A stretch of 64,000 nucleotides of DNA, taken from the NCBI GenBank assembly GCA_902796225.1, contig CADBOO010000030.1:37485-101484 (forward strand). The letters run 5' to 3'. The position numbers and the translations under genes are program-made. The notes under the pieces are model-generated. The model was not told the DNA's origin. It ran no database searches and saw only the letters and a list, made by a program, of their open reading frames with translations. This document shows, in pieces, positions 1-64,000 of the stretch; position 1 is the stretch's first letter, and every line of letters starts with the position of its first letter. Source of the DNA: an uncultured Ruminococcus sp. GTDB lineage: Bacteria; Bacillota; Clostridia; Oscillospirales; Acutalibacteraceae.

Positions 1-3000
1 GTCACCGAGGTCAATAAGTTCAAGAATCACTTTGACGGCACGAGCGAATACCTTGCGTCCTCCGGCAACGTCGCTTATATCGAGCGCGGCACCAAGGGCG
101 TTGTGATCTCTAAGCTCGACGGCACCTCCGGTTCCGTCAATCTGACCGCGCATCAGATGAAGAGCGGTTCTTATATCGATCAGGTCACCGGCAATACCTT
201 TACCGTATCAAACGGCAAGATCTTCGGTTCTGTCGGCTCGACCGGCGTTGCGGTTGTCTATAACGCCGATGAACCCGCCTATGATATCATCACCACCTCG
301 ACGCTGTATGTCAAGCCGAGCTCCTCGTGGCTGAGCAGCGGCGGCCGATACGCGATGTATCTCTTCAACAGAGTGACCGGCGACAACGCATGGGTCAGCA
401 TGACCTCTGACGGCAACGATTACTATTCCGGATCCGTTCCCACGGGCAACTGGACAAATGTCATCTTCTGCCGCATGGACGGTTCCAATAATACCAACAA
501 CTGGGATAATAAGAAGGATCAGACCGGTGATCTTGTCCCGGATGACAACACCAACTGCTATTCGGTGTCATCTGAATCGTGGAGCCTGTACGGTACGTCT
601 CCGACCTCCGCGACGACGGCAACCGTCGCGCCGACTGCGGCGACGGAAGCGCCGAGCGATACCTATACGGTTTATGCGAACAACAATGCCGGCTGGAGCA
701 ACATGATGGTTTATTACTGGGGCAGCAATACCCAGGCTCCGACGTGGCCCGGCGTCGCGATGACCCAGGGCAATAAGGTCTACAAGGCAGAGATCCCGAG
801 CGACGTTACCGGCATCATCTTTAACGACGGCGCGTCCAGCAACACCAAGCAGACGCCCGATATCACCTCCGATATCGCCAATCATAAGGAGTGGGTCGTC
901 ACATCTACGACGAGCAATGACAAGTATGTTGCCGAATCCGGTCCGACCTATTATCTCGTCGGCAATATGAACAGCTGGACTAACAACAACGACTATGCCT
1001 TCACGCTGAATACTGCGGAAACCTCCAAGGTCGAGTACAAGCTGGCTTCCGTGACCCTCCCCGCAAATGCGGAGATCAAGGTCCATGACAGCAAGGATAC
1101 CTGGTATCCCTCCGGCGAGAATAACAATATTACTGTTTCCGCGGCAGGCACCTACGACGTTTATTTCAGACCGAACGCGGACGGCAGCACAAGCTCCGGC
1201 TTTGAGAGTCAGAAGACGCTCCGCCTTGTCAACGTCACCCCCTGCACCGTCACATGGAAGGACGGCGACGACAATGTATTGAAGACGGAGCAGGTACCTT
1301 ACGGCACAACGCCGTCTTATACCGGCGATACCCCGACAAAGGAATCGACCGCTCAGTATACCTATACCTTCAGCGGATGGTCGCCGACTCCTGCGGCCGT
1401 CACCGAAGATACGACCTACACCGCCCAGTTCACCCAGTCTGAGAGGACCTTTACCGTCACATGGAAGAACTACGACGGCACGACCCTTGAGACCGACGAG
1501 AACGTCGCCTACGGTTCAAAACCTCAGTATGACGGCGAGACCCCGACCAGAGAGGCGGAGGGCGATACCACATATGCGTTCAGCGGTTGGTCGCCATTGA
1601 TCACCGACGAGACGACGATCACCGACGACACGACCTATACCGCCAGATTCGGAACAAATACCAACACTTATACCATCACATGGAAGGACGGCGACGGCAA
1701 TACGCTCAGAACCGAGCCGTGTATCCAGGGTGTAACGCCTCAGTATACCGGCGCCACCCCCACAAAGACTGCAACCGCGCAGTACACCTATACCTTTAAC
1801 GGTACGTGGGATCCTCCCCTCGTAGCTGCGGATAAAGACCAGACCTACACCGCGCAGTTCGACAGCACCGTCAACCAATACACGATCATTTTCAAAAACG
1901 ATGACGGTACCGAGCTGCAAAACTCACAGGTCGCCTACGGTGAGACGCCCGCCTATACCGGCGAGACGCCGACCAAGGCTGCCGACGCAAATTACACCTA
2001 CACATTCAAGGAATGGTCGCCTGCGATCGCTCCCGTCGACGGCGCAGCAACCTACACCGCACAATTCACCGCGACCCCGATCCCGAACATCACCGTCCGC
2101 GCGACCAATGTCGTCGAGTGGAACGACGTCTATATCTACTACTGGACGGACTTCGGCGATAACAGTTGGCCCGGCGTGAAGATGACGGCGGACGCCGATA
2201 ACTTCATTATGACGGCAGAGATCCCCGCAAACGCCAAGGGTATCGTCTTTACCGACGGCGCGTCATCCAACACCGAGCAGACCGTCAATATCACATCCGG
2301 CATCGCCGACGGCGCATGGTGGGCGATCCTGAACACGAAGGATTCCACCGAAACCAGCAAGTACAAAGTCCATGCCGTCCACACCTATAAGCTCCTCGGT
2401 ACGATGAACAACTGGACAGCCGCTGAAGCGCCCGAGTTTGTTCCTCATAAGGCGTCGACCAAGGTGGAAGAATATAAGCTGGCGAACGTTCAGCTCAACG
2501 AGAATGATGAGATCAAGGTCTACGGCAGCAACGATAAATGGTATCCGAGCGGCGGCAGCAATAACTACACGGTCACCGCAAGCGGCACATATAACGTTTA
2601 CTTCCGACCGAACGCCGACGGCGGCAGCTCATGGCACGAAAACGTCTTTTATGTCAAGAACGTCACCCCCTGCACGATCACGTGGAAAGACGGCGACGAC
2701 AAAATCCTGAAGACCGACACCGTCACCTACGGCGAGACGCCCGCTTATACCGGCGAAACGCCCACCAAGACCGCGACCGACCAGTATACCTATACGTTCA
2801 ATAACACTTGGTCGCCCGCGATCACCGCGGCGACAGGCGACGCGACCTACACCGCACAGTTCGACAGCACCGTCAACAAGTACACCATCACATTCAAAAA
2901 CGATGACGGTACCGAGCTGCAAAGCACCGACGTAGAATACGGACAGACCCCCGCCTATACCGGCGCGACGCCGACCAAAGCTGCCAGTGTTGATTACACC

Positions 3001-3948
3001 TACACATTCAAGGGCTGGTCGCCTGAGATCACAACGGTCTCCGGTTCGGCGACCTATACCGCGCAGTTTACCGCGACCGAGCGCAAGTATTTCTCCGGCA
3101 ACTCGCTGAGTCTGAAGGGCGCGATCGGCGTCAACTTCTTCATCGATTTGCGCGGCAAATCGGCAGCCAACGCTGTCGTCACGCTGAGCTGGTACAAATA
3201 CACCGATACGGTCAATCTCTCCGACCTCACTCCCGAAGCGGACGGCACCTACAAGGTCACCTGCTTTGTCGCCGCAAAAGAGATGAACGATACCATCACC
3301 GCAACGCTGACCGCAGACGGCGAAGTCCTCTCCACGGATACATACTCGGTCGCCGAATACGCGTATCGGATCATCAGGAACGAAGACGGCGAATTTAACG
3401 ATCTGTTCCCGAATGATCCTGCGAAACTCCCAAAACTGCAGTCTCTCGCAAAAGCGATGCTCCGCTACGGCGCAGAGGCGCAGAAGTTCTTCGGACACAA
3501 CGTTGATGCTCTTGCCGATAAAGATCTGGGCGAATACACCCCCGCATCGATCGACAACAGCCTTTTGACAACACACAGCTATTCCGGCGACACGCTGGCA
3601 GACTATGGTCTGACCTACGCCGGCAACAGTCTCCTGCTGAAGAACACCACCACCCTTCGCCTGTTCTTCACCGCCGACGCTGACTTCGACGGAACAGAGG
3701 TCTTCTTTAACGGAACCAAGCTCACGCCCGGCACCAGAGGCAGCTACACCTACTTTGACATCACCGGCATCAAAGCCGCCGATATCCTCAAGGATCAGAA
3801 ACTGACCTTCACAAAGGGCGACGCTTCAACAGAAGTTTCGTTCAACATCGGAGATTATATCCACGATATGCAGTCGGACGAAAGCCTTTACCCCCTGCTG
3901 ACCGGTCTGTACGATTACAACCGAAAGGCAGTCGCATACTTCGGCTGA
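1..3948 (+). CDS. Extracellular modular alpha-amylase, C-terminal part (5' end outside window)
   Basis: The frame is open from the first base, so the start and the GH13 catalytic barrel lie upstream. The first ~90 codons look like the all-beta domain C of family 13 alpha-amylases: an IERG-type strand, then a GNTFTVSNGK segment and a VAVVYN strand. Next come a ~100-residue module (about 280-600), a CBM26-like starch-binding module (about 661-880, aromatic-rich YYW...WPG signature) and a second beta-sandwich (about 931-1235). Four InlB/Listeria-Bacteroides-type repeats follow (1246-2075, each with a W-K-D-G or F-K-N-D core and ending TAQF). The CBM26/sandwich pair recurs at 2085-2660, followed by two more repeats (2668-3075). 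The last ~290 residues form an alpha/beta module seen in ruminococcal exoproteins that I cannot name. No dockerin or sorting signal is present. The role is inferred to be secreted starch hydrolysis with multivalent granule binding. The amylase call rests on domain C and the CBMs only. Confidence 0.8.
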   Translation, partial: VTEVNKFKNHFDGTSEYLASSGNVAYIERGTKGVVISKLDGTSGSVNLTAHQMKSGSYIDQVTGNTFTVSNGKIFGSVGSTGVAVVYNADEPAYDIITTSTLYVKPSSSWLSSGGRYAMYLFNRVTGDNAWVSMTSDGNDYYSGSVPTGNWTNVIFCRMDGSNNTNNWDNKKDQTGDLVPDDNTNCYSVSSESWSLYGTSPTSATTATVAPTAATEAPSDTYTVYANNNAGWSNMMVYYWGSNTQAPTWPGVAMTQGNKVYKAEIPSDVTGIIFNDGASSNTKQTPDITSDIANHKEWVVTSTTSNDKYVAESGPTYYLVGNMNSWTNNNDYAFTLNTAETSKVEYKLASVTLPANAEIKVHDSKDTWYPSGENNNITVSAAGTYDVYFRPNADGSTSSGFESQKTLRLVNVTPCTVTWKDGDDNVLKTEQVPYGTTPSYTGDTPTKESTAQYTYTFSGWSPTPAAVTEDTTYTAQFTQSERTFTVTWKNYDGTTLETDENVAYGSKPQYDGETPTREAEGDTTYAFSGWSPLITDETTITDDTTYTARFGTNTNTYTITWKDGDGNTLRTEPCIQGVTPQYTGATPTKTATAQYTYTFNGTWDPPLVAADKDQTYTAQFDSTVNQYTIIFKNDDGTELQNSQVAYGETPAYTGETPTKAADANYTYTFKEWSPAIAPVDGAATYTAQFTATPIPNITVRATNVVEWNDVYIYYWTDFGDNSWPGVKMTADADNFIMTAEIPANAKGIVFTDGASSNTEQTVNITSGIADGAWWAILNTKDSTETSKYKVHAVHTYKLLGTMNNWTAAEAPEFVPHKASTKVEEYKLANVQLNENDEIKVYGSNDKWYPSGGSNNYTVTASGTYNVYFRPNADGGSSWHENVFYVKNVTPCTITWKDGDDKILKTDTVTYGETPAYTGETPTKTATDQYTYTFNNTWSPAITAATGDATYTAQFDSTVNKYTITFKNDDGTELQSTDVEYGQTPAYTGATPTKAASVDYTYTFKGWSPEITTVSGSATYTAQFTATERKYFSGNSLSLKGAIGVNFFIDLRGKSAANAVVTLSWYKYTDTVNLSDLTPEADGTYKVTCFVAAKEMNDTITATLTADGEVLSTDTYSVAEYAYRIIRNEDGEFNDLFPNDPAKLPKLQSLAKAMLRYGAEAQKFFGHNVDALADKDLGEYTPASIDNSLLTTHSYSGDTLADYGLTYAGNSLLLKNTTTLRLFFTADADFDGTEVFFNGTKLTPGTRGSYTYFDITGIKAADILKDQKLTFTKGDASTEVSFNIGDYIHDMQSDESLYPLLTGLYDYNRKAVAYFG

Positions 3949-3979
3949 CGCCGGCGTCTGCATGAATCAACAATAAAGC

Positions 3980-4016
3980 AAGGTCGGCTGCTCATTCACT
4001 GAGCAGCCGACCTTTT
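3980..4016 (+). terminator. Rho-independent terminator of the amylase gene
   Basis: A perfect 14-bp stem (3981-3994 with 4000-4013) encloses a 5-nt loop and is followed by a short T run. It lies 32 bp after the amylase stop codon. Confidence 0.85.
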
Positions 4017-4064
4017 CACTGCCGTGCGTCCTGTGTAGGGAACACGGCGGTTTCATCATCAAAA

Positions 4065-4125
4065 GTACAGGAACCTGTACGCTTCGGATCTGCCATGAGA
4101 TCCCCTGCGTACAGGTTCTTCTTTT
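4065..4125. terminator. Bidirectional terminator-like hairpin
   Basis: A 12-bp outer stem (4071-4082 with 4107-4118) encloses a second 6-bp stem (4086-4091 with 4098-4103). On the plus strand it is followed by TTCTTTT, and on the minus strand by TTTT. It lies just beyond the stop codon of the convergent minus-strand gene at 4165 and probably terminates that gene. Confidence 0.7.
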
Positions 4126-4164
4126 GTAAGAGTATACGCACGAAAGAAGGAGAGCTTCTGCGCG

Positions 4165-4746
4165 TTATCCGCCTGTCGTCCAGCGGTCGATGATCTCGCC
4201 GAAGGATGCTGCGTCAGCTTCTGCGGCGGCGGTTTCGGCGGGGGTGTTCTCGGTCAGGGCAGTGTGATCGGACGGGAACAGATCGGGATCATCGCGGTGT
4301 CTGAGAAACCAGTCGAGCGCTTTGTAGTTTGCCGGCAGATCGGTGCGGATCAATGCGGGATCGTACTGCAGGGATCGGATCATCCGCAGCACAAAGTCTT
4401 TCAGAGAGGTTTCCTGTCGCCAAGGCTGAGACGGACAGTATGTGCCCTTGGAGTACCAGTCGGGATGGAATACCGGCGGGAGATCGAGCATTTTGATATA
4501 GGGCGCAACGGCGGGGTAGGAGTCGCGCAGGGTCACTCTGATCATGCAGCGGCGGATCGCACCGACCGTGTTCACGCCGGCTTTTGCCGAATAGACATAG
4601 GTTCTGATATTGACGGTCAGCAGGTACTCTTCGGCATACGGCAGCTCGCCCTTTGTTGCGATCCACGAGAGATACGGGCGATTTTGGATCTTCAGCATTT
4701 CACGATACTCCTGCGCTAAGCGGTCGTTTCTGTTTGCAAGCATCAT
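4165..4746 (-). CDS. Putative ubiquitin-conjugating-enzyme (E2)-fold protein
   Basis: A 193-residue protein without signal peptide or membrane segment. The pattern matches the UBC/E2 fold in order: an amphipathic N-terminal helix (RLAQEYREML), a strand with YP..AP, then HPDWYSKGTYC with the candidate catalytic Cys104 eight to ten residues after His94-Pro95. A Trp, a helix (LKDFVLRMIRSL) and a PAN..AL..F helix close the domain. Canonical E2s have HPN; here the third residue is Asp. The C-terminal ~45 residues are low complexity. An ATG start at 4746 or 4743 is preferred over GTG 4752 because the GAGGTG ribosome site overlaps the GTG. No E1, ubiquitin-like protein, E3 or JAB peptidase gene lies nearby. 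The fold call is by motif only; the function is unknown. Confidence 0.55.
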   Translation of the reverse strand: MMLANRNDRLAQEYREMLKIQNRPYLSWIATKGELPYAEEYLLTVNIRTYVYSAKAGVNTVGAIRRCMIRVTLRDSYPAVAPYIKMLDLPPVFHPDWYSKGTYCPSQPWRQETSLKDFVLRMIRSLQYDPALIRTDLPANYKALDWFLRHRDDPDLFPSDHTALTENTPAETAAAEADAASFGEIIDRWTTGG

Positions 4747-4765
4747 ACACACCTCATTCAGATGT

Positions 4766-4794
4766 ATTATACCGAAAAGCCGTCGGGAAGTAAA
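4766..4794 (-). promoter_or_regulatory. Promoter of the E2-like gene
   Basis: On the minus strand TTTACT (4794-4789) and TATAAT (4771-4766) are separated by 17 bp. The predicted transcript start is only about 15 nt before the start codon, giving a very short leader. Confidence 0.7.
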
Positions 4795-5406
4795 GAGATC
4801 GGTCGCCGGCAGAACAAAATGATTACATTTTTAATAAAAAACGGTATCAAAATGGATGAATATACCATGCATAAAACTAATAATAATGAATAATATGCAG
4901 GAATAAATCCCGATAAGAATCGCGATACCGTCGCTATATGATGGTGTATTACTGTCAGAAACAGCTAATTATCGGATTGCTGTCCGCATATACGTCAACA
5001 GGACAATAATGCATAAATATCCATACGCTGACAATTGTACCGATTGTCAGACCGAAAAAGTTACAAAACTTGAGAAACGTGACAAAACTGTAGCCGACTA
5101 TAATTCTAATAAAGAATAATAAACTTGACGGGGCTGTGCTATAATTCTAGCGTAGAATTCTAATATGGAAAATTATAGTGTAGCTTACTATGCCCCGATC
5201 CACCTCAAACGCTTCAGGGGTTGGGGCGGTTATGCTCGTTTTCCATCGTCCGAAGGATGGAATCCTACCTCTCGCGCGCTTGCGTATACTTCTGATGTGT
5301 AGCGGCGCGACTGCAATCGTTTTATCCTTTGGACACTATCATATATAAGGCGTCATCTTGCGTTACCGCAGCGCCGCCTTATATAACAGGAAAAGGAGGA
5401 ATCTAT
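4795..5406 (+). promoter_or_regulatory. AT-rich spacer, promoter and structured ~260-nt leader of the pilus operon
   Basis: 4795-5120 is AT-rich and holds no gene that I can support. An extended -10 box (TGCTATAAT, 5137-5145) is the best promoter. The hexamer ATTCTA recurs three times around it (near 5103, 5143 and 5157) and could be an operator. The transcribed leader can form several hairpins: GCCCC/GGGGC (5192-5196 with 5223-5227), a CCATC/GATGG stem near 5243-5260, and a perfect 11-bp stem (5342-5352 with 5375-5385) ending seven bases before the AAAGGAGG ribosome site. I do not recognise a known riboswitch class. Confidence 0.5.
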
Positions 5407-8400
5407 TTGCGGAAAACAAAACACAAGACGTTTTCTCTGCGCAGCAGGACGACGTCGCTTCTGCTCGCATTGCTGCTGATGATATCGGCGGCGAGCGTGG
5501 GTTTTGTCGCGATCGCGAATGCGGTCACGGTAGATGACGACAGCGGCGGACTTCTTGCGATGACGGGAGCCGGCGGCAAGGTCGACGTCGCATCCGGCAC
5601 CGAGCACATCGCAGACTCGAACAAAGCCTTCTGGGTCGATGCGCAGTACTACGACTACCTCTCGGATGAGGAGTACTCGGCGGGCTGGCTGAACCCAAAG
5701 GAGGCAGGCACCGGCTTTGACAGCGCAGATGACGACTGGTACACGTTCGAGACCTTCAACAAGAAGATCAGCGATTATGCCAAGGGCAACAGCGTCAAGA
5801 TGACTTACCCGCTGTACTTCGGTAACTTCTGTAATACCGTATCCGTTAAGAATAACGGTTCGGGGGATTACATCGACAGCGCGTACGAGTTTACCATCCA
5901 GAACGACGGCAACGACCGTACCACCAGGATCACCAAGACGCACGGCGGTCCTTATGCGCGCGTTATCGACGGATTGTACCACTACGATTACTTTATCGCG
6001 AATTCCAACGGTCTGAACGACCGTCACGACTCCGTCATCGGCCTGGCAGGCAACAATCTGAACAGCAGCGGCAACATCACGACGCCGACTGCGACAGGTT
6101 CGGTAGAAATGCCGTACTTCAACGAAAGCTGGCTGGGCAACGCGGCAAGAACCATCAACTCCTACTTCCCGTTCCGCCAGACGACGAGCGGCGACGTCAC
6201 CACCTACAGCTTTGATTCCACCGGCGCGAAGGATAACGTGTTCTTCAACTGGAATAACGGTCAGCCGTCAAGCGTCGCCTACGGACAGGGCGTAAATGAT
6301 GCAACCGTTACCGAATACGGCGTTCATGACGGTCTCAAGAAGTTCATGGGCGATCAGGACGCCGGCTACGGCATCTTCCCGTTCAACCGCGCCGATAACG
6401 GCAACGGCGGCAACAACAAGCTGGACTACGGCTTCGGCATCCGCATGAATATGGACTTCCGAGTTCCGGCAAACGGTAAGATCGGAAACAAAGACGTCAA
6501 GTTCAACTATTCCGGCGACGACGACATCTGGATCTATATCACGCCTTACAAGGCGGACGGTACGCTGGATTATGCCAATTCGTACCTCGCACTTGACCTC
6601 GGCGGCAACCACAAGATGGCTAAGGGCGAGATCAACTTTGCGTCGATGGAGTCGACCATCACCACCAACGCAGCATATGCCAGCTCGTCTGTCACGTACA
6701 AGAGCGATACCATGTATATCGCGCGCTCCGACGGATGGAGCGACGTCAACGTATGGGCATGGAGCGATACCAACAACGGTCACTGGGTAACCGGCACCAA
6801 GCAGAGCTTCCAGGAAAACGGACACGACGTCTACGCGTTCAAGCTCAGCGACTTCAACGGCTGCTATAATTTTACCACGGTTGAGCATCAGGATTGGAGC
6901 GGCAAAAGAGCAACGAACGAGGGTAAAAACCTCAACTGTGTCATCCACAGTCAGCTGGGTAACGTCTGCTGGTCGGACAACCCCAACTGGATCGCGCCGA
7001 AATATCCTGATAACGGTCAGTATACCAACCTTGCGGGCGTCACATATGCCACGACCGAACAGAAGACGCAAACCCTGAATAACGGTCAGCATCTCGATCC
7101 CGACAAGACCTACCATATGACGATCTTCTATATGGAACGCGGTATGATCGAGAGTAACTGTCAGATGAGCTTCACGATGACCCCGGTCAAGAATGACCTG
7201 AAGGTCAAGAAGACGGTCGACGTCAGCGAAATCAACTCCAACACCTCTGCTAACAGCATGAGAACGGCGATCCAGGCGCTTCCGTTCAGCTTTACCACGA
7301 CCGAAGACGGTTCTGTCCGCAAGGACACCAAATTTGTCCGCAATCAGGAATGGTACAGCGTCGACAGCTCGACGGGCGTTTATCAGCTCAAGCACGACGA
7401 GATTGCCGACTTTAACAACCAGCATGAGACAGGCAGTACGCTGACTGTCAATGAAACGCCGCCGTCAGGACTTGAATACTCGACGTCCTGGCAGGTCGTG
7501 GACAATAACAACAACGGCAATGTCATCAAGCAAAGCGGCGATGATTCGAGCCTGGGCACCGGTAATTTCACGCTGATCGATCCGAGAAACAGCTCGGCTC
7601 CGGCGAATCTGCAGGTGAACTTTACGAACACGCCCGAGGCATCTCCGTCGTTCACCATCAGCAAGAAGGTATTCGAAAACGAATCGGATATCTTTAACGG
7701 AATCGACGATATCGACTGTGACGCCGAGTTCGAATTCCTGCTGAAGTTCAATCTCAAGGGCGAAAACTATACCCAGAATAACGCAAACGACTTCAAGGCA
7801 TACACCTTCGATTATGAGATCACGCGCGGGACTCAGACCATCAACGGCACCGCGACGAACGGCAGCTTTAAGATCAAAGCGGGCGATATTATCTCGATCC
7901 CCGGCGTGCCTGTCGGCGCGACCTACCGCCTGCAGGAGATCGGATGCGACGGCTATTCTTCCGTTGCGTACTCGCACAACGGCGAAAATGATGAACGTCT
8001 GGCAGCCGACGCGGCGGTCAACGGTATCGTCAATTCAGACGGCGACGAGTTCTGCTTTGATAACGTCGGAGGCATGGCGAGCACGACGTTTGCGGTGCAG
8101 AAATACATCAAGTCGGGCAGCACCTCGACTCAGTATAAAAACGGCAGTCTCTTCACCTTCCGTGCAAAGGGACGCGAAAGCGTGACATACGCATCCGGCA
8201 AGACTTCTGTCGACGCCTCCGCGCAGACCTATAACGGCGGCAGGAACTATGTCGAGGTCGGCACGATCAATGAAAACGGTCTTGCGATCTTCGAGAACGG
8301 CGGCGGCGACGATCCGTTCCTCACGTTCCGGCACGCGGGCGTATATGTCTTTGAGGTTTGGGAAAGCGGCGTCAACTCGACCGACAACAAGCTCAAGGAT

Positions 8401-9066
8401 ACGTTCAGGTCGAACAGCCAGCGGTTCCTGGTCAAATACACCGTGACCGCACAGGGCAGCGATCTTCTTATCAATGATCCCGAATACTTCACTTATGACG
8501 GCGGCGCCGTCAACGCGGCGAGCTTTGCGGACAACAAGAAAATCACAACAGATTACCCGCAGTTCGTCAACGAGGTGAAGACCGGCAAGATCAAGATCAA
8601 TAAGAAGGACGGCGCCGGTACAGGTCTGGGCAACATCCAGTTCAAGCTCTATCGCAAGGGCGAGACGACCGAGATCGCGACGCTGACGACCAACAGCAGC
8701 GGCTATGCCGAAAAGGACGGTCTGGATATCTTTGTCAAGAGCAACGGAATCTTCACGGGTACTCCCGCTTATCAGGAGTATGAACTGAAGGAGACCTCCA
8801 CAAAGAGCGGCCATATGCTGGAAGATACGGTTTATACCTTCAGCTTCCCGACCTATGACGCACAGGCGCAGACCTATAAGTACGAGTACACATTCGACTA
8901 TGTCAACGCGGCGCTCAAGCATCCCGAAACGGGTTCGTTCGGAATGATGAGCAACACCCCGCTGGGTATCGCGCTGGTCTTCCTGAGCTTTGTCGGCATC
9001 GGTCTGTATATCGCGAAGCTGAAAAGGAAACAGCTTTCTTCGGTTCAAACCAAACGGTTTTTATAG
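5407..9066 (+). CDS. Sortase-anchored pilus tip adhesin with fibro-slime domain
   Basis: A 1219-residue surface protein. TTG 5407 is chosen as start because AAAGGAGG ends seven bases before it and it gives a clean signal peptide (RKTKHK, then a hydrophobic stretch ending AIANA). Residues ~80-590 form a fibro-slime domain (GDDDIWIYI near 371, LALDLGGNH, and a closing FYMERG). It is interrupted at ~430-535 by an aromatic-rich module resembling starch-binding domains. Four isopeptide-type Ig domains follow (about 598-745, 748-890, 894-1058, 1060-1165) of CnaB/Spy0128/SpaA type, one with an ELKET E-box. The end is a cell-wall sorting signal: HPETG (1172-1176) instead of LPxTG, a membrane helix and a Lys/Arg tail. 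It is followed by the backbone pilin and two sortases. The tip position is inferred from size and order. Confidence 0.85.
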   Translation: MRKTKHKTFSLRSRTTSLLLALLLMISAASVGFVAIANAVTVDDDSGGLLAMTGAGGKVDVASGTEHIADSNKAFWVDAQYYDYLSDEEYSAGWLNPKEAGTGFDSADDDWYTFETFNKKISDYAKGNSVKMTYPLYFGNFCNTVSVKNNGSGDYIDSAYEFTIQNDGNDRTTRITKTHGGPYARVIDGLYHYDYFIANSNGLNDRHDSVIGLAGNNLNSSGNITTPTATGSVEMPYFNESWLGNAARTINSYFPFRQTTSGDVTTYSFDSTGAKDNVFFNWNNGQPSSVAYGQGVNDATVTEYGVHDGLKKFMGDQDAGYGIFPFNRADNGNGGNNKLDYGFGIRMNMDFRVPANGKIGNKDVKFNYSGDDDIWIYITPYKADGTLDYANSYLALDLGGNHKMAKGEINFASMESTITTNAAYASSSVTYKSDTMYIARSDGWSDVNVWAWSDTNNGHWVTGTKQSFQENGHDVYAFKLSDFNGCYNFTTVEHQDWSGKRATNEGKNLNCVIHSQLGNVCWSDNPNWIAPKYPDNGQYTNLAGVTYATTEQKTQTLNNGQHLDPDKTYHMTIFYMERGMIESNCQMSFTMTPVKNDLKVKKTVDVSEINSNTSANSMRTAIQALPFSFTTTEDGSVRKDTKFVRNQEWYSVDSSTGVYQLKHDEIADFNNQHETGSTLTVNETPPSGLEYSTSWQVVDNNNNGNVIKQSGDDSSLGTGNFTLIDPRNSSAPANLQVNFTNTPEASPSFTISKKVFENESDIFNGIDDIDCDAEFEFLLKFNLKGENYTQNNANDFKAYTFDYEITRGTQTINGTATNGSFKIKAGDIISIPGVPVGATYRLQEIGCDGYSSVAYSHNGENDERLAADAAVNGIVNSDGDEFCFDNVGGMASTTFAVQKYIKSGSTSTQYKNGSLFTFRAKGRESVTYASGKTSVDASAQTYNGGRNYVEVGTINENGLAIFENGGGDDPFLTFRHAGVYVFEVWESGVNSTDNKLKDTFRSNSQRFLVKYTVTAQGSDLLINDPEYFTYDGGAVNAASFADNKKITTDYPQFVNEVKTGKIKINKKDGAGTGLGNIQFKLYRKGETTEIATLTTNSSGYAEKDGLDIFVKSNGIFTGTPAYQEYELKETSTKSGHMLEDTVYTFSFPTYDAQAQTYKYEYTFDYVNAALKHPETGSFGMMSNTPLGIALVFLSFVGIGLYIAKLKRKQLSSVQTKRFL

Positions 9067-9108
9067 ACAAAAACATGAATCATAATGCACAATAAAGGAG
9101 TAAAACAA

Positions 9109-10626
9109 ATGAAAAAAGCAATGAAAACCATTCTTGCGATCATGCTGGTCGCGATGTTCGCTTTCACGATGATCCCCACCGCTTTTGCGGACGGCGGCAA
9201 TGAGCCCGCACAGCAGACGGACGCGTCGCTGACGATCAAGAACGATAATGCAGATTTCTCGTTCAAGATCTATCAGATCGCTACCATCACCGAAGCTGAT
9301 CTTGCCACCGGCAAGTACACCTTCCCCGACGGTATCAACGCTGACGTAAAGTCTGCTGTCAACACTGCAGGTCAGAACGGCGCTCAGTTCCTCGCAGCGC
9401 TGGACGCGATCACGAACCTCGGTATCGATCCCGTTGCGACCGTCTCCGGTAAGTCCGGCGACGCCTATGTGCAGGAATATGAAACCGACACCAAGGGCAT
9501 CTACTATGCACGCGTTTTTGATCAGCCCGACGGCAACGTTGCGAAGGTCAGCAACTCTGTTATCGTATGGCCCGAGTACAAAAACGGCAGCTGGGATGAC
9601 AGCGCACTGACCGTTGACCTTGCGAAGAAGGTCGGCACCGACAAGATCTCCAAGGCGTTCTCCGATACCACCGACGCTGCCAAAGAGGCAAAAGAAGGTC
9701 AGATCATCAGCTTCACCCTGAAGGCTGACATCGTCGGTTCCGAGACCGATCTCGCTACCAAGTATGAGATCTGGGATAAAATGTGCCCCGGTCTGGAATA
9801 TGTCGCAAAATCCGCTCACATTTTCTATGACGGCACCACCACCTCTGCCGACGCCGACTTCGTTTCCTACGGCGAAGAAAAGGCTGAGATCAAAACCAAC
9901 GTAACCGATACAGACGCAAAATACAACAAAGGCACTACCTTCTCTTTCAGAGCGAAGGCCGACGTCCTCGCTGACAGCACTTCCGAGTATTATAAGCACA
10001 GCCAGGTCTTCATCACCTACAGCGCAGTCGTTCTGAACACCGCCGGCATCGGCAAAGACTACAACCCCAACAAGGACGGTCTGGTCTATCGTCTCGCCAG
10101 CAGCACCGGCGACGTTACCCGTGACGGCGACGAGGTCAAGGTTTACACCTATGCAGCACAGGCTGTCAAGATCGACGCTTCTGCTACCGCGAAGGCTACC
10201 GACGGCAATCAGGTTCCTCTGAAGGGCGCAGTAGTCGGTCTGTACATCAAGAATGCTACCAACAACGCGCTGACCGAGATCGCTCGCGGCACTTCCGACG
10301 ATAACGGTCTGGTTGTCTTCACCGAAGGCGGCGACACTGCCAAGAACGCGCTGCGTCTGGCTCCCGGCAGCTATGTCGTCAAGGAAATCAGCGCTCCCGA
10401 AGGCTATGCGCTGTCTACCGTTGAGTATCCGCTGACCGTCACCGCCGACCATACCGGCAACGGTGTGTTCGATCTCGACAACAACGCGGTCATCGAGAAC
10501 TTTGCTACCAAGCTGCCCGAGACCGGTGGTCAGGGCACCCTGATGTTCACCCTCATCGGCGCAGGCCTCATCCTCTGTGCAGGCGTTCTCTTCGTCATCA
10601 TCATGAAGAAGAAGGCTACTAAATAA
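9109..10626 (+). CDS. LPETG-anchored major (backbone) pilin
   Basis: A 505-residue precursor with signal peptide (MKKAMKT..., cleavage after AFA). ATG 9109 follows AAAGGAG at 9094-9100, so the in-frame ATG at 9085 is not used. The N-terminal D1-like domain ends in VWPEYKNG, a candidate pilin motif whose Lys158 would be joined to the Thr of the next subunit. The middle domain has the isopeptide-forming fold of two-component pilins. The C-terminal SpaA-type domain contains a textbook E-box (YVVKEISAPEGY, Glu426). Sorting signal LPETG is at 469-473, followed by a membrane helix and KKKATK. It lies 42 bp after the tip adhesin, is followed by a strong terminator, and is presumably polymerised by the class C sortase downstream. 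Confidence 0.9.
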   Translation: MKKAMKTILAIMLVAMFAFTMIPTAFADGGNEPAQQTDASLTIKNDNADFSFKIYQIATITEADLATGKYTFPDGINADVKSAVNTAGQNGAQFLAALDAITNLGIDPVATVSGKSGDAYVQEYETDTKGIYYARVFDQPDGNVAKVSNSVIVWPEYKNGSWDDSALTVDLAKKVGTDKISKAFSDTTDAAKEAKEGQIISFTLKADIVGSETDLATKYEIWDKMCPGLEYVAKSAHIFYDGTTTSADADFVSYGEEKAEIKTNVTDTDAKYNKGTTFSFRAKADVLADSTSEYYKHSQVFITYSAVVLNTAGIGKDYNPNKDGLVYRLASSTGDVTRDGDEVKVYTYAAQAVKIDASATAKATDGNQVPLKGAVVGLYIKNATNNALTEIARGTSDDNGLVVFTEGGDTAKNALRLAPGSYVVKEISAPEGYALSTVEYPLTVTADHTGNGVFDLDNNAVIENFATKLPETGGQGTLMFTLIGAGLILCAGVLFVIIMKKKATK

Positions 10627-10650
10627 TCAAGTCTGCTGACTGTATTTCAG

Positions 10651-10691
10651 GGGGCTGCCGTACACCGTGTACGGCAGCCTCCGTATTTTTT
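10651..10691 (+). terminator. Terminator after the pilin genes
   Basis: A 12-bp stem (10653-10664 with 10668-10679) with a tight loop, followed by a run of six T. It separates pilin from sortase transcription. 10692-10834 contains nothing I can assign. Confidence 0.9.
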
Positions 10692-10834
10692 CGAAAAATA
10701 GGATTGCGGCATATCGCAGGCGCCGTACCCTGCGCCGGCATTGAGATGCTCAGCTTTTTCTGCAGCTGTCCGCCTCACATCCCTCATTCTGCTCACGGGG
10801 AAGGATCTAACTCGTTTCAGTTTTGTAACAGTGA

Positions 10835-10863
10835 TTGAATTCAGGGGGCAGGCAAGGTATAAT
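10835..10863 (+). promoter_or_regulatory. Promoter of the sortase pair
   Basis: TTGAAT and TATAAT with an exact 17-bp spacer, 67 bp before the first sortase start codon. Confidence 0.75.
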
Positions 10864-10929
10864 ATAGAATGAAGAAATCCAGGGCAGGCGATCCGGCCGG
10901 AGCTGTTTTGCCCGATTGTTGGAGAAGCT

Positions 10930-11904
10930 ATGAAACGAACGATCCTGATCATTATTGTGATACTGATCTTTTTAGCGGGTATCGGCGTACTGTCGTATCC
11001 GCTGATCAGCTCTGTCATCAACAATATGGCGGTCAGAGAAGGTGCGAATACATATCACCATGCGGTCGAACAGATCGATAAAAGTGAAATAGAGGAACAG
11101 TTTGACGAGGCGGAAAAGTACAACGAAAGTCTCCACCGCGTGATCCTGACAGACCCGTTCGACGCAAAGAGCTATGGGCTGATCGGCGAAAACTACAGCA
11201 ATACCTTTACCATGTCGAGCGACGGCGTCATCGGGTATATCGAAGTGCCGAAGATCAACGTGTATCTGCCGATCTATCACGGAACGTCGCTGGACGTTCT
11301 CTCGCGCGGCGCGGGTCATCTGGAGCATTCCTCGCTGCCCATCGGCGGCAAAAGCACCCACAGCGTTATCTCGGCGCACTCGGCGTTTCCGGGCGAGACG
11401 TTCTTTGACTATCTGACCGATCTGGAAGAGGGCGACGTATTCTATCTCTATGTTCTAGACCGCACGCTGAAATACGAGGTAGACAAGATATCGGTCGTTT
11501 TGCCGAACGATACGGCGGGGCTGCAGATCGTCGACGGCGAGGATTATGTGACGCTGGTCACCTGTACGCCGTATTCGGTCAACACACACCGGCTGCTTGT
11601 CAGAGGCACGCGCGTGCCGTATGATCCCTCAGAGGATGCCGCGCAGAGTACGACGAATATCAGATTTGCGGACGGCCACCTGTTCTTCCTCGGCTACAAG
11701 CTTCCGTATGTGACGGTCGGACTGATCATCGGCGGCTTCGTCCTGTTTGTCGCCGCGGTCGTCGTTGCGATCGTGTTGGCGCGCAAATCCAAAAAGAAAA
11801 AGCTGATCGGACGCGACAGAGGATCGGCGCCGGACAACGCGGAACCATCGGATACAGATCCCGATCATAAGGCTGATGGGCCGGGAGGCGACGATGAAGA
11901 GTAG
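10930..11904 (+). CDS. Class C sortase (pilin polymerase)
   Basis: A 324-residue membrane transpeptidase. There is an N-terminal hydrophobic anchor, a lid-like DPF motif (TDPFDAKS, typical of class C sortases), then catalytic His150 (ISAHSAF), Cys212 in TLVTC and Arg221. A second membrane helix and a charged, acidic tail follow, the usual class C topology. The residues after the catalytic His (SAF) depart from the common GHRGLP form. It is expected to cleave LPETG/HPETG signals and build the isopeptide-linked pilus from the two upstream proteins. The ribosome site GGAG lies five bases before ATG. The last 11 bp overlap the next sortase gene, so the two are translationally coupled. Confidence 0.9.
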   Translation: MKRTILIIIVILIFLAGIGVLSYPLISSVINNMAVREGANTYHHAVEQIDKSEIEEQFDEAEKYNESLHRVILTDPFDAKSYGLIGENYSNTFTMSSDGVIGYIEVPKINVYLPIYHGTSLDVLSRGAGHLEHSSLPIGGKSTHSVISAHSAFPGETFFDYLTDLEEGDVFYLYVLDRTLKYEVDKISVVLPNDTAGLQIVDGEDYVTLVTCTPYSVNTHRLLVRGTRVPYDPSEDAAQSTTNIRFADGHLFFLGYKLPYVTVGLIIGGFVLFVAAVVVAIVLARKSKKKKLIGRDRGSAPDNAEPSDTDPDHKADGPGGDDEE

Positions 11905-12709
11905 AAAGGTTCTGATCGTCATCGCCGTGATCCTGCTGCTGGCGGGACTCGGGTTCCTGCTGTTTCCGACGATCTCCAACTGGATCGGAAAAATGCAGAA
12001 CGATAAACTCAGCGATCAATTTGACAACAAACGCACGCATATCATCGACTACCTCGAGGACGACGACGGCAACCGCGCCGATAACGGCACGGACGCGCAG
12101 GAAAAGAAGCTGACAGACAGCGAGGGGTATCCGATCGACGCCTCCGGTGCAAGAAGGTATGACTTTCCGTTCGTTTTTCGCAGCGATCTGAACCGACTGC
12201 GCGAGGACAGCGAAAAATATAACAAGGGACTGATCGGACATCAGGGAACCGGTGCGAACCTGCACTATGAATACGCGGTGTTCGACATGCCAAAATACGG
12301 CGTCTACGACGGATTGTACGCTTGTCTGACGATCCCCGCGATCGATCTGAGACTGCCGGTCTACCTCGGCGCGGACAACACCATCATGCAGTACGGCATC
12401 GGACATCTGTACGGGACGTCGCTGCCGCTGGATGAAAAAAACACCAACTGTGCCCTGGCGGGTCACACCGACTATATCGGCAGGATCTTCTTTGATTATA
12501 TCCGCAACCTGACAGAGGGCGACGAGGTCATCGTGCGCAACTACTGGGAGGATATCGTATACCGTGTGGTGGACAGAAAGGTCGTCAGGGAGAACGACGT
12601 CAACGACCTGCTGATCCGGGACGGCAGACAGCTGTTGACGCTGATCACCTGTATCAAGAATAGTGAAGGCGGATTTGACCGCTTTCTGGTGATATGTGAA
12701 AAGCAATAG
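11894..12709 (+). CDS. Second sortase
   Basis: 271 residues. ATG 11894 is preferred because GGGAGG ends five bases upstream; the in-frame ATG at 11876 lacks a site. A single N-terminal membrane segment is followed by a long charged linker (about 40-100) and the sortase barrel with His191 (LAGHTDY), Cys253 (TLITC) and Arg263. There is no C-terminal membrane helix and no DPF/W lid, so it differs from the class C partner. It may act as the housekeeping-like enzyme that anchors the finished pilus to peptidoglycan, or process the HPETG signal of the tip. This division of labour is inference. A weak hairpin (12722-12749) follows. Confidence 0.85.
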   Translation: MKSRKVLIVIAVILLLAGLGFLLFPTISNWIGKMQNDKLSDQFDNKRTHIIDYLEDDDGNRADNGTDAQEKKLTDSEGYPIDASGARRYDFPFVFRSDLNRLREDSEKYNKGLIGHQGTGANLHYEYAVFDMPKYGVYDGLYACLTIPAIDLRLPVYLGADNTIMQYGIGHLYGTSLPLDEKNTNCALAGHTDYIGRIFFDYIRNLTEGDEVIVRNYWEDIVYRVVDRKVVRENDVNDLLIRDGRQLLTLITCIKNSEGGFDRFLVICEKQ

Positions 12710-12786
12710 ATTCGTTCAAATGCACAAACCAATGTATGTTCGGTTGTGCGATTGCGACAAAAAATTGATTCAAAGCCGCAAGATGG

Positions 12787-12815
12787 TTGATTATGAACCT
12801 CTCGTATGCTAAAAT
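12787..12815 (+). promoter_or_regulatory. Promoter of the HTH gene
   Basis: TTGATT, 17-bp spacer, then TAAAAT preceded by TGC (extended -10). Confidence 0.65.
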
Positions 12816-12849
12816 GTCATAGTATCAGGGTCGACGGCAGGTGATGAAA

Positions 12850-14532
12850 ATGACTTTCGCTGAAAAGCTGAACGAGTACATGAAAGTCTTTTTCTGCTCG
12901 CCGAAACAGCTCGTTGCCCTGAGCGGCGTTTCCGCCGCGACGATCTGCCGGTACAGGGCGGGCTCCAGAGAGCCTTCCGCCGACAGCGCGCTTTTTGACA
13001 ATATCGTCAAAGGTCTTTCGCTTGCCGCAGAGAAAGCGGAGCGCACGGATATCAGCGCCGATCAGATCCGGTCGGAGCTGCTTTCGGTCCTGCGCGACGA
13101 CAGCGGATTATATGATATCGATTCGCTGCGGTATACCCTCGATACGCTGATTACCAAGCTGCATCTGAATTCCGGCGATCTTGCCGGATCGCTCGGCATG
13201 GATCAGTCGAAGTTTTTCCGGATCCGTTCCGGACAAAGCCTGCCGCCTGATATCCGCGCTTTTTGCAGCGGTATCGGCCGTTACATCTTCTCAAAGCTCG
13301 GCGACGACGCTTCGCAGGATATCCTCTCCGATATCCTCGGATGCACGACGGCGGAGCTGATGGATCAGAAGACGGTCTGCGAAAAGATCGTCGGGCTGCT
13401 GACAGGCGACGCATATTCGCCCCACGCATACGCGCAAAGCTATCTGCAGGAGCTGGACAGGTTCAACATTGACGATCAGCCTTCGGCGCTGGATCGGCTG
13501 TCGTATCATCTCGCGGATAAAGATGCGGAGGAAGCGTTCACCCGCGCGCTGAACAGCGTGCATCCGGACAGCCGCGCGATCATCTGCACGGATCTGTATT
13601 CCGGCAGCACGGAAGACGACAGTATGCTCAACAGCCTTGCGTATGCCATGGCGGCGCTGATCCGAAAGGGACTGCGCATCGATTTTGTGCTTAACGCCGA
13701 CAACCCGATGGACGAGATCCTTCCGGGGCTGAAAACGCTGATGCCCCTGTTCCTGTCGGGCAGGATCTCGGCGTATTACCTCAAAGGCAGACGTGACGGG
13801 ATCTACCGCAACCGACTGATCTCGCTTGAGAACGCCGCGTTCTGTGTCGAAGCGGTCACCGGTCATTACGATACCGCCGTCAGGCGCGTGATCACCGACA
13901 GGCAGGAGGTCGACAGCTATCGCCGCCGCGCGCAGCAGATCCTCGGCTTTGCAAGCCCGCTGATCGAGATCCTTGAGGACAGCGAATCAAGACTGGCTGT
14001 GCTGGCTTCCTGTTCCAAAAAGGCAGGAAAAAGGGTCTGTGTACTTTCCACGCCGCCGTTCTTTACGATGAACAACGCGCTGCTGAGCAGGATCCTGATG
14101 CGAAACGGCGTCGGCGAGGATGAGATCGCCCGCGTGAACAAGTACCTGCACGATGAGCGCAAAAGGACGCTGCAGATCCTGAAACACTCCGAATTCGTCA
14201 TCAATTACCCTGCCGTCACCGCCGAAAGCTACAACGAGAATCCGGTTTTTCTGTCGGTATCGGGGCTGTTTTACGACCGCGAGATCCTCTGTACCTACGA
14301 CGAGTATGCGGAACACATCCGGCTGATGAAGCGGTTTGAGAAAGAACACAAAAACTTTCGCTGTATCGCCGATAAAAACAGTCCGTTCAGAAACATCCAG
14401 ATCTTTATGCATCTGGGCATGTGGGTCATGATCTCCAAAAACAAGACCCCTGCGACCCATCTGTATATCGAGCATTCAAAGCTGCGACAGGCTTTTGAGA
14501 ATATGCTTTCCCCCTACGGCGAAAGCGAATGA
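12850..14532 (+). CDS. Large HTH (XRE-like) protein of unknown function
   Basis: A 560-residue soluble protein. Residues 1-60 form an XRE-type helix-turn-helix (SPKQLVALSGVSAATICRYR), and a second similar unit lies near 100-130 (SGDLAGSLGMDQSKFFRIR). This gives two DNA-binding domains in tandem. The remaining ~400 residues show no motif I recognise; they are mixed alpha/beta and carry no obvious ligand or enzymatic signature. ATG 12850 is preferred, six bases after AGGTG, over GTG 12841. The gene has its own promoter and lies between the sortases and an orphan substrate-binding lipoprotein, so it may regulate either. No target is visible. Confidence 0.6.
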   Translation: MTFAEKLNEYMKVFFCSPKQLVALSGVSAATICRYRAGSREPSADSALFDNIVKGLSLAAEKAERTDISADQIRSELLSVLRDDSGLYDIDSLRYTLDTLITKLHLNSGDLAGSLGMDQSKFFRIRSGQSLPPDIRAFCSGIGRYIFSKLGDDASQDILSDILGCTTAELMDQKTVCEKIVGLLTGDAYSPHAYAQSYLQELDRFNIDDQPSALDRLSYHLADKDAEEAFTRALNSVHPDSRAIICTDLYSGSTEDDSMLNSLAYAMAALIRKGLRIDFVLNADNPMDEILPGLKTLMPLFLSGRISAYYLKGRRDGIYRNRLISLENAAFCVEAVTGHYDTAVRRVITDRQEVDSYRRRAQQILGFASPLIEILEDSESRLAVLASCSKKAGKRVCVLSTPPFFTMNNALLSRILMRNGVGEDEIARVNKYLHDERKRTLQILKHSEFVINYPAVTAESYNENPVFLSVSGLFYDREILCTYDEYAEHIRLMKRFEKEHKNFRCIADKNSPFRNIQIFMHLGMWVMISKNKTPATHLYIEHSKLRQAFENMLSPYGESE

Positions 14533-14551
14533 ATAACTGAAGAACATAGTC

Positions 14552-14588
14552 AGCCATTTTGTGGTCCTGCATGAAATGGCATGTTTTT
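14552..14588 (+). terminator. Probable terminator of the HTH gene
   Basis: A 7-bp stem (14552-14558 with 14574-14580) followed by ATG and TTTTT. The rest of the gap to 14809 holds a short inverted repeat (GTTTCCG/CGGAAAC near 14605-14640) and no supported gene. Confidence 0.5.
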
Positions 14589-14809
14589 CGCCAATCTTCG
14601 TTTCCGTTTCCGAAAAGCAAAAATCAATATCGGAAACAGAAAAAAGCAGAAGAATATCAAATCCGATAATCGGCTTGGCGCACAGCAGCGACCGGCTGAT
14701 CGGCGAACCCCCTGTCATGTCCGGGGCAACAAGTTCACGTCCGGACTGCAGATACCATGTTAAAAACGGCTTTTGCCGAATAATATAAACCATGCAAGGA
14801 GAAAAAACA

Positions 14810-16093
14810 ATGAAACGTGTATTAGCAATGATGCTGGCGATCCTCCTGATCGCCGCAGTGATGACAACGGGTCTGACCGCCTGCGGAAATGATTCGGGCA
14901 GCGACTCCGACGTTATCAAGATCGGTTACGTCAACCCGACGACAGGTCCTCTTGCCGGCAACGGCGAAGGCTGCGACTGGGCGGTAAAACAGATCACCGA
15001 CTATGTCGACGAGCATCCGATCACCGTAGACGGCAAGGAAAAGAAGATCGAGGTCATCGTCTATGACTCCAAGTCCGACCAGAACACCTGTACCGAGATG
15101 GCGCAGAAGCTGATCGAAGAAGACGAGATCGATCTCATGATCGCGATCCAGACCCCGAACACCGTTATCCCGGTCGTTCAGGTTGCCGAAAGATACGGCG
15201 TACCGTGTATCGCTACCCAGGCTCCGGTCGATCCCGTATCGGTATCGCTGGACGAGTTCAACTGGACCTATGACTTCTTCTATACCCTCGACGATGTTTA
15301 CGAATCCCAGAGAGCGCTGTGGGAGCAGGCGGGCTACAAGCGCGGTTCCGGCGCAAAGGTAGGACTTCTCTTTGCCAACGACACCGACGGCACCTCGTGG
15401 CATGATCTGTTTATCAGAAGACTTGCCGAGGATGGCTATACCGTTGTCGATCCCGGTCAGTATCCCTCCAAGACAACCGACTTCACGAATGTTGCAAATA
15501 AGTTCAAGGAAGAAAAGATCGACGTGATCGCAGGCACCAATATCCCTCCGGATTTCATGAACGCGTATAACGCGGTCATCGCAGCGGGCGTTGAGGTCGG
15601 CTGCATCACCATGGGCAAGTGCTGCCTGCTGCAGAGCGACGTCGAAGCGCTCGGCGATCTTGCCGACGGCATCATGACCCAGGTATGGTGGGCGCCCACA
15701 AACCCCTTCAAATCCGATCTGACAGGCGTCACCTGCGCTGAGATCAACGAGAAGTACAAGAAGGATAACGGCAGAGTCATGCCGCAGCCGACCGCGTTTG
15801 CATATGCGGGTCTTGAGCTTGCCGTTCAGGCGTTCACCAAGGCGGGTACGACCGATAAAGAAAAGGTCTACAAGGCGATCGGCGAACTGAAGTGCGAGAC
15901 GATCGCGGGTCCTGTCGATTATTCCAATGAGCTCAACGGTCTGCCTTACGCGAGATCCGTCCTGACCGGCGGTCAGTGGCAGCGCGACGAAAACGGCGAG
16001 CTGCAGCTTGTGATCATCGACAATTCGCTTCATACCGACATCCCTGTAACGGGTAAATATCAATCCGGAAACGCGACAACCAAGAAAAAATAA
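14810..16093 (+). CDS. Amino-acid/amide-type ABC transporter substrate-binding lipoprotein (orphan)
   Basis: A 427-residue lipoprotein with lipobox LTAC (Cys25) and a Ser/Asp-rich linker. The body is a type-I periplasmic-binding protein of the LivJ/urea-amide family: an IGYVNPTTGPLAGNG start, an NTVIPVVQVAERY...PCIATQAP strand-helix pair, and a late AFAYAGLELAVQAF helix. Start ATG 14810 is set by AAGGAG at 14796-14801. No Liv-type permease or ATPase lies in the window, so it must pair with a transporter elsewhere or act as a sensor. The GGDEF locus downstream has a binding-protein domain of a different family. Ligand unknown. Confidence 0.8.
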   Translation: MKRVLAMMLAILLIAAVMTTGLTACGNDSGSDSDVIKIGYVNPTTGPLAGNGEGCDWAVKQITDYVDEHPITVDGKEKKIEVIVYDSKSDQNTCTEMAQKLIEEDEIDLMIAIQTPNTVIPVVQVAERYGVPCIATQAPVDPVSVSLDEFNWTYDFFYTLDDVYESQRALWEQAGYKRGSGAKVGLLFANDTDGTSWHDLFIRRLAEDGYTVVDPGQYPSKTTDFTNVANKFKEEKIDVIAGTNIPPDFMNAYNAVIAAGVEVGCITMGKCCLLQSDVEALGDLADGIMTQVWWAPTNPFKSDLTGVTCAEINEKYKKDNGRVMPQPTAFAYAGLELAVQAFTKAGTTDKEKVYKAIGELKCETIAGPVDYSNELNGLPYARSVLTGGQWQRDENGELQLVIIDNSLHTDIPVTGKYQSGNATTKKK

Positions 16094-16240
16094 CCGCAGA
16101 TGAACCGGGTCACCCCCCGATCCGGCTTCATCCGAATACCTTCCAACCAAACGGTTGTCACGATCAATCCAGCCTTTATAGAACAGAAGGCGCGCGTATC
16201 GGCGCGCCGCGAGATCATCATACCGGAATGCATGATCCCA

Positions 16241-16285
16241 AAAAAGCCTGAGTATCTCAAATGAAATACTCAGGCTTTTTGTTGT
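16241..16285 (+). terminator. Terminator of the binding-protein gene
   Basis: A perfect 15-bp stem (16241-16255 with 16266-16280) whose right arm ends in TTTTT. A smaller T-less hairpin (about 16099-16132) lies directly after the stop codon. Confidence 0.85.
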
Positions 16286-16355
16286 GCTTTCAGATCGAAT
16301 AGTCGGAAGAGAAGGTCGGGATCCCGGCTGTGCCGCGTGAATGATCGTCGCCCGA

Positions 16356-17575
16356 TCACGGATCCTGCTGTTCCTGTTCTTCCTTTCTTTTCAGTTTTCT
16401 GATCCGTTTTTTCTCATACATGATCTTGTCGGCGCGCCGGGACGTATCTCTCAGCGTGCTGTCGGTATCGGGATCATATTCGGCGACGCCAATCGTGACG
16501 TTCACCTGATCCCACGGGTTCTTCGTGGCTTTGCTGATCATTTTTTCCTGCTCCTCAAAGCGTTCGATCAGCGCGTCTTTGTTTTCGTAATCGTCCTTCA
16601 TCAGGACGACGGCAAATTCGTCGCCGCCGACCCTGAACACGGGACTGTGCTGGAAAATACGGCAGATCAGCTTGCTGGCGGCTTTGAGGTATTCGTCGCC
16701 CTTATCATGACCGTATTTGTCGTTGATCGTCTTGAGGTTGTCGCAATCCAGTACGGCGATTTTTCGCTGTCCAGCTTATTCTGGAGCTTTGCGACATAAT
16801 CGTAATACGCACCCTTGTTTCGTACCGACGTCAGCGCGTCGACATAAACGCGTTTGCTGAGATTGTCGACCTGAAGCTGACTCTGGATGACCTTTTTCTG
16901 GGCGATATTGCTGCGCAGCAGCAGTCCGATGATCACCGTCACGATGATCACAAAGATCAGCATGATAAGGAGGATATTGTCTTTGATAAAGCCGATGAAG
17001 GTCGTTTTTGCATCTTCGGTGGAATAGTAGGTCAGCGCAGAGCTGACGGTGGATTCGGGGACGAGATTGATCGTTTTTGACAGGATGGAGTAAAGATTCT
17101 TGCTGCCGACAAGGACGACAAAGCTGTAGTCCATCTCCACGCCGGTCGATACGGTCGTCAGGTGCAGCTTTTCACACTGCTTGGAAATATTGGTGTAGCG
17201 GTAGCTGCTGATCAGGATACAGTCGGCGTCGCCCGCGGCTACCGCGTCAAGGCAGGCGGGCGTATCCTTATAGTAGACCGGCTCCCAGCTGGGAAAATGA
17301 TTCTTGAGGAACAGATCGTAATTCGCGTTGCCCTCATTGACGGCGACCAGTGCTTTATCTTTTTCCAAAAACTTCTTCTGGTCTGCGGCGCGTACCACCG
17401 CCTGCATCTCCGTTCGTACAAGCGTCGGAGTGATCGCAAGTCCTTCCGCCTCACAGTCGGCGTCGGTAAGATTTGCGGGGAACATACAGTCTGCCTCGCC
17501 GTTTTTGACCGCTTCCATCGCTTCGGTGGCGGTCGGGTATGAGATCGGTTCAAACTCGATCGGTGTACTCGGCAT
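16356..17575 (-). pseudogene. Broken diguanylate cyclase: truncated solute-binding domain, membrane helix, GGDEF
   Basis: Read on the minus strand, the remnant begins inside a type-3 solute-binding domain (PIEFEPISYPTATEAMEAV...), lacking its first lobe and signal peptide. It continues through a membrane helix (NILLIMLIFVIIVTVIIGLLL) into a GGDEF domain. The frame breaks at about 16760-16764, where the minus strand has five A. A sixth would restore KIAVLDCDNLKTINDKYGHD and lead straight into FRVGGDEFAVV, so the GGDEF motif itself is intact. The upstream end overlaps a receiver-domain gene in another frame. The single-base gap in a homopolymer could be a sequencing error, but the missing binding-domain half is a real truncation. 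Confidence 0.7.
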
Positions 17576-17963
17576 ACATACGGACGCGCGCCAGAACGAC
17601 GTCGGGAAGATCACACGGCAGTTGGATGACGTCGGACGCGCCGATCTGCAGGAAGCGTGCTTCAAATGCCTTTTCCTTTGTCAGGACGATCACGGGCAGT
17701 CTGCTCATCGCCGGGTCGCTTTTCAGGGTGTTCAACAGCTGCACTCCGTCCGGCCCCATCGTCTGGACGTCCAGCATGATCAGCGAGATGTCTTCGGCGC
17801 TCCTGCGGATACAGGCGATTGCCTCATCGGCGTCACATACAACGATCACCCGAAAATCCCTGCACAGCATGGATCGGAGCGTCTCGATGTTGGAGGCATC
17901 GTTTTCTATTACCAAAATCTGTTGTTTGTTTTGGCTTGTGTTTGAGGGGATTGTATTCATCAT
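17550..17963 (-). CDS. Response-regulator receiver domain, truncated
   Basis: About 137 residues. The start ATG (17963 or 17960) follows AAGGAG. It is a CheY-like receiver: an ILVIENDASN acidic start, phosphoacceptor Asp in LIMLDVQTMGPDG, Thr-Lys in VLTKEK, and QLPCDLPDVVLARVR as last helix. In related Firmicutes proteins this helix leads into GGDEF, EAL or HD outputs. Here the frame ends seven codons later at TGA, inside the remnant of a binding-protein/GGDEF gene. It looks like the 5' part of one signalling gene joined by deletion to the 3' part of another. It may still make a stand-alone receiver. Confidence 0.6.
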   Translation of the reverse strand: MMNTIPSNTSQNKQQILVIENDASNIETLRSMLCRDFRVIVVCDADEAIACIRRSAEDISLIMLDVQTMGPDGVQLLNTLKSDPAMSRLPVIVLTKEKAFEARFLQIGASDVIQLPCDLPDVVLARVRMYAEYTDRV

Positions 17964-18198
17964 GCAACTCCTTGTCATAAAAACAGACCGCAGTTCGTAT
18001 GGGAGCTTTACTGTCGGTATCCGCAGCTCCGGGTGCTGATCCCGCGCCTGTGGACGTCGGGGATCCGTTACATCATTATTATAAAACATGAGGTGGATAA
18101 ATTCAATAAGATTACAGATAAGATTGCGGGGTATTCTGTGCCGATCGGAGCGAAATAATCATAACGGATCGTTGGTGGCGACAGGATCGTGATCCGCG

Positions 18199-18244
18199 GA
18201 AAAAAAGAATCCTCTTGTTTCAGCCGTGCCGAAACAAGAGGATT
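18199..18244 (-). terminator. Terminator of the dockerin gene
   Basis: A perfect 14-bp stem (18208-18221 with 18231-18244), 9-nt loop, followed on the minus strand by six T. It starts 14 bp after the stop codon. Confidence 0.9.
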
Positions 18245-18258
18245 TTCGTGTTGATCGA

Positions 18259-20118
18259 TTATACTCTTCGTCCGATGCGTCCCGATGAGGGGATACCCGC
18301 GATATAGCGCTGGATCGCTGTCGCGTCGACAATCGTTACAAAGCCGTCGCCGTCGGAGTCAGCCGCCGCGGGGTCATACTTCGAAACAGGGATGCCGGCG
18401 ATATTCCGCTGGATCGCCGTCGCGTCGAAAATCGTTACGACGCCGTCGGAGTCGACGTCGCCGATGAGCGTGCCGCCGGGTGCGTCGGTCGGCTTGACGA
18501 CGGGAGGATCGGTAGGTGTGACGGGCGTCACGGAACCTGCCGCGCCGACGCGTGCCATCGGTACGGTGATGTGATCCTCGTCCTCTTTTTCGGCAGAGGT
18601 CGATTTGTCCTTGGAGTAAGGCTTCGCGGCGTTGTCAGCCATAGACAGGTCATAGGGCAGGCAGTCCATGCCGGAGGTGCCGAAGGTGGAGACCTTCATA
18701 ACGCCGATGCCGTTTGTCGCGATATCGGAAGCAGAAATATCAAGATTCCTGAGAGGAATGGATATCTCGTAGAACATATCCAGCTTGGGGCTGTGTCCCA
18801 TTGTGTAGAGATCGGTGAGGGTCGCGTCGACACAGTCGCCCGCGACACGCTTGTTGTCGGTGCCTGCCTTGGGAAGACCCATCAGTTTGCCGGAGAGGGT
18901 CTTGCCGTTGCCCCACTTGATGCTGATGCCGGTAGCGGCGCCCTTCTTGACGAGGGTGTCGGGCATGAGCTTGCCGTCGTCGTTCGCGGTATAGATGAAC
19001 GGACCGTTGGAGGCGTTGGTAGAGAAAGCGACGACATGGTCGCTGTTCGCGTCGATGGTCGTGCCGGAGCCCCAGAGGGTGCCGGTGCCGTCGCCGGTCT
19101 CGTTATGGGTGACATTTCCATTGCCGGTGTTGATATACAGGAATACGGGCAGATTGTCGATCCAGAGGTTGCCCTGGGTCAGGGGGTAGTTTTCGCCCGG
19201 AGCCGCGACGTCCTGGACGTTTGCCATCTCGTACATGATATAGAGGTTGTTGTCGTCCCACGCGGCGTACATCGCATAGTCGTCGATCGCTTTCTCGTGC
19301 ATCGACCAGTGAGCGTAAACGCGGGGATCGTCGTTGGCTACGCCCTGTGCGATCAGCATCGAGCTGTCCCAGTCGGACTTGTCGCCGTCGACCGTGATGG
19401 TCTTGCGCGCGCCGTAACCGCCGTTCGGATTGGTCGCGTAGTTGCCGCCGATCGCGGGACTTGTGCTGCCGTCGGAGCCGCCCGAACCGCCGCCGGAGGA
19501 GGTCTTCTTTTTGTAGGTACAGGTCTTGTCAACAGCGCCGTAGCTGTTGGAGGCGTAGACAAAGAGCTTGACAGTCGCGCCCTCGGCGGTGCTTGCGCCG
19601 AGTGTGACGGTGGTCGAGCCGGTGAACGACTTGTGACTTCCGTCATCGATCGTGTAGTAAGCGGAGGTTGCGTCGGTAACGGTGATCGTGACGTCGACAG
19701 TTGTCTTGAAGAAGCCGCCGTCGGGAGAAACGCTGATCGAGGGAACCGGGTCGGAGCTGTAGTCGCTCCACTGACCGGTGCCGTAATCATAGAGCTTGTT
19801 GCCGCCGGGGTAATCCATATCCGTTGTCTGACTGGTGTTGTCGCCCTTGTTGAAGATGATCATGTTGAACTTGTCGTCGGGAACGGTGTAGTAATACAGA
19901 TCCGTCTCGCCGCTGACCTTGGTCATCTGGACGCCGGGCCACGCCTTGTTGTTTTCCTCTGTGTTCTTCTTCCACATGTAGCAGTAGGGAGTGAAACTGG
20001 ATCGGCAGTAGACTTTATCGCCTGCAGCGGCTGTTACGCTGACAGCGGCGACGGTCATCGCCGATACGATCATCAGAACCGCCAGAATGATCGCCAGTAT
20101 TTTTTTTGTTGTTTTCAA
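18259..20118 (-). CDS. Secreted starch-binding dockerin protein (CBM26 - Ig-like - CBM74-like - dockerin; Sas6-like)
   Basis: 619 residues. TTG 20118 is chosen because GGAGGGG lies just upstream and a signal peptide starts there (KTTKKILAIILAVL...). Order: a CBM26-like module (YCYMWKK...WPGVQM, ~35-120); a chitobiase-C/Ig-like domain (ISVSPDGGFFKTTVDVTI); a Gly/Ser linker; a ~300-residue module starting YATNPNGG with SDWDSSMLIAQGVANDDPRV, matching my recollection of the resistant-starch module CBM74; and a type I dockerin with two calcium loops (DVDSDGVVTIFDATAIQRNI and ADSDGDGFVTIVDATAIQRYI). This order is that of the Sas6 starch-adherence protein of R. bromii, which suggests docking onto an amylosome-like complex. 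No cohesin gene is in the window. Strong promoter and terminator suggest a single-gene unit. Confidence 0.85.
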   Translation of the reverse strand: MKTTKKILAIILAVLMIVSAMTVAAVSVTAAAGDKVYCRSSFTPYCYMWKKNTEENNKAWPGVQMTKVSGETDLYYYTVPDDKFNMIIFNKGDNTSQTTDMDYPGGNKLYDYGTGQWSDYSSDPVPSISVSPDGGFFKTTVDVTITVTDATSAYYTIDDGSHKSFTGSTTVTLGASTAEGATVKLFVYASNSYGAVDKTCTYKKKTSSGGGSGGSDGSTSPAIGGNYATNPNGGYGARKTITVDGDKSDWDSSMLIAQGVANDDPRVYAHWSMHEKAIDDYAMYAAWDDNNLYIMYEMANVQDVAAPGENYPLTQGNLWIDNLPVFLYINTGNGNVTHNETGDGTGTLWGSGTTIDANSDHVVAFSTNASNGPFIYTANDDGKLMPDTLVKKGAATGISIKWGNGKTLSGKLMGLPKAGTDNKRVAGDCVDATLTDLYTMGHSPKLDMFYEISIPLRNLDISASDIATNGIGVMKVSTFGTSGMDCLPYDLSMADNAAKPYSKDKSTSAEKEDEDHITVPMARVGAAGSVTPVTPTDPPVVKPTDAPGGTLIGDVDSDGVVTIFDATAIQRNIAGIPVSKYDPAAADSDGDGFVTIVDATAIQRYIAGIPSSGRIGRRV

Positions 20119-20199
20119 AAAGACCCCTCCGATAGAATTAGTTTTTCCGAATAGGCCGAAGCAAATCGACGGATATTGCCCCATTCTATTTCATGTTCC

Positions 20200-20228
20200 A
20201 TTATAATGGCAGGACAGTCAAAAGTCAA
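20200..20228 (-). promoter_or_regulatory. Promoter of the dockerin gene
   Basis: Minus-strand TTGACT (20228-20223), 17-bp spacer, TATAAT (20205-20200). Near-consensus, implying strong expression. Confidence 0.85.
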
Positions 20229-20230
20229 TT

Positions 20231-20261
20231 GAAAAAACGACCGATCCCGACGATTTCGGGA
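20231..20261 (-). terminator. Weak terminator of the MATE gene
   Basis: A 6-bp stem (20245-20250 with 20256-20261), followed on the minus strand, after seven bases, by six T. It abuts the dockerin promoter. Confidence 0.45.
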
Positions 20262-20344
20262 CAGCTTCCGGCAGGTGAAACCGGAGCCTGCTTATGGTCC
20301 TGCGCGGCTGTTCTCCGGTCGGTTTTCGATAGATTCTTACGGCG

Positions 20345-21715
20345 CTATTCCTTTGCGGTAAGGTTGTTGATCCATATCCCCTTGCGGATCATGACGGCGC
20401 CGACGATGATCTTGATGATGTCCGCCGCCTGAACGATCGCATAAACCGTGAGGATCGGCAGATCGGTCAGCAGGCACAGCAGGAGCGCGAGTGGCAGGCT
20501 GACCGCCCATGAGAACACGCTGTCAAAAGCAAAGGTGATCAGCGTCTTTCCGCCCGAACGCAGGGTGAAGTAGAGCGCGTTGAGAACGCCCTGCACGGGA
20601 AAGAACAATGCCGAGATGACGATGAACCCGGTGCTCAGCTCGCGCACCGCATCGGTCGCGTCGTACAGCAGCGGAAATACTCCCGACAGCGCGATCAGGA
20701 TCACGGCAAGTCCCGCGCATACAACAGCGGAGAACCATGTCAGCGTATCGGATTCCTTTTTTGCGCGCTTGAATTCTCCCGCGCCGAGCGACTGTCCGAC
20801 AAGGATACCGACAGAATACCCCAGCGCGACGAATACGACGTTCAGCAGGTTGCATAACACATTGGCGATGTTCACGCCGGCGACGACGTCCAGCCCGCGC
20901 ATGGAGTAGCACTGGGTCGTTGCAGCGATGCCCGCCGCCCATAAGAATTCATTGAAAAAGATCGGGACGGACTTTTTGATCATCTGCGCGCGGACGCCGC
21001 TCTCGACTTTGAGCGTCCGCCACAAGCCCTGTACGAACGGATGGCGCTTTCTGCGGGCGTAGGACCAGATCACCAGGATCGTGATCTCGATACAGCGGGC
21101 GATCACCGTCGCCGCCGCCGCGCCCCGCACGCCCAACCGCGGAAAGCCCAGATTGCCGTAGATCAGGATCCAGTTGAACAGTACGTCCGAGCCGACCGAT
21201 ACGATCCCCGCGACCATCGGCTTGAAGCTGTCGCCGGTTTCGCGCAGCGTGCTTGTATAGATCTGTGTCGCCGCCATCGCGGGCAGTCCGAACACCATGA
21301 TATGCAGGTAATCCTTGGCATAGCCGAGCGTCAGCTCCGGATCGATAGAGGTGCTTTCGCCCTGCAGATACAGCCGGATGAGGAAGTTCTCTCCGAAAAG
21401 CAGGATCGCGATCCCTGCGCCGGTGACGGCGATCGCGATGAGCGCTTTCATCCGGGCGGTCGCCCGTACTCCCTCGGTATTGCCCTGTCCGTAGTATTGA
21501 GCGGTGAAGATGCCGGGACCGGATACGCCTCCGAACAGCGCCAGCGCAAATACGAACAGCAGTTGATTGACGATCGACACGGCGGTCATTTCTTCGGCGC
21601 CCAGACTGCCGACCATGATATGATCGACCAGCCCGACGGCGTTGGTCACGCCGTTCTGCAGCATGATCGGTACGGCAAGGAACATCGCGCGTTTCAATAT
21701 TGTTTTTCGGTCCAC
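20345..21715 (-). CDS. MATE-family multidrug/Na+ antiporter
   Basis: 456 residues with about twelve membrane helices in two homologous halves. The N-terminal FLAVPIMLQNGVTNAVGLVDHIMVGSLG and the mid-protein VPIFFNEFLWAAG are the two repeat signatures of the MatE fold (NorM/DinF group). Expected to export cationic drugs or metabolites with Na+ or H+. GTG 21715 is chosen because GGAGGTGAT lies just upstream. It is transcribed away from a GNAT gene. The substrate cannot be told from sequence. Confidence 0.85.
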   Translation of the reverse strand: MDRKTILKRAMFLAVPIMLQNGVTNAVGLVDHIMVGSLGAEEMTAVSIVNQLLFVFALALFGGVSGPGIFTAQYYGQGNTEGVRATARMKALIAIAVTGAGIAILLFGENFLIRLYLQGESTSIDPELTLGYAKDYLHIMVFGLPAMAATQIYTSTLRETGDSFKPMVAGIVSVGSDVLFNWILIYGNLGFPRLGVRGAAAATVIARCIEITILVIWSYARRKRHPFVQGLWRTLKVESGVRAQMIKKSVPIFFNEFLWAAGIAATTQCYSMRGLDVVAGVNIANVLCNLLNVVFVALGYSVGILVGQSLGAGEFKRAKKESDTLTWFSAVVCAGLAVILIALSGVFPLLYDATDAVRELSTGFIVISALFFPVQGVLNALYFTLRSGGKTLITFAFDSVFSWAVSLPLALLLCLLTDLPILTVYAIVQAADIIKIIVGAVMIRKGIWINNLTAKE

Positions 21716-21793
21716 GGTATCACCTCCGTCGTTGGGTATTACCACTCGATTCTAGCAGGAAAACCGGACAAAATCAAGCCTTTCTGCACAGAG

Positions 21794-21822
21794 TGGACAA
21801 TCGGCGGGTTTTCTGCTATGAT
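21794..21822 (+). promoter_or_regulatory. Promoter of the GNAT gene
   Basis: TGGACA, 17-bp spacer, TATGAT preceded by TGC (extended -10). Confidence 0.65.
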
Positions 21823-21864
21823 AAGTTCGGAAATACCGGTATATCCGAAAGCGAGGTTCGACAA

Positions 21865-22410
21865 ATGAAGTATCAGGAAAAGATCATGATGAACAACGGC
21901 AAAGAGGCGCTGATCAGAAACGGCGAGGGATCGGACGGACAAGAGGTTTTTGATGTGTTCAACCGCACGCATGAGGAAACGGATTATCTGCTGACATATC
22001 CCGACGAGAATGCTTTCGACGCACAAGAGGAAGCGGCGTTTCTGGAAAAGAAAACCGATAGTCCCGACGAGATCGAGCTCGTCGCCGTCGTCGACGGAAA
22101 GATCGCCGGAACAGCCGGGATCGAAGCGGTCGGCAAAAAGGATAAAATCAGACACCGTGCGGAATTCGGTATCTGTATCCTTAAGGAATACTGGGGGCTT
22201 GGCCTGGGAAAGGCGCTGACAAAAGCCTGTATCCGCTGCGCCAAAGAAGCCGGGTATGCGCAGCTGGAGCTGGACGTCGTCGCGGAAAACGAACGGGCAA
22301 TTGCCATGTATCGGAATCTGGGCTTTGTCGAATTCGGACGCAATCCCAGAGGATTCAAGTCACGCATAACCGGGTACCAGGAGCTGGTCTGTATGCTGCT
22401 TGAGCTGTGA
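21865..22410 (+). CDS. GNAT-family N-acetyltransferase
   Basis: 181 residues with the acetyl-CoA site of the GNAT fold: strand FGICILKEYWG followed by LGLGKALTKACI (Q/RxxGxG/A-type pyrophosphate loop) and the late ERAIAMYRNLGFVEFGRN strand-helix that often precedes the last strand. Closest by eye to uncharacterised GNAT enzymes; a small-molecule substrate is likely but unknown. ATG 21865 has a weak GAGG site and agrees with the promoter position; longer in-frame starts lie upstream of the transcript start. It is divergent from the MATE gene and may form a resistance or detoxification pair with it (inference). Confidence 0.8.
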   Translation: MKYQEKIMMNNGKEALIRNGEGSDGQEVFDVFNRTHEETDYLLTYPDENAFDAQEEAAFLEKKTDSPDEIELVAVVDGKIAGTAGIEAVGKKDKIRHRAEFGICILKEYWGLGLGKALTKACIRCAKEAGYAQLELDVVAENERAIAMYRNLGFVEFGRNPRGFKSRITGYQELVCMLLEL

Positions 22411-22723
22411 CCCGGATCGTTTTTGCAGGAAGAGAAAGCAGGGGAGCTGTTGCGCCGGGCATGCGACAGCCCCCCTAAGTTGTGTCATCCTGTGCACGGC
22501 GAAGGCTCGTATTGCGGATCTGTCCGACCGTATCGGTTCGAATGCCTGAGCGGCGGAACAGACAGCGATTTGGGCTTTTTCGCTTGCGTTCGGAAATGAC
22601 AATTCGTCTTCAGCGACAAGCCTTTTTGTCATGAACAAAAACGTTCTTTGTGTAAAACGAATAGATTTTGAATTAAAAATGAGTCGATTTGCACAAAAAG
22701 CAGGAAGCATGTGATGGTTATGC
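22411..22723. other. Intergenic stretch with one strong hairpin
   Basis: A GC-rich hairpin (22441-22454 with 22462-22475: GGGG, one mismatch, then nine pairs) follows the acetyltransferase gene but lacks a T run. The rest shows no supported gene. A short GGTTCGAATGCC string (about 22534) resembles a tRNA T-arm but has no cloverleaf around it. Confidence 0.4.
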
Positions 22724-22752
22724 TTGTAATATTGCCGCCGATATGTTACAAT
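22724..22752 (+). promoter_or_regulatory. Promoter of the oligopeptide transporter operon
   Basis: TTGTAA, 17-bp spacer, TACAAT. It is the only good match between the GNAT gene and oppB and lies about 130 bp before the start codon. Confidence 0.65.
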
Positions 22753-22882
22753 GTTTCATTAGTGATAGCATACGGTAACCATGTCGAACAGATCACGCTT
22801 TCGGTTACGGAATGCTATTGTAAAGCAGCGCCTACGCACCCTGAATCACAGCTGTTTTAAGATTAGTCAAGGTAGGATGAGT

Positions 22883-23812
22883 ATGAACACAAAAACGTTG
22901 TGGTATATCGTCAAGCGCATATTGCTGGCGATTTTCACGATCTGGATCGTCATAACGATCACATTTTTCGTTATGCATGCGGTCCCGGGCGGCCCGTTCG
23001 TCGGAGAAAAAGAACCTCCGAAAGCGATCAAGCAGGCGATGGAAGCCAAGTACGGTCTGGATAAGTCCCCCGGGGAACAGTATGTCGAATACCTCAAGGG
23101 TATCGTCACAGAATTCGACTTCGGACCTTCTCTGAAAAAGAAGGGACGTTCCGTCAATGATATCATCTCCGACGGTATGGAGACCTCTCTCAAGCTCGGC
23201 TTGATGGCGGCAGGCATCGCGACGCTGCTGGGCATCGTCTTCGGGGCGGTCGCAGCCTTGCGGCGAAACAAATTTATCGATCGATTTATTATGGTGTTTA
23301 CGACGGCGTTCGTATCCATGCCATCGTTTATCATGGGTACGCTGCTGCTGTTGATATTCTCACAAAGCCTCGGATGGTTTCCCGCCAACGGCACAAAGGC
23401 GGGAGGTCTGGTGCTGCCTGTCATCACACTTGCGCTGTATCCGATGGCGTACATCACCCGTCTGACCCGTTCATCCATGCTGGACGTTCTCGGTCAGGAT
23501 TATATCCGCACGGCTAAAGCAAAGGGCGTTTCCGGTCCGCGCATCATTTTCGGTCACGCGATGAAGAACTCCCTGATCCCCGTTCTGACCTATGTCGGAC
23601 CGATGCTCGCGTATATCGTTACCGGTTCGCTGGTCGTTGAAAAGATCTTCAACGTCCCCGGTATCGGCAGAGCGTTCGTCAACAGCATCACCTCGCGTGA
23701 TTATCCCTTGATCATGGGTACCACGATCATTCTCGCGGCGCTGATCGTCGTGATGAACCTGATCACGGATATCCTCTACAAGGTCGTCGATCCGCGTATC
23801 CAGTTTGAATAA
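22883..23812 (+). CDS. oppB: Oligopeptide ABC transporter permease OppB/DppB
   Basis: 309 residues with six membrane helices. It shows the typical N-terminal helix, MHAVPGGPF loop and GLDKSPGEQYVEYLKGI periplasmic segment of DppB/OppB. The EAA loop DYIRTAKAKGVSGPRIIFGHAMKNSL contacts the ATPases. The start is ATG 22883, six bases after TAGG, or ATG 22877. First gene of the five-gene importer B-C-D-F-A. Confidence 0.9.
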   Translation: MNTKTLWYIVKRILLAIFTIWIVITITFFVMHAVPGGPFVGEKEPPKAIKQAMEAKYGLDKSPGEQYVEYLKGIVTEFDFGPSLKKKGRSVNDIISDGMETSLKLGLMAAGIATLLGIVFGAVAALRRNKFIDRFIMVFTTAFVSMPSFIMGTLLLLIFSQSLGWFPANGTKAGGLVLPVITLALYPMAYITRLTRSSMLDVLGQDYIRTAKAKGVSGPRIIFGHAMKNSLIPVLTYVGPMLAYIVTGSLVVEKIFNVPGIGRAFVNSITSRDYPLIMGTTIILAALIVVMNLITDILYKVVDPRIQFE

Positions 23813-23824
23813 GGGGGGACAGGC

Positions 23825-24874
23825 ATGAAGAAAAAGTTTACGTTTCATGTAGATCTGGACTCCTTTATTCCCGCGACAGATGAAGAAAAAGAGTATCTGG
23901 TCCAGATGCGTCCGTCCTCGACCTTTTTCAAGGACGGCATCAGGCGACTGTATAAAAACAAGGTCGCCTTTGTCAGCTTTATCATTATCGTTCTGATCAC
24001 CGTTTCCAGCATCGTGATCCCGTTCTTCTGGCCGTATTCCTACGACCAGCAGCTCGGCGTCCAGCCCGGCAAGCCCGTCGACTCTTCCTACAAGAATCTT
24101 TCTCCGTTTGAGTACGGCGAAACCGAGCAGCAGAGGATCGACGACGGTGAGAGCGTGTTCCCGCATATTTTCGGCACCGATAAATCCGGACGCGACTATT
24201 TCATCCGCGTCATCTACGGTACCCGCGTATCGCTGGCGGTCGGCTTCTTTGCCAGTATCATCGTACTGGTCATCGGTATGCTGATCGGTTCAGTCTCGGG
24301 ATACTTCGGCGGGAAGGTCGATATGATCATCATGCGGTTTGTCGACGTCATCTATTCGCTGCCCGATATGCTGATGGTCATCCTGCTGTCGGCAGTGCTC
24401 AAGCAATCGCTCGACCTGTCCGGTACCTTCCTTGAGTCCGTCGGCTCGAATATCATCAGTTTGTTTATCGTTTTTGCGCTGCTCTACTGGGTCGGCATGG
24501 CGCGCCTTGTCCGCGGCCAGATCCTCTCGCTCAGAGAGCAGGAATATGTTCTGTCCGCCAAGGCGACCGGTGCAAAGGGAAGATGGATCATCAAAAAGCA
24601 TCTGATCCCTAACTGCATCAGCGTCATCATCATTTCGGCGGCGCTGCAGATCCCCTCGGCGATCTTCACCGAGAGCTATCTGTCCTTCCTCGGACTCGGC
24701 GTAGACGCGCCGATGCCGTCGCTCGGATCGCTTGCATCCGACGCGCTGAACGGTATCAGCACCTACCCCTACCGACTGATCATCCCGGCGATCATGATCT
24801 CTCTGATCGTTCTCAGCCTTAACCTCTTCGGCGACGGTCTCCGCGACGCGTTCGACCCGAAGCTGAATGATTAA
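23825..24874 (+). CDS. oppC: Oligopeptide ABC transporter permease OppC/DppC
   Basis: 349 residues. A cytoplasmic N-terminus of ~80 residues, longer than in DppC, is followed by a first membrane helix (VAFVSFIIIVLITVSSIVIPFF), a lumenal segment containing GTDKSGRDYF (the hallmark of OppC), and five more helices. The EAA loop reads EYVLSAKATGAKGRWIIKKHLIPN. It lies 12 bp after oppB with an AAGGGGGG ribosome site and forms the translocation pore with OppB. Confidence 0.92.
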   Translation: MKKKFTFHVDLDSFIPATDEEKEYLVQMRPSSTFFKDGIRRLYKNKVAFVSFIIIVLITVSSIVIPFFWPYSYDQQLGVQPGKPVDSSYKNLSPFEYGETEQQRIDDGESVFPHIFGTDKSGRDYFIRVIYGTRVSLAVGFFASIIVLVIGMLIGSVSGYFGGKVDMIIMRFVDVIYSLPDMLMVILLSAVLKQSLDLSGTFLESVGSNIISLFIVFALLYWVGMARLVRGQILSLREQEYVLSAKATGAKGRWIIKKHLIPNCISVIIISAALQIPSAIFTESYLSFLGLGVDAPMPSLGSLASDALNGISTYPYRLIIPAIMISLIVLSLNLFGDGLRDAFDPKLND

Positions 24875-24886
24875 GGAGGCGATACC

Positions 24887-25918
24887 ATGGCATTATTGGA
24901 AGTCAATCACTTACAAACCTCCTTCTTCACCGACGCAGGCGAAGTCAAAGCCGTCAACGACGTATCCTTTACCCTTGACAGGGGCAAGGTCCTCGGTATC
25001 GTCGGCGAGTCCGGCTCGGGTAAATCCGTGACCGCATATTCCATCATGCAGATCCTCGCCGGCACCGGAAAGATCATCGGCGGTTCTGTCAAGCTCGACG
25101 GTCAGGAGCTGGTCGGCGCGGGCGAAAAGGTCATGAAGAACATCCGCGGCAACAAGATCTCGATCATCTTCCAGGATCCGATGACCTCGCTGAACCCGAC
25201 CTATACCATCGGCAAACAGCTGATCGAGGCGATCATGCTCCATACGCCCCGCAACAAAAAGCAGGCAAAAGAGCGTGCGATCGAGATGCTCAAGCTCGTC
25301 AACGTCAACGAGCCGGAAAAGCGCATGAAGCAATATCCGTACGAGCACTCCGGCGGTATGCGTCAGCGCGTGATGATCGCGATGGCGCTTGCGTGCGAGC
25401 CGGATATCCTGATCGCGGACGAGCCCACTACCGCGCTGGACGTTACCATCCAGGCGCAGATCCTCGAGCTGATGGGTCAGCTGCAGGAGGAGCTGGGTAT
25501 GGCGATCATCATGATCACCCACGATCTCGGCGTTGTTGCACAGATGTGCGACGAGGTCATCGTCATGTACGCCGGATCCATCTGCGAGCAGGGCACCGCG
25601 GACGAGATCTTCTACAATCCCCGCCACGAGTACACCAAGGGCTTGATGCGTTCGATCCCGACCGCCGATACGGCAGGCCACAGGCTGCAGCCGATCACCG
25701 GCACCCCGATCGACCTCTTGAATATGCCCGAGGGCTGTCCGTTTGCGCCGCGCTGTGACAACGCGATGAAGATCTGTATCCATCACCGCGCCGAGCGCAT
25801 GCAGATCAACGACGACCATGCGGCGGCGTGCTGGATGAATGTGAAAAAAGGCGTTGAGGACGGTTCGATCGAGATCGACTCCGAAACAGCCACAGAAGGC
25901 GGTGATGACCTTGGCTGA
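24887..25918 (+). CDS. oppD: Oligopeptide ABC transporter ATPase OppD/DppD
   Basis: 343-residue ABC ATPase: Walker A GESGSGKS, signature HSGGMRQRV, Walker [12 protein letters not shown], switch His in ITHDLGVV. The C-terminal oligopeptide-transporter extension has the cysteine pattern CPFAPRC...C...C that in related proteins binds an iron-sulphur cluster or zinc. It follows oppC by 12 bp with AAGGAGG and overlaps oppF by 14 bp. Pairs with OppF. Confidence 0.93.
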
Positions 25919-26894
25919 GAAAAAACCGCTGATTGAAGTCAAGGATCTGAAAGAATACTTTATGATCAATACGGGGATCTTCCGCTCGAAGCCGCTCAAG
26001 GCGGTCGACGGCGTATCGTTCTCTATCAATAAAGGCGAGACCCTCGGTCTTGTCGGCGAGTCCGGCTGCGGCAAAACCACCGTCGGACGCACGCTCCTCC
26101 ATCTTTATAAGCCTACCGGCGGCGAGATTTGGTATGACGGCAAGCAGATCAAGTCCAAAGCGGATATCAGAGAGTTCCGCAAGAAAGCCACGATGGTTTT
26201 TCAGGATCCGTACTCTTCGCTGAATCCCCGCATGACGGTCGCCGATATTATCGGCGAACCGCTGGACGTCCACAAGCTGTGCGCCTCCAAGTCGGAGCGT
26301 CAGGAGCGCATCCTTGAGCTGATGGGTTATGTCGGACTGAACAGCGAGCACGCGGCGCGCTATGCGCACGAGTTCTCCGGCGGTCAGCGCCAGCGTATCG
26401 GCATCGCGCGTTCACTGGCGGTCAATCCTGACTTTATCGTCTGTGACGAACCGGTTTCCGCGCTGGACGTTTCCATCCAGGCGCAGGTCATCAATATGTT
26501 TGACGAGCTGCAGGAAAAGCTTGGTCTGACCTACCTGTTCATCGCCCACGACCTGTTGGTTGTACGGCATATCTCCGACCGCATCGCGGTCATGTATCTG
26601 GGAAAAATGGTCGAGCTTGCGCCGGCGAACGAGATCTACGACCGCCCGCTGCATCCGTATTCAAAGTCGCTGCTGTCTGCGGTTCCGGTACCAGATCCCA
26701 AGATCGCGCGCGCAAATCAGCGAATCGCGCTGACCGGCGATATCCCCAGCCCGCTGAACGCTCCCTCCGGATGTCCGTTCCGCACCCGCTGCAAATACGC
26801 AACAGAGGCTTGTGCGGAATCGATGCCCGAATTCAGGGAAGTATCGACCGGACATTTCGTCGCCTGTCACAGGATCGACGAGATCAACGATTGA
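25905..26894 (+). CDS. oppF: Oligopeptide ABC transporter ATPase OppF/DppF
   Basis: 329 residues. ATG 25905 overlaps the end of oppD, next to AAGGCGG, and gives the normal N-terminus [17 protein letters not shown]. Walker A GESGCGKT, signature FSGGQRQRI, Walker [13 protein letters not shown], switch IAHDLLVV, and the C-terminal [14 protein letters not shown] cysteine motif. Second nucleotide-binding subunit of the importer. Confidence 0.93.
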
Positions 26895-27032
26895 TCAAAA
26901 ACAAACCTGTCAATGAAAAGGCAGGGATCAGGCGGGGACAGAGTCCCCTGCTGTTTACGATTATGTTTAGGTTGTGAGCAAGCCTGACGGCTGCTCGCTG
27001 AAAATATAATTTTTTGAAAGGAATGACCTAAA

Positions 27033-28880
27033 ATGAAAGCAAAAAGATTACTGGCTCTTCTGCTTGCAGCAGCTCTGGTCGTCAGCCTTGTCGCTTGCGG
27101 CGGCAGCGACAAGAAAAAAGGCGATTCGGAAGAAGTCAACCTCGATGACACCAAGATCGAGGTCTGTATCGCATCCGAGCCCGACACCATCGATCCTGCG
27201 CTGAACAGTGCGGTTGACGGCGCGACCATGCTGGTCCACCTGTTCTCCGGTCTTGCGAAGTGGTCGCAGAACGACGACGGCAAGCTCGAGATCGTTGCTG
27301 ATGCAGCCGAAGAGCTGACAGAAGGCGTCAAGAACGACGACGGCACCGTTACCTACACCTACACCCTCCGCGATGGTCTGAAGTGGTCCGACGGCAAAGA
27401 CGTCTCTGCAAAAGATTTTGAGTTCGCATGGAAGCGCGCTGCTTCTCTGGAGCTCGCAGCCGACTACGGCTACATGTTCGAGGTTGTCGACGGCTATGAC
27501 AAGATCACCGAGGTCGACGCTGACGGCAAGGCTGTCAATCCCGACGCCGAGCTGAACGTCAAGGCTACCGACGACAAGACTCTGGTTGTCACACTGAAGA
27601 ACGACGTTCCTTACTGGAACGAGCTTCTTGCGTTCCCGGTTTACTTCCCGGTTCGTGAAGACGTTGTCAAGAACGACAAATGGGCTACCGATCCCTCTAC
27701 CTATGTCTGCAACGGCCTGTACAAGCTGGACAGCTGGGATCACGATTCTCTGATCACCCTCAAGTACAACCCCGACCATCCCGACGCTGACAAGGTCAAG
27801 ATGGGCACCATCGAATTCTATCTCTCCGACGACGCGAACAACCAGCTCACCAACTTCAAAAACGGCGACTGGAAACTGATCGACGACGTTCCCACCGACG
27901 AGATCGCTACCCTGAAGGAAGAGTATGCGGATCAGTTCCACAATGTCGGCCAGATCGGCACCTACTATGTATGCTGGAACATCAACGAGAACATCCTTCC
28001 CGAGGATTCCGAGCTTAAGGGCGCTGAGGCAGAAGCTGCGAAGAGCGAGATCCGTTCCGCGCTGTCTTTGATCCTCGACCGTAACTACATCGTCAACGAT
28101 ATCGCTCAGGGCGGCGAAGTTCCCGCTTCCTCCTTTGTCGCGATGGGTCTGACCGATGCAGACGGCTCCGAGTTCTATAAGAACACCGGTGTCAGCGAAG
28201 ACTATGTCGGTTACTTCGATACCTCTGCAGAGGCGTTCGAGGCAAACTTCCAGAAGGCTGTTGAGATCCTCAAGAAGTATTACAAGTATGACGAGAGCTC
28301 CAAGAAGTTCACCAATATGCCTTCTCTGACCTATCTGTACAACACCTCCGAAGCGCATCAGGCGATCGGTGAATACATCCAGGCTGCGTTCGACAGCGTC
28401 GGTATCACCATGAAGCTGGAGAACCAGGAGTGGAACACCTTCCTGCAGACCCGTAAGTCCGGCGACTTCTCGATCGCCCGTAACGGCTGGATCGCAGACT
28501 ACAACGATCCGATCTGCTTCCTCGATATGTGGACCTCCGGTTCCGGCAACAACGATATCCAGTTCGGTAAGGGCGACAACGCCAAGGTTAAGGCATACAG
28601 CCTCGATCTGACCGATCTCGGATTTGACACCAAGGTCGAGAACGGCACATGGGCTGAGACCTATGACGTTCTGATCTCCACAATCAAAGCCTGCACCGAT
28701 TCCGAGAAACGCTATAAGCTGATGCACAGAGCTGAGGATATGCTCATGTCCACAGGCTGTATCTGCCCGATCTACTACTACACCGATCTGTACATGCTGG
28801 ATTCCAGCGTCAGCGGCTTCTTCTCCAACCCGCTCGGCTACAAGTACTTCATGTACTGCTCCATCAGCGAGGGCGAGTAA
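27033..28880 (+). CDS. oppA: Oligopeptide-binding lipoprotein OppA/DppA (SBP family 5)
   Basis: 615-residue lipoprotein: signal peptide with lipobox LVAC (Cys22), then the family-5 solute-binding fold (SEPDTIDPALNSAVDGATML..., YTLRDGLKWSDGKDVSAKDFEFAWKR). The size fits a peptide-binding receptor. Placed last in the operon, 138 bp after oppF. The gap contains an imperfect GAGCA/TGCTC hairpin that could be a processing site giving separate oppA mRNA, useful because binding proteins are needed in excess. Ribosome site GAAAGGA. A strong terminator follows. Confidence 0.92.
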   Translation: MKAKRLLALLLAAALVVSLVACGGSDKKKGDSEEVNLDDTKIEVCIASEPDTIDPALNSAVDGATMLVHLFSGLAKWSQNDDGKLEIVADAAEELTEGVKNDDGTVTYTYTLRDGLKWSDGKDVSAKDFEFAWKRAASLELAADYGYMFEVVDGYDKITEVDADGKAVNPDAELNVKATDDKTLVVTLKNDVPYWNELLAFPVYFPVREDVVKNDKWATDPSTYVCNGLYKLDSWDHDSLITLKYNPDHPDADKVKMGTIEFYLSDDANNQLTNFKNGDWKLIDDVPTDEIATLKEEYADQFHNVGQIGTYYVCWNINENILPEDSELKGAEAEAAKSEIRSALSLILDRNYIVNDIAQGGEVPASSFVAMGLTDADGSEFYKNTGVSEDYVGYFDTSAEAFEANFQKAVEILKKYYKYDESSKKFTNMPSLTYLYNTSEAHQAIGEYIQAAFDSVGITMKLENQEWNTFLQTRKSGDFSIARNGWIADYNDPICFLDMWTSGSGNNDIQFGKGDNAKVKAYSLDLTDLGFDTKVENGTWAETYDVLISTIKACTDSEKRYKLMHRAEDMLMSTGCICPIYYYTDLYMLDSSVSGFFSNPLGYKYFMYCSISEGE

Positions 28881-28940
28881 TCACCTTTCTGATCCGGTAA
28901 AACAATAACAGCAACAGGGCTGTCACACGATGCAGTTCCG

Positions 28941-28988
28941 ACCCCCGAAAGTTAGACCGACGTCCGGCTTTCGGGGGTGTTTTGTTTT
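28941..28988 (+). terminator. Terminator of the opp operon
   Basis: An 11-bp stem (28941-28951 with 28968-28978) followed by GTTTTGTTTT. Its left arm and the start of its loop resemble the terminator at 32955. A second, T-less hairpin (29050-29080) follows. The rest of 28989-29118 holds nothing else. Confidence 0.9.
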
Positions 28989-29118
28989 ATAAGCACGAAA
29001 CATCTTGACGGGTTTCAGATAAACGAGGACGCTGTTAAGGGTGATTTCGGCGGCTGTTGCATCCATCCTGCGACAGCCGCTTCACTTTGGCGTTCTGTAA
29101 ATCTTTTTTTCAACGGGG

Positions 29119-29147
29119 TAGAAAACTACGGCGAAATGTGATATGAT
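29119..29147 (+). promoter_or_regulatory. Probable promoter of iorAB-paaK
   Basis: Extended -10 TGATATGAT (TATGAT at 29142-29147) with a poor -35 (TAGAAA) 17 bp upstream. It is 100 bp before iorA. Confidence 0.5.
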
Positions 29148-29246
29148 AGTAAAGTTGAAAAGTCAGTGCGCAGCCGAGCGCATCTGAAAGTATGCTGTAA
29201 AGCAGAATGACAACGTGCGGCGACCGCCGCACAAGAGGATGATGAA

Positions 29247-31043
29247 ATGAGTAAACAATATGTAATGGGTAACGGCGCAATCGCTTTGGGCGCATTGAAG
29301 GCGGGCGTCAATCTGGTTGCTGGCTACCCGGGCACGCCGTCCTCGGAGATTATCGAAACGGTTGCCAAATACCCGCACGAGGGGACCTATGTGGAATGGT
29401 CCGTCAATGAAAAAGCAGCGATGGAGGTCGCGGCAGCCGCGGCATACTGCGGCGCAAGAGCGATGGTGACGATGAAACAGGTCGGTCTGAACGTCGCGTC
29501 GGATCCGCTGATGAGCCTTGCTTATGTCGGCGTAAAGGGCGGCATGGTCGTTGTGTCGGCCGACGATCCCGGTCCCATCTCGTCGCAGACCGAACAGGAC
29601 ACCAGACGCTTTGCCGAATTCGCGCGCATCCCCGTATTCGATCCCTCTTCGCCGGAAGAGGCTTTTGATATGGTACAGGAGGCTTTCGTCTGCTCCGAAA
29701 AATACAAGACGCCTGTGATCCTGCGCCCCACCACCAGGGTCGATCACGCCTATGCCTCCATCGACGCGCCGGATACGTTCAAAGCAAAGGAATACGAGGG
29801 CTTTGTCAAGGACTCTAAAAAGTGGGTCATCTTTCCGCGGCTGTCATATCTGAACCACGCGATGATAGAAAAAAGGAATGTTGAGATCGGCGAGGAGTTT
29901 TCGTCCTGCCGCTTCAACACGGTATCGGGCGATTCAAATAAGGCGGTCATCGCGACGGGCGTCAGCTATGCGTATGCGGCGGAGTATCTGAAGGATCACC
30001 CGGAGATCCGACTGATCAAGGTGGGAACGCCTCATCCTCTGCCGGAGCGTTTTCTGCTGAAAGCGCTCGAGGGCGTGAGCGAGGCGCTGTGCTTTGAAGA
30101 ACTCAGCCCGTATATCGAGGAAAGCCTGTTGAAGCTGATCGGCAAGCATCATCTGGAACTCGATGTCCGCGGCAAGCTGACCGGCGACGTGCCGCCGAGC
30201 GGCGAGAATGACGCCGACAGCGCAAGACGGATCATCAGCCGCTTTTTGGGCATGGAATTTGACGAAACCGGCGCCGATCACGCCGGCGCGCCGCAGCCTC
30301 CGATGAGACCGCCGGTGCTGTGCGCCGGATGTCCCCACCGCGCGTCCTTCTATGCGGTCAAGCGGGCGATGAAAGGCAAAAAAGCCGTTTTTTGCGGCGA
30401 TATCGGCTGTTACACGCTGGGCAACGCCATGCCGCTGGATATGGTCGACACCTGCCTTTGCATGGGCGCAGGCGTCACGATGGCGCAGGGCTTTGATCAT
30501 ATGGATCCCGACGCGGTATCCTTTGCGTTTGTCGGTGATTCGACGTTCTTTGCGTCCGGGATCACCGGCGTCGTCAACGCCGTGTACAACGCCGCCGACA
30601 TGATCCTGTGTGTGCTGGATAATTCCACCACCGCGATGACCGGTCACCAGCCGCACCCCGGAACCGGCAGAAATCTGATGGCGACGCCGGTAGAGAAGGT
30701 CAGCATCGAAAAGATCCTGCTTGCTGTCGGCGTGGAAAAAGTCGTCACGGTCGATCCGCTGGACCTCGACGCGGCGATCGCGGCGGTCAAAGAGTGCGCT
30801 GCGCTCAAGGGCGTCAAGGCGATCATCTTCAAATCGCCCTGCGTCGCGATCACAAAGCCGGATAAAAAGCTGCGCGTCGACAGCGAAACGTGTATCGGCT
30901 GTCTGAGATGTATCAAAGAGATCGGCTGTCCGGCGCTCTCGGTCACCGACGGAAAAGCCGTCATCGACGAGAACCTTTGCACCGGCTGCGGACTGTGCGC
31001 AAAGCTGTGTCCCGTCAATGCGATAGGAGGTGCCGAAGGATGA
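29247..31043 (+). CDS. iorA: Indolepyruvate:ferredoxin oxidoreductase, alpha subunit
   Basis: 598 residues. Oxidises aryl-pyruvates from Trp, Phe and Tyr transamination to aryl-acetyl-CoA, reducing ferredoxin and using thiamine diphosphate. Domain order: pyrimidine-binding domain (AGYPGTPSSEIIE), transketolase-like domain, ThDP-binding domain with GDIGCYTLG and GDSTFFASGITG...NAVYNAADMILCVLDN, then two [4Fe-4S] sites (CIGCLRCIKEIGC and CTGCGLCAKLCP). Full family length. Its stop overlaps the iorB start (ATGA). Confidence 0.95.
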   Translation: MSKQYVMGNGAIALGALKAGVNLVAGYPGTPSSEIIETVAKYPHEGTYVEWSVNEKAAMEVAAAAAYCGARAMVTMKQVGLNVASDPLMSLAYVGVKGGMVVVSADDPGPISSQTEQDTRRFAEFARIPVFDPSSPEEAFDMVQEAFVCSEKYKTPVILRPTTRVDHAYASIDAPDTFKAKEYEGFVKDSKKWVIFPRLSYLNHAMIEKRNVEIGEEFSSCRFNTVSGDSNKAVIATGVSYAYAAEYLKDHPEIRLIKVGTPHPLPERFLLKALEGVSEALCFEELSPYIEESLLKLIGKHHLELDVRGKLTGDVPPSGENDADSARRIISRFLGMEFDETGADHAGAPQPPMRPPVLCAGCPHRASFYAVKRAMKGKKAVFCGDIGCYTLGNAMPLDMVDTCLCMGAGVTMAQGFDHMDPDAVSFAFVGDSTFFASGITGVVNAVYNAADMILCVLDNSTTAMTGHQPHPGTGRNLMATPVEKVSIEKILLAVGVEKVVTVDPLDLDAAIAAVKECAALKGVKAIIFKSPCVAITKPDKKLRVDSETCIGCLRCIKEIGCPALSVTDGKAVIDENLCTGCGLCAKLCPVNAIGGAEG

Positions 31044-31636
31044 AAAAGGATATTATGATATGCGGCGTCGGCGGTCAGGGAACCGTCCTCGCCTCTAAAA
31101 TCATCGCGGCGTCTGCGATGGATGAAGGCAGCGCGGTACATTCCGCCGAGACCATCGGTATGGCGCAACGCGGCGGTTCCGTCACCAGCCATGTACGGAT
31201 AGGGGAGGGTGCGTATTCGCCGCTGATCCCCGTCGGCGGGGCGGATCTGCTGATCGCCTTCGAGCCGAGCGAAGCGGTACGCAATCTGCGCTACCTCAAA
31301 AAAGACGGCTTCGTGATCGTGAACCGCGTTCCGGTCAAGCCGACGACCCTCGGCAGCTCTGAAGGATATGACGGAAAAGAGGAGATCGCTTTTCTGCAGT
31401 CAAAATGCGATTGCCTTGTCGTCGATTCCGACGCGCTGTGCGCGCCGTTCGGATCGTCAAAATTCTTCAACGTCGCCGTTATCGGCGCGGCGGCAGGCAC
31501 GGGGAAGCTCGGCATCGGCGCGGATACGATCCGCAACACGATCGTCAGGATCGTCCCCGAACGTTTTCAGGAAAAGAATCTGGCGGCTTTCGACGCCGGC
31601 AGTAAGATAGGAGTAAACCAATATGCAAATCAGTGA
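31040..31636 (+). CDS. iorB: Indolepyruvate:ferredoxin oxidoreductase, beta subunit
   Basis: 198 residues. ATG 31040 overlaps the iorA stop by 4 bp and is preceded by AGGAGG/GAAGGA. The N-terminal ICGVGGQGTVLASKII motif is the gamma-type domain of 2-oxoacid oxidoreductases, followed by AETIGMAQRGGSVTSHVRIG. Forms the heterodimer with IorA. Overlaps paaK by 14 bp, so the three genes are one translationally coupled unit. Confidence 0.95.
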   Translation: MKKDIMICGVGGQGTVLASKIIAASAMDEGSAVHSAETIGMAQRGGSVTSHVRIGEGAYSPLIPVGGADLLIAFEPSEAVRNLRYLKKDGFVIVNRVPVKPTTLGSSEGYDGKEEIAFLQSKCDCLVVDSDALCAPFGSSKFFNVAVIGAAAGTGKLGIGADTIRNTIVRIVPERFQEKNLAAFDAGSKIGVNQYANQ

Positions 31637-32864
31637 AAAGCAATTAGCGCTCGTCAATGATCGTCTGCAGGCGATCCTCAAATCAGACAATTATTTTGCG
31701 AAGATTTACCGGGAGTCAGGGATCACCGAGATCAAGACCCCCGAGGATTTCCAAAAGCTTCCCTTTATCGATAAAGCGGAGCTTCGCAACGCGTATCCTC
31801 TCGGCATCCAGGCGGCGCCGGACAGCGAGATCGTCCGCATCCATTCCTCGTCGGGCACGACCGGCAAGCCGGTCATCATCCCTTATACCGCAAAGGACGT
31901 CGACGACTGGGCGACGATGTTCGCGCGCTGTTACGAGACCGCGGGGATCACCAAGGACGACCGCATCCAGATCACGCCCGGCTACGGCTTGTGGACTGCG
32001 GGCATCGGTTTTCAGGCGGGTTGCGAAAAGCTCGGCGCTATGGCAATCCCGATGGGTCCCGGCAATACCGAAAAGCAGCTCCAGATGATGCAGGATCTCG
32101 GCGCCACCGTTATCTGCGCCACCTCCAGCTATGCGCTCCTGCTGGCGGAGGAGATCAATAAGCGCGGGATCAAGGATAAGATCTGCCTGAAAAAAGGCGT
32201 CATCGGCTCCGAGAGATGGAGCGATAAAAAACGCGAGTATATCGCGAACGAGCTGGGGATCGAGCTGTACGATATCTACGGCCTCACTGAGATATACGGC
32301 CCCGGCATCGGCGTGAACTGCAGCCTTCAGACCGGAATGCACATCTGGGATGACTATCTCTATACCGAGATCATCGATCCCGTGACCGGAGAAAATGTTC
32401 CCGACGGCGAAGAGGGCGAGATCGTCATCACCACCCTTGTCAAAGAGGGCGCGCCGCTGCTCCGATTCCGCACCCATGATCTGTCGCGCATCATCCCCGG
32501 TGAATGCCCCTGCGGCAGCCGTTATCCCAGATTGGATACGATCAGGGGCAGAAGCGACGATATGTTCAAGGTCCACGGCGTCAATATGTTCCCCAGCCAG
32601 GTCGAGGAATTGCTCGGCACGGTCGACGGCGTATCGAGCGAGTACAAGATCGATATCGCTCACGATGAGGAGAAGAACCGCGATATCATCCTGCTGACGG
32701 TCGAAGCGGAAGGCCGCGTCAACTTTGACAAGACAGGCGAGATCATCCGCAGCCTCTTTAAATCCAAGATGAGCGTGACCCCCAAGGTCGTCGTCGTATC
32801 CGTCGGCACCCTGCCGCGTTCCGAGAAAAAAACCAAGAGAGTCTTTGACCACAGAGAAGATTGA
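31623..32864 (+). CDS. paaK: Phenylacetate-CoA ligase family enzyme
   Basis: 413-residue ANL-family adenylate-forming enzyme: phosphate-binding loop HSSSGTTGKPVIIPY, adenine-site YDIYGLTEIYGPGIG, and the C-terminal PaaK domain (hinge RGRSDDMFKVHGVNMFPSQVEE). Lengths and motifs match PaaK. Together with IorAB it interconverts aryl-acetyl-CoA and aryl-acetate: running in reverse it would conserve energy as ATP during aromatic amino-acid fermentation, running forward it supports aryl-pyruvate synthesis. The direction cannot be told. Confidence 0.9.
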   Translation: MQISEKQLALVNDRLQAILKSDNYFAKIYRESGITEIKTPEDFQKLPFIDKAELRNAYPLGIQAAPDSEIVRIHSSSGTTGKPVIIPYTAKDVDDWATMFARCYETAGITKDDRIQITPGYGLWTAGIGFQAGCEKLGAMAIPMGPGNTEKQLQMMQDLGATVICATSSYALLLAEEINKRGIKDKICLKKGVIGSERWSDKKREYIANELGIELYDIYGLTEIYGPGIGVNCSLQTGMHIWDDYLYTEIIDPVTGENVPDGEEGEIVITTLVKEGAPLLRFRTHDLSRIIPGECPCGSRYPRLDTIRGRSDDMFKVHGVNMFPSQVEELLGTVDGVSSEYKIDIAHDEEKNRDIILLTVEAEGRVNFDKTGEIIRSLFKSKMSVTPKVVVVSVGTLPRSEKKTKRVFDHRED

Positions 32865-32954
32865 GCATGAAGCCCCTCTGAGGCATGATCGATGCACCCG
32901 GATCACGCGCTTGCGATCCATGCTTCTCAAATCATCTCCGTTTGAAATGAAACG

Positions 32955-32999
32955 ACCCCCGAAAGTCAGACCGAAATCTGACGATCGGGGGTATTTTTT
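32955..32999 (+). terminator. Terminator of iorAB-paaK
   Basis: An 8-bp outer stem (32955-32962 with 32985-32992) plus a 6-bp inner stem (32965-32970 with 32977-32982), followed by six T. The CGACCCCCGAAAG left arm is the same as in the opp terminator. Confidence 0.9.
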
Positions 33000-33075
33000 G
33001 AGATCATACAGCGATGGATTCGAGCTATTTGCAACAGAATTGTATGATACTTCTGCAGAATCGATTGTCAAATGA

Positions 33076-33223
33076 ATACAGGCTGCAATTCTGAGAATCA
33101 CAGCCTGTATAACTTAAGGGCAGTCGGAGTGTGCAATAAGAGCAACTGCATGAGAGTTATTATTCATGTCGAAATAGATAGGCCGGGAAAGGAAACTAAA
33201 CCTATTCGGTATTCTGACTGCCC
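33076..33223. other. Two unexplained inverted-repeat structures between paaK and amtB
   Basis: A 10-bp hairpin (33076-33085 with 33101-33110) is followed by a 106-bp element bounded by GGGCAGTC (33118-33125) and GACTGCCC (33216-33223), with an internal ATAGG/CCTAT stem. It could be a small structured RNA, a miniature inverted-repeat element, or an elaborate convergent terminator region. There is no T run, tRNA T-loop or target-site duplication that would decide. Confidence 0.4.
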
Positions 33224-33233
33224 GAAAGTCCGG

Positions 33234-34952
33234 TTATTCATCACCCTGCAGGGCGTCGTAGCCTTCTTCGCCGGTGCGGATCTTGACGACGTTCTCGACG
33301 TCATAGACAAAGATCTTGCCGTCGCCGATATGTCCGGTATACAGCGCCTTCTTCGCGGTCTCGATCACGTCGCGGACGGGGATCGCCGAGACGACCATCT
33401 CGACCTGGATCTTAGGCAGCAGGTTCGTTTCCATCGGAACGCCTCTGTAATACTCGGGCTTGCCCTTCTGAGAACCGTAGCCCATAACGTGAGTGACGGT
33501 CATGCCGGTGATGCCCAGCTTTGCCATCGCTCTCTTGAGCTTTTCAAACTTCGCTTCCTTGCAGATGATTTCGACCTTGGTGAATTTGGCGTCGCCGTCG
33601 AAGGACGGTACCGCCTTGACCTCGACAGCTTCGGCAACGGGAGTGCTGCCGGTGACGACAGTGACGTCCTCGCCGTAGGTCGAATAGTCCTCATGCGCTG
33701 ACATAAAGCCCGCATAAGCGGAGGGCAGACCGTGTTCGGTGATATCCAGACCCATGATCTCTTCCTCTGCGGACGCGCGCAGACCGATGGTCTTTTTGAT
33801 GATGACAAAGGTGATGATCATCATGATCGTCGCGTAAATTGCAACAGAGCCAAAGCCTAAGAACTGTAAGCCGAGCTGTTTGAAGTCGCCGGTGTAGAAC
33901 AGACCGGACAGTCCTGCGGGAGCGTCGGGGTTTGCCAGCAGACCGACTGCGATCGTACCCCAGATACCGTTTGCCATATGGACGCCGACCGCGCCGACGG
34001 GATCGTCGACATGCAGCTTCATATCGAGGACTTCGACCACGACCACTACGAGGATACCGGAAACGATACCGACAACGGTCGAACCGATGGCGTCGAGCGC
34101 ATCACAGCCTGCGGTGATACCGACCAGACCTGCCAGCGAAGCGTTCAGACACATCGAAACATCGGGCTTGCCGTTTTTGACCCATGTGAAGATCATCGTG
34201 GTGCAGGTCGCGACTGCGGGAGCGATCGTGGTGGTCAGGAAGATAGAAGCAAGTTCACTGGGAGTGGTTGCGGCAGCGCCGTTGAAGCCGTACCAGCCCA
34301 GCCACAGGATGAATACGCCCAGAGCGCCGATGACGATGTTGTGGCCGGGGAAGGCGTTGACCTTGACGACCTTACCGTTTTCGTCGCGCTCATATTTGCC
34401 GAGACGCGGGCCTAAGACAGCCGCGCCGATCAGCGCTGCGATACCGCCGACCATGTGGATCGCGCAGGAACCGGCGTAATCGTGGAAGCCGAGCTGACTC
34501 AGCCAGCCGCCGCCCCAGATCCAATGCGCTTCGATGGGGTAGATGAACAGCGAGATCACGCCGGAATAGATGCAGTAAGCGGAGAACTTTGTCCGTTCTG
34601 CCATCGCGCCGGAAACGATCGTCGCGGTCGTCGCGCAGAAAACGAGGTTGAATACGAATGTCGAAGCGGCTGTGAAATCGCCGTTTGCGGGACTTGCGAT
34701 AAACTCTTTGAAGTGAGCGAACAGATCCATATTCGGGATACCGATCAGTCCGAACAGGGTATCTTCGCCCATCATGATGGTGTATCCGAGCAGTGCGAAC
34801 ACTACCGTGCCGATACAGAAGTCCATCAGGTTCTTCATGATAATGTTGCCGGCGTTCTTCGCACGGGTAAAGCCTGCCTCTACCATCGCGAAGCCAGCCT
34901 GCATCCAGAATACCAATGCGGCTCCGATCAAAAACCAAAATTCTACTGTCAT
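33234..34952 (-). CDS. amtB: Ammonium channel fused to a PII signalling protein
   Basis: 572 residues. Positions 1-~395 are an Amt/AmtB channel with eleven membrane helices and the conserved pore histidines (CAIHMVGG and GVHMANG). After a linker of ~65 residues, positions ~460-572 are a complete PII domain: KVEIICKEAKFEKLKRAM, a T-loop KGKPEYYRG that keeps the tyrosine uridylylated in enteric PII, and the GDGKIFVYDVENVVKIRTGEEG signature. In most bacteria AmtB and GlnK are separate, adjacent genes and GlnK plugs the channel when nitrogen is plentiful. Here the plug is covalently attached. The leader carries an intrinsic terminator (see 34968-35051). Ribosome site GGAAGG. Confidence 0.95.
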   Translation of the reverse strand: MTVEFWFLIGAALVFWMQAGFAMVEAGFTRAKNAGNIIMKNLMDFCIGTVVFALLGYTIMMGEDTLFGLIGIPNMDLFAHFKEFIASPANGDFTAASTFVFNLVFCATTATIVSGAMAERTKFSAYCIYSGVISLFIYPIEAHWIWGGGWLSQLGFHDYAGSCAIHMVGGIAALIGAAVLGPRLGKYERDENGKVVKVNAFPGHNIVIGALGVFILWLGWYGFNGAAATTPSELASIFLTTTIAPAVATCTTMIFTWVKNGKPDVSMCLNASLAGLVGITAGCDALDAIGSTVVGIVSGILVVVVVEVLDMKLHVDDPVGAVGVHMANGIWGTIAVGLLANPDAPAGLSGLFYTGDFKQLGLQFLGFGSVAIYATIMMIITFVIIKKTIGLRASAEEEIMGLDITEHGLPSAYAGFMSAHEDYSTYGEDVTVVTGSTPVAEAVEVKAVPSFDGDAKFTKVEIICKEAKFEKLKRAMAKLGITGMTVTHVMGYGSQKGKPEYYRGVPMETNLLPKIQVEMVVSAIPVRDVIETAKKALYTGHIGDGKIFVYDVENVVKIRTGEEGYDALQGDE

Positions 34953-34967
34953 AAGATCACCTTCCTA

Positions 34968-35051
34968 TAAAAAAATAAGCGTACCCCGAAAGAATCAGAG
35001 TACGCCTTTGTACAGAGAGTTATACTACAGGACAATGCCTGTGAAAAACAA
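34968..35051 (-). promoter_or_regulatory. amtB promoter and leader attenuator
   Basis: Minus strand: a -10 (TAGTAT or TATAAC, 35027-35019) with a TTGTTT or TTTTCA -35, then A-A-A-G-G-C-G-T and at once an 11-bp stem (35005-34995 with 34989-34979), TTA and seven T. The ribosome site GGAAGG follows directly. A terminator between promoter and start codon implies regulated read-through. The design is shared with the leaders of glnIII and the glutamate synthase operon. Confidence 0.7.
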
Positions 35052-35054
35052 TGT

Positions 35055-36881
35055 TTATTCTACCGTGACGGATTTTGCGAGATTCCGCGGTTTGTCAACG
35101 TCGTTGCCCTTGTTGACCGAGGTGTAGTAAGCCAAAAGCTGCATCGGGACGGTCGCGACCATCGGCATCAGCACTTCGTAGCGCTTCGGGATGCGGATCA
35201 GATAATCCGCCGCATCCTTGTCGATATCTGCTTCTTCGTCGCAGATAACGATGGTTAATGCGCCCCTTGCCTTGACTTCTTTGATGTTGGATACGGTCTT
35301 TTCGATCAGGCGGTTCTGGGTAGCGACGGCGATCACGGGCATTCCGTCCTCGACCAGCGAGATGGTGCCGTGCTTTAATTCGCCCGCCGCATAGCTCTCG
35401 GAGTGGATATAGCTGATCTCCTTGAGCTTCAGAGAGCCTTCCATCGACAGCGCATAGTCCAGTCCGCGCCCGATGTATAAGAGGCTGTCGGCGGTGATCA
35501 GCTTGGTCGAGATGTACTGGCACTGATCGACCACCTTGCCGATCGTGTCCTCGATGACGCCGGGCATACGCGCCAGCTCGGCAGTCAGCCGCTGACACTT
35601 GCCCTCGTCGATCTTGCCCTTGGCGTAAGCCATTTCGAACGCCAGCAGGTAGATGACCGCAAGCTGTACCATGTACGCCTTGGTGGAGGCGACGGCGATC
35701 TCGGGACCCGCGTGGGTGTAGATGACCATGTCGGCTTCACGGGCGATCGAGCTGCCCTTGACGTTGACGATGGCGAGCGATTTCGCGGCGGTTTCCTTCA
35801 CCAGATTCAGCACCGCCTTGCTGTCGGCGGTCTCGCCGGACTGGCTGATGATGATCACGAGGTCGCCCTCGCCGATCAGCGGATCACGGTAACGGAACTC
35901 GGACGCGATATCGACCGTGACCGATACGCGCGCGTATTTTTCAATGATATACTTGCCGACCATACCCGCGTGCATCGCTGTGCCGCACGCGACGATGAAG
36001 ATGTTGTTCACCTTTTTCAGCGTTTCGGGTGTGATGCCGCACTCGGAAAGATCCGGCATGCCGTTCTCGATACGCGGGGTGATGGTGGTCTTGACCGCGG
36101 TGGGCTGTTCGTGGATCTCTTTGATCATGAAGTGCGGATAGCCGCCCTTTTCGGCGCTGTCCTCATCAAAGTCGGCGGTCTTCAGCTCTTTGTCGAGCAT
36201 CCGTCCGTGCAGGGTGCAGAAGCTCACCGAGCCGTTTTTCAGCACGGCGATCTCGTTATGCTCCAGCAGGTAATAGTCCTTTGTATATTTGATGATCGCG
36301 GGAACGTCGGAGGCGATGAACACCTCGCCCTTGCCCTGACCGACGATCAGCGGCGATTCGCGTCGGATCGCATAGACGGTCTCGGGCTTGTCGGCAAAGA
36401 TGATGCCCAGCGCGAACGAACCGCGGATTTCGTGCATCGTGCGGCGGATCGCTTTGATCGGATCGCCGTCATAGTAGAAGTCCAGGAGCTGTGCGACGAC
36501 CTCGGTATCGGTATCGCTCAAAAACTCGGTACGCTCATTATCGATCAAAAACTGCTTTAACTGCTTGTAGTTCTCGATGATGCCGTTGTGGACGATGGTG
36601 ACGCGTCGTCCCGAATGGGGATGCGAGTTAACATCCGACGGTTCGCCGTGGGTCGCCCAGCGGGTGTGACCGATGCCGGCATGACCCATGGGCTTGCCTT
36701 CCTTTTCCATTTTGGCGACCAGATCGGTCAGTCTGCCCTTGGTTTTGGCGACGGCGATCTTTCCGTCTTCAAAGACAGCGATACCGGCTGAGTCATAGCC
36801 TCTGTATTCGAGCTTGGTCAGCGCCGATACCAGTACGTCCGTACAGTCGCGCGGCCCGACATATCCTACGATTCCACACAT
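35055..36881 (-). CDS. glmS: Glutamine--fructose-6-phosphate aminotransferase
   Basis: 608 residues, full length. ATG 36881 gives the mature N-terminus CGIVGYVGP with catalytic Cys2 and follows AAAGGAG. N-terminal class II glutaminase (HTRWATHGEPSDVNSHPH, HNGIIENY), then two SIS isomerase domains (ACGTAMHAG, ISQSGETADS), ending KSVTVE. Makes glucosamine-6-phosphate for cell-wall synthesis, consuming glutamine, which fits its place between glutamine synthetase and the ammonium channel. Confidence 0.96.
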   Translation of the reverse strand: MCGIVGYVGPRDCTDVLVSALTKLEYRGYDSAGIAVFEDGKIAVAKTKGRLTDLVAKMEKEGKPMGHAGIGHTRWATHGEPSDVNSHPHSGRRVTIVHNGIIENYKQLKQFLIDNERTEFLSDTDTEVVAQLLDFYYDGDPIKAIRRTMHEIRGSFALGIIFADKPETVYAIRRESPLIVGQGKGEVFIASDVPAIIKYTKDYYLLEHNEIAVLKNGSVSFCTLHGRMLDKELKTADFDEDSAEKGGYPHFMIKEIHEQPTAVKTTITPRIENGMPDLSECGITPETLKKVNNIFIVACGTAMHAGMVGKYIIEKYARVSVTVDIASEFRYRDPLIGEGDLVIIISQSGETADSKAVLNLVKETAAKSLAIVNVKGSSIAREADMVIYTHAGPEIAVASTKAYMVQLAVIYLLAFEMAYAKGKIDEGKCQRLTAELARMPGVIEDTIGKVVDQCQYISTKLITADSLLYIGRGLDYALSMEGSLKLKEISYIHSESYAAGELKHGTISLVEDGMPVIAVATQNRLIEKTVSNIKEVKARGALTIVICDEEADIDKDAADYLIRIPKRYEVLMPMVATVPMQLLAYYTSVNKGNDVDKPRNLAKSVTVE

Positions 36882-37065
36882 AGGGAGTTCTCCTTTGTTA
36901 AATGAATTGACGCGGGCATCATGATTTGAAAACAAGTTTTTTGAATTGACGGAGTCATGAATTGCATTTCATGCATTGATGCAAATGATGACGAAGCCAA
37001 TTCATACCGCAGGCAAATCATGAGCCATCTCAATTCATTATACCTTATCTCACGCCGAAAAGCAA
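36882..37065 (-). promoter_or_regulatory. glmS promoter and repeat-rich leader
   Basis: Minus strand: TTGCTT (37065-37060, inside the end of the glutamine synthetase gene), 17-bp spacer, TATAAT (37042-37037). The ~150-nt leader holds the octamer ATGAATTG twice in one direction and twice inverted, able to form alternative long-range stems. The conserved core of a glmS ribozyme is not evident. Confidence 0.55.
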
Positions 37066-39138
37066 CTCCCCATATGTCGGCAGAGGCCACAATTCTGCAT
37101 CGACTACCGATTCTGCCGCGTCGGCATACTCGCGCAGGACGTCCATCTGGGGCAGGATCTCGTCACGGACGAAGTTCGCCTGATCGACGATGTCGTCGAT
37201 GTGGCTCAGATGATCCGCGAGGCGCTCGAGAATACCGGCGTTTGCGCTCATCTCGTCGCACGCGGCGGAGAGCTTCTCGATGTTGGCGGTCTCATAGGCG
37301 CAGCTGATATCTGCGGAGAGCGCCTTTTTCATGGAAACGTTTTTCAGCAGCTTGCCGAGATAGGTCTCGATCGCGGGGATGATCTGCTTTCCGGTCATAT
37401 CGACCATGGTCAGCGCCTCGATATTGACCTGTTTGACGTAGTTCTCGAGCATGATCTCCATACGGCTCTCAAGCTCCGCCTGGGTGAATACCTTATGCGA
37501 AGTCAGCATCGTGACGTTCTTTTCATCGAGCAGGTGCGGCATCGCGTCGGCGGTCGTTTTGAGGTTGGACAGCCCGCGCTTCTCGGCTTCTTCGATCCAC
37601 GCGTCGTCGTAGCCGTTGCCGTTGAAGATGATGCGCTTGTGCGCCTTGATGGTGTCGCGGATCAGATTATGAACGTCGTTTTCAAAGTCATCGGACTTTT
37701 CCAGAATATCCGCGAACTGCTTCAGGGATTCCGAAACAGCGGAGTTGAGCATCATGTTGCAGCAGGCGATAGAGTTAGAGGAGCCCAGCATACGGAACTC
37801 GAATTTGTTGCCGGTAAAGGCAAACGGTGAGGTACGGTTGCGGTCGGTGGTATCGCGTCTGAACTGCGGCAGGACGTCGACGCCCAGCTTCATGTACTTT
37901 TGCTTTGCACCGGCATATTCGTGTTCATTCTCGATCGCGTCGAGTACGGCAGACAGCTCGTCGCCGAGGAAGATGGAGATCACGGCGGGCGGCGCTTCAT
38001 TTGCGCCCAGACGGTGATCGTTGCCGGCTGTCGCGACGGACAGTCTTAATAAGTCCTGATACTCGTCGACCGCCTTGATGACCGCGACGAGGAACAGCAG
38101 GAACTGTACGTTTTCATAGGGAGTCTCGCCGGGCGTCAGCAGGTTGACGCCGGTATCGGTGCCGATCGACCAGTTGTTGTGCTTGCCGGAGCCGTTGACG
38201 CCCTTGAAAGGCTTTTCGTGCAGCAGGCAGACAAGTCCGTGACGCTCGGCAACCTTCTGCATGATCTCCATGGTAAGCTGGTTGTGGTCGGTTGCGACGT
38301 TGGTGGTGGAGTAGATCGGCGCCAGCTCGTGCTGTGCGGGAGCGACCTCGTTGTGCTGGGTCTTGGCGAGGATCCCGAGCTTCCACAACTCGTCGTTGAG
38401 GTCCTCCATATAGGCGAGGACGCGGGGCTTGATGGTGCCGAAATAGTGATCGTCCAGCTCCTGTCCCTTGGGCGGGCGTGCGCCGAACAGGGTTCGCCCG
38501 GTGTAGATCAGGTCTTTGCGCTTCGCATACAGCTCCTTGGGAACAAGGAAGTATTCCTGTTCGGGACCGACAGAGGTGACGACCTTCTTGACGTCTTCGT
38601 TGCCGAACAGCTTCAGGATACGCAGCGCCTGTGTATTCAGCGCCTGCATCGACCTGAGCAGCGGTGTTTTCTTATCCAGCGCGTCGGAACTGTAGGATGC
38701 GAACGCGGTGGGGATGCACAGGGTCTTTCCTTTAATAAACGCATAGGATGTGGGATCCCAGGCGGTATAGCCGCGGGCTTCGAAGGTCGCGCGCAAGCCG
38801 CCGGAGGGGAAGGAGGATGCGTCGGGCTCGCCCTTGATCAGCTCCTTGCCGGAGAACTCCATGATGACCCTGCCGTCGGGCGAGGGAGAGATGAAGCTGT
38901 CGTGTTTTTCGGCGGTGATGCCGGTCAGCGGCTGGAACCAGTGGGTGTAATGGGTCGCGCCCTTTTCCACCGCCCAGTCCTTCATGGCGACTGCGACCGC
39001 GTTGGCGACCGTGATGCTCAGGCTCTCGCCTTCATCGATGGTACGGCGAAGCTTTTCATAGATCTTGCCGTCAAGGCGTTCTTTCATCACCTTGTCATCG
39101 AATACCAAACTTCCGAAATAATCTGCTACATTAGCCAT
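37045..39138 (-). CDS. glnN: Glutamine synthetase type III
   Basis: 697 residues, the length of GSIII. ATG 39138 lies eight bases after AAGGAG. GSIII signatures: [38 protein letters not shown] (metal-binding Glu pair), [34 protein letters not shown] and [21 protein letters not shown]. All metal- and glutamate-binding motifs appear intact, so this should be the working ammonium-assimilating enzyme of the region. Transcribed divergently from the glutamate synthase operon from a consensus promoter with leader terminator. Confidence 0.95.
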
Positions 39139-39160
39139 AATCTTGACTCCTTCCGACAAT

Positions 39161-39243
39161 AAAAAATGGCGCCCTGAGCGATTTGCTCAAGACGCCTTTG
39201 TCTTTACGAGTTGCATTATACACGCCTGATTTGCATTTGTCAA
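39161..39243 (-). promoter_or_regulatory. Glutamine synthetase III promoter and leader attenuator
   Basis: Minus strand: perfect TTGACA (39243-39238), 17-bp spacer, perfect TATAAT (39220-39215). About ten bases after the predicted transcript start comes A-A-A-G-G-C-G-T, the left arm of a 12-bp stem (39196-39185 with 39179-39168), then A and six T, and the ribosome site. A consensus promoter blocked by an immediate terminator points to antitermination as the real control step. Confidence 0.75.
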
Positions 39244-39305
39244 GCCTGAAATTCAAGTTTTTTGCAACTTTTTTTGAAAATCCTGCAAAACCGTCAAAAA
39301 TATGA

Positions 39306-39391
39306 TTGACAAATCCCCCGCGCGATGCTATAATAATCGGGTAGTGAGCAAAGGCGTTCATTCAGGAAACACCCTGAGTGACGCCTTTTTT
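39306..39391 (+). promoter_or_regulatory. Glutamate synthase operon promoter and leader attenuator
   Basis: Perfect TTGACA (39306-39311), 17-bp spacer, perfect TATAAT (39329-39334). Then A-A-A-G-G-C-G-T from 39350 and a long stem (39351-39366 with 39373-39387, one bulge) with loop AAACAC, followed by six T. The -10 to A-A-A-G-G-C-G distance (15 nt) equals that of the divergent glutamine synthetase III leader. Confidence 0.75.
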
Positions 39392-39395
39392 CTAT

Positions 39396-39536
39396 GCCTT
39401 CCCCCCGGGGAAGGAGAACCGCGAAAGCGGCAGATGAGGCGAAAACGCTTTTGATATGGCAGTTTACGGGATGGAGTTTAACGCTTCCGTTTTGTCCGCC
39501 TCATGATATTCGGCGCCTTCCTCTCAAGGGGAAGGC
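39396..39536. repeat. Miniature inverted-repeat-like element in the glutamate synthase leader
   Basis: Ends are related CCTTCC...GGAAGG hairpins (39396-39413 and 39515-39536). Inside, ATGAGGCG (39434-39441) is matched by CGCCTCAT (39497-39504). Such GGGGAAGG/GATGAGG elements are, from memory, common intergenic repeats in this bacterial group. It lies between the attenuator and the first start codon and lengthens the leader. Confidence 0.55.
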
Positions 39537-39555
39537 TTGGGAAAGGAAGAAAACT

Positions 39556-40641
39556 ATGAGAGAAGGACAATTCCGAAATCCGTCGGGCTGCGCGATCGCG
39601 GCTGAGATATCCAGAGAAGGACGGCGCTTTTCGGCAGAGAAGATCATCGAGAGCATGATCCCCATGCACGACCGTTCGAACGGTCTGGGCGGCGGATTTG
39701 CGGGCTACGGCATCTATCCGAAGTATAAGGACTTTTATGCATTCCATCTGTTCTATGACCACAGACACATCAAAAAAGAGGTTGAAGAATACCTGAAAGA
39801 ACGGTATGAGATCGTCCTGAGCGAAGAGATCCCGACCCGCAAGATCCCCGAGATCACCGACGAGCCGATCATCTGGCGCTATTTTCTCAATCCGCTGAAA
39901 TCGGTTTTGCGCTCGGCGCAGCTGGATGAAAAAGAGTTCACCGCGCGCGTGGTCATGCATATCAATACCAAGATGGACGGCGCATATGTCTTTTCGTCCG
40001 GCAAGAACATGGGCGCGTTCAAGGCTGTCGGCTTTCCCGAGGACGTCGGACGCTTCTATATGCTCGATGAATATGCGGGCTATGCGTGGACGTCTCACGG
40101 ACGCTATCCGACGAATACCCCCGGATGGTGGGGCGGCTCTCACCCGTTCGGACTGCTCGACTATACCGTAGTTCATAACGGCGAGATCAGCTCCTACGAC
40201 GCGAACCGCCGCTTTATCGAGATGTTCGGCTACAAATGCACGCTGCAGACCGATACCGAGGTTATGGCGTATATCGCGGACTTTCTCCTGCGCCGCAAGG
40301 GACTGACCCCGAAAGAAATGGCAGAGATCATCGCGGCTCCGTTCTGGAGCACGATCGCCAAGAAGGACGAAGTCAACGCCGAGCGTCTGACCTACTTCCG
40401 CACCATCTACAGCTCTCTGTTGATGACGGGACCGTTTTCCATCGTGGTCGGCTATACCGGCGGTCTGATGGCGCTGAACGATAGATTGAAGCTCCGGTCG
40501 ATGGTCGCGGCGGAGAAGGACGATATGGTCTATATCGCGTCCGAAGAGACCGCGATCCGCATCATGTCGCCCGAGATTGACCGCATCTGGTCGCCCGCCG
40601 GCGGCGAGCCTGTTATTGTTGAGGTGATGCCGCATGATTAG
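39556..40641 (+). CDS. Glutamate synthase, glutaminase (class II GATase) subunit
   Basis: 361 residues, start ATG 39556 after AAAGGAAGA. A stand-alone class II glutamine amidotransferase: conserved Cys12 in NPSGCAIA (an 11-residue propeptide must be removed to free it), AWTSHGRYPTNTPGWWGG, VVHNGEISSYDANR, TLQTDTEV. In ordinary GltB this domain is the N-terminus of a 1500-residue chain; here glutamate synthase is split into separate genes as in archaea and some clostridia. Supplies ammonia from glutamine to the FMN subunit encoded next. Confidence 0.9.
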   Translation: MREGQFRNPSGCAIAAEISREGRRFSAEKIIESMIPMHDRSNGLGGGFAGYGIYPKYKDFYAFHLFYDHRHIKKEVEEYLKERYEIVLSEEIPTRKIPEITDEPIIWRYFLNPLKSVLRSAQLDEKEFTARVVMHINTKMDGAYVFSSGKNMGAFKAVGFPEDVGRFYMLDEYAGYAWTSHGRYPTNTPGWWGGSHPFGLLDYTVVHNGEISSYDANRRFIEMFGYKCTLQTDTEVMAYIADFLLRRKGLTPKEMAEIIAAPFWSTIAKKDEVNAERLTYFRTIYSSLLMTGPFSIVVGYTGGLMALNDRLKLRSMVAAEKDDMVYIASEETAIRIMSPEIDRIWSPAGGEPVIVEVMPHD

Positions 40642-40751
40642 GGTGTACGGATTGCGAAGTAAGATTTTTTGTCAGGATGTGCAAACAATCGGCTTGCATA
40701 CTGACGTAAGGATGCCGATTATTGGGCATCATGACGGAATAATATTCAAGC

Positions 40752-40785
40752 AAGGCGTGCGCCGCGAATCGTGCGGCAGCGCCTT
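40752..40785 (+). promoter_or_regulatory. Intercistronic hairpin starting AAGGCGT
   Basis: Outer stem AAGGCG/CGCCTT (40752-40757 with 40780-40785) and inner stem GCCGC/GCGGC. It begins with the same AAGGCGT as the three leader attenuators but has no T run. It lies 20 bp before the next start codon. Confidence 0.45.
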
Positions 40786-40806
40786 AGTAAAGGACGGTGT
40801 TTTGTA

Positions 40807-42312
40807 ATGCCGATCAATTTCATATTACCGGAATTTGAAGTCGAGCGAAACGACTATCGCTGTATCCGCTGCCGCGTGTGCGAACGCCAGTGTGCGAACG
40901 GCGTTCATCGCTATGATCCCGACGGCGACGTCATGCTCAGCGACGAAACAAAATGCGTCGACTGTCAGCGCTGTGTCTGTCTGTGCCCGACCCGCGCGCT
41001 GAAGATCAAAAAGAACGACGCGGCGCTGAGAACCAACGCGAACTGGAAGCAGAATACGATCCTGGAGATCTATAAGCAGGCGAACACCGGCGGCGTGCTG
41101 CTCAGCTCGATGGGCAATCCCGAACCGTTCCCGGTGTACTGGGACAAGATCCTGATCAACGCCTCCCAGGTCACGAATCCCTCCATCGATCCCCTGCGCG
41201 AGCCGATGGAAACACGCGTGTTCCTCGGCAAAAAGCCGCACGATATCGAACGCGACGCAAACGGTGAGATCAACACCGAACTGCCGCCGCAGATCGAGCT
41301 GGAGCTGCCGATCATGTTCTCGGCGATGAGCTACGGATCCATCAGCTACAACGCGCACAAGAGTCTTGCTACCGCCGCCGAGGCGCTGGGCATCTGCTAC
41401 AACACCGGTGAGGGCGGTCTGCACGAGGACTTCTATCAATACGGCAAGAACACCATCGTACAGGTCGCGTCCGGACGCTTCGGCGTTTACAAGGACTACC
41501 TCGAGGCGGGCGCCGCGATCGAGATCAAGATGGGTCAGGGCGCAAAGCCCGGCATCGGCGGTCATTTGCCCGGCACAAAGGTCGGCGCGGACGTCAGCAA
41601 GACGCGTATGATCCCCGAGGGGTCTGACGCAATCTCTCCCGCGCCTCACCATGATATCTATAGTATAGAAGATCTGCGTCAGCTTGTTTTCTCCCTGAAA
41701 GAAGCGACAGAGTATCAAAAGCCCGTCATCGTCAAGGTCGCAGCAGTCCATAATATCGCCGCGATCGCCTCCGGTATCGCGCGTTCGGGCGCTGATATCA
41801 TCGCGATCGACGGTTTCAGAGGCGGCACGGGCGCGGCTCCCACACGCATCCGCGATAACGTCGGTATCCCGATCGAGTTGGCGTTGGCTGCGGTCGATAA
41901 ACGCCTCCGTGACGAAGGTATCCGACAGAATGTGTCGCTGGTGGTCGGCGGCTCGGTACGCTCGGCGTCTGACGTCGTCAAGGCGATCGCCCTCGGTGCG
42001 GACGCGTGCTATATCGCGACCTCTGCATTATTGGCGCTCGGCTGTCACCTCTGCCGCACCTGCCAAAGCGGCAAGTGCAACTGGGGCATCGCGACACAGG
42101 ATCCCGAGCTGGTCAAACGGCTGAATCCCGAGACCGGCAAGGAACGGCTGGTCAACCTCCTGACCGCGTGGAAACACGAGATCAAGGAGATGATGGGATT
42201 GATGGGAATCAATTCCATCGAAGCGCTGCGCGGTAACCGATTAATGCTGCGCGGAGTAGGTCTGAATGAAAAGGAGCTTGAGATTCTCGGTATCTCACAC
42301 GCGGGCGAATGA
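40807..42312 (+). CDS. Glutamate synthase, FMN-binding catalytic subunit with N-terminal ferredoxin domain
   Basis: 501 residues. N-terminal 2[4Fe-4S] domain (CIRCRVCERQC and CVDCQRCVCLCP), then the alpha/beta barrel of glutamate synthase: FSAMSYGSISYNAHKSLATAA, NTGEGGLHEDFY, MGQGAKPGIGGHLPG, DGFRGGTGAAPTRIRDNVGIP, and the cluster motif CHLCRTCQSGKCNWGIATQDPEL. Transfers ammonia onto 2-oxoglutarate using ferredoxin- or NADPH-derived electrons. Overlaps the next gene by 4 bp. Confidence 0.93.
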   Translation: MPINFILPEFEVERNDYRCIRCRVCERQCANGVHRYDPDGDVMLSDETKCVDCQRCVCLCPTRALKIKKNDAALRTNANWKQNTILEIYKQANTGGVLLSSMGNPEPFPVYWDKILINASQVTNPSIDPLREPMETRVFLGKKPHDIERDANGEINTELPPQIELELPIMFSAMSYGSISYNAHKSLATAAEALGICYNTGEGGLHEDFYQYGKNTIVQVASGRFGVYKDYLEAGAAIEIKMGQGAKPGIGGHLPGTKVGADVSKTRMIPEGSDAISPAPHHDIYSIEDLRQLVFSLKEATEYQKPVIVKVAAVHNIAAIASGIARSGADIIAIDGFRGGTGAAPTRIRDNVGIPIELALAAVDKRLRDEGIRQNVSLVVGGSVRSASDVVKAIALGADACYIATSALLALGCHLCRTCQSGKCNWGIATQDPELVKRLNPETGKERLVNLLTAWKHEIKEMMGLMGINSIEALRGNRLMLRGVGLNEKELEILGISHAGE

Positions 42313-42743
42313 AACGAGTAACTGTACATGAAGAATGGTGCCTTGGGTGCCATCTCTGCGAATATAACTGTGCGTTTGCCAATTCCGGTCTTGCGGATAT
42401 GGTTAAGGCGCTGAAGAATCAGAAGATCACTCCCCGCATCCATGTCGAGGAGGACGGCAGGATCCACTATGCCGTGTCCTGCCGCCACTGTGAGGATCCG
42501 ATCTGTATCAAAGGCTGTATCTCCGGCGCGCTGCAAAAAGGCGCAGACGGCGTCGTGACCATCGACCATGACAAATGCGTCGGGTGTCTGAGCTGTATGC
42601 TGCTGTGTCCTTACGGCTGTATCACGACGGACGAAAACGAAACCGTCCTCAAGTGTGAGCTGTGCGTCAAGAACGGCGATATCCCCGCGTGTGTGCAGGG
42701 ATGTCCGAACCGCGCGATCGTTTTTGAGGAGGTGCAGACATGA
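42309..42743 (+). CDS. 4Fe-4S ferredoxin subunit
   Basis: 144-residue iron-sulphur protein of the HycB/DmsB-like type with four cysteine groups: CLGCHLCEYNC, CRHCEDPICIKGC, CVGCLSCMLLCPYGC and CELC...CVQGCP, room for four [4Fe-4S] clusters. It is coupled by ATGA overlaps on both sides to the FMN subunit and the flavin reductase, so it probably wires electrons between them. Confidence 0.9.
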   Translation: MKRVTVHEEWCLGCHLCEYNCAFANSGLADMVKALKNQKITPRIHVEEDGRIHYAVSCRHCEDPICIKGCISGALQKGADGVVTIDHDKCVGCLSCMLLCPYGCITTDENETVLKCELCVKNGDIPACVQGCPNRAIVFEEVQT

Positions 42744-43978
42744 AATACGTTATCATCGGCAACGGTCCCGCCGCAGTATCCTGTATCGACGGTATCCGTT
42801 CCGTCGATCCCGACGGCAGTATCACTGTGATTTCAAAAGAGGATCACCCTGCCTACTTCCGCCCGCTGATCTCCTATTATCTCGAGGGCAAGAGCAAGGC
42901 GGAGAACATCTATTGCCGGCGCGCCGATTTTTATGAAAGCAGCAACTGCGGCGTCATCCATTCGGAGGCAGTCGCGATCGATACAGACAATCGGTCGGTC
43001 ATGCTGAAAAACGGGGAGTCCATCCCCTATGACAGGCTGTGTATCTGTACAGGTTCATCGCCGTTCGTGCCCCCGATGAAAGGGCTGGAAACGGTCGAAA
43101 ACAAATATACGTTCCTGACTGTCGACGATTCTTTTGCAATCGAGAAAGCGATCACAAAAGACAGCCGTGTGCTGATCATCGGCGCAGGTCTGATCGGACT
43201 CAAATGCGCCGAAGGACTGCGCGATCGCGTACAGTCTGTCACGGTCTGCGATCTCGCGCCGCGCGTGCTGTCATCTATCCTCGACGACGAATGCGCCGCT
43301 ATCGTGCAAAAGCATCTCGAAAACTGCGGGATCGGCTTCTCTCTCGGCAACACCGCCGATCGTTTCGACGGGAATACCGCTATGATGAAGGACGGTTCCG
43401 AGATCGGATTCGACGTTCTGGTTCTGGCGCTCGGCGTTCGCCCGAATATCGGCTTCTTCAAGGAAGCGGGCGGCGCATGCGGCAGAGCGATCATCGTTGA
43501 TAATGAAATGAAAACGTCCGTCGACGGAATCTTCGCCGCGGGCGACTGCGTCGAGCAGTACGATATCTCCTTCGGCGATAAGCGCATCATGGCGCTGCTT
43601 CCTAACGCCAACCTCGGCGGCTATACGGCGGGTGTGAATATGGCGGGCGGCAGCGCAGAATTCGACAATGCCGTCCCGATGAATTCCATCGGTTTCTGGG
43701 GACTGCACATGATGACCGCCGGCACCTACGCGAACGATGAAAACGCGCAGATGATCGAAGAAAAAGGCGAGAAATCCATCAAACGCTTCTTTATCAAAAA
43801 CAACAGGCTGGTCGGATTCATCATCATCGGCGACGTGAAAAGCGCCGGAATCTATACGAATCTCATCCGAACACAGGCGGATATCTCTGCTTATGATCCG
43901 GATGCTCTCACAAAAAATGCAACTTTATTGCCATTCGGCGAAAATTACCGTAGAAAAACGCTGGGAGGTGTGGTATAA
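42740..43978 (+). CDS. FAD-dependent NAD(P)H oxidoreductase of the glutamate synthase operon
   Basis: 412 residues of the pyridine-nucleotide disulphide/rubredoxin reductase family. FAD-binding IGNGPAAVSCIDGIR at the N-terminus, NAD(P) Rossmann VLIIGAGLIGLKCAEGL in the middle, and GIFAAGDCVEQYD near the end. No redox-active CxxxxC disulphide. Takes the place of the GltD small subunit, feeding electrons from NAD(P)H through the ferredoxin to the FMN subunit (inference from operon order). Stop and next start overlap. Confidence 0.88.
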   Translation: MKYVIIGNGPAAVSCIDGIRSVDPDGSITVISKEDHPAYFRPLISYYLEGKSKAENIYCRRADFYESSNCGVIHSEAVAIDTDNRSVMLKNGESIPYDRLCICTGSSPFVPPMKGLETVENKYTFLTVDDSFAIEKAITKDSRVLIIGAGLIGLKCAEGLRDRVQSVTVCDLAPRVLSSILDDECAAIVQKHLENCGIGFSLGNTADRFDGNTAMMKDGSEIGFDVLVLALGVRPNIGFFKEAGGACGRAIIVDNEMKTSVDGIFAAGDCVEQYDISFGDKRIMALLPNANLGGYTAGVNMAGGSAEFDNAVPMNSIGFWGLHMMTAGTYANDENAQMIEEKGEKSIKRFFIKNNRLVGFIIIGDVKSAGIYTNLIRTQADISAYDPDALTKNATLLPFGENYRRKTLGGVV

Positions 43979-44700
43979 TGATGTCGTTGGACGCTAAAGC
44001 GTTAAATCACAAAAGTCTGAATGAACAGCTCAGAGATGCAAATGACAACATCAAGCTCAGCTCCGTTCTCGGTCAGCGATTCATCGCGGCGGGGATGTCC
44101 GGCAAAACGATCGATATTTACGGCACCCCCGGCAACGCCCTCGGCGCCTACCTCAACGGAGCCGTCATCAACGTCTACGGCAACGCGCAGGACGCGGTCG
44201 GCGATACGATGAATTCCGGTCAGATCAACGTCTACGGCAATATCGGCGACGCGCCGGGCTACGCGATGCGCGGCGGCAAGATCTATGTCAAGGGGAATGC
44301 CGGCTACCGCGCGGGCATCCATATGAAAGCCTACAAAGAACATATCCCCGTGCTGGTGATCGGCGGCAAAGCCGGTTCCTTCCTCGGCGAGTATCAGGCG
44401 GGCGGCATCATCATCGTGCTGGGACTCTCAAATGATGAAAAAGATATCGTCGCCAACTTCCCCTGCACCGGTATGCACGGCGGCAGGATGTACCTGCGTT
44501 CAAAATGCGAGGGCATCCACTTCCCGCATCAGGTAACAGCGGCGTCCGCGGATGCGGAGGATATTGACGAGATCCGCGGCTATATCAGTGAATTCTGCGA
44601 TCTGTTCGGCTATGACGCCGACGAGATCATGGGCGGTGATTTCACCGTCATCACCCCAAGCAGCAAGAATCCTTATCAACAAATGTATGTTGCGAATTGA
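43978..44700 (+). CDS. Glutamate synthase GXGXG-domain subunit
   Basis: 240 residues built mainly of the right-handed beta-helix found at the C-terminus of GltB: successive VYGNAQDAVGDTMNSG, VYGNIGDAPGYAMRGG, VKGNAGYRAGIHMK and IGGKAGSFLGEYQAGG turns. Completes the split glutamate synthase; this domain packs between the glutaminase and FMN barrels. ATG 43978 overlaps the preceding stop and follows GGGAGGTG. Confidence 0.9.
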   Translation: MMSLDAKALNHKSLNEQLRDANDNIKLSSVLGQRFIAAGMSGKTIDIYGTPGNALGAYLNGAVINVYGNAQDAVGDTMNSGQINVYGNIGDAPGYAMRGGKIYVKGNAGYRAGIHMKAYKEHIPVLVIGGKAGSFLGEYQAGGIIIVLGLSNDEKDIVANFPCTGMHGGRMYLRSKCEGIHFPHQVTAASADAEDIDEIRGYISEFCDLFGYDADEIMGGDFTVITPSSKNPYQQMYVAN

Positions 44701-44790
44701 GCAAGCTCCATTCGCGTAAGAACGAAGAGTGAAGAGTGAAAGGCTGAGGGGGGCTTCGCCCACACCCGATTCCTGTATTCTCCTCGGAAA
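44701..44790. repeat. Short repetitive spacer
   Basis: Contains the direct repeat GAAGAGTGA GAAGAGTGA-like units (44725-44740) and a GGGC-TTC-GCCC hairpin (about 44749-44762). Similar ATTCACC units occur at 60429-60452 in inverted sense. It resembles degenerate intergenic repeat debris. Confidence 0.35.
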
Positions 44791-44802
44791 AGAGGCGGTA
44801 TT

Positions 44803-46014
44803 ATGACCAACGAACAACTGGAGATCATGCAATATATCGAAGAGGAGGACGTCAAGTTCATCCGACTCGCTTTCTGCGATATCTACGGCGTGCAGAAGAA
44901 CATTTCAATCCAGCGCGGCGAGTTGCAGCGCGCCTTTGAAAGCGGTTATCCGATCGACGCGTCTTATATCGCAGGCTTCGGCGGCGACTACGGCGAGGAT
45001 ATCTACCTTCATCCCGAGGCGAGTACCATCACGGTCCTGCCGTGGCGGCCGGAACACGGTAAGGTGGTGCGTATGTTCTGTACGCTGAGCTTTTCCGACG
45101 GGATCCCCGTAGCGGGCGATACGCGCGCGATCCTGAAACAGGCGGTCAAATATGCAAAGGAAAAGGGATATACCTTCCACTTCAAGAGCGAATTGCAGTT
45201 CTATCTTTTCAAGACCGACGAAAACGGCGAAGGCACCCGCATCCCTTACGACAACGCGGGCTACATGGATATCGCGCCCCTCGACAAGGGTGAGAACGTG
45301 CGCCGTGAGATCTGTTTGACGCTGGAGCAGATGGGCATCACGCCCGAAAGCTCCCACCATGAAGCGGGCCCCGGTCAGAACGAGATCGACTTCAAGTACG
45401 CCGATCCGCTGACCTCTGCCGACAATACCGTGACGTTTCTGTCCGTCGTCCGCACGATCGCCGCGCGCAACGGATTATTCGCCGACTTCTCTCCGAAGCC
45501 GTTCTCCGACAAATCCGGCTCTGCGCTGCATATCACAATGTCCGTCCACAGCAAAAGCGGCGAACAGGTCACCGACTATGCCATCGCCGGTATGCTCGAT
45601 CATATCGCCGCGATGACGGTGTTCCTCAATCCGACCGACAGCTCCTACCAGCGGTTCGGCCGCCTCAAAGCGCCGAAATTCATCACATGGTCGTCGAAGA
45701 ACCGCGCCCAGCTGATCGCGGCAACGCTGACAAAAAACGGCAATCCGTGCCTGCAGCTGCGTTCTCCCGATCCCGAAGCGAATCCGTATCTCGCTTTTGC
45801 GCTGATGATCTTTGCGGCGGTAGACGGCATCGAAAGCCGTACGCAGCTGCCGCCCTCGACCGATCAGGATATCATCTTCATGACAGGCAGCGAACAGAAG
45901 AACTATATGCTGCTGCCGAATTCCGTCGACAAAGCGCGTAACGCCGCGGCGGATAACAGCTTTATCAAAGATCATCTGCCGGGCAGCGTGATCAAGGCGT
46001 ACTGCAATCGGTAA
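44803..46014 (+). CDS. Type I glutamine synthetase paralogue with altered active site
   Basis: 403 residues, ~40 shorter than typical GSI. The fold is clear: N-terminal beta-grasp (RLAFCDIYGVQKNISIQRGEL), SHHEAGPGQNEIDF, SGSALHITMSV, NRAQLI, RSPDPEANPYLAF. Compared with enteric GlnA, several key residues differ: the second Glu of GPEPE is Gln132 (SELQF, n1 metal); the flap RLVPGYEAP is RFGRLKAP, shorter and with Lys289 in place of the Glu that deprotonates ammonium; the second Arg of NRSxxIR is Ala306; and the Glu of IEVR is Gln318 (n2 metal). It is probably not a normal glutamine synthetase. Its place between the glutamate synthase operon and an ANTAR regulator suggests a sensing role. A specialised gamma-glutamyl ligase is the alternative. 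Confidence 0.75.
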   Translation: MTNEQLEIMQYIEEEDVKFIRLAFCDIYGVQKNISIQRGELQRAFESGYPIDASYIAGFGGDYGEDIYLHPEASTITVLPWRPEHGKVVRMFCTLSFSDGIPVAGDTRAILKQAVKYAKEKGYTFHFKSELQFYLFKTDENGEGTRIPYDNAGYMDIAPLDKGENVRREICLTLEQMGITPESSHHEAGPGQNEIDFKYADPLTSADNTVTFLSVVRTIAARNGLFADFSPKPFSDKSGSALHITMSVHSKSGEQVTDYAIAGMLDHIAAMTVFLNPTDSSYQRFGRLKAPKFITWSSKNRAQLIAATLTKNGNPCLQLRSPDPEANPYLAFALMIFAAVDGIESRTQLPPSTDQDIIFMTGSEQKNYMLLPNSVDKARNAAADNSFIKDHLPGSVIKAYCNR

Positions 46015-46031
46015 AGCATCTATGCCAATCA

Positions 46032-46142
46032 TGTCATAGCGAGGACTTTATCCCGCGGCGATCCCCGTTCTCGACCGGTATCGGCAACAGGGGATTCCCG
46101 CGTCGGACGCGACACACGTGCCGCATCCTCCTCGGAATGACA
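46032..46142. repeat. MITE-like inverted repeat, copy 1
   Basis: Begins TGTCATAGCGAGG and ends CTCGGAATGACA, with internal GGCGATCCCC and GGGGATTCCCGCG blocks that mirror each other. This is the GTCATxGCGAGG type of intergenic element widespread in Firmicutes. Copy 2 lies on the other side of the ANTAR gene. Confidence 0.65.
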
Positions 46143-46170
46143 AATCACAATTAAAAGGGAGGGGAGCGAA

Positions 46171-46752
46171 ATGTCATTGTCAGAGCGCGTTTATCGTGCG
46201 CTGATCGTATCAAAAACCGAAAAGTTTACGACCGAATTCGGCTCCCTCCTCTCTGCGGAACGATTTCTCTCCGATCACGCAACCAACGCCGGAGCTGCTC
46301 GCCGCGGGGTTCTCGAAAAAACCTACGACTTCGTCGTCGTCAACGCACCGCTGACGGATGAGTTCGGTACACGGCTGTGTATGGACATCAGTCTTTCGGC
46401 GGGAACCATAGCGGTGATCTTCGCGCCGTCGGAAGTGTATGACGAGATCGTCCACAAGGCGGCTTCCAACGGCGTATTCGTGATCAAAAAGCCCGCCTCG
46501 CAGCAGACGGTCATCCAGTCGCTGTCGCTGTTGATCTCAGCGCGTGAACGCCTGCGATCCGTCGAGAAAAAGGCCGGCAAGGCACAGAATAAACTCGAAG
46601 AGATCCGCGTCGTCAACCGCGCGAAATGGCTTCTCATCGACAACGAGGACATGAACGAGAATGACGCGCACAAGGCCATCGAAAAAGCCGCCATGGATGC
46701 AGGGATCACCAAAATGCAGGCGGCACAGATGATCATTGAGAAATACAGGTGA
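46171..46752 (+). CDS. ANTAR-domain RNA-binding regulator with pseudo-receiver (NitR-like)
   Basis: 193 residues. The N-terminal ~120 form a receiver fold (RALIVSKTEKF, YDFVVVNAPLTDEFG, IFAPSEVYDEI, FVIKKP), but the phosphoacceptor Asp is Asn58, so it cannot be phosphorylated normally. A coiled coil (~125-145) leads into an ANTAR domain (VNRAKWLLIDNEDMNENDAHKAIEKAAMDAG...AAQMIIEKY), the three-helix RNA-binding antiterminator fold of AmiR/NasR/EutV. From memory, an ANTAR protein called NitR lies next to glnA in solventogenic clostridia and is tied to nitrogen control. It is inferred to act on the leader terminators of amtB, glnN and the glutamate synthase operon. Ribosome site GGGAGGGG. Flanked by two copies of one repeat element. 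Confidence 0.88.
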   Translation: MSLSERVYRALIVSKTEKFTTEFGSLLSAERFLSDHATNAGAARRGVLEKTYDFVVVNAPLTDEFGTRLCMDISLSAGTIAVIFAPSEVYDEIVHKAASNGVFVIKKPASQQTVIQSLSLLISARERLRSVEKKAGKAQNKLEEIRVVNRAKWLLIDNEDMNENDAHKAIEKAAMDAGITKMQAAQMIIEKYR

Positions 46753-46761
46753 CAATAATCC

Positions 46762-46871
46762 TGTCATCGCGAGGCTCTGAACCCGTGTGCAAAATCTGCG
46801 GCAATCCCCCGGTTATTCCGACCGGCTGCAAAAGGCAGGGGATTCCCGCGTAGGGCATACCTCCTATGACA
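46762..46871. repeat. MITE-like inverted repeat, copy 2
   Basis: Begins TGTCATCGCGAGG and ends CCTCCTATGACA, with GCGGCAATCCCC and GGGGATTCCCGCG blocks, closely matching copy 1 at 46032. It fills the gap between the ANTAR gene and pyrG. Confidence 0.65.
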
Positions 46872-46896
46872 GTGTATACAGGGAAAGGAAAGTATC

Positions 46897-48489
46897 ATGA
46901 CGAAATACATATTTGTAACAGGCGGCGTAGTATCCGGCCTCGGTAAAGGCATCACAGCGGCGTCGCTCGGACGCTTGCTCAAGGCACGCGGTCTGAAGGT
47001 CGCGTCCCAGAAGCTCGACCCCTACATCAACGTCGATCCCGGCACGATGAGTCCGTATCAGCACGGCGAGGTCTATGTCACCGAGGACGGCGCCGAGACC
47101 GACCTTGACCTCGGTCATTACGAACGGTTCATCGACGAGGATCTGAACCAGTTCTCCAACCTCACCACCGGCAAGGTCTACTCGAATGTGTTATCAAAGG
47201 AACGCAAGGGCGAATATCTCGGCAAGACGGTGCAGGTCATCCCGCACATTACCGACGAGATCAAGCGTTTCATCTACTCGGTCGGCAAAAAGACCGACGC
47301 CGACGTCGTTATCACCGAGATCGGCGGTACCATCGGCGACATCGAATCCCAGCCGTTCATCGAGGCGATCCGTCAGGTCGGTCATGAGGTCGGCAAAGAC
47401 AACCGCCTGTATATCCATGTCACTCTGGTTCCGTATCTGAAAGCCTCCGGCGAGCATAAGTCAAAGCCGACCCAGCACTCCGTCAAGGAACTGCAGGGGC
47501 TTGGCGTTTCGCCCGATATCATCATCCTCAGAACCGACGAGCCGATCACCGACAGCGGTATCTTCGATAAGATCGCCGGCTTCTGCAATGTCTGGCCGGA
47601 CTGCGTCATCGAAAACCTCACCCTGCCGATCCTGTATGAAGCGCCGCTTATGCTCGAGAAAGCGCACATCTCCGACATTGTCTGCCGCGACCTGAACCTG
47701 AAATCCCACAAGCCCGATCTCTCAGATTGGGAGCATATGGTCGAGCGCATCAAAAGCCGTGAACGCCACGTAAAGATCGGCTTGGTCGGCAAGTACGTCG
47801 AGCTGCACGACGCTTACCTGTCTGTAGCGGAAGCCCTGCATCACGCGGGATATTACCAGAATTCTTTTGTCGATATCGACTGGATCGACAGCGAAACAAT
47901 CACCCCAGAAACAGCAGACGAGATTCTCTCGAAGGTGGACGGTATCATCGTCCCCGGAGGCTTCGGTCAGCGGGGGATCGAGGGCATGATCCTCGCCGCT
48001 CAATACGCCCGCGAGCATAACATCCCGTATTTCGGTATCTGCCTCGGAATGCAGATCGCCGTGATCGAATACGCCCGCAACGTCGCCGGTATCGCAAACG
48101 CAAATTCCGGCGAGTTCGATAAGAGCGCCGCAAAGGTCATCGACTTCATGCCCGACCAGAACGACGAGATCGACAAGGGCGGCACGCTGCGATTAGGCGC
48201 ATATCCCTGTGTGATCCAAAACGGCACGGCGATGGAAAAAGCCTACGGCACAAATCAAATCAGCGAACGTCACCGTCATCGCTACGAGTTCAATAACGAT
48301 TACCGCGACGTATTGCAGAAAGCGGGACTGACCCTCTCGGGCTTCTCGCCCGACGGACGACTGGTCGAGACAGTTGAACTGACTGACCGCCCGTTCTACA
48401 TCGGCGTCCAGTATCACCCCGAGTTCAAATCCCGCCCCAACAAACCTCATCCGCTTTTCAGCGCTTTTATCAAAGCGTCACTCTCATAA
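46897..48489 (+). CDS. pyrG: CTP synthase
   Basis: 530 residues, full length. Synthetase domain starts [23 protein letters not shown] with [23 protein letters not shown], and a class I glutaminase domain carries the nucleophile Cys in [16 protein letters not shown] and the HPE triad segment (YHPEF). Aminates UTP to CTP with glutamine. Another glutamine consumer in the nitrogen island. Confidence 0.97.
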
Positions 48490-48494
48490 TAACA

Positions 48495-48523
48495 GAAAGC
48501 TCCCGATCATCCCGGGAGCTTTC
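48495..48523 (+). terminator. Terminator of pyrG
   Basis: An 11-bp stem (48495-48505 with 48513-48523) with a GCTTT tail, six bases after the stop. From there to 48756 only short hairpins are seen (for example 48537-48556) and no supported gene. Confidence 0.75.
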
Positions 48524-48756
48524 GCTTTACAAAACGGACGTCCTTTTGGGTGTCCTATCTTTATGTAATGACGGAGATAAGGGGCGCCGGGGGAGTCCGA
48601 CGACAGATCTGCGCTTGTCTTCAAAACGCTCCGCCCCGATACCGTTCAGGATAAAGCGGCGATTGTCGGAAGCGGAGCTTTTTTGCCGAAGAAGAATTCG
48701 TTGATTATTCACAAAATCTTAATGTGAAATTCTATGCTCTCGCGGCTCAAAACGGA

Positions 48757-48807
48757 TTGAAAAAAGCAAAACGATATGATATATTATAGGTGATGAAATC
48801 GATTACA
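48757..48807 (+). promoter_or_regulatory. Promoter and LacI/CcpA-type operator of the fructokinase-amylosucrase unit
   Basis: TTGAAA (48757-48762), 17-bp spacer, TATATT (48780-48785). The near-palindrome TGAAATCGATTACA (48794-48807) sits on the predicted transcript start. It fits LacI-family operators with a central CG and also the cre consensus. The reverse complement recurs upstream of the PTS gene. Confidence 0.7.
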
Positions 48808-48848
48808 AATAATTTCAATCCTATAACATTTTTTGGTGAGGTGCTGTT

Positions 48849-49814
48849 ATGAAAGACATAGTTACCGTCGGCGAGATCTTGATCGATTTAACATTCAGCG
48901 GCAGGGATAAAGGGATCCCGGTATATACCGCCAACCCCGGCGGTGCTCCCGCAAATGTAGCGGTTGCTGCGGCGCGGCTGGGCGCCGAAGCAGCCTTTAT
49001 CGGCAAGGTCGGCGACGACTTTTACGGAGGTTTTCTCCGAAAGACGCTGGAGGATAACCGCGTGGACGTCAGCGGGATGTTGACTGACGCAGGCGCTCCG
49101 ACGACCCTCGCGGTCGTATCCGTTGCGGAATCGGGCGAGCGAAGCTTTTCCTTCTACCGCAGGAACTGCGCCGATACGCTGCTGAGTGCGGATGAGATCG
49201 GCGAAGAACTGTTAGGCAATACGCGTTTTCTGCATTTCGGTTCCGTCAGCCTGACCGACGATCCTGCCCGTTCGGCGACCGTATATGCGGCAAAGAAAGC
49301 AAAGGAATCCGGCGCAACGGTCACGTATGATCCGAATTATCGCGCGAATCTCTGGAACAGTGAGGAAGAGGCGATCGAACAGATGAAGTCCGTCCTCGGA
49401 ATCGTGGATATCCTCAAGATCTCCGACGAGGAACTGCCCTTGCTCACCGGCACCTGCGATCCCGACGCCGGTACAAAACAGCTGTATGACGAATACGGTA
49501 TTCCGCTGATCCTGCTGACCCTCGGTCCTGACGGCGCCTACTATCGCCGCGGCGATCTGACCGGAAAGGCGGACGGATTCAAAGTCAAGGTCGCCGATAC
49601 CAACGGCGCGGGCGATACCTTCTTCGGCGCGTTTCTCAACCGTATGGCGGCTCTGGGTATTTACCGCCCCGGTGATCTGAGCGAAGAGCAGCTCTGTGAC
49701 AGCGTGCGCACGGCGAACCTCGCCGCGTCGCTGACGACCTCGCGTCACGGGGCGATCCCCGCGATGCCCGACCGGGCGGAATTGGAAGAAAAGCTCGCTG
49801 TGGAGGCTGAATGA
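48849..49814 (+). CDS. Fructokinase (PfkB family)
   Basis: 321 residues. Ribokinase-fold sugar kinase: N-terminal VGEILIDLTF and NPGGAPANVAVAAARLG, C-terminal signature DTNGAGDTFFGAFLNRM with the catalytic Asp. Phosphorylates the fructose released from sucrose by amylosucrase or GH32, consistent with its place one base upstream of the amylosucrase gene. Confidence 0.9.
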   Translation: MKDIVTVGEILIDLTFSGRDKGIPVYTANPGGAPANVAVAAARLGAEAAFIGKVGDDFYGGFLRKTLEDNRVDVSGMLTDAGAPTTLAVVSVAESGERSFSFYRRNCADTLLSADEIGEELLGNTRFLHFGSVSLTDDPARSATVYAAKKAKESGATVTYDPNYRANLWNSEEEAIEQMKSVLGIVDILKISDEELPLLTGTCDPDAGTKQLYDEYGIPLILLTLGPDGAYYRRGDLTGKADGFKVKVADTNGAGDTFFGAFLNRMAALGIYRPGDLSEEQLCDSVRTANLAASLTTSRHGAIPAMPDRAELEEKLAVEAE

Positions 49815-49815
49815 T

Positions 49816-51654
49816 ATGGCGGATAACTATTCAAACGAGCTGGGACTGCGATTCAAGGAGCGTTATGATGAGCTGAAATGGTTGTATTTTGAGCTGTATC
49901 ATAATGATGAAAAGGGCTTCGAATACCTGTCCCGACTGATCAAGCAATACTATACAGACCGCGACGACAGCCTGAAAGCGCTCGACCGCGAGCGTGAAAA
50001 AACCCCCGACTGGTACCACGGCAACGATCTCGTCGGCATGATGCTCTATGTCGATAATTTTGCCGGCGATCTCAAGGGTGTGGCAAAAAAGCTGGATTAT
50101 ATCAGCGAGAGCGGGGTCAATTACCTGCATTTTATGCCGCTGCTGGAAAGCCCGAAGGAACACAGCGACGGCGGCTATGCGGTGTCGGATTTCCGCAAGG
50201 TACAGCCGGAACTCGGCACAATGGACGACCTGCGCAGGCTGACCGCGAAGTGTCACAGCCGCGGGATCAGCTGCTGTATGGATTTTGTGATGAACCACAC
50301 CAGCGACGAGCACGCATGGGCAAAAGCCGCCCGCGAAGGCAGTCAGGAGGATAAAAACCGCTATTTCTTCTTTGACAGCTGGGACATCCCCAACGGTTAC
50401 GAATGTACCGTGCCGCAGGTGTTCCCCACCACCGCCCCGGGCAACTTCACCCAGCTCGACAACGGCGAGATCGTCATGACCACCTTCTATCCTTATCAGT
50501 GGGATCTCAATTATGCCAATCCGATGGTGTTCAACGACATGACGGAAAATATGCTGTATCTTGCCAACGCTGGCATCGACGTTATCCGTCTGGACGCCGT
50601 TCCGTATATCTGGAAGGAACTCGGTACGCAGTGCCGCAACCTTCCGCAGGTGCATAACATCGTCAGAATGATGCGGATCATCTGCGAGATCGTTTGTCCT
50701 TCCGTACTGCTGCTGGGCGAGGTCGTAATGGAGCCGAGCAAGGTCGCACCTTACTTCGGTACGACCGAAAAGCCCGAGTGCAATCTGCTCTACAATGTCA
50801 CTACCATGGCAAGCACATGGAACACTGTCGCCACCCGCGACGTCCGGCTGCTCAAACGTCAGATGGAAAAGCTCTCCGAGCTTCCCAAGGACTACGTTTT
50901 CCTCAACTATCTCCGGTGTCATGACGACATCGGCTGGGGGCTGGACTATGACTGGCTCAGAGAACGGGGAATGGAAGAGGTTTCTCATAAAAGGTTCCTC
51001 AACGATTACTTTATCGGTAAGTTCGGGGGCAGCGTATCGCGCGGCGAGCTGTACAACGACGATCCGCAGCTTCAGGATGCGCGGCTGTGCGGAACAACGG
51101 CGAGTCTTTGCGGCATTGAGGCGGCGCTGTGGGATCAGGATGACAAAGCGCTTGCTGTTGCCGTCGACGCAGATATCATGCTGCATGCCTATATGTTCAC
51201 TCAAAGCGGTATCCCGGTCATCTACAGCGGCGACGAGGTCGGTCAGCTCAACGACTACCTCTATCACGCGGATATCAATAAGAAATTCGACAGCCGCTAT
51301 CTGCACCGCGGAAAATTCGACTGGAAGCTGGCGGAAAAACGCAGCGACCCCGAAAGCTATCAGGGCAGGATCTTTACCGCGCTGAAAAAGCTGGAAGAGG
51401 TCCGCGCGGCAAACGAGGTGTTTGTGGCGCAGGCGGACTTTTATCCCATCGGGACAGGATCGCCGAACGTACTCGGACTCTGCCGCAAATACGGCAAGCA
51501 AAAGCTGCTGGCATTGTTCAATTTCTGTGAGGAAGAACGCACGATCACGTTTGAACACAAGCGTGCATACACCGATATCATCACCGGCGAAAAACATTTG
51601 AAAAAGTATATCGATCTCAAACCGTACGGATTTATTTGGGCACTGATCAAATGA
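49816..51654 (+). CDS. Amylosucrase-type GH13 enzyme (intracellular)
   Basis: 612 residues without signal peptide. The N-terminal helical domain and VDNFAGDLKGVAKKLDYISE...YLHFMPLLESP...SDGGYAVSDF match amylosucrase (GH13 subfamily 4). Catalytic residues: nucleophile Asp260 (VIRLDAVPYIW), acid/base Glu302 (LLGEVVM), and Asp370 (RCHDDIGW). Amylosucrase turns sucrose into alpha-1,4-glucan plus fructose, though some members mainly hydrolyse sucrose. Being cytoplasmic it would store incoming sucrose as glucan. Overlap-free, 1 bp after the kinase, ribosome site GTGGAGG. Confidence 0.85.
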   Translation: MADNYSNELGLRFKERYDELKWLYFELYHNDEKGFEYLSRLIKQYYTDRDDSLKALDREREKTPDWYHGNDLVGMMLYVDNFAGDLKGVAKKLDYISESGVNYLHFMPLLESPKEHSDGGYAVSDFRKVQPELGTMDDLRRLTAKCHSRGISCCMDFVMNHTSDEHAWAKAAREGSQEDKNRYFFFDSWDIPNGYECTVPQVFPTTAPGNFTQLDNGEIVMTTFYPYQWDLNYANPMVFNDMTENMLYLANAGIDVIRLDAVPYIWKELGTQCRNLPQVHNIVRMMRIICEIVCPSVLLLGEVVMEPSKVAPYFGTTEKPECNLLYNVTTMASTWNTVATRDVRLLKRQMEKLSELPKDYVFLNYLRCHDDIGWGLDYDWLRERGMEEVSHKRFLNDYFIGKFGGSVSRGELYNDDPQLQDARLCGTTASLCGIEAALWDQDDKALAVAVDADIMLHAYMFTQSGIPVIYSGDEVGQLNDYLYHADINKKFDSRYLHRGKFDWKLAEKRSDPESYQGRIFTALKKLEEVRAANEVFVAQADFYPIGTGSPNVLGLCRKYGKQKLLALFNFCEEERTITFEHKRAYTDIITGEKHLKKYIDLKPYGFIWALIK

Positions 51655-51701
51655 AATCCGTAACACAAAGATGATGAAGAAAATATTGCGGAGAAAGGTT
51701 T

Positions 51702-52700
51702 ATGAAAATCAGTGAAATAGCCGCTCTGGCAGGGGTATCCTCTGCGGCGGTCAGCCGCTATTTCAACGGCGGCAGTATCAGCGAAGACAAAAAGCAAAAA
51801 ATCAAAAAAGTGATCGAAGAAACAGGCTATATCCCGAATCCGGCGGCGCGGTCGCTGAGGCAGCAGCGTTCGGATAATATCGGGATCATTGTGCCGAAGA
51901 TCAACTCCGATTCGGTGAGCAAGCTGATCGAAGGCGTGTCGTCCGAGCTGAACAAGGCGGGGTATATGGCGATCTTCGGCAACGCGGAGAACGACGAAAA
52001 ACGCGAGCTGGATTACCTGCGCATGATGGAAGAGAGCAAGCTGGCAGGCGTGATCCTGATGGGCACGATCTTTACGCAGAAGCATATCCGCTTTTTCAAG
52101 GAGACCGCTATGCCGATCGTCGTCTGCGGACAGAACCATCCGTCCGTGTCCTGCATCTATCATAACGACCGCGGCGCCGCGCGTGAGATCGCGCGGTACA
52201 TGATCGCAAAAGGCCGCAGAAACCTCGCCTATGTCGGCGCTGTCGAAAGCGACGAGAGCGTCGGCGCAAACCGCAGGATCGGCGTAGAGGAAGCGATGAT
52301 CGAAGCGTGCATCAGTCCGACAAAGCTGATTCGTTCGCAGGTGTTGTTCACGGCGGACGAGGGGTATCGGGGAATGTACGAGATCCTCGACACCGGCTTT
52401 GTTCCGGACGGTGTGATCTGTGCGACCGATACGCTTGCCGTGGGCGCGATGCGGGCGCTGAAGGAAAAAGGCTATGCTGTCCCTGACGACGTCAGTATCG
52501 CCGGTATCGGCGGCTCGATGGTGGGCACGTTCATTACGCCCGCCCTGACGACGGTCCAGCTGTATCACCGCGAAAGCGGAGAGAAGGCGGCAAAACAGCT
52601 TTTGTCGATGATCCGCTATCAGCGGGAGCATCCGGATGAAAAGTTGCCCGTGACCCATACCATGCTCGGGTACAATCTGATCGAGCGCGAATCCGTGTAA
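51702..52700 (+). CDS. scrR: LacI-family sucrose operon regulator
   Basis: 332 residues. N-terminal HTH (ISEIAALAGVSSAAVSRYFNGG) and hinge helix (NPAARSLRQQRSDNIGIIVP), then a type-I periplasmic-binding-like effector domain. The recognition helix SSAAVSRYFN resembles sucrose/fructose regulators. Predicted to bind the two AATCGATT-centred operators at 48794 and 53762 and release them with a sucrose-derived sugar. A CcpA-like role is less likely given the gene context. Confidence 0.85.
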   Translation: MKISEIAALAGVSSAAVSRYFNGGSISEDKKQKIKKVIEETGYIPNPAARSLRQQRSDNIGIIVPKINSDSVSKLIEGVSSELNKAGYMAIFGNAENDEKRELDYLRMMEESKLAGVILMGTIFTQKHIRFFKETAMPIVVCGQNHPSVSCIYHNDRGAAREIARYMIAKGRRNLAYVGAVESDESVGANRRIGVEEAMIEACISPTKLIRSQVLFTADEGYRGMYEILDTGFVPDGVICATDTLAVGAMRALKEKGYAVPDDVSIAGIGGSMVGTFITPALTTVQLYHRESGEKAAKQLLSMIRYQREHPDEKLPVTHTMLGYNLIERESV

Positions 52701-52719
52701 GAGGAAAGGAAGGACGGTA

Positions 52720-53547
52720 ATGAATAAAAAGCTATTGTTTTTGGATATCGACGGCACCCTGACCGAACCGGGATACAATATCCCGCCTGCGTCGGCGCTG
52801 GAGGCGATCAAAAAAGCACAGAAAAACGGCCACAAGGTCTTTTTGTGTACCGGGCGCAATCTTGCAATGCTCAAGCCGCTGCTGCAGTATGACTTCGACG
52901 GGTATGTCGCCAGCGCGGGCGGCTATGTCGTCTGCGACGGCGAGGTGGTATTCGACCGCCCGATGAAGCCCGAGGTGTTCAAACTCGCGATGGACTGCTT
53001 TGAGCGCAACCATGTGTTCCGCACGGTAGAATGCCTCGGCGGAACATACGGCGACAGCGGACTGGGCGCTCTGCTCGAGGGTGCCGACGAGTTCTCGAAC
53101 TCCGAGCTGCTGCGCTTCCGCCGCCAGCTCAGCGAAACGCTGGATATCCGCCCGATGGACGAATACGACGGCGCGCCGGTCTACAAGATCGTCTTTATGT
53201 GTACCGATAAGCATCAGCTTGACGAGCCGATGGAGCTGCTGAAGGACCACTTTGTGTTCTGCGTGCAAAACCTCGAGGCGGTAAAATGTCTCAACGGCGA
53301 GGTGTTCGGTCTGGATTTCAACAAAGGGATCGGCATCCATAAGCTGTGCGAGCACCTCGGTATGGATATCTCGGATACCATCGGTTTCGGCGACAGCATG
53401 AACGACAAGGAGATGTTCGAGGCGGTCGGATACAGCGTCTGCATGGACAACGGACACCCCGTGATGAAAGAGATGGCGGACTATGTCTGTCCCGCTGTCA
53501 GCGACGACGGGCTGTACAAGTCTTTCGAAAAGCTCGGTCTGATCTGA
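52720..53547 (+). CDS. Cof-type HAD-superfamily phosphatase
   Basis: 275 residues with the HAD motifs: LFLDIDGTLT (catalytic Asps), FLCTGRN, a C2-type cap domain, and GFGDSMNDKEMFEAVG. Probably dephosphorylates sugar phosphates or other small phosphoesters; in this operon it may relieve sugar-phosphate stress. The exact substrate is unknown. Ends the scrR unit, followed by a terminator. Confidence 0.85.
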   Translation: MNKKLLFLDIDGTLTEPGYNIPPASALEAIKKAQKNGHKVFLCTGRNLAMLKPLLQYDFDGYVASAGGYVVCDGEVVFDRPMKPEVFKLAMDCFERNHVFRTVECLGGTYGDSGLGALLEGADEFSNSELLRFRRQLSETLDIRPMDEYDGAPVYKIVFMCTDKHQLDEPMELLKDHFVFCVQNLEAVKCLNGEVFGLDFNKGIGIHKLCEHLGMDISDTIGFGDSMNDKEMFEAVGYSVCMDNGHPVMKEMADYVCPAVSDDGLYKSFEKLGLI

Positions 53548-53573
53548 TCCAAAAGAATAAACAGGAACAAGAA

Positions 53574-53605
53574 AAAACGATTACACGCAACAGTGTAATC
53601 GTTTT
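53574..53605 (+). terminator. Terminator after the HAD gene
   Basis: A perfect 13-bp stem (53574-53586 with 53593-53605), 6-nt loop, right arm ending TTTT and continuing T-rich. 53606-53728 shows nothing else. Confidence 0.9.
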
Positions 53606-53728
53606 CATTTTCTTCAGGAGCAAAAGCCCTCCCGACACAAGTGTGCAATATCAACAGAAATCCCCGGCATTTTTGTGAGATTGGTGATATTGCCTATAAA
53701 ATCTCACGATGTTTGTCATTATTGTCAA

Positions 53729-53777
53729 TTTACAATGAAAATGAAAAGGAATAGAATATGATTGTAATCGATTTCAA
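53729..53777 (+). promoter_or_regulatory. Promoter and LacI/CcpA-type operator of the sucrose PTS operon
   Basis: TTTACA (53729-53734), 17-bp spacer, TAGAAT (53752-53757), then TTGTAATCGATTTCAA (53762-53777) over the predicted start. Fourteen bases are the exact reverse complement of the operator region at 48795-48808. Confidence 0.7.
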
Positions 53778-53983
53778 GATAGTTCGTTTATACGGTTCCT
53801 TGATAAGAAGACGGATCCCGGTATGGGAACAATCCGCGCAGTGCGGCGGACGACGCGTGCAGGCAGGCGCCTGTCGGAAAGTCCGACAAAGCTGTGCGGC
53901 GTTCAGCCGGATCGATGCAAATGGTTTTTATCAAGGAGTCGCAGTATCTTGAATGTCAAATTTTTACACAAAGGAGAGTTTGT
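53778..53983 (+). ncRNA. Structured 5' leader of the sucrose PTS gene
   Basis: About 200 nt. TCCTTGATAA (near 53796) and TTATCAAGGA (near 53928) form a perfect 10-bp closing stem around a ~120-nt GC-rich interior that includes a 7-bp hairpin (53872-53878 with 53882-53888). The right half of the closing stem contains an AAGGAG-like string, and the true ribosome site (AAAGGAG, 53970) lies 30 nt further. No antiterminator of the SacT type is encoded nearby. Class unknown. Confidence 0.45.
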
Positions 53984-55867
53984 ATGGATTATCGCAAATG
54001 CGCACAGGAAATCTATGATCTCGTCGGCAAACGAGAGAATCTGGTTTCCGCTGCACACTGTGCTACAAGACTTCGTCTTGTAACCAACGACAACGAAAAA
54101 GTGGATATGAAAAAGCTCGAAGACGTCGACGGCGTCAAGGGCGTTTTCAGCTCCAACGGTCAGCTGCAGATCATCATCGGCACCGGTACCGTCAACAAGG
54201 TGTATGACGAGTTCCTGTCCATCAGCGGCATGACCGCCGCGACCAAGGCTGACGTCAAAGCAGCCGCTGCGGCAAAGCAGCCGCTGCCTTTCCGTATGGT
54301 AAAGGCGCTGGGCGACGTATTCGTCCCCATTCTTCCCGCGATCGTTGCATCCGGTCTTTTGATGGGTCTGCTCGAAGGCATGACCAAGATCTGGCCGGAT
54401 ATGGCGAATTCCGGCACCTATACGATCATCCACCTGTTCAGCAACGCGGCTTTCGTGTTCCTGCCCATTCTTGTCGCGATCTCTGCCGCGCGCGTATTCG
54501 GCGGCAACATCTTCCTCGGCGCCGTTATCGGTATGATCATGGTACACTCCGATCTTATCAACGCGTGGAGCGTTGCCGGTATGCTGGAGGAGGGCCAGAT
54601 CATCCCCTCGGCGGACGTCTGGTTCGGCTTGTATAAGATCAACCTGACGGGTTACCAAGGTCACGTTATCCCTGTCATTATCTCCGTATGGTTCATGTGC
54701 TTCATCGAAAAACGGCTGCACAAGATCGTACCCGAGATGATCGACCTCTTTGTTACCCCGCTCGTTACGGTTCTCGTCACCGGTTATCTTACCCTGACGA
54801 TCTTCGGACCGATCTTCGCACAGCTCGAAGAATGGATCCTTGTCGGCGTTCAGTGGATCATCACCATTCCGTACGGAATCGGTGCAGCGATAGCAGGAGC
54901 GATCTATCCGCTCACTGTCGTTGCCGGCGTCCATCATATGTATAATACGGTCGAAGCGCGAATGTTGAGTACCGGCTATAATACATGGATGCCGATCGCG
55001 TCCTCCGCGAACTTTGCACAGGGCGCCGCCTGCTTTGCGGTAGCGCTCAAGAGCAAGGATAAGAAGTTCAAGACCCTGGCTCTGCCGTCATCTCTCTCCG
55101 CGTTCCTCGGCATCACCGAGCCTGCGATCTTCGGTGTCAACCTTCGCCTTATCAAGCCGCTTATCGCCGGTATGATCGGCGGCGCTGTCGGCGCTGCCGT
55201 CGGCTCGATGCTCGGCATCGGCGCGACCGCTTACGGCGTAACCGGTCTGTTCGGCTTCCTGACCTGCTCCAACTTTATCTGGCAGTATGCGATCATGCTG
55301 GCCGTCTCGTTTGTGATCTCCTTCGTCCTCTCCTGGATCCTGCACAAGGATAAACCCAAGGATGAAGAAGCAGCAGCTGTCGAAGAAGCTCCTGCTCTGC
55401 CCGAGATCACCTGCGAAAAGGGCAAGGTCTATGCGCCCATCAAGGGCAACGTCATCCCCTCCGCAAACATCCCGGATGAAACCTTCGCCGCGGGCGTACT
55501 GGGCGAAGGCGTAGGAATCGAGCCGACGCTCGGAATTGTCTATGCGCCGTTTGACGGCGAGATCTCATCCACCACGGACACCAAACACGCCATCGGCGTA
55601 TCCTCGCCCGACGGCATGGAGCTGCTGATCCACGTCGGCGTCAATACCGTTGCGATGGAAGGCGACGGATTTGATCTGCTTTGCGCCGAAGGCGACAAGG
55701 TCAAGGCAGGACAGAAGCTGATGACCTTCGATATCGATAAGATCAAGGCGGCAGGCTATTCCACCACCACCGCCGTACTCGTGACCAACAGCGACGATTA
55801 TGCCGGCCTTGATATCAAGGAAGGCGCCTGCGAGCCGCTTGATTGCGTCATCACCATCAAGGAATAA
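53984..55867 (+). CDS. Sucrose-type PTS enzyme IIBCA
   Basis: 627 residues; ATG 53984 lies seven bases after AAAGGAG. EIIB at the N-terminus with phospho-Cys26 (AAHCATRLRL), a ten-helix EIIC (FVPILPAIVASGLLMGLLEG, GITEPAIFGVNLRL), then an acidic linker and an EIIA-Glc-type domain with His550 (ELLIHVGVNTV). This order is that of sucrose/beta-glucoside permeases. Imports sucrose as sucrose-6-phosphate, the substrate of the GH32 enzyme encoded downstream. Confidence 0.9.
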   Translation: MDYRKCAQEIYDLVGKRENLVSAAHCATRLRLVTNDNEKVDMKKLEDVDGVKGVFSSNGQLQIIIGTGTVNKVYDEFLSISGMTAATKADVKAAAAAKQPLPFRMVKALGDVFVPILPAIVASGLLMGLLEGMTKIWPDMANSGTYTIIHLFSNAAFVFLPILVAISAARVFGGNIFLGAVIGMIMVHSDLINAWSVAGMLEEGQIIPSADVWFGLYKINLTGYQGHVIPVIISVWFMCFIEKRLHKIVPEMIDLFVTPLVTVLVTGYLTLTIFGPIFAQLEEWILVGVQWIITIPYGIGAAIAGAIYPLTVVAGVHHMYNTVEARMLSTGYNTWMPIASSANFAQGAACFAVALKSKDKKFKTLALPSSLSAFLGITEPAIFGVNLRLIKPLIAGMIGGAVGAAVGSMLGIGATAYGVTGLFGFLTCSNFIWQYAIMLAVSFVISFVLSWILHKDKPKDEEAAAVEEAPALPEITCEKGKVYAPIKGNVIPSANIPDETFAAGVLGEGVGIEPTLGIVYAPFDGEISSTTDTKHAIGVSSPDGMELLIHVGVNTVAMEGDGFDLLCAEGDKVKAGQKLMTFDIDKIKAAGYSTTTAVLVTNSDDYAGLDIKEGACEPLDCVITIKE

Positions 55868-55900
55868 TTATTTAAATATATCTGAAAAGGAGAATGAAAC

Positions 55901-56158
55901 ATGAAACAGTTTTCTTACACCATCACCGATCCCGTAGGTATCCATGCGCGTCCCGCCGGCATCCTTGTCAAGGCAGTCAAACCCTTTGAGAGCTCCTGCA
56001 AGATCACCAAGGGCGAAAAGACCGTTGACCTGAGAAAGCTTATGGCGCTGATGGGCATGGGCATCAAATGCGGCGATACCGTAGACGTCACCATCGAAGG
56101 TCCCGACGAGGACGTCGCGGCTGAGACCATCGAGAAGTTCTTCAAAGAGAACCTCTGA
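55901..56158 (+). CDS. ptsH: PTS phosphocarrier protein HPr (no Ser46)
   Basis: 85 residues. Active His15 in GIHARPAG. The regulatory site usually reading LKSIMGVMSLG is LRKLMALMGMG, so residue 46 is Lys. It should shuttle phosphate from enzyme I to the PTS but cannot be phosphorylated by HPr kinase, and so cannot signal to CcpA in the standard way. Lies 33 bp after the PTS permease gene with AAAGGAG. Confidence 0.93.
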   Translation: MKQFSYTITDPVGIHARPAGILVKAVKPFESSCKITKGEKTVDLRKLMALMGMGIKCGDTVDVTIEGPDEDVAAETIEKFFKENL

Positions 56159-56184
56159 TCGCTAAGCACCGATCTGTCACATAA

Positions 56185-56209
56185 TGCCCTCTCCGCCGAG
56201 GAGAGGGCA
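56185..56209 (+). other. Intercistronic hairpin between ptsH and ptsI
   Basis: A perfect 10-bp stem TGCCCTCTCC/GGAGAGGGCA with loop GCCGA and no T run. It may protect or partly terminate the upstream message. Confidence 0.6.
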
Positions 56210-56237
56210 GTAGACCAACACAAAGGAGGTATGCTCT

Positions 56238-57857
56238 ATGATAGTTGCAACCGGTAAATCGATCCTGAAGGGGATCGCTATCGGCAAAGTCAAGTTTTTG
56301 AAAAAGACGCAGGCAGTAATCACTGATTCTGCCGCCGATCCCGCTGTCGAGCTGCAGCGGTTCGAGGATGCAAAAGCGCTTGCGGTCGAACAGCTTCAGG
56401 CGCTGTATGACAAAGCGGTTGTCGAAGCCGGCGAAGATCACGCGGCGATCTTTGAGATCCATATGATGATGCTGGACGATGACGATTACATCGATTCAAT
56501 TACCGAGATCATCAATACGCAGGGAAAATCCGCCGCCTACGCTGTCAAGACCACCGGGGAGAATTTTGCCGAAACGTTTGCCTCGATGGATGATGAATAT
56601 ATGAAAGCGCGCGCAGCCGACGTCAGGGATATCTCTACCCGCGTGGTCAATATCCTGACCGGCGCGGACACCGGCGTCGACGAGGGCGACGAGCCTTTCA
56701 TCATCGTTGCCGAAGACCTCGCACCGTCCGAGACCGTTCAGCTGGACAAATCCAAGCTGTTGGGATTTGTGACCCGTCTCGGCAGCGCCAACAGCCACAC
56801 CGCGATCCTGGCGCGCAACATGAATATCCCCGCACTGATCGGCACCGAGATCAGCGAGGAATGGGACGGCAAGCTTGCCATCATCGACGGCTACAACGAC
56901 TGTATCTATATCGAGCCGACGGATGAACTGGTCGAAACACTGGATAAAAAACGCGTCTATGACCTCCAGCAGAGAGCGCTGCTGAAGGAGCTGAAGAAAA
57001 AGCCCAATATCACGCTCGACGGCACCGAGATCAACGTCTATGCCAATATCGGCAACGTTTCCGACGTCGGTATGGTGCTCCAGAACGACGCGGGCGGAAT
57101 CGGACTGTTCCGTTCCGAGTTCATTTACCTGCATTCCGAGACCTTCCCCACCGAGGAAGAGCAGTTTGCGATCTATAAGCGCGTCGCCGAAATGATGGGC
57201 GGCAAAAAGGTTATCATCCGCACCCTCGATATCGGCGCGGACAAACAGGCGGATTATTTCAACCTGCCGAAGGAAGAAAACCCCGCGCTGGGTTATCGCG
57301 CGATCCGTATCTGTCTGATGCAGCACGATATCTTCAAGACGCAGATCAGAGCCATCCTGCGCGCCGCCGCATTCGGCAAGGTCAGCATCATGTTCCCGAT
57401 GATCATCTCCGTGCGCGAGGTCAAGGACGCCAAGGATATCCTTGAGCAGTGCCGTCAGGAGCTGATCGCCGAAGGCAAACAGGTCGGCGAAGTCGAGATC
57501 GGTATTATGATCGAGACGCCCGCATCCGTGATGATCGCCGAGGAACTTGCCGAAGAGGTTGAGTTCTTCTCCATCGGCACCAACGACCTGACCCAGTATA
57601 CGCTGGCGATCGACCGTCAGAATCCGAAGCTGGATCCGTTCTATGATTCCCACCACCCTGCGGTGCTCCGCATGATCCGGAAGACGATCGAAGCAGGCCA
57701 CAAGCATGACTGCTGGGTCGGCATCTGCGGAGAGCTGGGCGCGGATACTTCGTTGACCGAAACCTTCCTCAGAATGGGAATCGACGAGCTGAGCGTCAAT
57801 CCCGGCAGCGTTCTCGGACTGAGAAAGGTCATCCGCAGTCTGGATTTAAGCAAGTAA
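56238..57857 (+). CDS. ptsI: PTS enzyme I (phosphoenolpyruvate-protein phosphotransferase)
   Basis: 539 residues, slightly shorter than the usual ~570. N-terminal HPr-binding helical domain, phospho-His187 in SANSHTAILARN, PEP-binding barrel with GGIGLFRSEFIYL, ALGYRAIRICL, IEIGIMIETP-type strand and GTNDLTQYTLA, and Cys in WVGICGELGAD. First enzyme of the phosphorelay. Having ptsHI inside the sucrose operon rather than apart suggests either that this is the only general PTS or a dedicated second set. Confidence 0.95.
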   Translation: MIVATGKSILKGIAIGKVKFLKKTQAVITDSAADPAVELQRFEDAKALAVEQLQALYDKAVVEAGEDHAAIFEIHMMMLDDDDYIDSITEIINTQGKSAAYAVKTTGENFAETFASMDDEYMKARAADVRDISTRVVNILTGADTGVDEGDEPFIIVAEDLAPSETVQLDKSKLLGFVTRLGSANSHTAILARNMNIPALIGTEISEEWDGKLAIIDGYNDCIYIEPTDELVETLDKKRVYDLQQRALLKELKKKPNITLDGTEINVYANIGNVSDVGMVLQNDAGGIGLFRSEFIYLHSETFPTEEEQFAIYKRVAEMMGGKKVIIRTLDIGADKQADYFNLPKEENPALGYRAIRICLMQHDIFKTQIRAILRAAAFGKVSIMFPMIISVREVKDAKDILEQCRQELIAEGKQVGEVEIGIMIETPASVMIAEELAEEVEFFSIGTNDLTQYTLAIDRQNPKLDPFYDSHHPAVLRMIRKTIEAGHKHDCWVGICGELGADTSLTETFLRMGIDELSVNPGSVLGLRKVIRSLDLSK

Positions 57858-57908
57858 GGTATATCGGAAAAACAACGATAATCCTTTATCAGTTTACTCT
57901 TCCATTTG

Positions 57909-57943
57909 CAGCAAAACCGGCAGCGTGTCTGTCGGTTTTGCTG
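57909..57943 (+). terminator. Hairpin after ptsI, possible terminator
   Basis: An 11-bp stem (57909-57919 with 57933-57943) extended by three more inner pairs. The trailing T content is low (GTTGATATG), so termination may be partial. Confidence 0.5.
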
Positions 57944-57969
57944 GTTGATATGCAACCGGGGTGATCTCT

Positions 57970-58257
57970 ATGCTTTTTGGCAAAAACATCCTTCGCAAAA
58001 GGATCTGCTTTTTCGGAGAGGTACAGGCGGTCGGATTCCGCTTTCAGGCACAGTATGCCGCAAAGAGATACGGCGTGACCGGCTGGGTACGAAATGAATA
58101 CGACGGCTCGGTCACAACGGAACTGCAAGGCACCGAACGCCAGATCAACGACGTCGTCGCCGAGATCGACAGCGACCCCTATATCCGGATCGAACGGATG
58201 GAAACGGAATGGATCGATCCCGATCCCGATGAAAAAGGGTTTCGGGTCAGGTATTGA
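57970..58257 (+). CDS. Acylphosphatase
   Basis: 95 residues. FGEVQAVGFRFQAQYAAKRYGVTGWVRNEYDGSV contains the phosphate loop and catalytic Arg24, with Asn42 of the active site. Hydrolyses acyl phosphates such as acetyl phosphate or 1,3-bisphosphoglycerate. Start ATG 57970 follows GGGGTGAT. It lies 12 bp before the GH32 gene and is likely cotranscribed with it, without an obvious role in sucrose use. Confidence 0.9.
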   Translation: MLFGKNILRKRICFFGEVQAVGFRFQAQYAAKRYGVTGWVRNEYDGSVTTELQGTERQINDVVAEIDSDPYIRIERMETEWIDPDPDEKGFRVRY

Positions 58258-58269
58258 ACGGAGGACAGC

Positions 58270-59739
58270 ATGAAAACATGGACAAAAGAAGAACGCTATC
58301 GTGTTTTGGAGAGCGAAGAAGAGATACGGGATCTGCATGAGCAGATCAAGCGATCGGACTTTCGCCAGCATTACCATATCCAGAGCGTGACCGGTCTGCT
58401 GAACGATCCAAACGGCTTTGTCTTTCATGACGGACTGTGGCACCTGTTTTATCAGTGGTGCCCTTGGGGTGCGGTGCACGGTCTGAAGTACTGGTACCAT
58501 ACCGTTTCCGAAGACCTCGTGACCTGGAAGAATATGGGCGTGTGTATCCGCCCGGATACCGTTTATGATAACAAAGGCGCTTACTCAGGCTCTGCGCTTC
58601 CTACCGGCGAACGGCTGTATCTTTACTATACCGGCAACCACCGCGACAAGGACTGGATACGCAAGCCCTACACCTGTCTGGTCGATTTGAAAGACGACGG
58701 AAAAGCCGTCAAGCTGCCGCCGCTGTTCGGTCCGCATCCGGATTATACCGAGCATCAGCGCGACCCGAAAATCATACATGATCAAAAAAACGGAAGGTAT
58801 TATATCATATTGGGCGCGCAGACCAAGGACAAAAAGGGCTGCTGTATCATCTACAGCTCCGATTCTCCGACCGACGGCTGGCGATTTGCCGGTCAGCTGA
58901 AGGTTCCCGGCTTTGAAGACTTCGGCGATATGTGGGAGTGCCCCGCGATCGAAACCATCAGCGGCTATGATGTGCTGATCTTCTGTCCCCAGCACCTGAC
59001 ACTGCAGGGCAGGGGAGGATCGATCCATCACAGCGGCTACCTGCTCGGTCACATGGATTGGGATACTCTTGTATTCACGCCGGATAACACCAGCTTCCAC
59101 GTGCTGGACTTTGGCTTTGATTCCTATGCGGCCGAATGCGCTGCCAATCCGAACGATAAAAACAAGGCGACGCTGGTGGCGTGGATGGGTCTGCCCGACG
59201 CATCATATCCTCCGACAGATGAAGAGGACTGGTCGGGCTGCCTTACCCTGCCGCGTGAACTGCGCGTGCGGGACCGCCGGCTGATCCAACAGCCGCTTGA
59301 CGAGCTGCGCACGCTGCGCGTCAAACAGATCGATCTGGAGTCCACGGACATCCTGCCCCGCGTGTGCGAGGTAGAGCTGATCAGCAGAGGCGGCGATCTG
59401 ACTCTCCGGCTCTTTGCAAAGGCGGACGGCTCCGGCGGATTGACGGTCGTCTATGACGACTGCGCAAAGCAGATCACGGTCGATCGCTCCGGGATGTATC
59501 ACCGGTTCAATACCGATTGGGGTGAACAGCGTACCCGCCCGCTGCCGAAAGGCCTGTTCCATCTGCGGTTCTTCATTGACCGCAGTTCGATCGAGATCTT
59601 TGTCAATGACGGCGATGCGGTATTCTCTTCGCGCATCTTTCCGACCGTCGGCGAGGAGCGCCTGTGTATCGACGGCGACGCTTCGGTCCATCTGTGGGAG
59701 TTGAAGCGCGCGGTCGAAGATACATTCGTGATTGATTGA
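58270..59739 (+). CDS. scrB: Sucrose-6-phosphate hydrolase (GH32)
   Basis: 489 residues, no signal peptide. GH32 five-blade propeller: nucleophile Asp46 in GLLNDPNGF, RDPK at 164-167, acid/base Glu223 in MWECPA, then the C-terminal beta-sandwich (FIDRSSIEIFVNDG). Splits sucrose-6-phosphate from the PTS into glucose-6-phosphate and fructose. Last gene of the sucrose island. Confidence 0.93.
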   Translation: MKTWTKEERYRVLESEEEIRDLHEQIKRSDFRQHYHIQSVTGLLNDPNGFVFHDGLWHLFYQWCPWGAVHGLKYWYHTVSEDLVTWKNMGVCIRPDTVYDNKGAYSGSALPTGERLYLYYTGNHRDKDWIRKPYTCLVDLKDDGKAVKLPPLFGPHPDYTEHQRDPKIIHDQKNGRYYIILGAQTKDKKGCCIIYSSDSPTDGWRFAGQLKVPGFEDFGDMWECPAIETISGYDVLIFCPQHLTLQGRGGSIHHSGYLLGHMDWDTLVFTPDNTSFHVLDFGFDSYAAECAANPNDKNKATLVAWMGLPDASYPPTDEEDWSGCLTLPRELRVRDRRLIQQPLDELRTLRVKQIDLESTDILPRVCEVELISRGGDLTLRLFAKADGSGGLTVVYDDCAKQITVDRSGMYHRFNTDWGEQRTRPLPKGLFHLRFFIDRSSIEIFVNDGDAVFSSRIFPTVGEERLCIDGDASVHLWELKRAVEDTFVID

Positions 59740-59835
59740 GGCGGGACGTCGAAGATCGTCCTAACAGACCGATACGCTGTATGACCGTATCGCTCCCGAA
59801 AAAACACCCGCACAAACCGAGATAAACGACCTCTG

Positions 59836-59875
59836 CGCCGGCACATCCGATGATTCCGTCAGTGATGTGCCGGCG
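59836..59875. other. 12-bp inverted repeat after scrB
   Basis: CGCCGGCACATC (59836-59847) pairs with GATGTGCCGGCG (59864-59875). No T run on either strand, so a terminator call is weak. The rest of 59740-59914 holds no supported gene. Confidence 0.45.
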
Positions 59876-59914
59876 TTGGAATCGGTACAAAAACAGAAAA
59901 CGGATGATAGTATC

Positions 59915-60034
59915 TTGACAAAAATGAAAAGAAGCGATATAATGCGGTTAGCATAAGGTAACTTATAACCGATATTTCTGTCAGCATCCGTCGATCGGGT
60001 GCTTGTTTTGGAAATGCAGTTAGCAATAGCTAAC
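59915..60034 (+). promoter_or_regulatory. Consensus promoter with two metal-regulator-like palindromes
   Basis: Perfect TTGACA (59915-59920), 17-bp spacer, perfect TATAAT (59938-59943). GTTAGCATAAGGTAAC (59947-59962) covers the predicted start and GTTAGCAATAGCTAAC (60019-60034) is a perfect 6-4-6 palindrome 72 bp downstream. Such GTTAGC...GCTAAC sites resemble those of DtxR/MntR-type or related metal regulators. A hairpin with TGTTTT (59983-60008) lies between them. Confidence 0.65.
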
Positions 60035-60147
60035 CCGAGAAACAAAATGATTTCACCCGGATATGCAGTTGTCGGAGGAATGATCATACGGTACGGTGCG
60101 CCGACGCTGACAAAGCTGACGGCGCGAAGGAAAGGACGGAGGATACG

Positions 60148-60402
60148 ATGGTCAAAACAACATTGAAGATCGACGGCATGATGTGCTCAATGTGCGAAGC
60201 GCATCTCAACGATACGGTAAGGAGCGTTTGCAAAATCAAATCCGTCAAGTCCTCACACGGCAAAGGCACGACTGAGATCATCAGCGAAAGCGCGCTTGAT
60301 GAAACCGTTCTGAAAGAAGCGATCGGCAAGACCGGTTATAAGGTACTGGAGATCCATACAGAGCCTTATGAGAAAAAGAGATTCTCTTTGTTTGGTAAAT
60401 AG
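60148..60402 (+). CDS. Small HMA-domain metal-binding protein
   Basis: 84 residues, one ferredoxin-like HMA domain. The metal-binding loop is GMMCSMCEAHLNDTVR (MxCxxC). The C-terminal extension (EPYEKKRFSLFGK) is basic. Small HMA proteins carry Cu+ or other soft metals, but versions like this also occur with ferrous-iron transport genes in clostridia, so the metal is open. First gene behind the palindrome-bearing promoter, 67 bp before an ABC exporter gene. Confidence 0.75.
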   Translation: MVKTTLKIDGMMCSMCEAHLNDTVRSVCKIKSVKSSHGKGTTEIISESALDETVLKEAIGKTGYKVLEIHTEPYEKKRFSLFGK

Positions 60403-60428
60403 AATCCGTGCGGGCGTCCCGCCATAAA

Positions 60429-60452
60429 CCATTCACGATTCACCATTCACCA
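60429..60452. repeat. ATTCACC tandem units
   Basis: Three near-identical units (CATTCACG, ATTCACC, ATTCACC) in tandem before the ATPase gene. This is a common form of intergenic repeat remnant. Confidence 0.45.
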
Positions 60453-60469
60453 TAATTCGGGAGGTAAAT

Positions 60470-61171
60470 ATGAGCATCGTAAAATTTGATAACGTAACAA
60501 AGATCTATACCAGCGGCGACCACGAGCTGAAAGCGCTCAACAAGGTCAGCTTCACGCTCGACGAGGGCAGGTTCGTCGTCATTCTCGGGCCATCCGGTGC
60601 GGGCAAGAGCACCCTGCTCAATCTGCTCGGAGGCCTGGACAGCCCGTCAGAAGGAACGATCACCGTCAACGGCAAAGACATCTCCACACTGTCCGACAAC
60701 GAGCTTGCCGATTACCGCGCGGCGACAGTCGGCTTTGTGTTCCAGTTCTACAACCTGATCCCCACGCTCACGGTGTATGAGAATGTCGAGCTGGTATTGG
60801 AGATCTCCGAGAATGCGCTCGATGCAAAACAGATGATAGAAGAGGTCGGACTGACCGATCATCTGCACAATTTCCCGGCGGAGCTTTCCGGCGGCGAACA
60901 GCAGCGGATTTCGATCGCACGGGCGCTGGCAAAGAATCCGAAGATACTGCTCTGCGACGAGCCGACCGGCGCACTCGATTCCGAGACCGGCGTCATGGTG
61001 CTCAAGCTCCTGCTGAGTATGGCGAAGAACTACGGCAAGACCATCGTGATCGTCACCCATAACCAGAGCATCGCCAAGATGGCGGACATTGTGATCCGTG
61101 TCAAGAACGGCAAGATCCGTTCCGTAGAAGAGCAGAAAAATCCCATGAGCGCGGATGAGGTGGAGTGGTAA
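60470..61171 (+). CDS. MacB/LolD-type ABC transporter ATPase
   Basis: 233 residues. Walker [11 protein letters not shown]-loop [19 protein letters not shown], signature [15 protein letters not shown], Walker [16 protein letters not shown], switch VTHNQ. This is the profile of ATPases paired with FtsX/MacB permeases, which move lipids, peptides or whole proteins rather than ions. Its TAA stop overlaps the ATG of the permease gene. Confidence 0.92.
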
Positions 61172-63561
61172 TGTTAGTCAGAAAACTATTCCGAACCGCG
61201 TGGAGCTATAAGGCGCAGTTCATTTCCATGATCATCATGATCACGCTCGGAATGGGCGTCTTTCTCGGCTTCAACATGGAGTGGCGCACGATCGAGGCGG
61301 ATACCGGCAGCTTCTTTGACGATACCGCCTATGCCGACTACCGCCTGTATTCCGAAAAAGGCTTCACGGCAGACGATTTAAAGAAGATCGCAGCTATTGA
61401 CGGGGTTGACGCAGCGACGCGTTATCTTACTGTTAATCTGGATATAAAAGGAGAAAAGAACAAAAGCCTTGCGCTGGACGTCAGCGAGGATTTCAATGTA
61501 TCGACCTTTATTGTAACCGACGGCGCTGCGTATGATGAAAACGGCGACGGCTTCTGGCTGAGCGACAAATTCGCCGCGGCGAATGATTACGCGATCGGCG
61601 ATACCCTGACGCTCGAGTTCCAGGGGATCGGGATCACCGGCAGGATTGTCGGGCTGATCAAATCGGGCGAGCATATGATCTGCGTTGCCGACAAAAATCA
61701 GCTCATGCCCGACTACAATACCTATGGCTTTGCCTACATTTCCCCGAAGAAGCTCCGCAGTGCGGTAGAAGAAAAAGTCAGGAATACCGCCGCTGACAAA
61801 CTGAAAAAGCAGGGTATCCCCGACAGTGCCGTCGATGACAGCGTCGACAAACTGTTAAAAGACGGAACGATGGTCGACGAAGCGATGGATCAGGTCTTTG
61901 CGCAGGTCAATGTCCTTTCCGATATGAGCAAAGAGGATCTGGAGGACACGGTCAGGGACGCGCTCGGACGCACCATCATGGTCACCTCAAAGGACGACCA
62001 CGTCGTCTATAAAGAAGCAATGGGCGAAGCCGCCGAGGGTAAGACGATGGGTTCGGTACTGCCGGTACTGTTCCTTGCGATCGCCATCCTCACGATGGTC
62101 ACCACCATGCACCGCATCGCCACAAAAGAGAAGCTCCAGATCGGCACGCTGAAAGCGCTTGGCTTCAAAAACCGCCGCATCCTGCGTCACTACACATCCT
62201 ACGGATTGTTCATTGGCTTGGTCGGTACGGGTTTGGGCGTCGCTCTCGGCTATTGGATCTGCAAGCTCGTGATGAGCGAGGACGGCATGATGGGCACCTA
62301 TTTCGATATGCCCGATTGGTCTGTCGCGATCCCGACATTCTGCTATTTCGTTATCATCGGCACGGTCGCGTTGCTGACGCTCATCAGCTATCTGTCGGTC
62401 AGACGGCAGCTCAAAGGCACTGCCGCAGATGCGCTCAGACCGTACACGCCGAAGAAAATGCGCAAGGTGTTTCTGGAGCGTTTCAGGTTCTGGGATAAGA
62501 TGCGGTTCGGTACGAAGTGGAATATCCGCGACCTGAGCCGTCACAAGAGCCGCTCGGCGATGACGCTGGTCGGCATCATCGGCTGTATGGTGCTGATGGT
62601 CGGCGGACTCGGGATGCGCGATACGCTGGCAGGCTTCCTCGATCTGCTCGACAACGATATCTCCGCCTATACCACCAAGGTGAATCTGGTCGATAACGCA
62701 GATAAGACGCAGGCGCTCGCGCTTGCGGACGAGATCGACGGCGACTGGGAGAGCCTGACCGGAATCAGCTTTGAGGGCGAGACGGTCGCGCTGGACGTCG
62801 TGCATAATCCCAACGGGCTGATCAATATCATCAATGAGGATAATGAGCCGATCACGCTCAGCGACGAGGGCGTATACCTCTGCCTGAGGCTGAAAGACAA
62901 GGCTCAGATCGGTGACACGATCGAGTTCTCGCCCTACGGTTCAAGCGAAACCTATAAAGCCGAAGTCATCGGTTACAACCGCTCGATCATGACCGAAAGC
63001 ATAACGATGAGCGATAGGCTTGCCGAAAAGCTCGGTATCGATTATACGCTTACCGCAATCTATTCGGATAAGACCGCGGGTGAGATCAAAGGCTCCGATC
63101 TGATCGCAGGCAAGCAGGATAAGGGACAGCTCATGGATACCTTTGACAGCTTTGTGCAGATTATGGACAGCATGGTGATCATCCTCGTGATCGCCGCCGT
63201 GATCCTCGGTATCGTCGTGCTGTATAACCTCGGTCTGATGAGCTATGTAGAGCGATCGCGCGAGCTTGCGACGCTGAAGGTACTCGGATTCCGCAACCGG
63301 GATATCGGAAAACTGCTGATCTCTCAGAACATCTGGCTGACCGTGATCGGCGTCATCATCGGACTGCCCGCAGGCGTCGGCGTGCTTCGGTGGCTGGTGA
63401 TTGCCCTCGCGGGAGAGTACGAGATGAAGCTCATGCTCGGATGGCTCACCTACAGCGTTTCCATCCTCCTGACCTTCGGCGTATCGCTGCTGGTCAGCCT
63501 CATGGTCGCCCGCAAGAACAAGAAGATCGACATGGTCGAAGCGCTCAAGGGAGCAGAATAG
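61171..63561 (+). CDS. FtsX/MacB-type ABC transporter permease
   Basis: 796 residues. ATG 61171, five bases after GGAG, is preferred over GTG 61165. An N-terminal membrane helix (FISMIIMITLGMGVFLGF), a ~250-residue extracytoplasmic domain, three helices forming the first FtsX domain (VLPVLFLAIAILTMVTTMHRIATKEKLQIGTLKALGFKNR), a second helix (TLVGIIGCMVLMVGGLGM) and extracellular domain, and a second FtsX domain at the end (NLGLMSYVERSRELATLKVLGFRNRDIGKLL). This is the double-FtsX form of Gram-positive exporters. The cargo is unknown; the HMA gene and metal-type operators suggest a link to metal stress. Confidence 0.88.
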   Translation: MLVRKLFRTAWSYKAQFISMIIMITLGMGVFLGFNMEWRTIEADTGSFFDDTAYADYRLYSEKGFTADDLKKIAAIDGVDAATRYLTVNLDIKGEKNKSLALDVSEDFNVSTFIVTDGAAYDENGDGFWLSDKFAAANDYAIGDTLTLEFQGIGITGRIVGLIKSGEHMICVADKNQLMPDYNTYGFAYISPKKLRSAVEEKVRNTAADKLKKQGIPDSAVDDSVDKLLKDGTMVDEAMDQVFAQVNVLSDMSKEDLEDTVRDALGRTIMVTSKDDHVVYKEAMGEAAEGKTMGSVLPVLFLAIAILTMVTTMHRIATKEKLQIGTLKALGFKNRRILRHYTSYGLFIGLVGTGLGVALGYWICKLVMSEDGMMGTYFDMPDWSVAIPTFCYFVIIGTVALLTLISYLSVRRQLKGTAADALRPYTPKKMRKVFLERFRFWDKMRFGTKWNIRDLSRHKSRSAMTLVGIIGCMVLMVGGLGMRDTLAGFLDLLDNDISAYTTKVNLVDNADKTQALALADEIDGDWESLTGISFEGETVALDVVHNPNGLINIINEDNEPITLSDEGVYLCLRLKDKAQIGDTIEFSPYGSSETYKAEVIGYNRSIMTESITMSDRLAEKLGIDYTLTAIYSDKTAGEIKGSDLIAGKQDKGQLMDTFDSFVQIMDSMVIILVIAAVILGIVVLYNLGLMSYVERSRELATLKVLGFRNRDIGKLLISQNIWLTVIGVIIGLPAGVGVLRWLVIALAGEYEMKLMLGWLTYSVSILLTFGVSLLVSLMVARKNKKIDMVEALKGAE

Positions 63562-63605
63562 CCGGCAAGCGCTTTCGGCGTATTCCTGTTACAGCAAAAA
63601 AGTAT

Positions 63606-63637
63606 CCGCCTGTTCATACGAGCAGGCGGGTTTCTTT
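63606..63637 (+). terminator. Terminator of the HMA-ABC unit
   Basis: A 7-bp GC stem (63606-63612 with 63623-63629) plus two inner pairs, followed by GTTTCTTTT. 63638-63752 shows no feature. Confidence 0.8.
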
Positions 63638-63752
63638 TGGAATCATCATGTAGTGTTTTGCATTACACGATAGCTTTTCCGTTCCAATTCTGAAAACAGC
63701 GGTTTTGCTTAACGTTTTCATTTTGATATTTTACGAAATTCGATCCTCATCA

Positions 63753-64000
63753 TTATCCGTTGGAATACTTTCTGTCAAAGCGCAGGCAGAAAGCAAGAAT
63801 CTGTTGCTTGATTCTTTTGATTGCGACCTTATGATCATCTCTCATGCGGATATACTCTTTAATGCGATTATCTTCCTCTGAGGGTACATAAACCGCTTTG
63901 TAAGTGTGATACGCCATACACTTCGCGATATTCTCAGCGTCACGTTTATCTGTCTTGTAACGCTGATTATTCAAATTGGGCATAGTTGTAGGTGCAAGAA
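63753..64000 (-). pseudogene. IS110-family transposase fragment
   Basis: The frame enters from beyond the window edge (LAPTTMPNL...) and carries the IS110 DEDD-transposase signature NNQRYKTDKRDAENIAKCMAYH followed by YKAVYVPSEEDNRIKEYIRMRDDHK and KQQILAFCLRF. It then runs into a stop (FDRKYSNG) well before the middle and C-terminal parts of the ~400-residue enzyme, and the following DNA shows no further match. It is thus 3'-truncated; the 5' part is not visible. Confidence 0.75.

Follow-up and report, generated by a model that had tools for sequence, protein, structure and literature searches.

The nitrogen genes in the window (the whole stretch of 64,000 nucleotides that was analysed) most likely belong, on the evidence of their sequences, to a regulon governed by antitermination of the ANTAR kind through a single hexaloop. 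In the leaders of amtB, glnN and the glutamate synthase (gltS) operon an intrinsic terminator follows AAAGGCGT (three out of three), with fold energies of -19.7 to -25 kcal/mol, as an earlier note on this DNA had observed. That note took the constant string for the entry of the terminator. Instead, a small hairpin has AAAGGC(GT) as its six-base loop (A1…G4). It competes with the terminator, since its 3' arm doubles as the terminator 5' arm, and the three leaders are set apart by a stem of 4-7 bp closing on AAAGGC. Each leader is probably, and with some confidence, an ANTAR-controlled transcription attenuator with one hexaloop. The features concerned are as follows.

33234-34952, minus strand: amtB-PII fusion, ammonium transporter (target)
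34968-35007, minus strand: terminator of amtB with T run, overlapping the hairpin, -19.7 kcal/mol
35000-35013, minus strand: putative antiterminator hairpin of amtB, 4 bp, hexaloop AAAGGC, intercistronic after glmS, -3.0 kcal/mol
35055-36881, minus strand: glmS-like gene with SIS and class II GATase domains; lies between amtB and glnN, all three in the same orientation
37045-39138, minus strand: glnN, glutamine synthetase III (target)
39161-39196, minus strand: terminator of glnN with T run, overlapping the hairpin, -23.1 kcal/mol
39189-39204, minus strand: putative antiterminator hairpin of glnN, 5 bp, hexaloop AAAGGC, -4.3 kcal/mol
39215-39243, minus strand: promoter of glnN, TTGACA-17-TATAAT, 12/12 matches
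39306-39334, plus strand: promoter of the glutamate synthase operon, TTGACA-17-TATAAT, 12/12 matches
39343-39362, plus strand: putative antiterminator hairpin (P2 type) of the gltS operon, 7 bp, hexaloop AAAGGC at 39350-39355, -5.7 kcal/mol
39350-39391, plus strand: intrinsic terminator of the gltS leader, overlapping the hairpin, -25 kcal/mol
39556-44700, plus strand: split glutamate synthase operon (target), with GATase, FMN, 4Fe-4S, pyridine nucleotide reductase and GXGXG proteins
44803-46014, plus strand: glnA-like glutamine synthetase directly before the ANTAR gene on the same strand; best NCBIfam model TIGR00653, below cut-off
46171-46752, plus strand: ANTAR protein of 193 amino acids, receiver-like domain and C-terminal ANTAR domain
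46897-48489, plus strand: CTP synthase (pyrG), which may end the operon; candidate terminators follow at 48499-48519 and 48536-48555

The perfect promoters claimed for two of the leaders were recovered for glnN and the glutamate synthase operon, and the ribosome site follows the terminator directly in the amtB and glnN leaders, as had been described. With the -10 box 15 nt from the loop, the glnN and gltS leaders have no room for an upstream P1 hairpin. In the amtB leader no recognisable promoter and no -10 box were found, and a sigma-70 promoter is unsupported there. This element is intercistronic, because its loop lies 49 nt after glmS in the window and, in 11 of 14 amtB elements, 17-181 nt past the end of a match to glnN or glmS. 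The hairpin at 40752, once counted as a fourth copy, was discarded as an element: it is absent from the element scan, its loop bases do not fit AANGRY and it lacks a T run. The fourth element of this genome lies upstream of a purF-like gene (G000:C129:4518). For the supposed 141-bp repeat in the gltS leader, the 145-bp stretch tested has no full-length match apart from itself, and seven partial matches elsewhere.

The constant string alone was rejected as a signature, being common by chance (the window has 19 copies of AAAGGCG where 9.3 are expected) and present within ordinary terminators. Elsewhere in the genome, AAAGGCG...CGCCT terminators of the ordinary kind are without the upstream arm (0-2 pairs); an exception is one pattern match without a T run (L011), which has 5 pairs. 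A census that admitted any loop gave 70 distinct hexaloop hairpins in overlap with a terminator arm; A1 and G4 were present in 55, and 54 of these 55 were closed by C-G. Stems of at least 5 bp were present in 63 of 130 AANGRYG terminators, against 12% with permuted arms, and in none of 73 terminators from six other loop classes. When places were picked by -10 box, AANGRYG and terminator only, 48 of the 57 had a stem of at least 4 bp, and the observed pairing was reached by none of 2000 arm permutations; in a second set of 138 places without a detected terminator, 23 had at least 4 bp, likewise beyond permutation. The covariation check that the earlier note had called for was positive: across 39 sequences the hairpin was 88% paired (score 0.668; 0/500 shuffles as high), compared with 35-51% for slid controls. 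The four pairs changed on both sides in this set did not exceed shuffles (125/500 as high). The shared bases change in step with both of their partners, in a set selected for both structures. The loop consensus is A-A-N-G-R-Y closed by C-G. Two traits of ANTAR targets are present, namely an A1/G4 hexaloop on a short stem and a hairpin 3' arm common to the intrinsic terminator.

Genes following the element include glnN, gltS, glnA, gdhA, amtB, asnA/B, purF, carA and others, and tandem copies of the element occur. In the family search, 101 of the 116 places matched by the model R1 were annotated and the other 15 left out; 86 of these 101 lie upstream of ammonia or glutamine enzymes, Pfam assignments included, with G043 counted as glnN after a recheck and G055 assigned to glnN, 428 nt on, in spite of a closer short AsnA-like frame. 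The class search listed 55 places, of which 27 were looked at. Nineteen precede nitrogen or glutamine genes by BLAST, and Pfam assigned six more to GATase_3, SAICAR synthetase (two), adenylosuccinate synthetase, GatC and ATP synthase A; of the remaining two, one had no gene found and one, read as GAPDH, had no good terminator. Thirty loci first assigned by nearness and the 27 class loci were rechecked at their exact places, and the totals were unchanged.

The proposed co-occurrence with ANTAR genes was borne out, with kinship ignored, both in the family (60/69 element-bearing genomes vs 31/81 others, p=6e-10) and in the class (32/37 vs 68/159, p=1e-6). These tables were tallied by eye, with genomes lacking a printed match taken as negative; R1 was built partly from the same genomes, and several ANTAR-negative genomes are small. 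The element lies within 20 kb of an ANTAR gene in 29 of 52 genomes. An ANTAR gene was undetected in nine R1-positive family genomes, where three of ten examined matches precede nitrogen genes (MAGs 75% and 81% complete; one 96%), and in 5 of the 37 R1-positive class genomes, including the one with the best score of all (G440). Conversely, R1 found no match in 31 ANTAR-positive family genomes. Conservation, covariation, targets and co-occurrence together give good sequence-level support to the earlier suggestion of an ANTAR-linked, regulated read-through of nitrogen genes.

The local ANTAR gene pointed out in that note is the sole PF03861 match in the genome (89.7% complete), above cut-off and C-terminal in the protein. 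The receiver-like domain carries Asn at the phospho-Asp position and so lacks the phospho-accepting Asp of an EutV-type phosphorylation-controlled regulator. Among 58 collected ANTAR proteins this position is Asn in 43 and Asp in 9, and at class level the phospho-Asp is present in 2/29 R1-positive against 25/67 R1-negative genomes. Among the matches listed, the structural model had its best query-normalised TM-score with RNA-bound EutV (6ww6, 0.74), and AmiR (1qo0_E, TM 0.64) ranked third among the proteins of the fold search, behind Rv1626 and EutV. Based upon an inferred numbering offset of two, the G4-contacting Lys149 and Glu160 and the Met172 plug of EutV are kept, Lys143 and Lys147 are replaced by Arg, and other contacts are changed (Arg142 to Ile, Tyr164 to His, Arg168 to Glu, Asn173 to Asp, Arg175 to Gly and Arg177 to Thr). 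His at the Tyr164 position was found in 29/29 element-bearing ANTAR genomes outside the family versus 36/67 others at class level, one of 68 negatives (L385) having given no ANTAR ORF. This full set supersedes a first sample of 20+20 ANTARs (His 20/20 vs 4/20), in which the negatives were biased to high Pfam scores. An exclusive link between the element and His-type ANTARs is weakened because two R1-negative genomes (L328 and L332), whose ANTARs are outside the His list, carry single hexaloops overlapping terminators upstream of glnA.

Judged by sequence, the small hairpin with its C-G closed A-A-N-G-R-Y loop can form from the first 15-22 nt of the RNA. The terminator, which is much stronger, takes the 3' arm and loop bases of this hairpin for its own 5' arm, and the two structures are therefore mutually exclusive. 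In ammonia-rich cells the terminator would win and transcription would end within some 50 nt. Under nitrogen shortage, a NitR-like ANTAR dimer may grip the hexaloop as the RNA exits the polymerase; the held hairpin would block the terminator and RNA polymerase would enter the ammonia-assimilation genes. The recruiting role of P1 could be replaced by the position of the hexaloop at the extreme 5' end, or by tighter binding in this ANTAR subfamily. Positive feedback is predicted, as the attenuator precedes the apparent gltS-glnA operon and the ANTAR gene that would control this operon is one of its downstream genes. A receiver-like domain without phospho-Asp suggests that the signal probably comes from a protein partner (glutamine synthetase or PII), as it does from AmiC for AmiR, and not from a kinase. 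More tentatively, though as a serious possibility, the system may extend across the class (taken to be Clostridia) as a nitrogen regulon with one-hexaloop antiterminators at the transcript start, read by an ANTAR subfamily with His for the G4-stacking Tyr and no phospho-Asp that senses nitrogen through glutamine synthetase or PII. With only one hexaloop at the transcript start, an ANTAR dimer would have to be able to beat a terminator without a recruitment hairpin.

The ANTAR attenuators described in passages of PMC3369931 and PMC8934654 pair P1 with P2, 5-12 nt apart in eut, and loss of P1 abolishes induction by EutV (a passage of PMC3369931), which counts against a one-hairpin reading. The leaders might accordingly be conventional dual-hexaloop targets whose P1 was missed, with the real start further upstream. 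A scan of the 45 nt upstream of each of 146 elements found no conserved P1, nor a conserved pair of hexaloop hairpins 5-12 nt apart. An upstream A..G hexaloop hairpin does accompany 12/146 elements versus 4.5 in shuffles, but nine of the 12 sit in the promoter stretch, at elements whose -10 box is 13-15 nt from the loop. A -10 box (5-6 matches) lies 12-17 nt from the loop in 44/65 cases versus 4/30 terminators without the stem, and, where an element has a box, its end is 7-11 nt from the P2 arm in 94/111. Elements without a -10 box, which have room for P1, show an upstream hexaloop hairpin in only 3/35 (five of the 35 being antisense reads). The 16 regions searched around ANTAR genes yielded no dual motif, and the P1 scan therefore has no positive control. 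On balance a missed P1 is quite improbable.

It is also improbable that the hairpin answers to another RNA-binding regulator or to a small ligand while ANTAR merely shares the lineage and the nitrogen island. The neglect of kinship and the element genomes without a detected ANTAR would allow this, but the A1/G4 hexaloop is the published ANTAR signature, and the nearness of ANTAR genes and the His bias argue for ANTAR; a 22-nt hairpin is also small for a riboswitch, and an Rfam scan of the window gave no family at gathering score, riboswitch and leader families included. The short terminated RNA could itself be the product and sequester ANTAR as a decoy, in the manner of EutX/rli55, in which case attenuation would be secondary. 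At promoter-borne targets, terminated RNAs of about 50 nt with a hexaloop are indeed predicted, and EutX carries an extra single hexaloop (a passage of PMC8934654); yet most examined elements are upstream of, and in line with, a nitrogen gene, and the intercistronic amtB element and the tandem copies make sense as attenuators, so this reading is very unlikely. Least credible is that these are plain promoter-proximal terminators, unregulated or with partial read-through, whose upstream complementarity is incidental. Ordinary terminators with the same string do occur in the genome, but they lack the arm, whereas in the elements the pairing covaries and exceeds all permutations, and most elements occur at one gene class.

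ANTAR-controlled attenuation through a single hexaloop, the preferred reading, would supply a nitrogen control circuit for a large group of gut and rumen bacteria, most of them uncultured; a literature search on regulation of Ruminococcus glutamine synthetase III gave nothing useful among the papers listed. A one-hairpin grip would challenge the current picture of how ANTAR proteins stop premature termination. Search models that require two stem-loops (as described in parts of PMC3369931 and PMC8164766) would tend to pass such elements over. In a section of PMC8934654, single hexaloops are put forward as an open question for bioinformatics and experiment, and the natural set of putative single-hexaloop attenuators, with its covariance signal, targets and candidate cognate protein, makes that question directly testable.

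Antitermination of the ANTAR kind is known already from EutV and NitR; what appears to be new, judging from the predicted RNAs, is the one-hairpin attenuator. The earlier note had suggested a distinct attenuator class. Since the constant string is an ANTAR-type A1/G4 hexaloop competing with a terminator, the class is not an unrelated one, and what stands of the suggestion is a one-hairpin (P1-less) variant of ANTAR targets. Like the EutV/NasR/AmiR target RNA (as given in parts of PMC3369931), the elements have an A1/G4 hexaloop, a short stem, a 3' arm shared with the terminator and nitrogen-related targets. They differ in having one hexaloop, at the transcription start or intergenic, with no P1 found, and a loop that is mostly A-A-N-G-R-Y with a C-G closing pair. 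AmiR of Pseudomonas aeruginosa, likewise an ANTAR antiterminator with a pseudo-receiver, is controlled by its protein partner AmiC (a passage of PMC8934654), and the amiE leader is described as dual-hexaloop (in part of PMC3369931). As with NitR of C. saccharobutylicum, the ANTAR gene here stands beside glnA and glutamate synthase genes. The gene order in that species is glnA-nitR-gltAB. NitR is reported to be an antiterminator that induces GS/GOGAT on nitrogen limitation, and its action is described for one gene cluster in the relevant part of PMC6316151, whereas the elements reported here have wider targets and occur in many families.

The entry sequence AAAGGCGT, which the earlier note had reported at the head of the terminators in the amtB, glnN (glutamine synthetase III) and gltS (split glutamate synthase operon) leaders, was recovered in all three units, each with an intrinsic terminator (gltS -25.0, glnN -23.1 and amtB -19.7 kcal/mol, strands folded alone). 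When the first 22-23 nt were folded alone, each leader also formed a small hairpin with a loop of exactly AAAGGC.

Small hairpins of the three leaders (5' arm, loop, 3' arm; folding energy)
gltS: AGUGAGC-AAAGGC-GUUCAUU; -5.7 kcal/mol
glnN: AAGAC-AAAGGC-GUCUU; -4.3 kcal/mol
amtB: GUAC-AAAGGC-GUAC; -3.0 kcal/mol

The small hairpin shares its 3' arm and its loop bases GGC with the 5' arm of the terminator, and because these bases are common to both folds the two are mutually exclusive. In this genome's ordinary AAAGGCG terminators, the upstream arm had 0-2 pairs. Individually, the hairpins of glnN and amtB were within the shuffle range in strength (12 of 200 shuffles fold as well), and the weight of the case is in the cross-genome comparison rather than in these single energies. 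A palindrome-flanked stretch (39396-39540) lies between the gltS terminator and the first gene of the operon; its full-length match in the genome was its own place only, with seven partial matches elsewhere.

Hexaloop hairpins with stems of at least 5 bp overlapping a terminator arm, any loop sequence being allowed, were collected from 79 glnN loci and the window. Seventy distinct hairpins were found, 55 with A1 and G4 in the loop and 54 of these 55 with a C-G closing pair. A 5-bp stem was present in 63 of 130 terminators opening with AANGRYG, compared with 12% when arms were permuted, and in 0 of 73 terminators of six control loop classes; the 43 of 130 with fewer than four pairs are partly opposite strands of the same terminators, and others look unrelated. 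Among 57 places chosen only by -10 box, AANGRYG and terminator, 48 formed at least 4 bp, and the observed pairing was reached by 0 of 2000 permutations. For the covariation test suggested in the earlier note, 39 aligned leaders of relatives were used, rows picked with at least 4 bp: 88% of cells paired against 69.6% in shuffles, and the covariation score was 0.668 against 0.291, both beyond all 500 shuffles (0/500 as high in each case). Further pair types were matched by 5/500 shuffles, pairs changed on both sides did not exceed shuffles (125/500 as high), and sliding the partner arm lowered pairing to 35-51%. Across 141 elements (hexaloop hairpin overlapping a terminator) that had been chosen for having both folds, bases common to the two arms changed jointly with both partners, as G-C-G, A-U-A, U-A-U and C-G-C triplets.

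Among the fetched loci, 146 distinct elements were counted, lying before glnN (54), glutamate synthase (36 + 1), amtB (14), glnA (5), PurF-like genes (5, three Pfam-tested) and other genes (21); five lacked an identifiable frame, and the five assigned to 'ANTAR' were antisense reads of the glnN terminator. Pfam identified tested others as citrate synthase, a circularly permuted ATP-grasp protein, glutamate dehydrogenase (two), CarA, AsnA and AsnB. R1, a model of the -10 box plus hairpin, matched 116 places in 69 of 150 family genomes (E up to 0.05); of 101 places annotated, 86 precede nitrogen genes and 15 other genes. Of the 55 class-level places outside the family, 27 were inspected: 19 precede nitrogen or glutamine genes (BLAST), and others, by Pfam, GATase_3, SAICAR synthetase (twice), adenylosuccinate synthetase, GatC and ATP synthase A chain; for one of the last two no gene was found, and the other was read as GAPDH. 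In L306 (1522) the element precedes a gene for an ATP synthase A chain (Pfam), and in L213 (reverse strand, about 1520) it lies 412 nt 5' of an ATP synthase A chain-like frame (N-terminus, by eye). Four elements were found in the window's genome, at amtB, glnN, gltS and a purF-like gene. Five purF-type elements (L030 14125, L031 14282, L033 12523, L047 11010, G000:C129:4518) have the loop AAAGAC or AAGGAC, not AAAGGC, possibly a specificity or strength variant; that of L139, from another genus, has AAAGGC.

An association with ANTAR genes was seen in family and class. PF03861 was detected in 91 of the 150 family genomes, in 60/69 R1-positive versus 31/81 R1-negative ones (Fisher p=6e-10, kinship and genome size ignored) and in 30/33 at strict E up to 0.001; across the class, presumably Clostridia (196 genomes), the counts were 32/37 versus 68/159 (p=1e-6, kinship and genome size again ignored). 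Examined R1 matches preceded nitrogen genes in 83/91 cases in ANTAR-positive family genomes and in 3/10 in ANTAR-negative ones, two of these three in MAGs 75% and 81% complete. Of the 52 genomes that carry the element at a nitrogen gene, 29 have one within 20 kb of ANTAR. In L324 (9386, +) it stands directly 5' of an ANTAR gene, which suggests direct autoregulation. At the EutV Tyr164 position (by alignment; the numbering offset of two is deduced from residues named in PMC8934654), His was found in 29/29 R1-positive ANTARs outside the family versus 36/67 R1-negative ones, the latter otherwise having Tyr (24) or Phe (7). Single hexaloops precede glnA in two R1-negative genomes without the His, so the link to this subtype is not exclusive.

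The window ANTAR protein (193 aa) has a Pfam ANTAR domain and a receiver match below cut-off, with Asn at the phospho-Asp position, as in 43/58 collected ANTAR proteins (Asp in 9/58). AmiR, too, has a pseudo-receiver, held by AmiC (PMC8934654). A fold search with the structure model (pLDDT 92.7) gave Rv1626 as best by E-value; by query-normalised TM-score, RNA-bound EutV was top among the matches listed (0.74), followed by free EutV and AmiR. The gltS-glnA-ANTAR-pyrG genes, with ANTAR after glnA, may form one operon; the one + strand terminator candidate inside (40587-40608, score 18) is within the first coding frame, and the next follow pyrG at 48499 (score 18.5) and 48536 (score 21). An internal transcription start may exist at 43951, where a promoter-like site has 10/12 matches. 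Glutamate synthase is encoded as five separate proteins (39556-44700), with an added 4Fe-4S subunit and pyridine nucleotide reductase. An ammonium transporter carrying a fused PII domain (33234-34952) adjoins the regulator's predicted targets and is a possible nitrogen sensor.

A first hairpin, P1 of the dual-hexaloop target, was sought upstream. Of 65 non-redundant elements, 44 carry a -10 box matching at 5 or 6 of 6 bases whose end is 12-17 nt 5' of the loop, most commonly 15, compared with 4/30 stemless terminators; the -10 end is 7-11 nt from the hairpin arm in 94/111, so the arm begins about at the expected transcription start. An ANTAR-type hexaloop hairpin within 45 nt upstream was found for 12/146 elements versus 4.5 in shuffles, and in nine of the 12 the element has a -10 box and the hairpin lies inside the promoter stretch. 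Elements lacking a -10 box, with room for P1 (n=35, five antisense reads), had a P1-like hairpin in 3/35, and a scan run without a dual-motif positive control found no dual motif in 16 regions around ANTAR genes. Ten tandem element pairs are spaced 51-121 nt, too wide for a eut-type linker (5-12 nt); these precede glnN, gdhA and amtB among others (L065 3748/3799, L073 9844/9931, L123 1649/1733 and seven more) and are candidates for two attenuators in series. The amtB copy is intercistronic in 11/14 loci, its loop 17-181 nt past the end of a glnN or glmS match.

Mutually exclusive folds, conservation, targets and ANTAR co-occurrence are established from sequence. Judged by fold energies, termination would be the default; upon nitrogen limitation the ANTAR protein would hold the single hexaloop, with a protein partner as the likely signal, and its gene's place in the apparent operon would give positive feedback. 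This direction agrees with NitR, cited in PMC6316151 as an inducer of GS/GOGAT genes upon nitrogen limitation; a nitR antiterminator is mentioned in PMC4676874 too. No report of single-hexaloop attenuators was found in the open literature searched, a scope that excludes the original NitR paper.

According to PMC3369931, the P2 half of EutV, NasR and AmiR targets is an A1/G4 hexaloop overlapping the terminator, and the window leaders match this half. The described target has a second hexaloop, however, and EutV requires P1 (same source); the elements here, without it, depart from the description in one defining feature. The EutV dimer contacts one hexaloop at a time and has similar affinity for isolated P1 and isolated P2 (PMC8934654). 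The elements are predicted to work like an ANTAR antiterminator.
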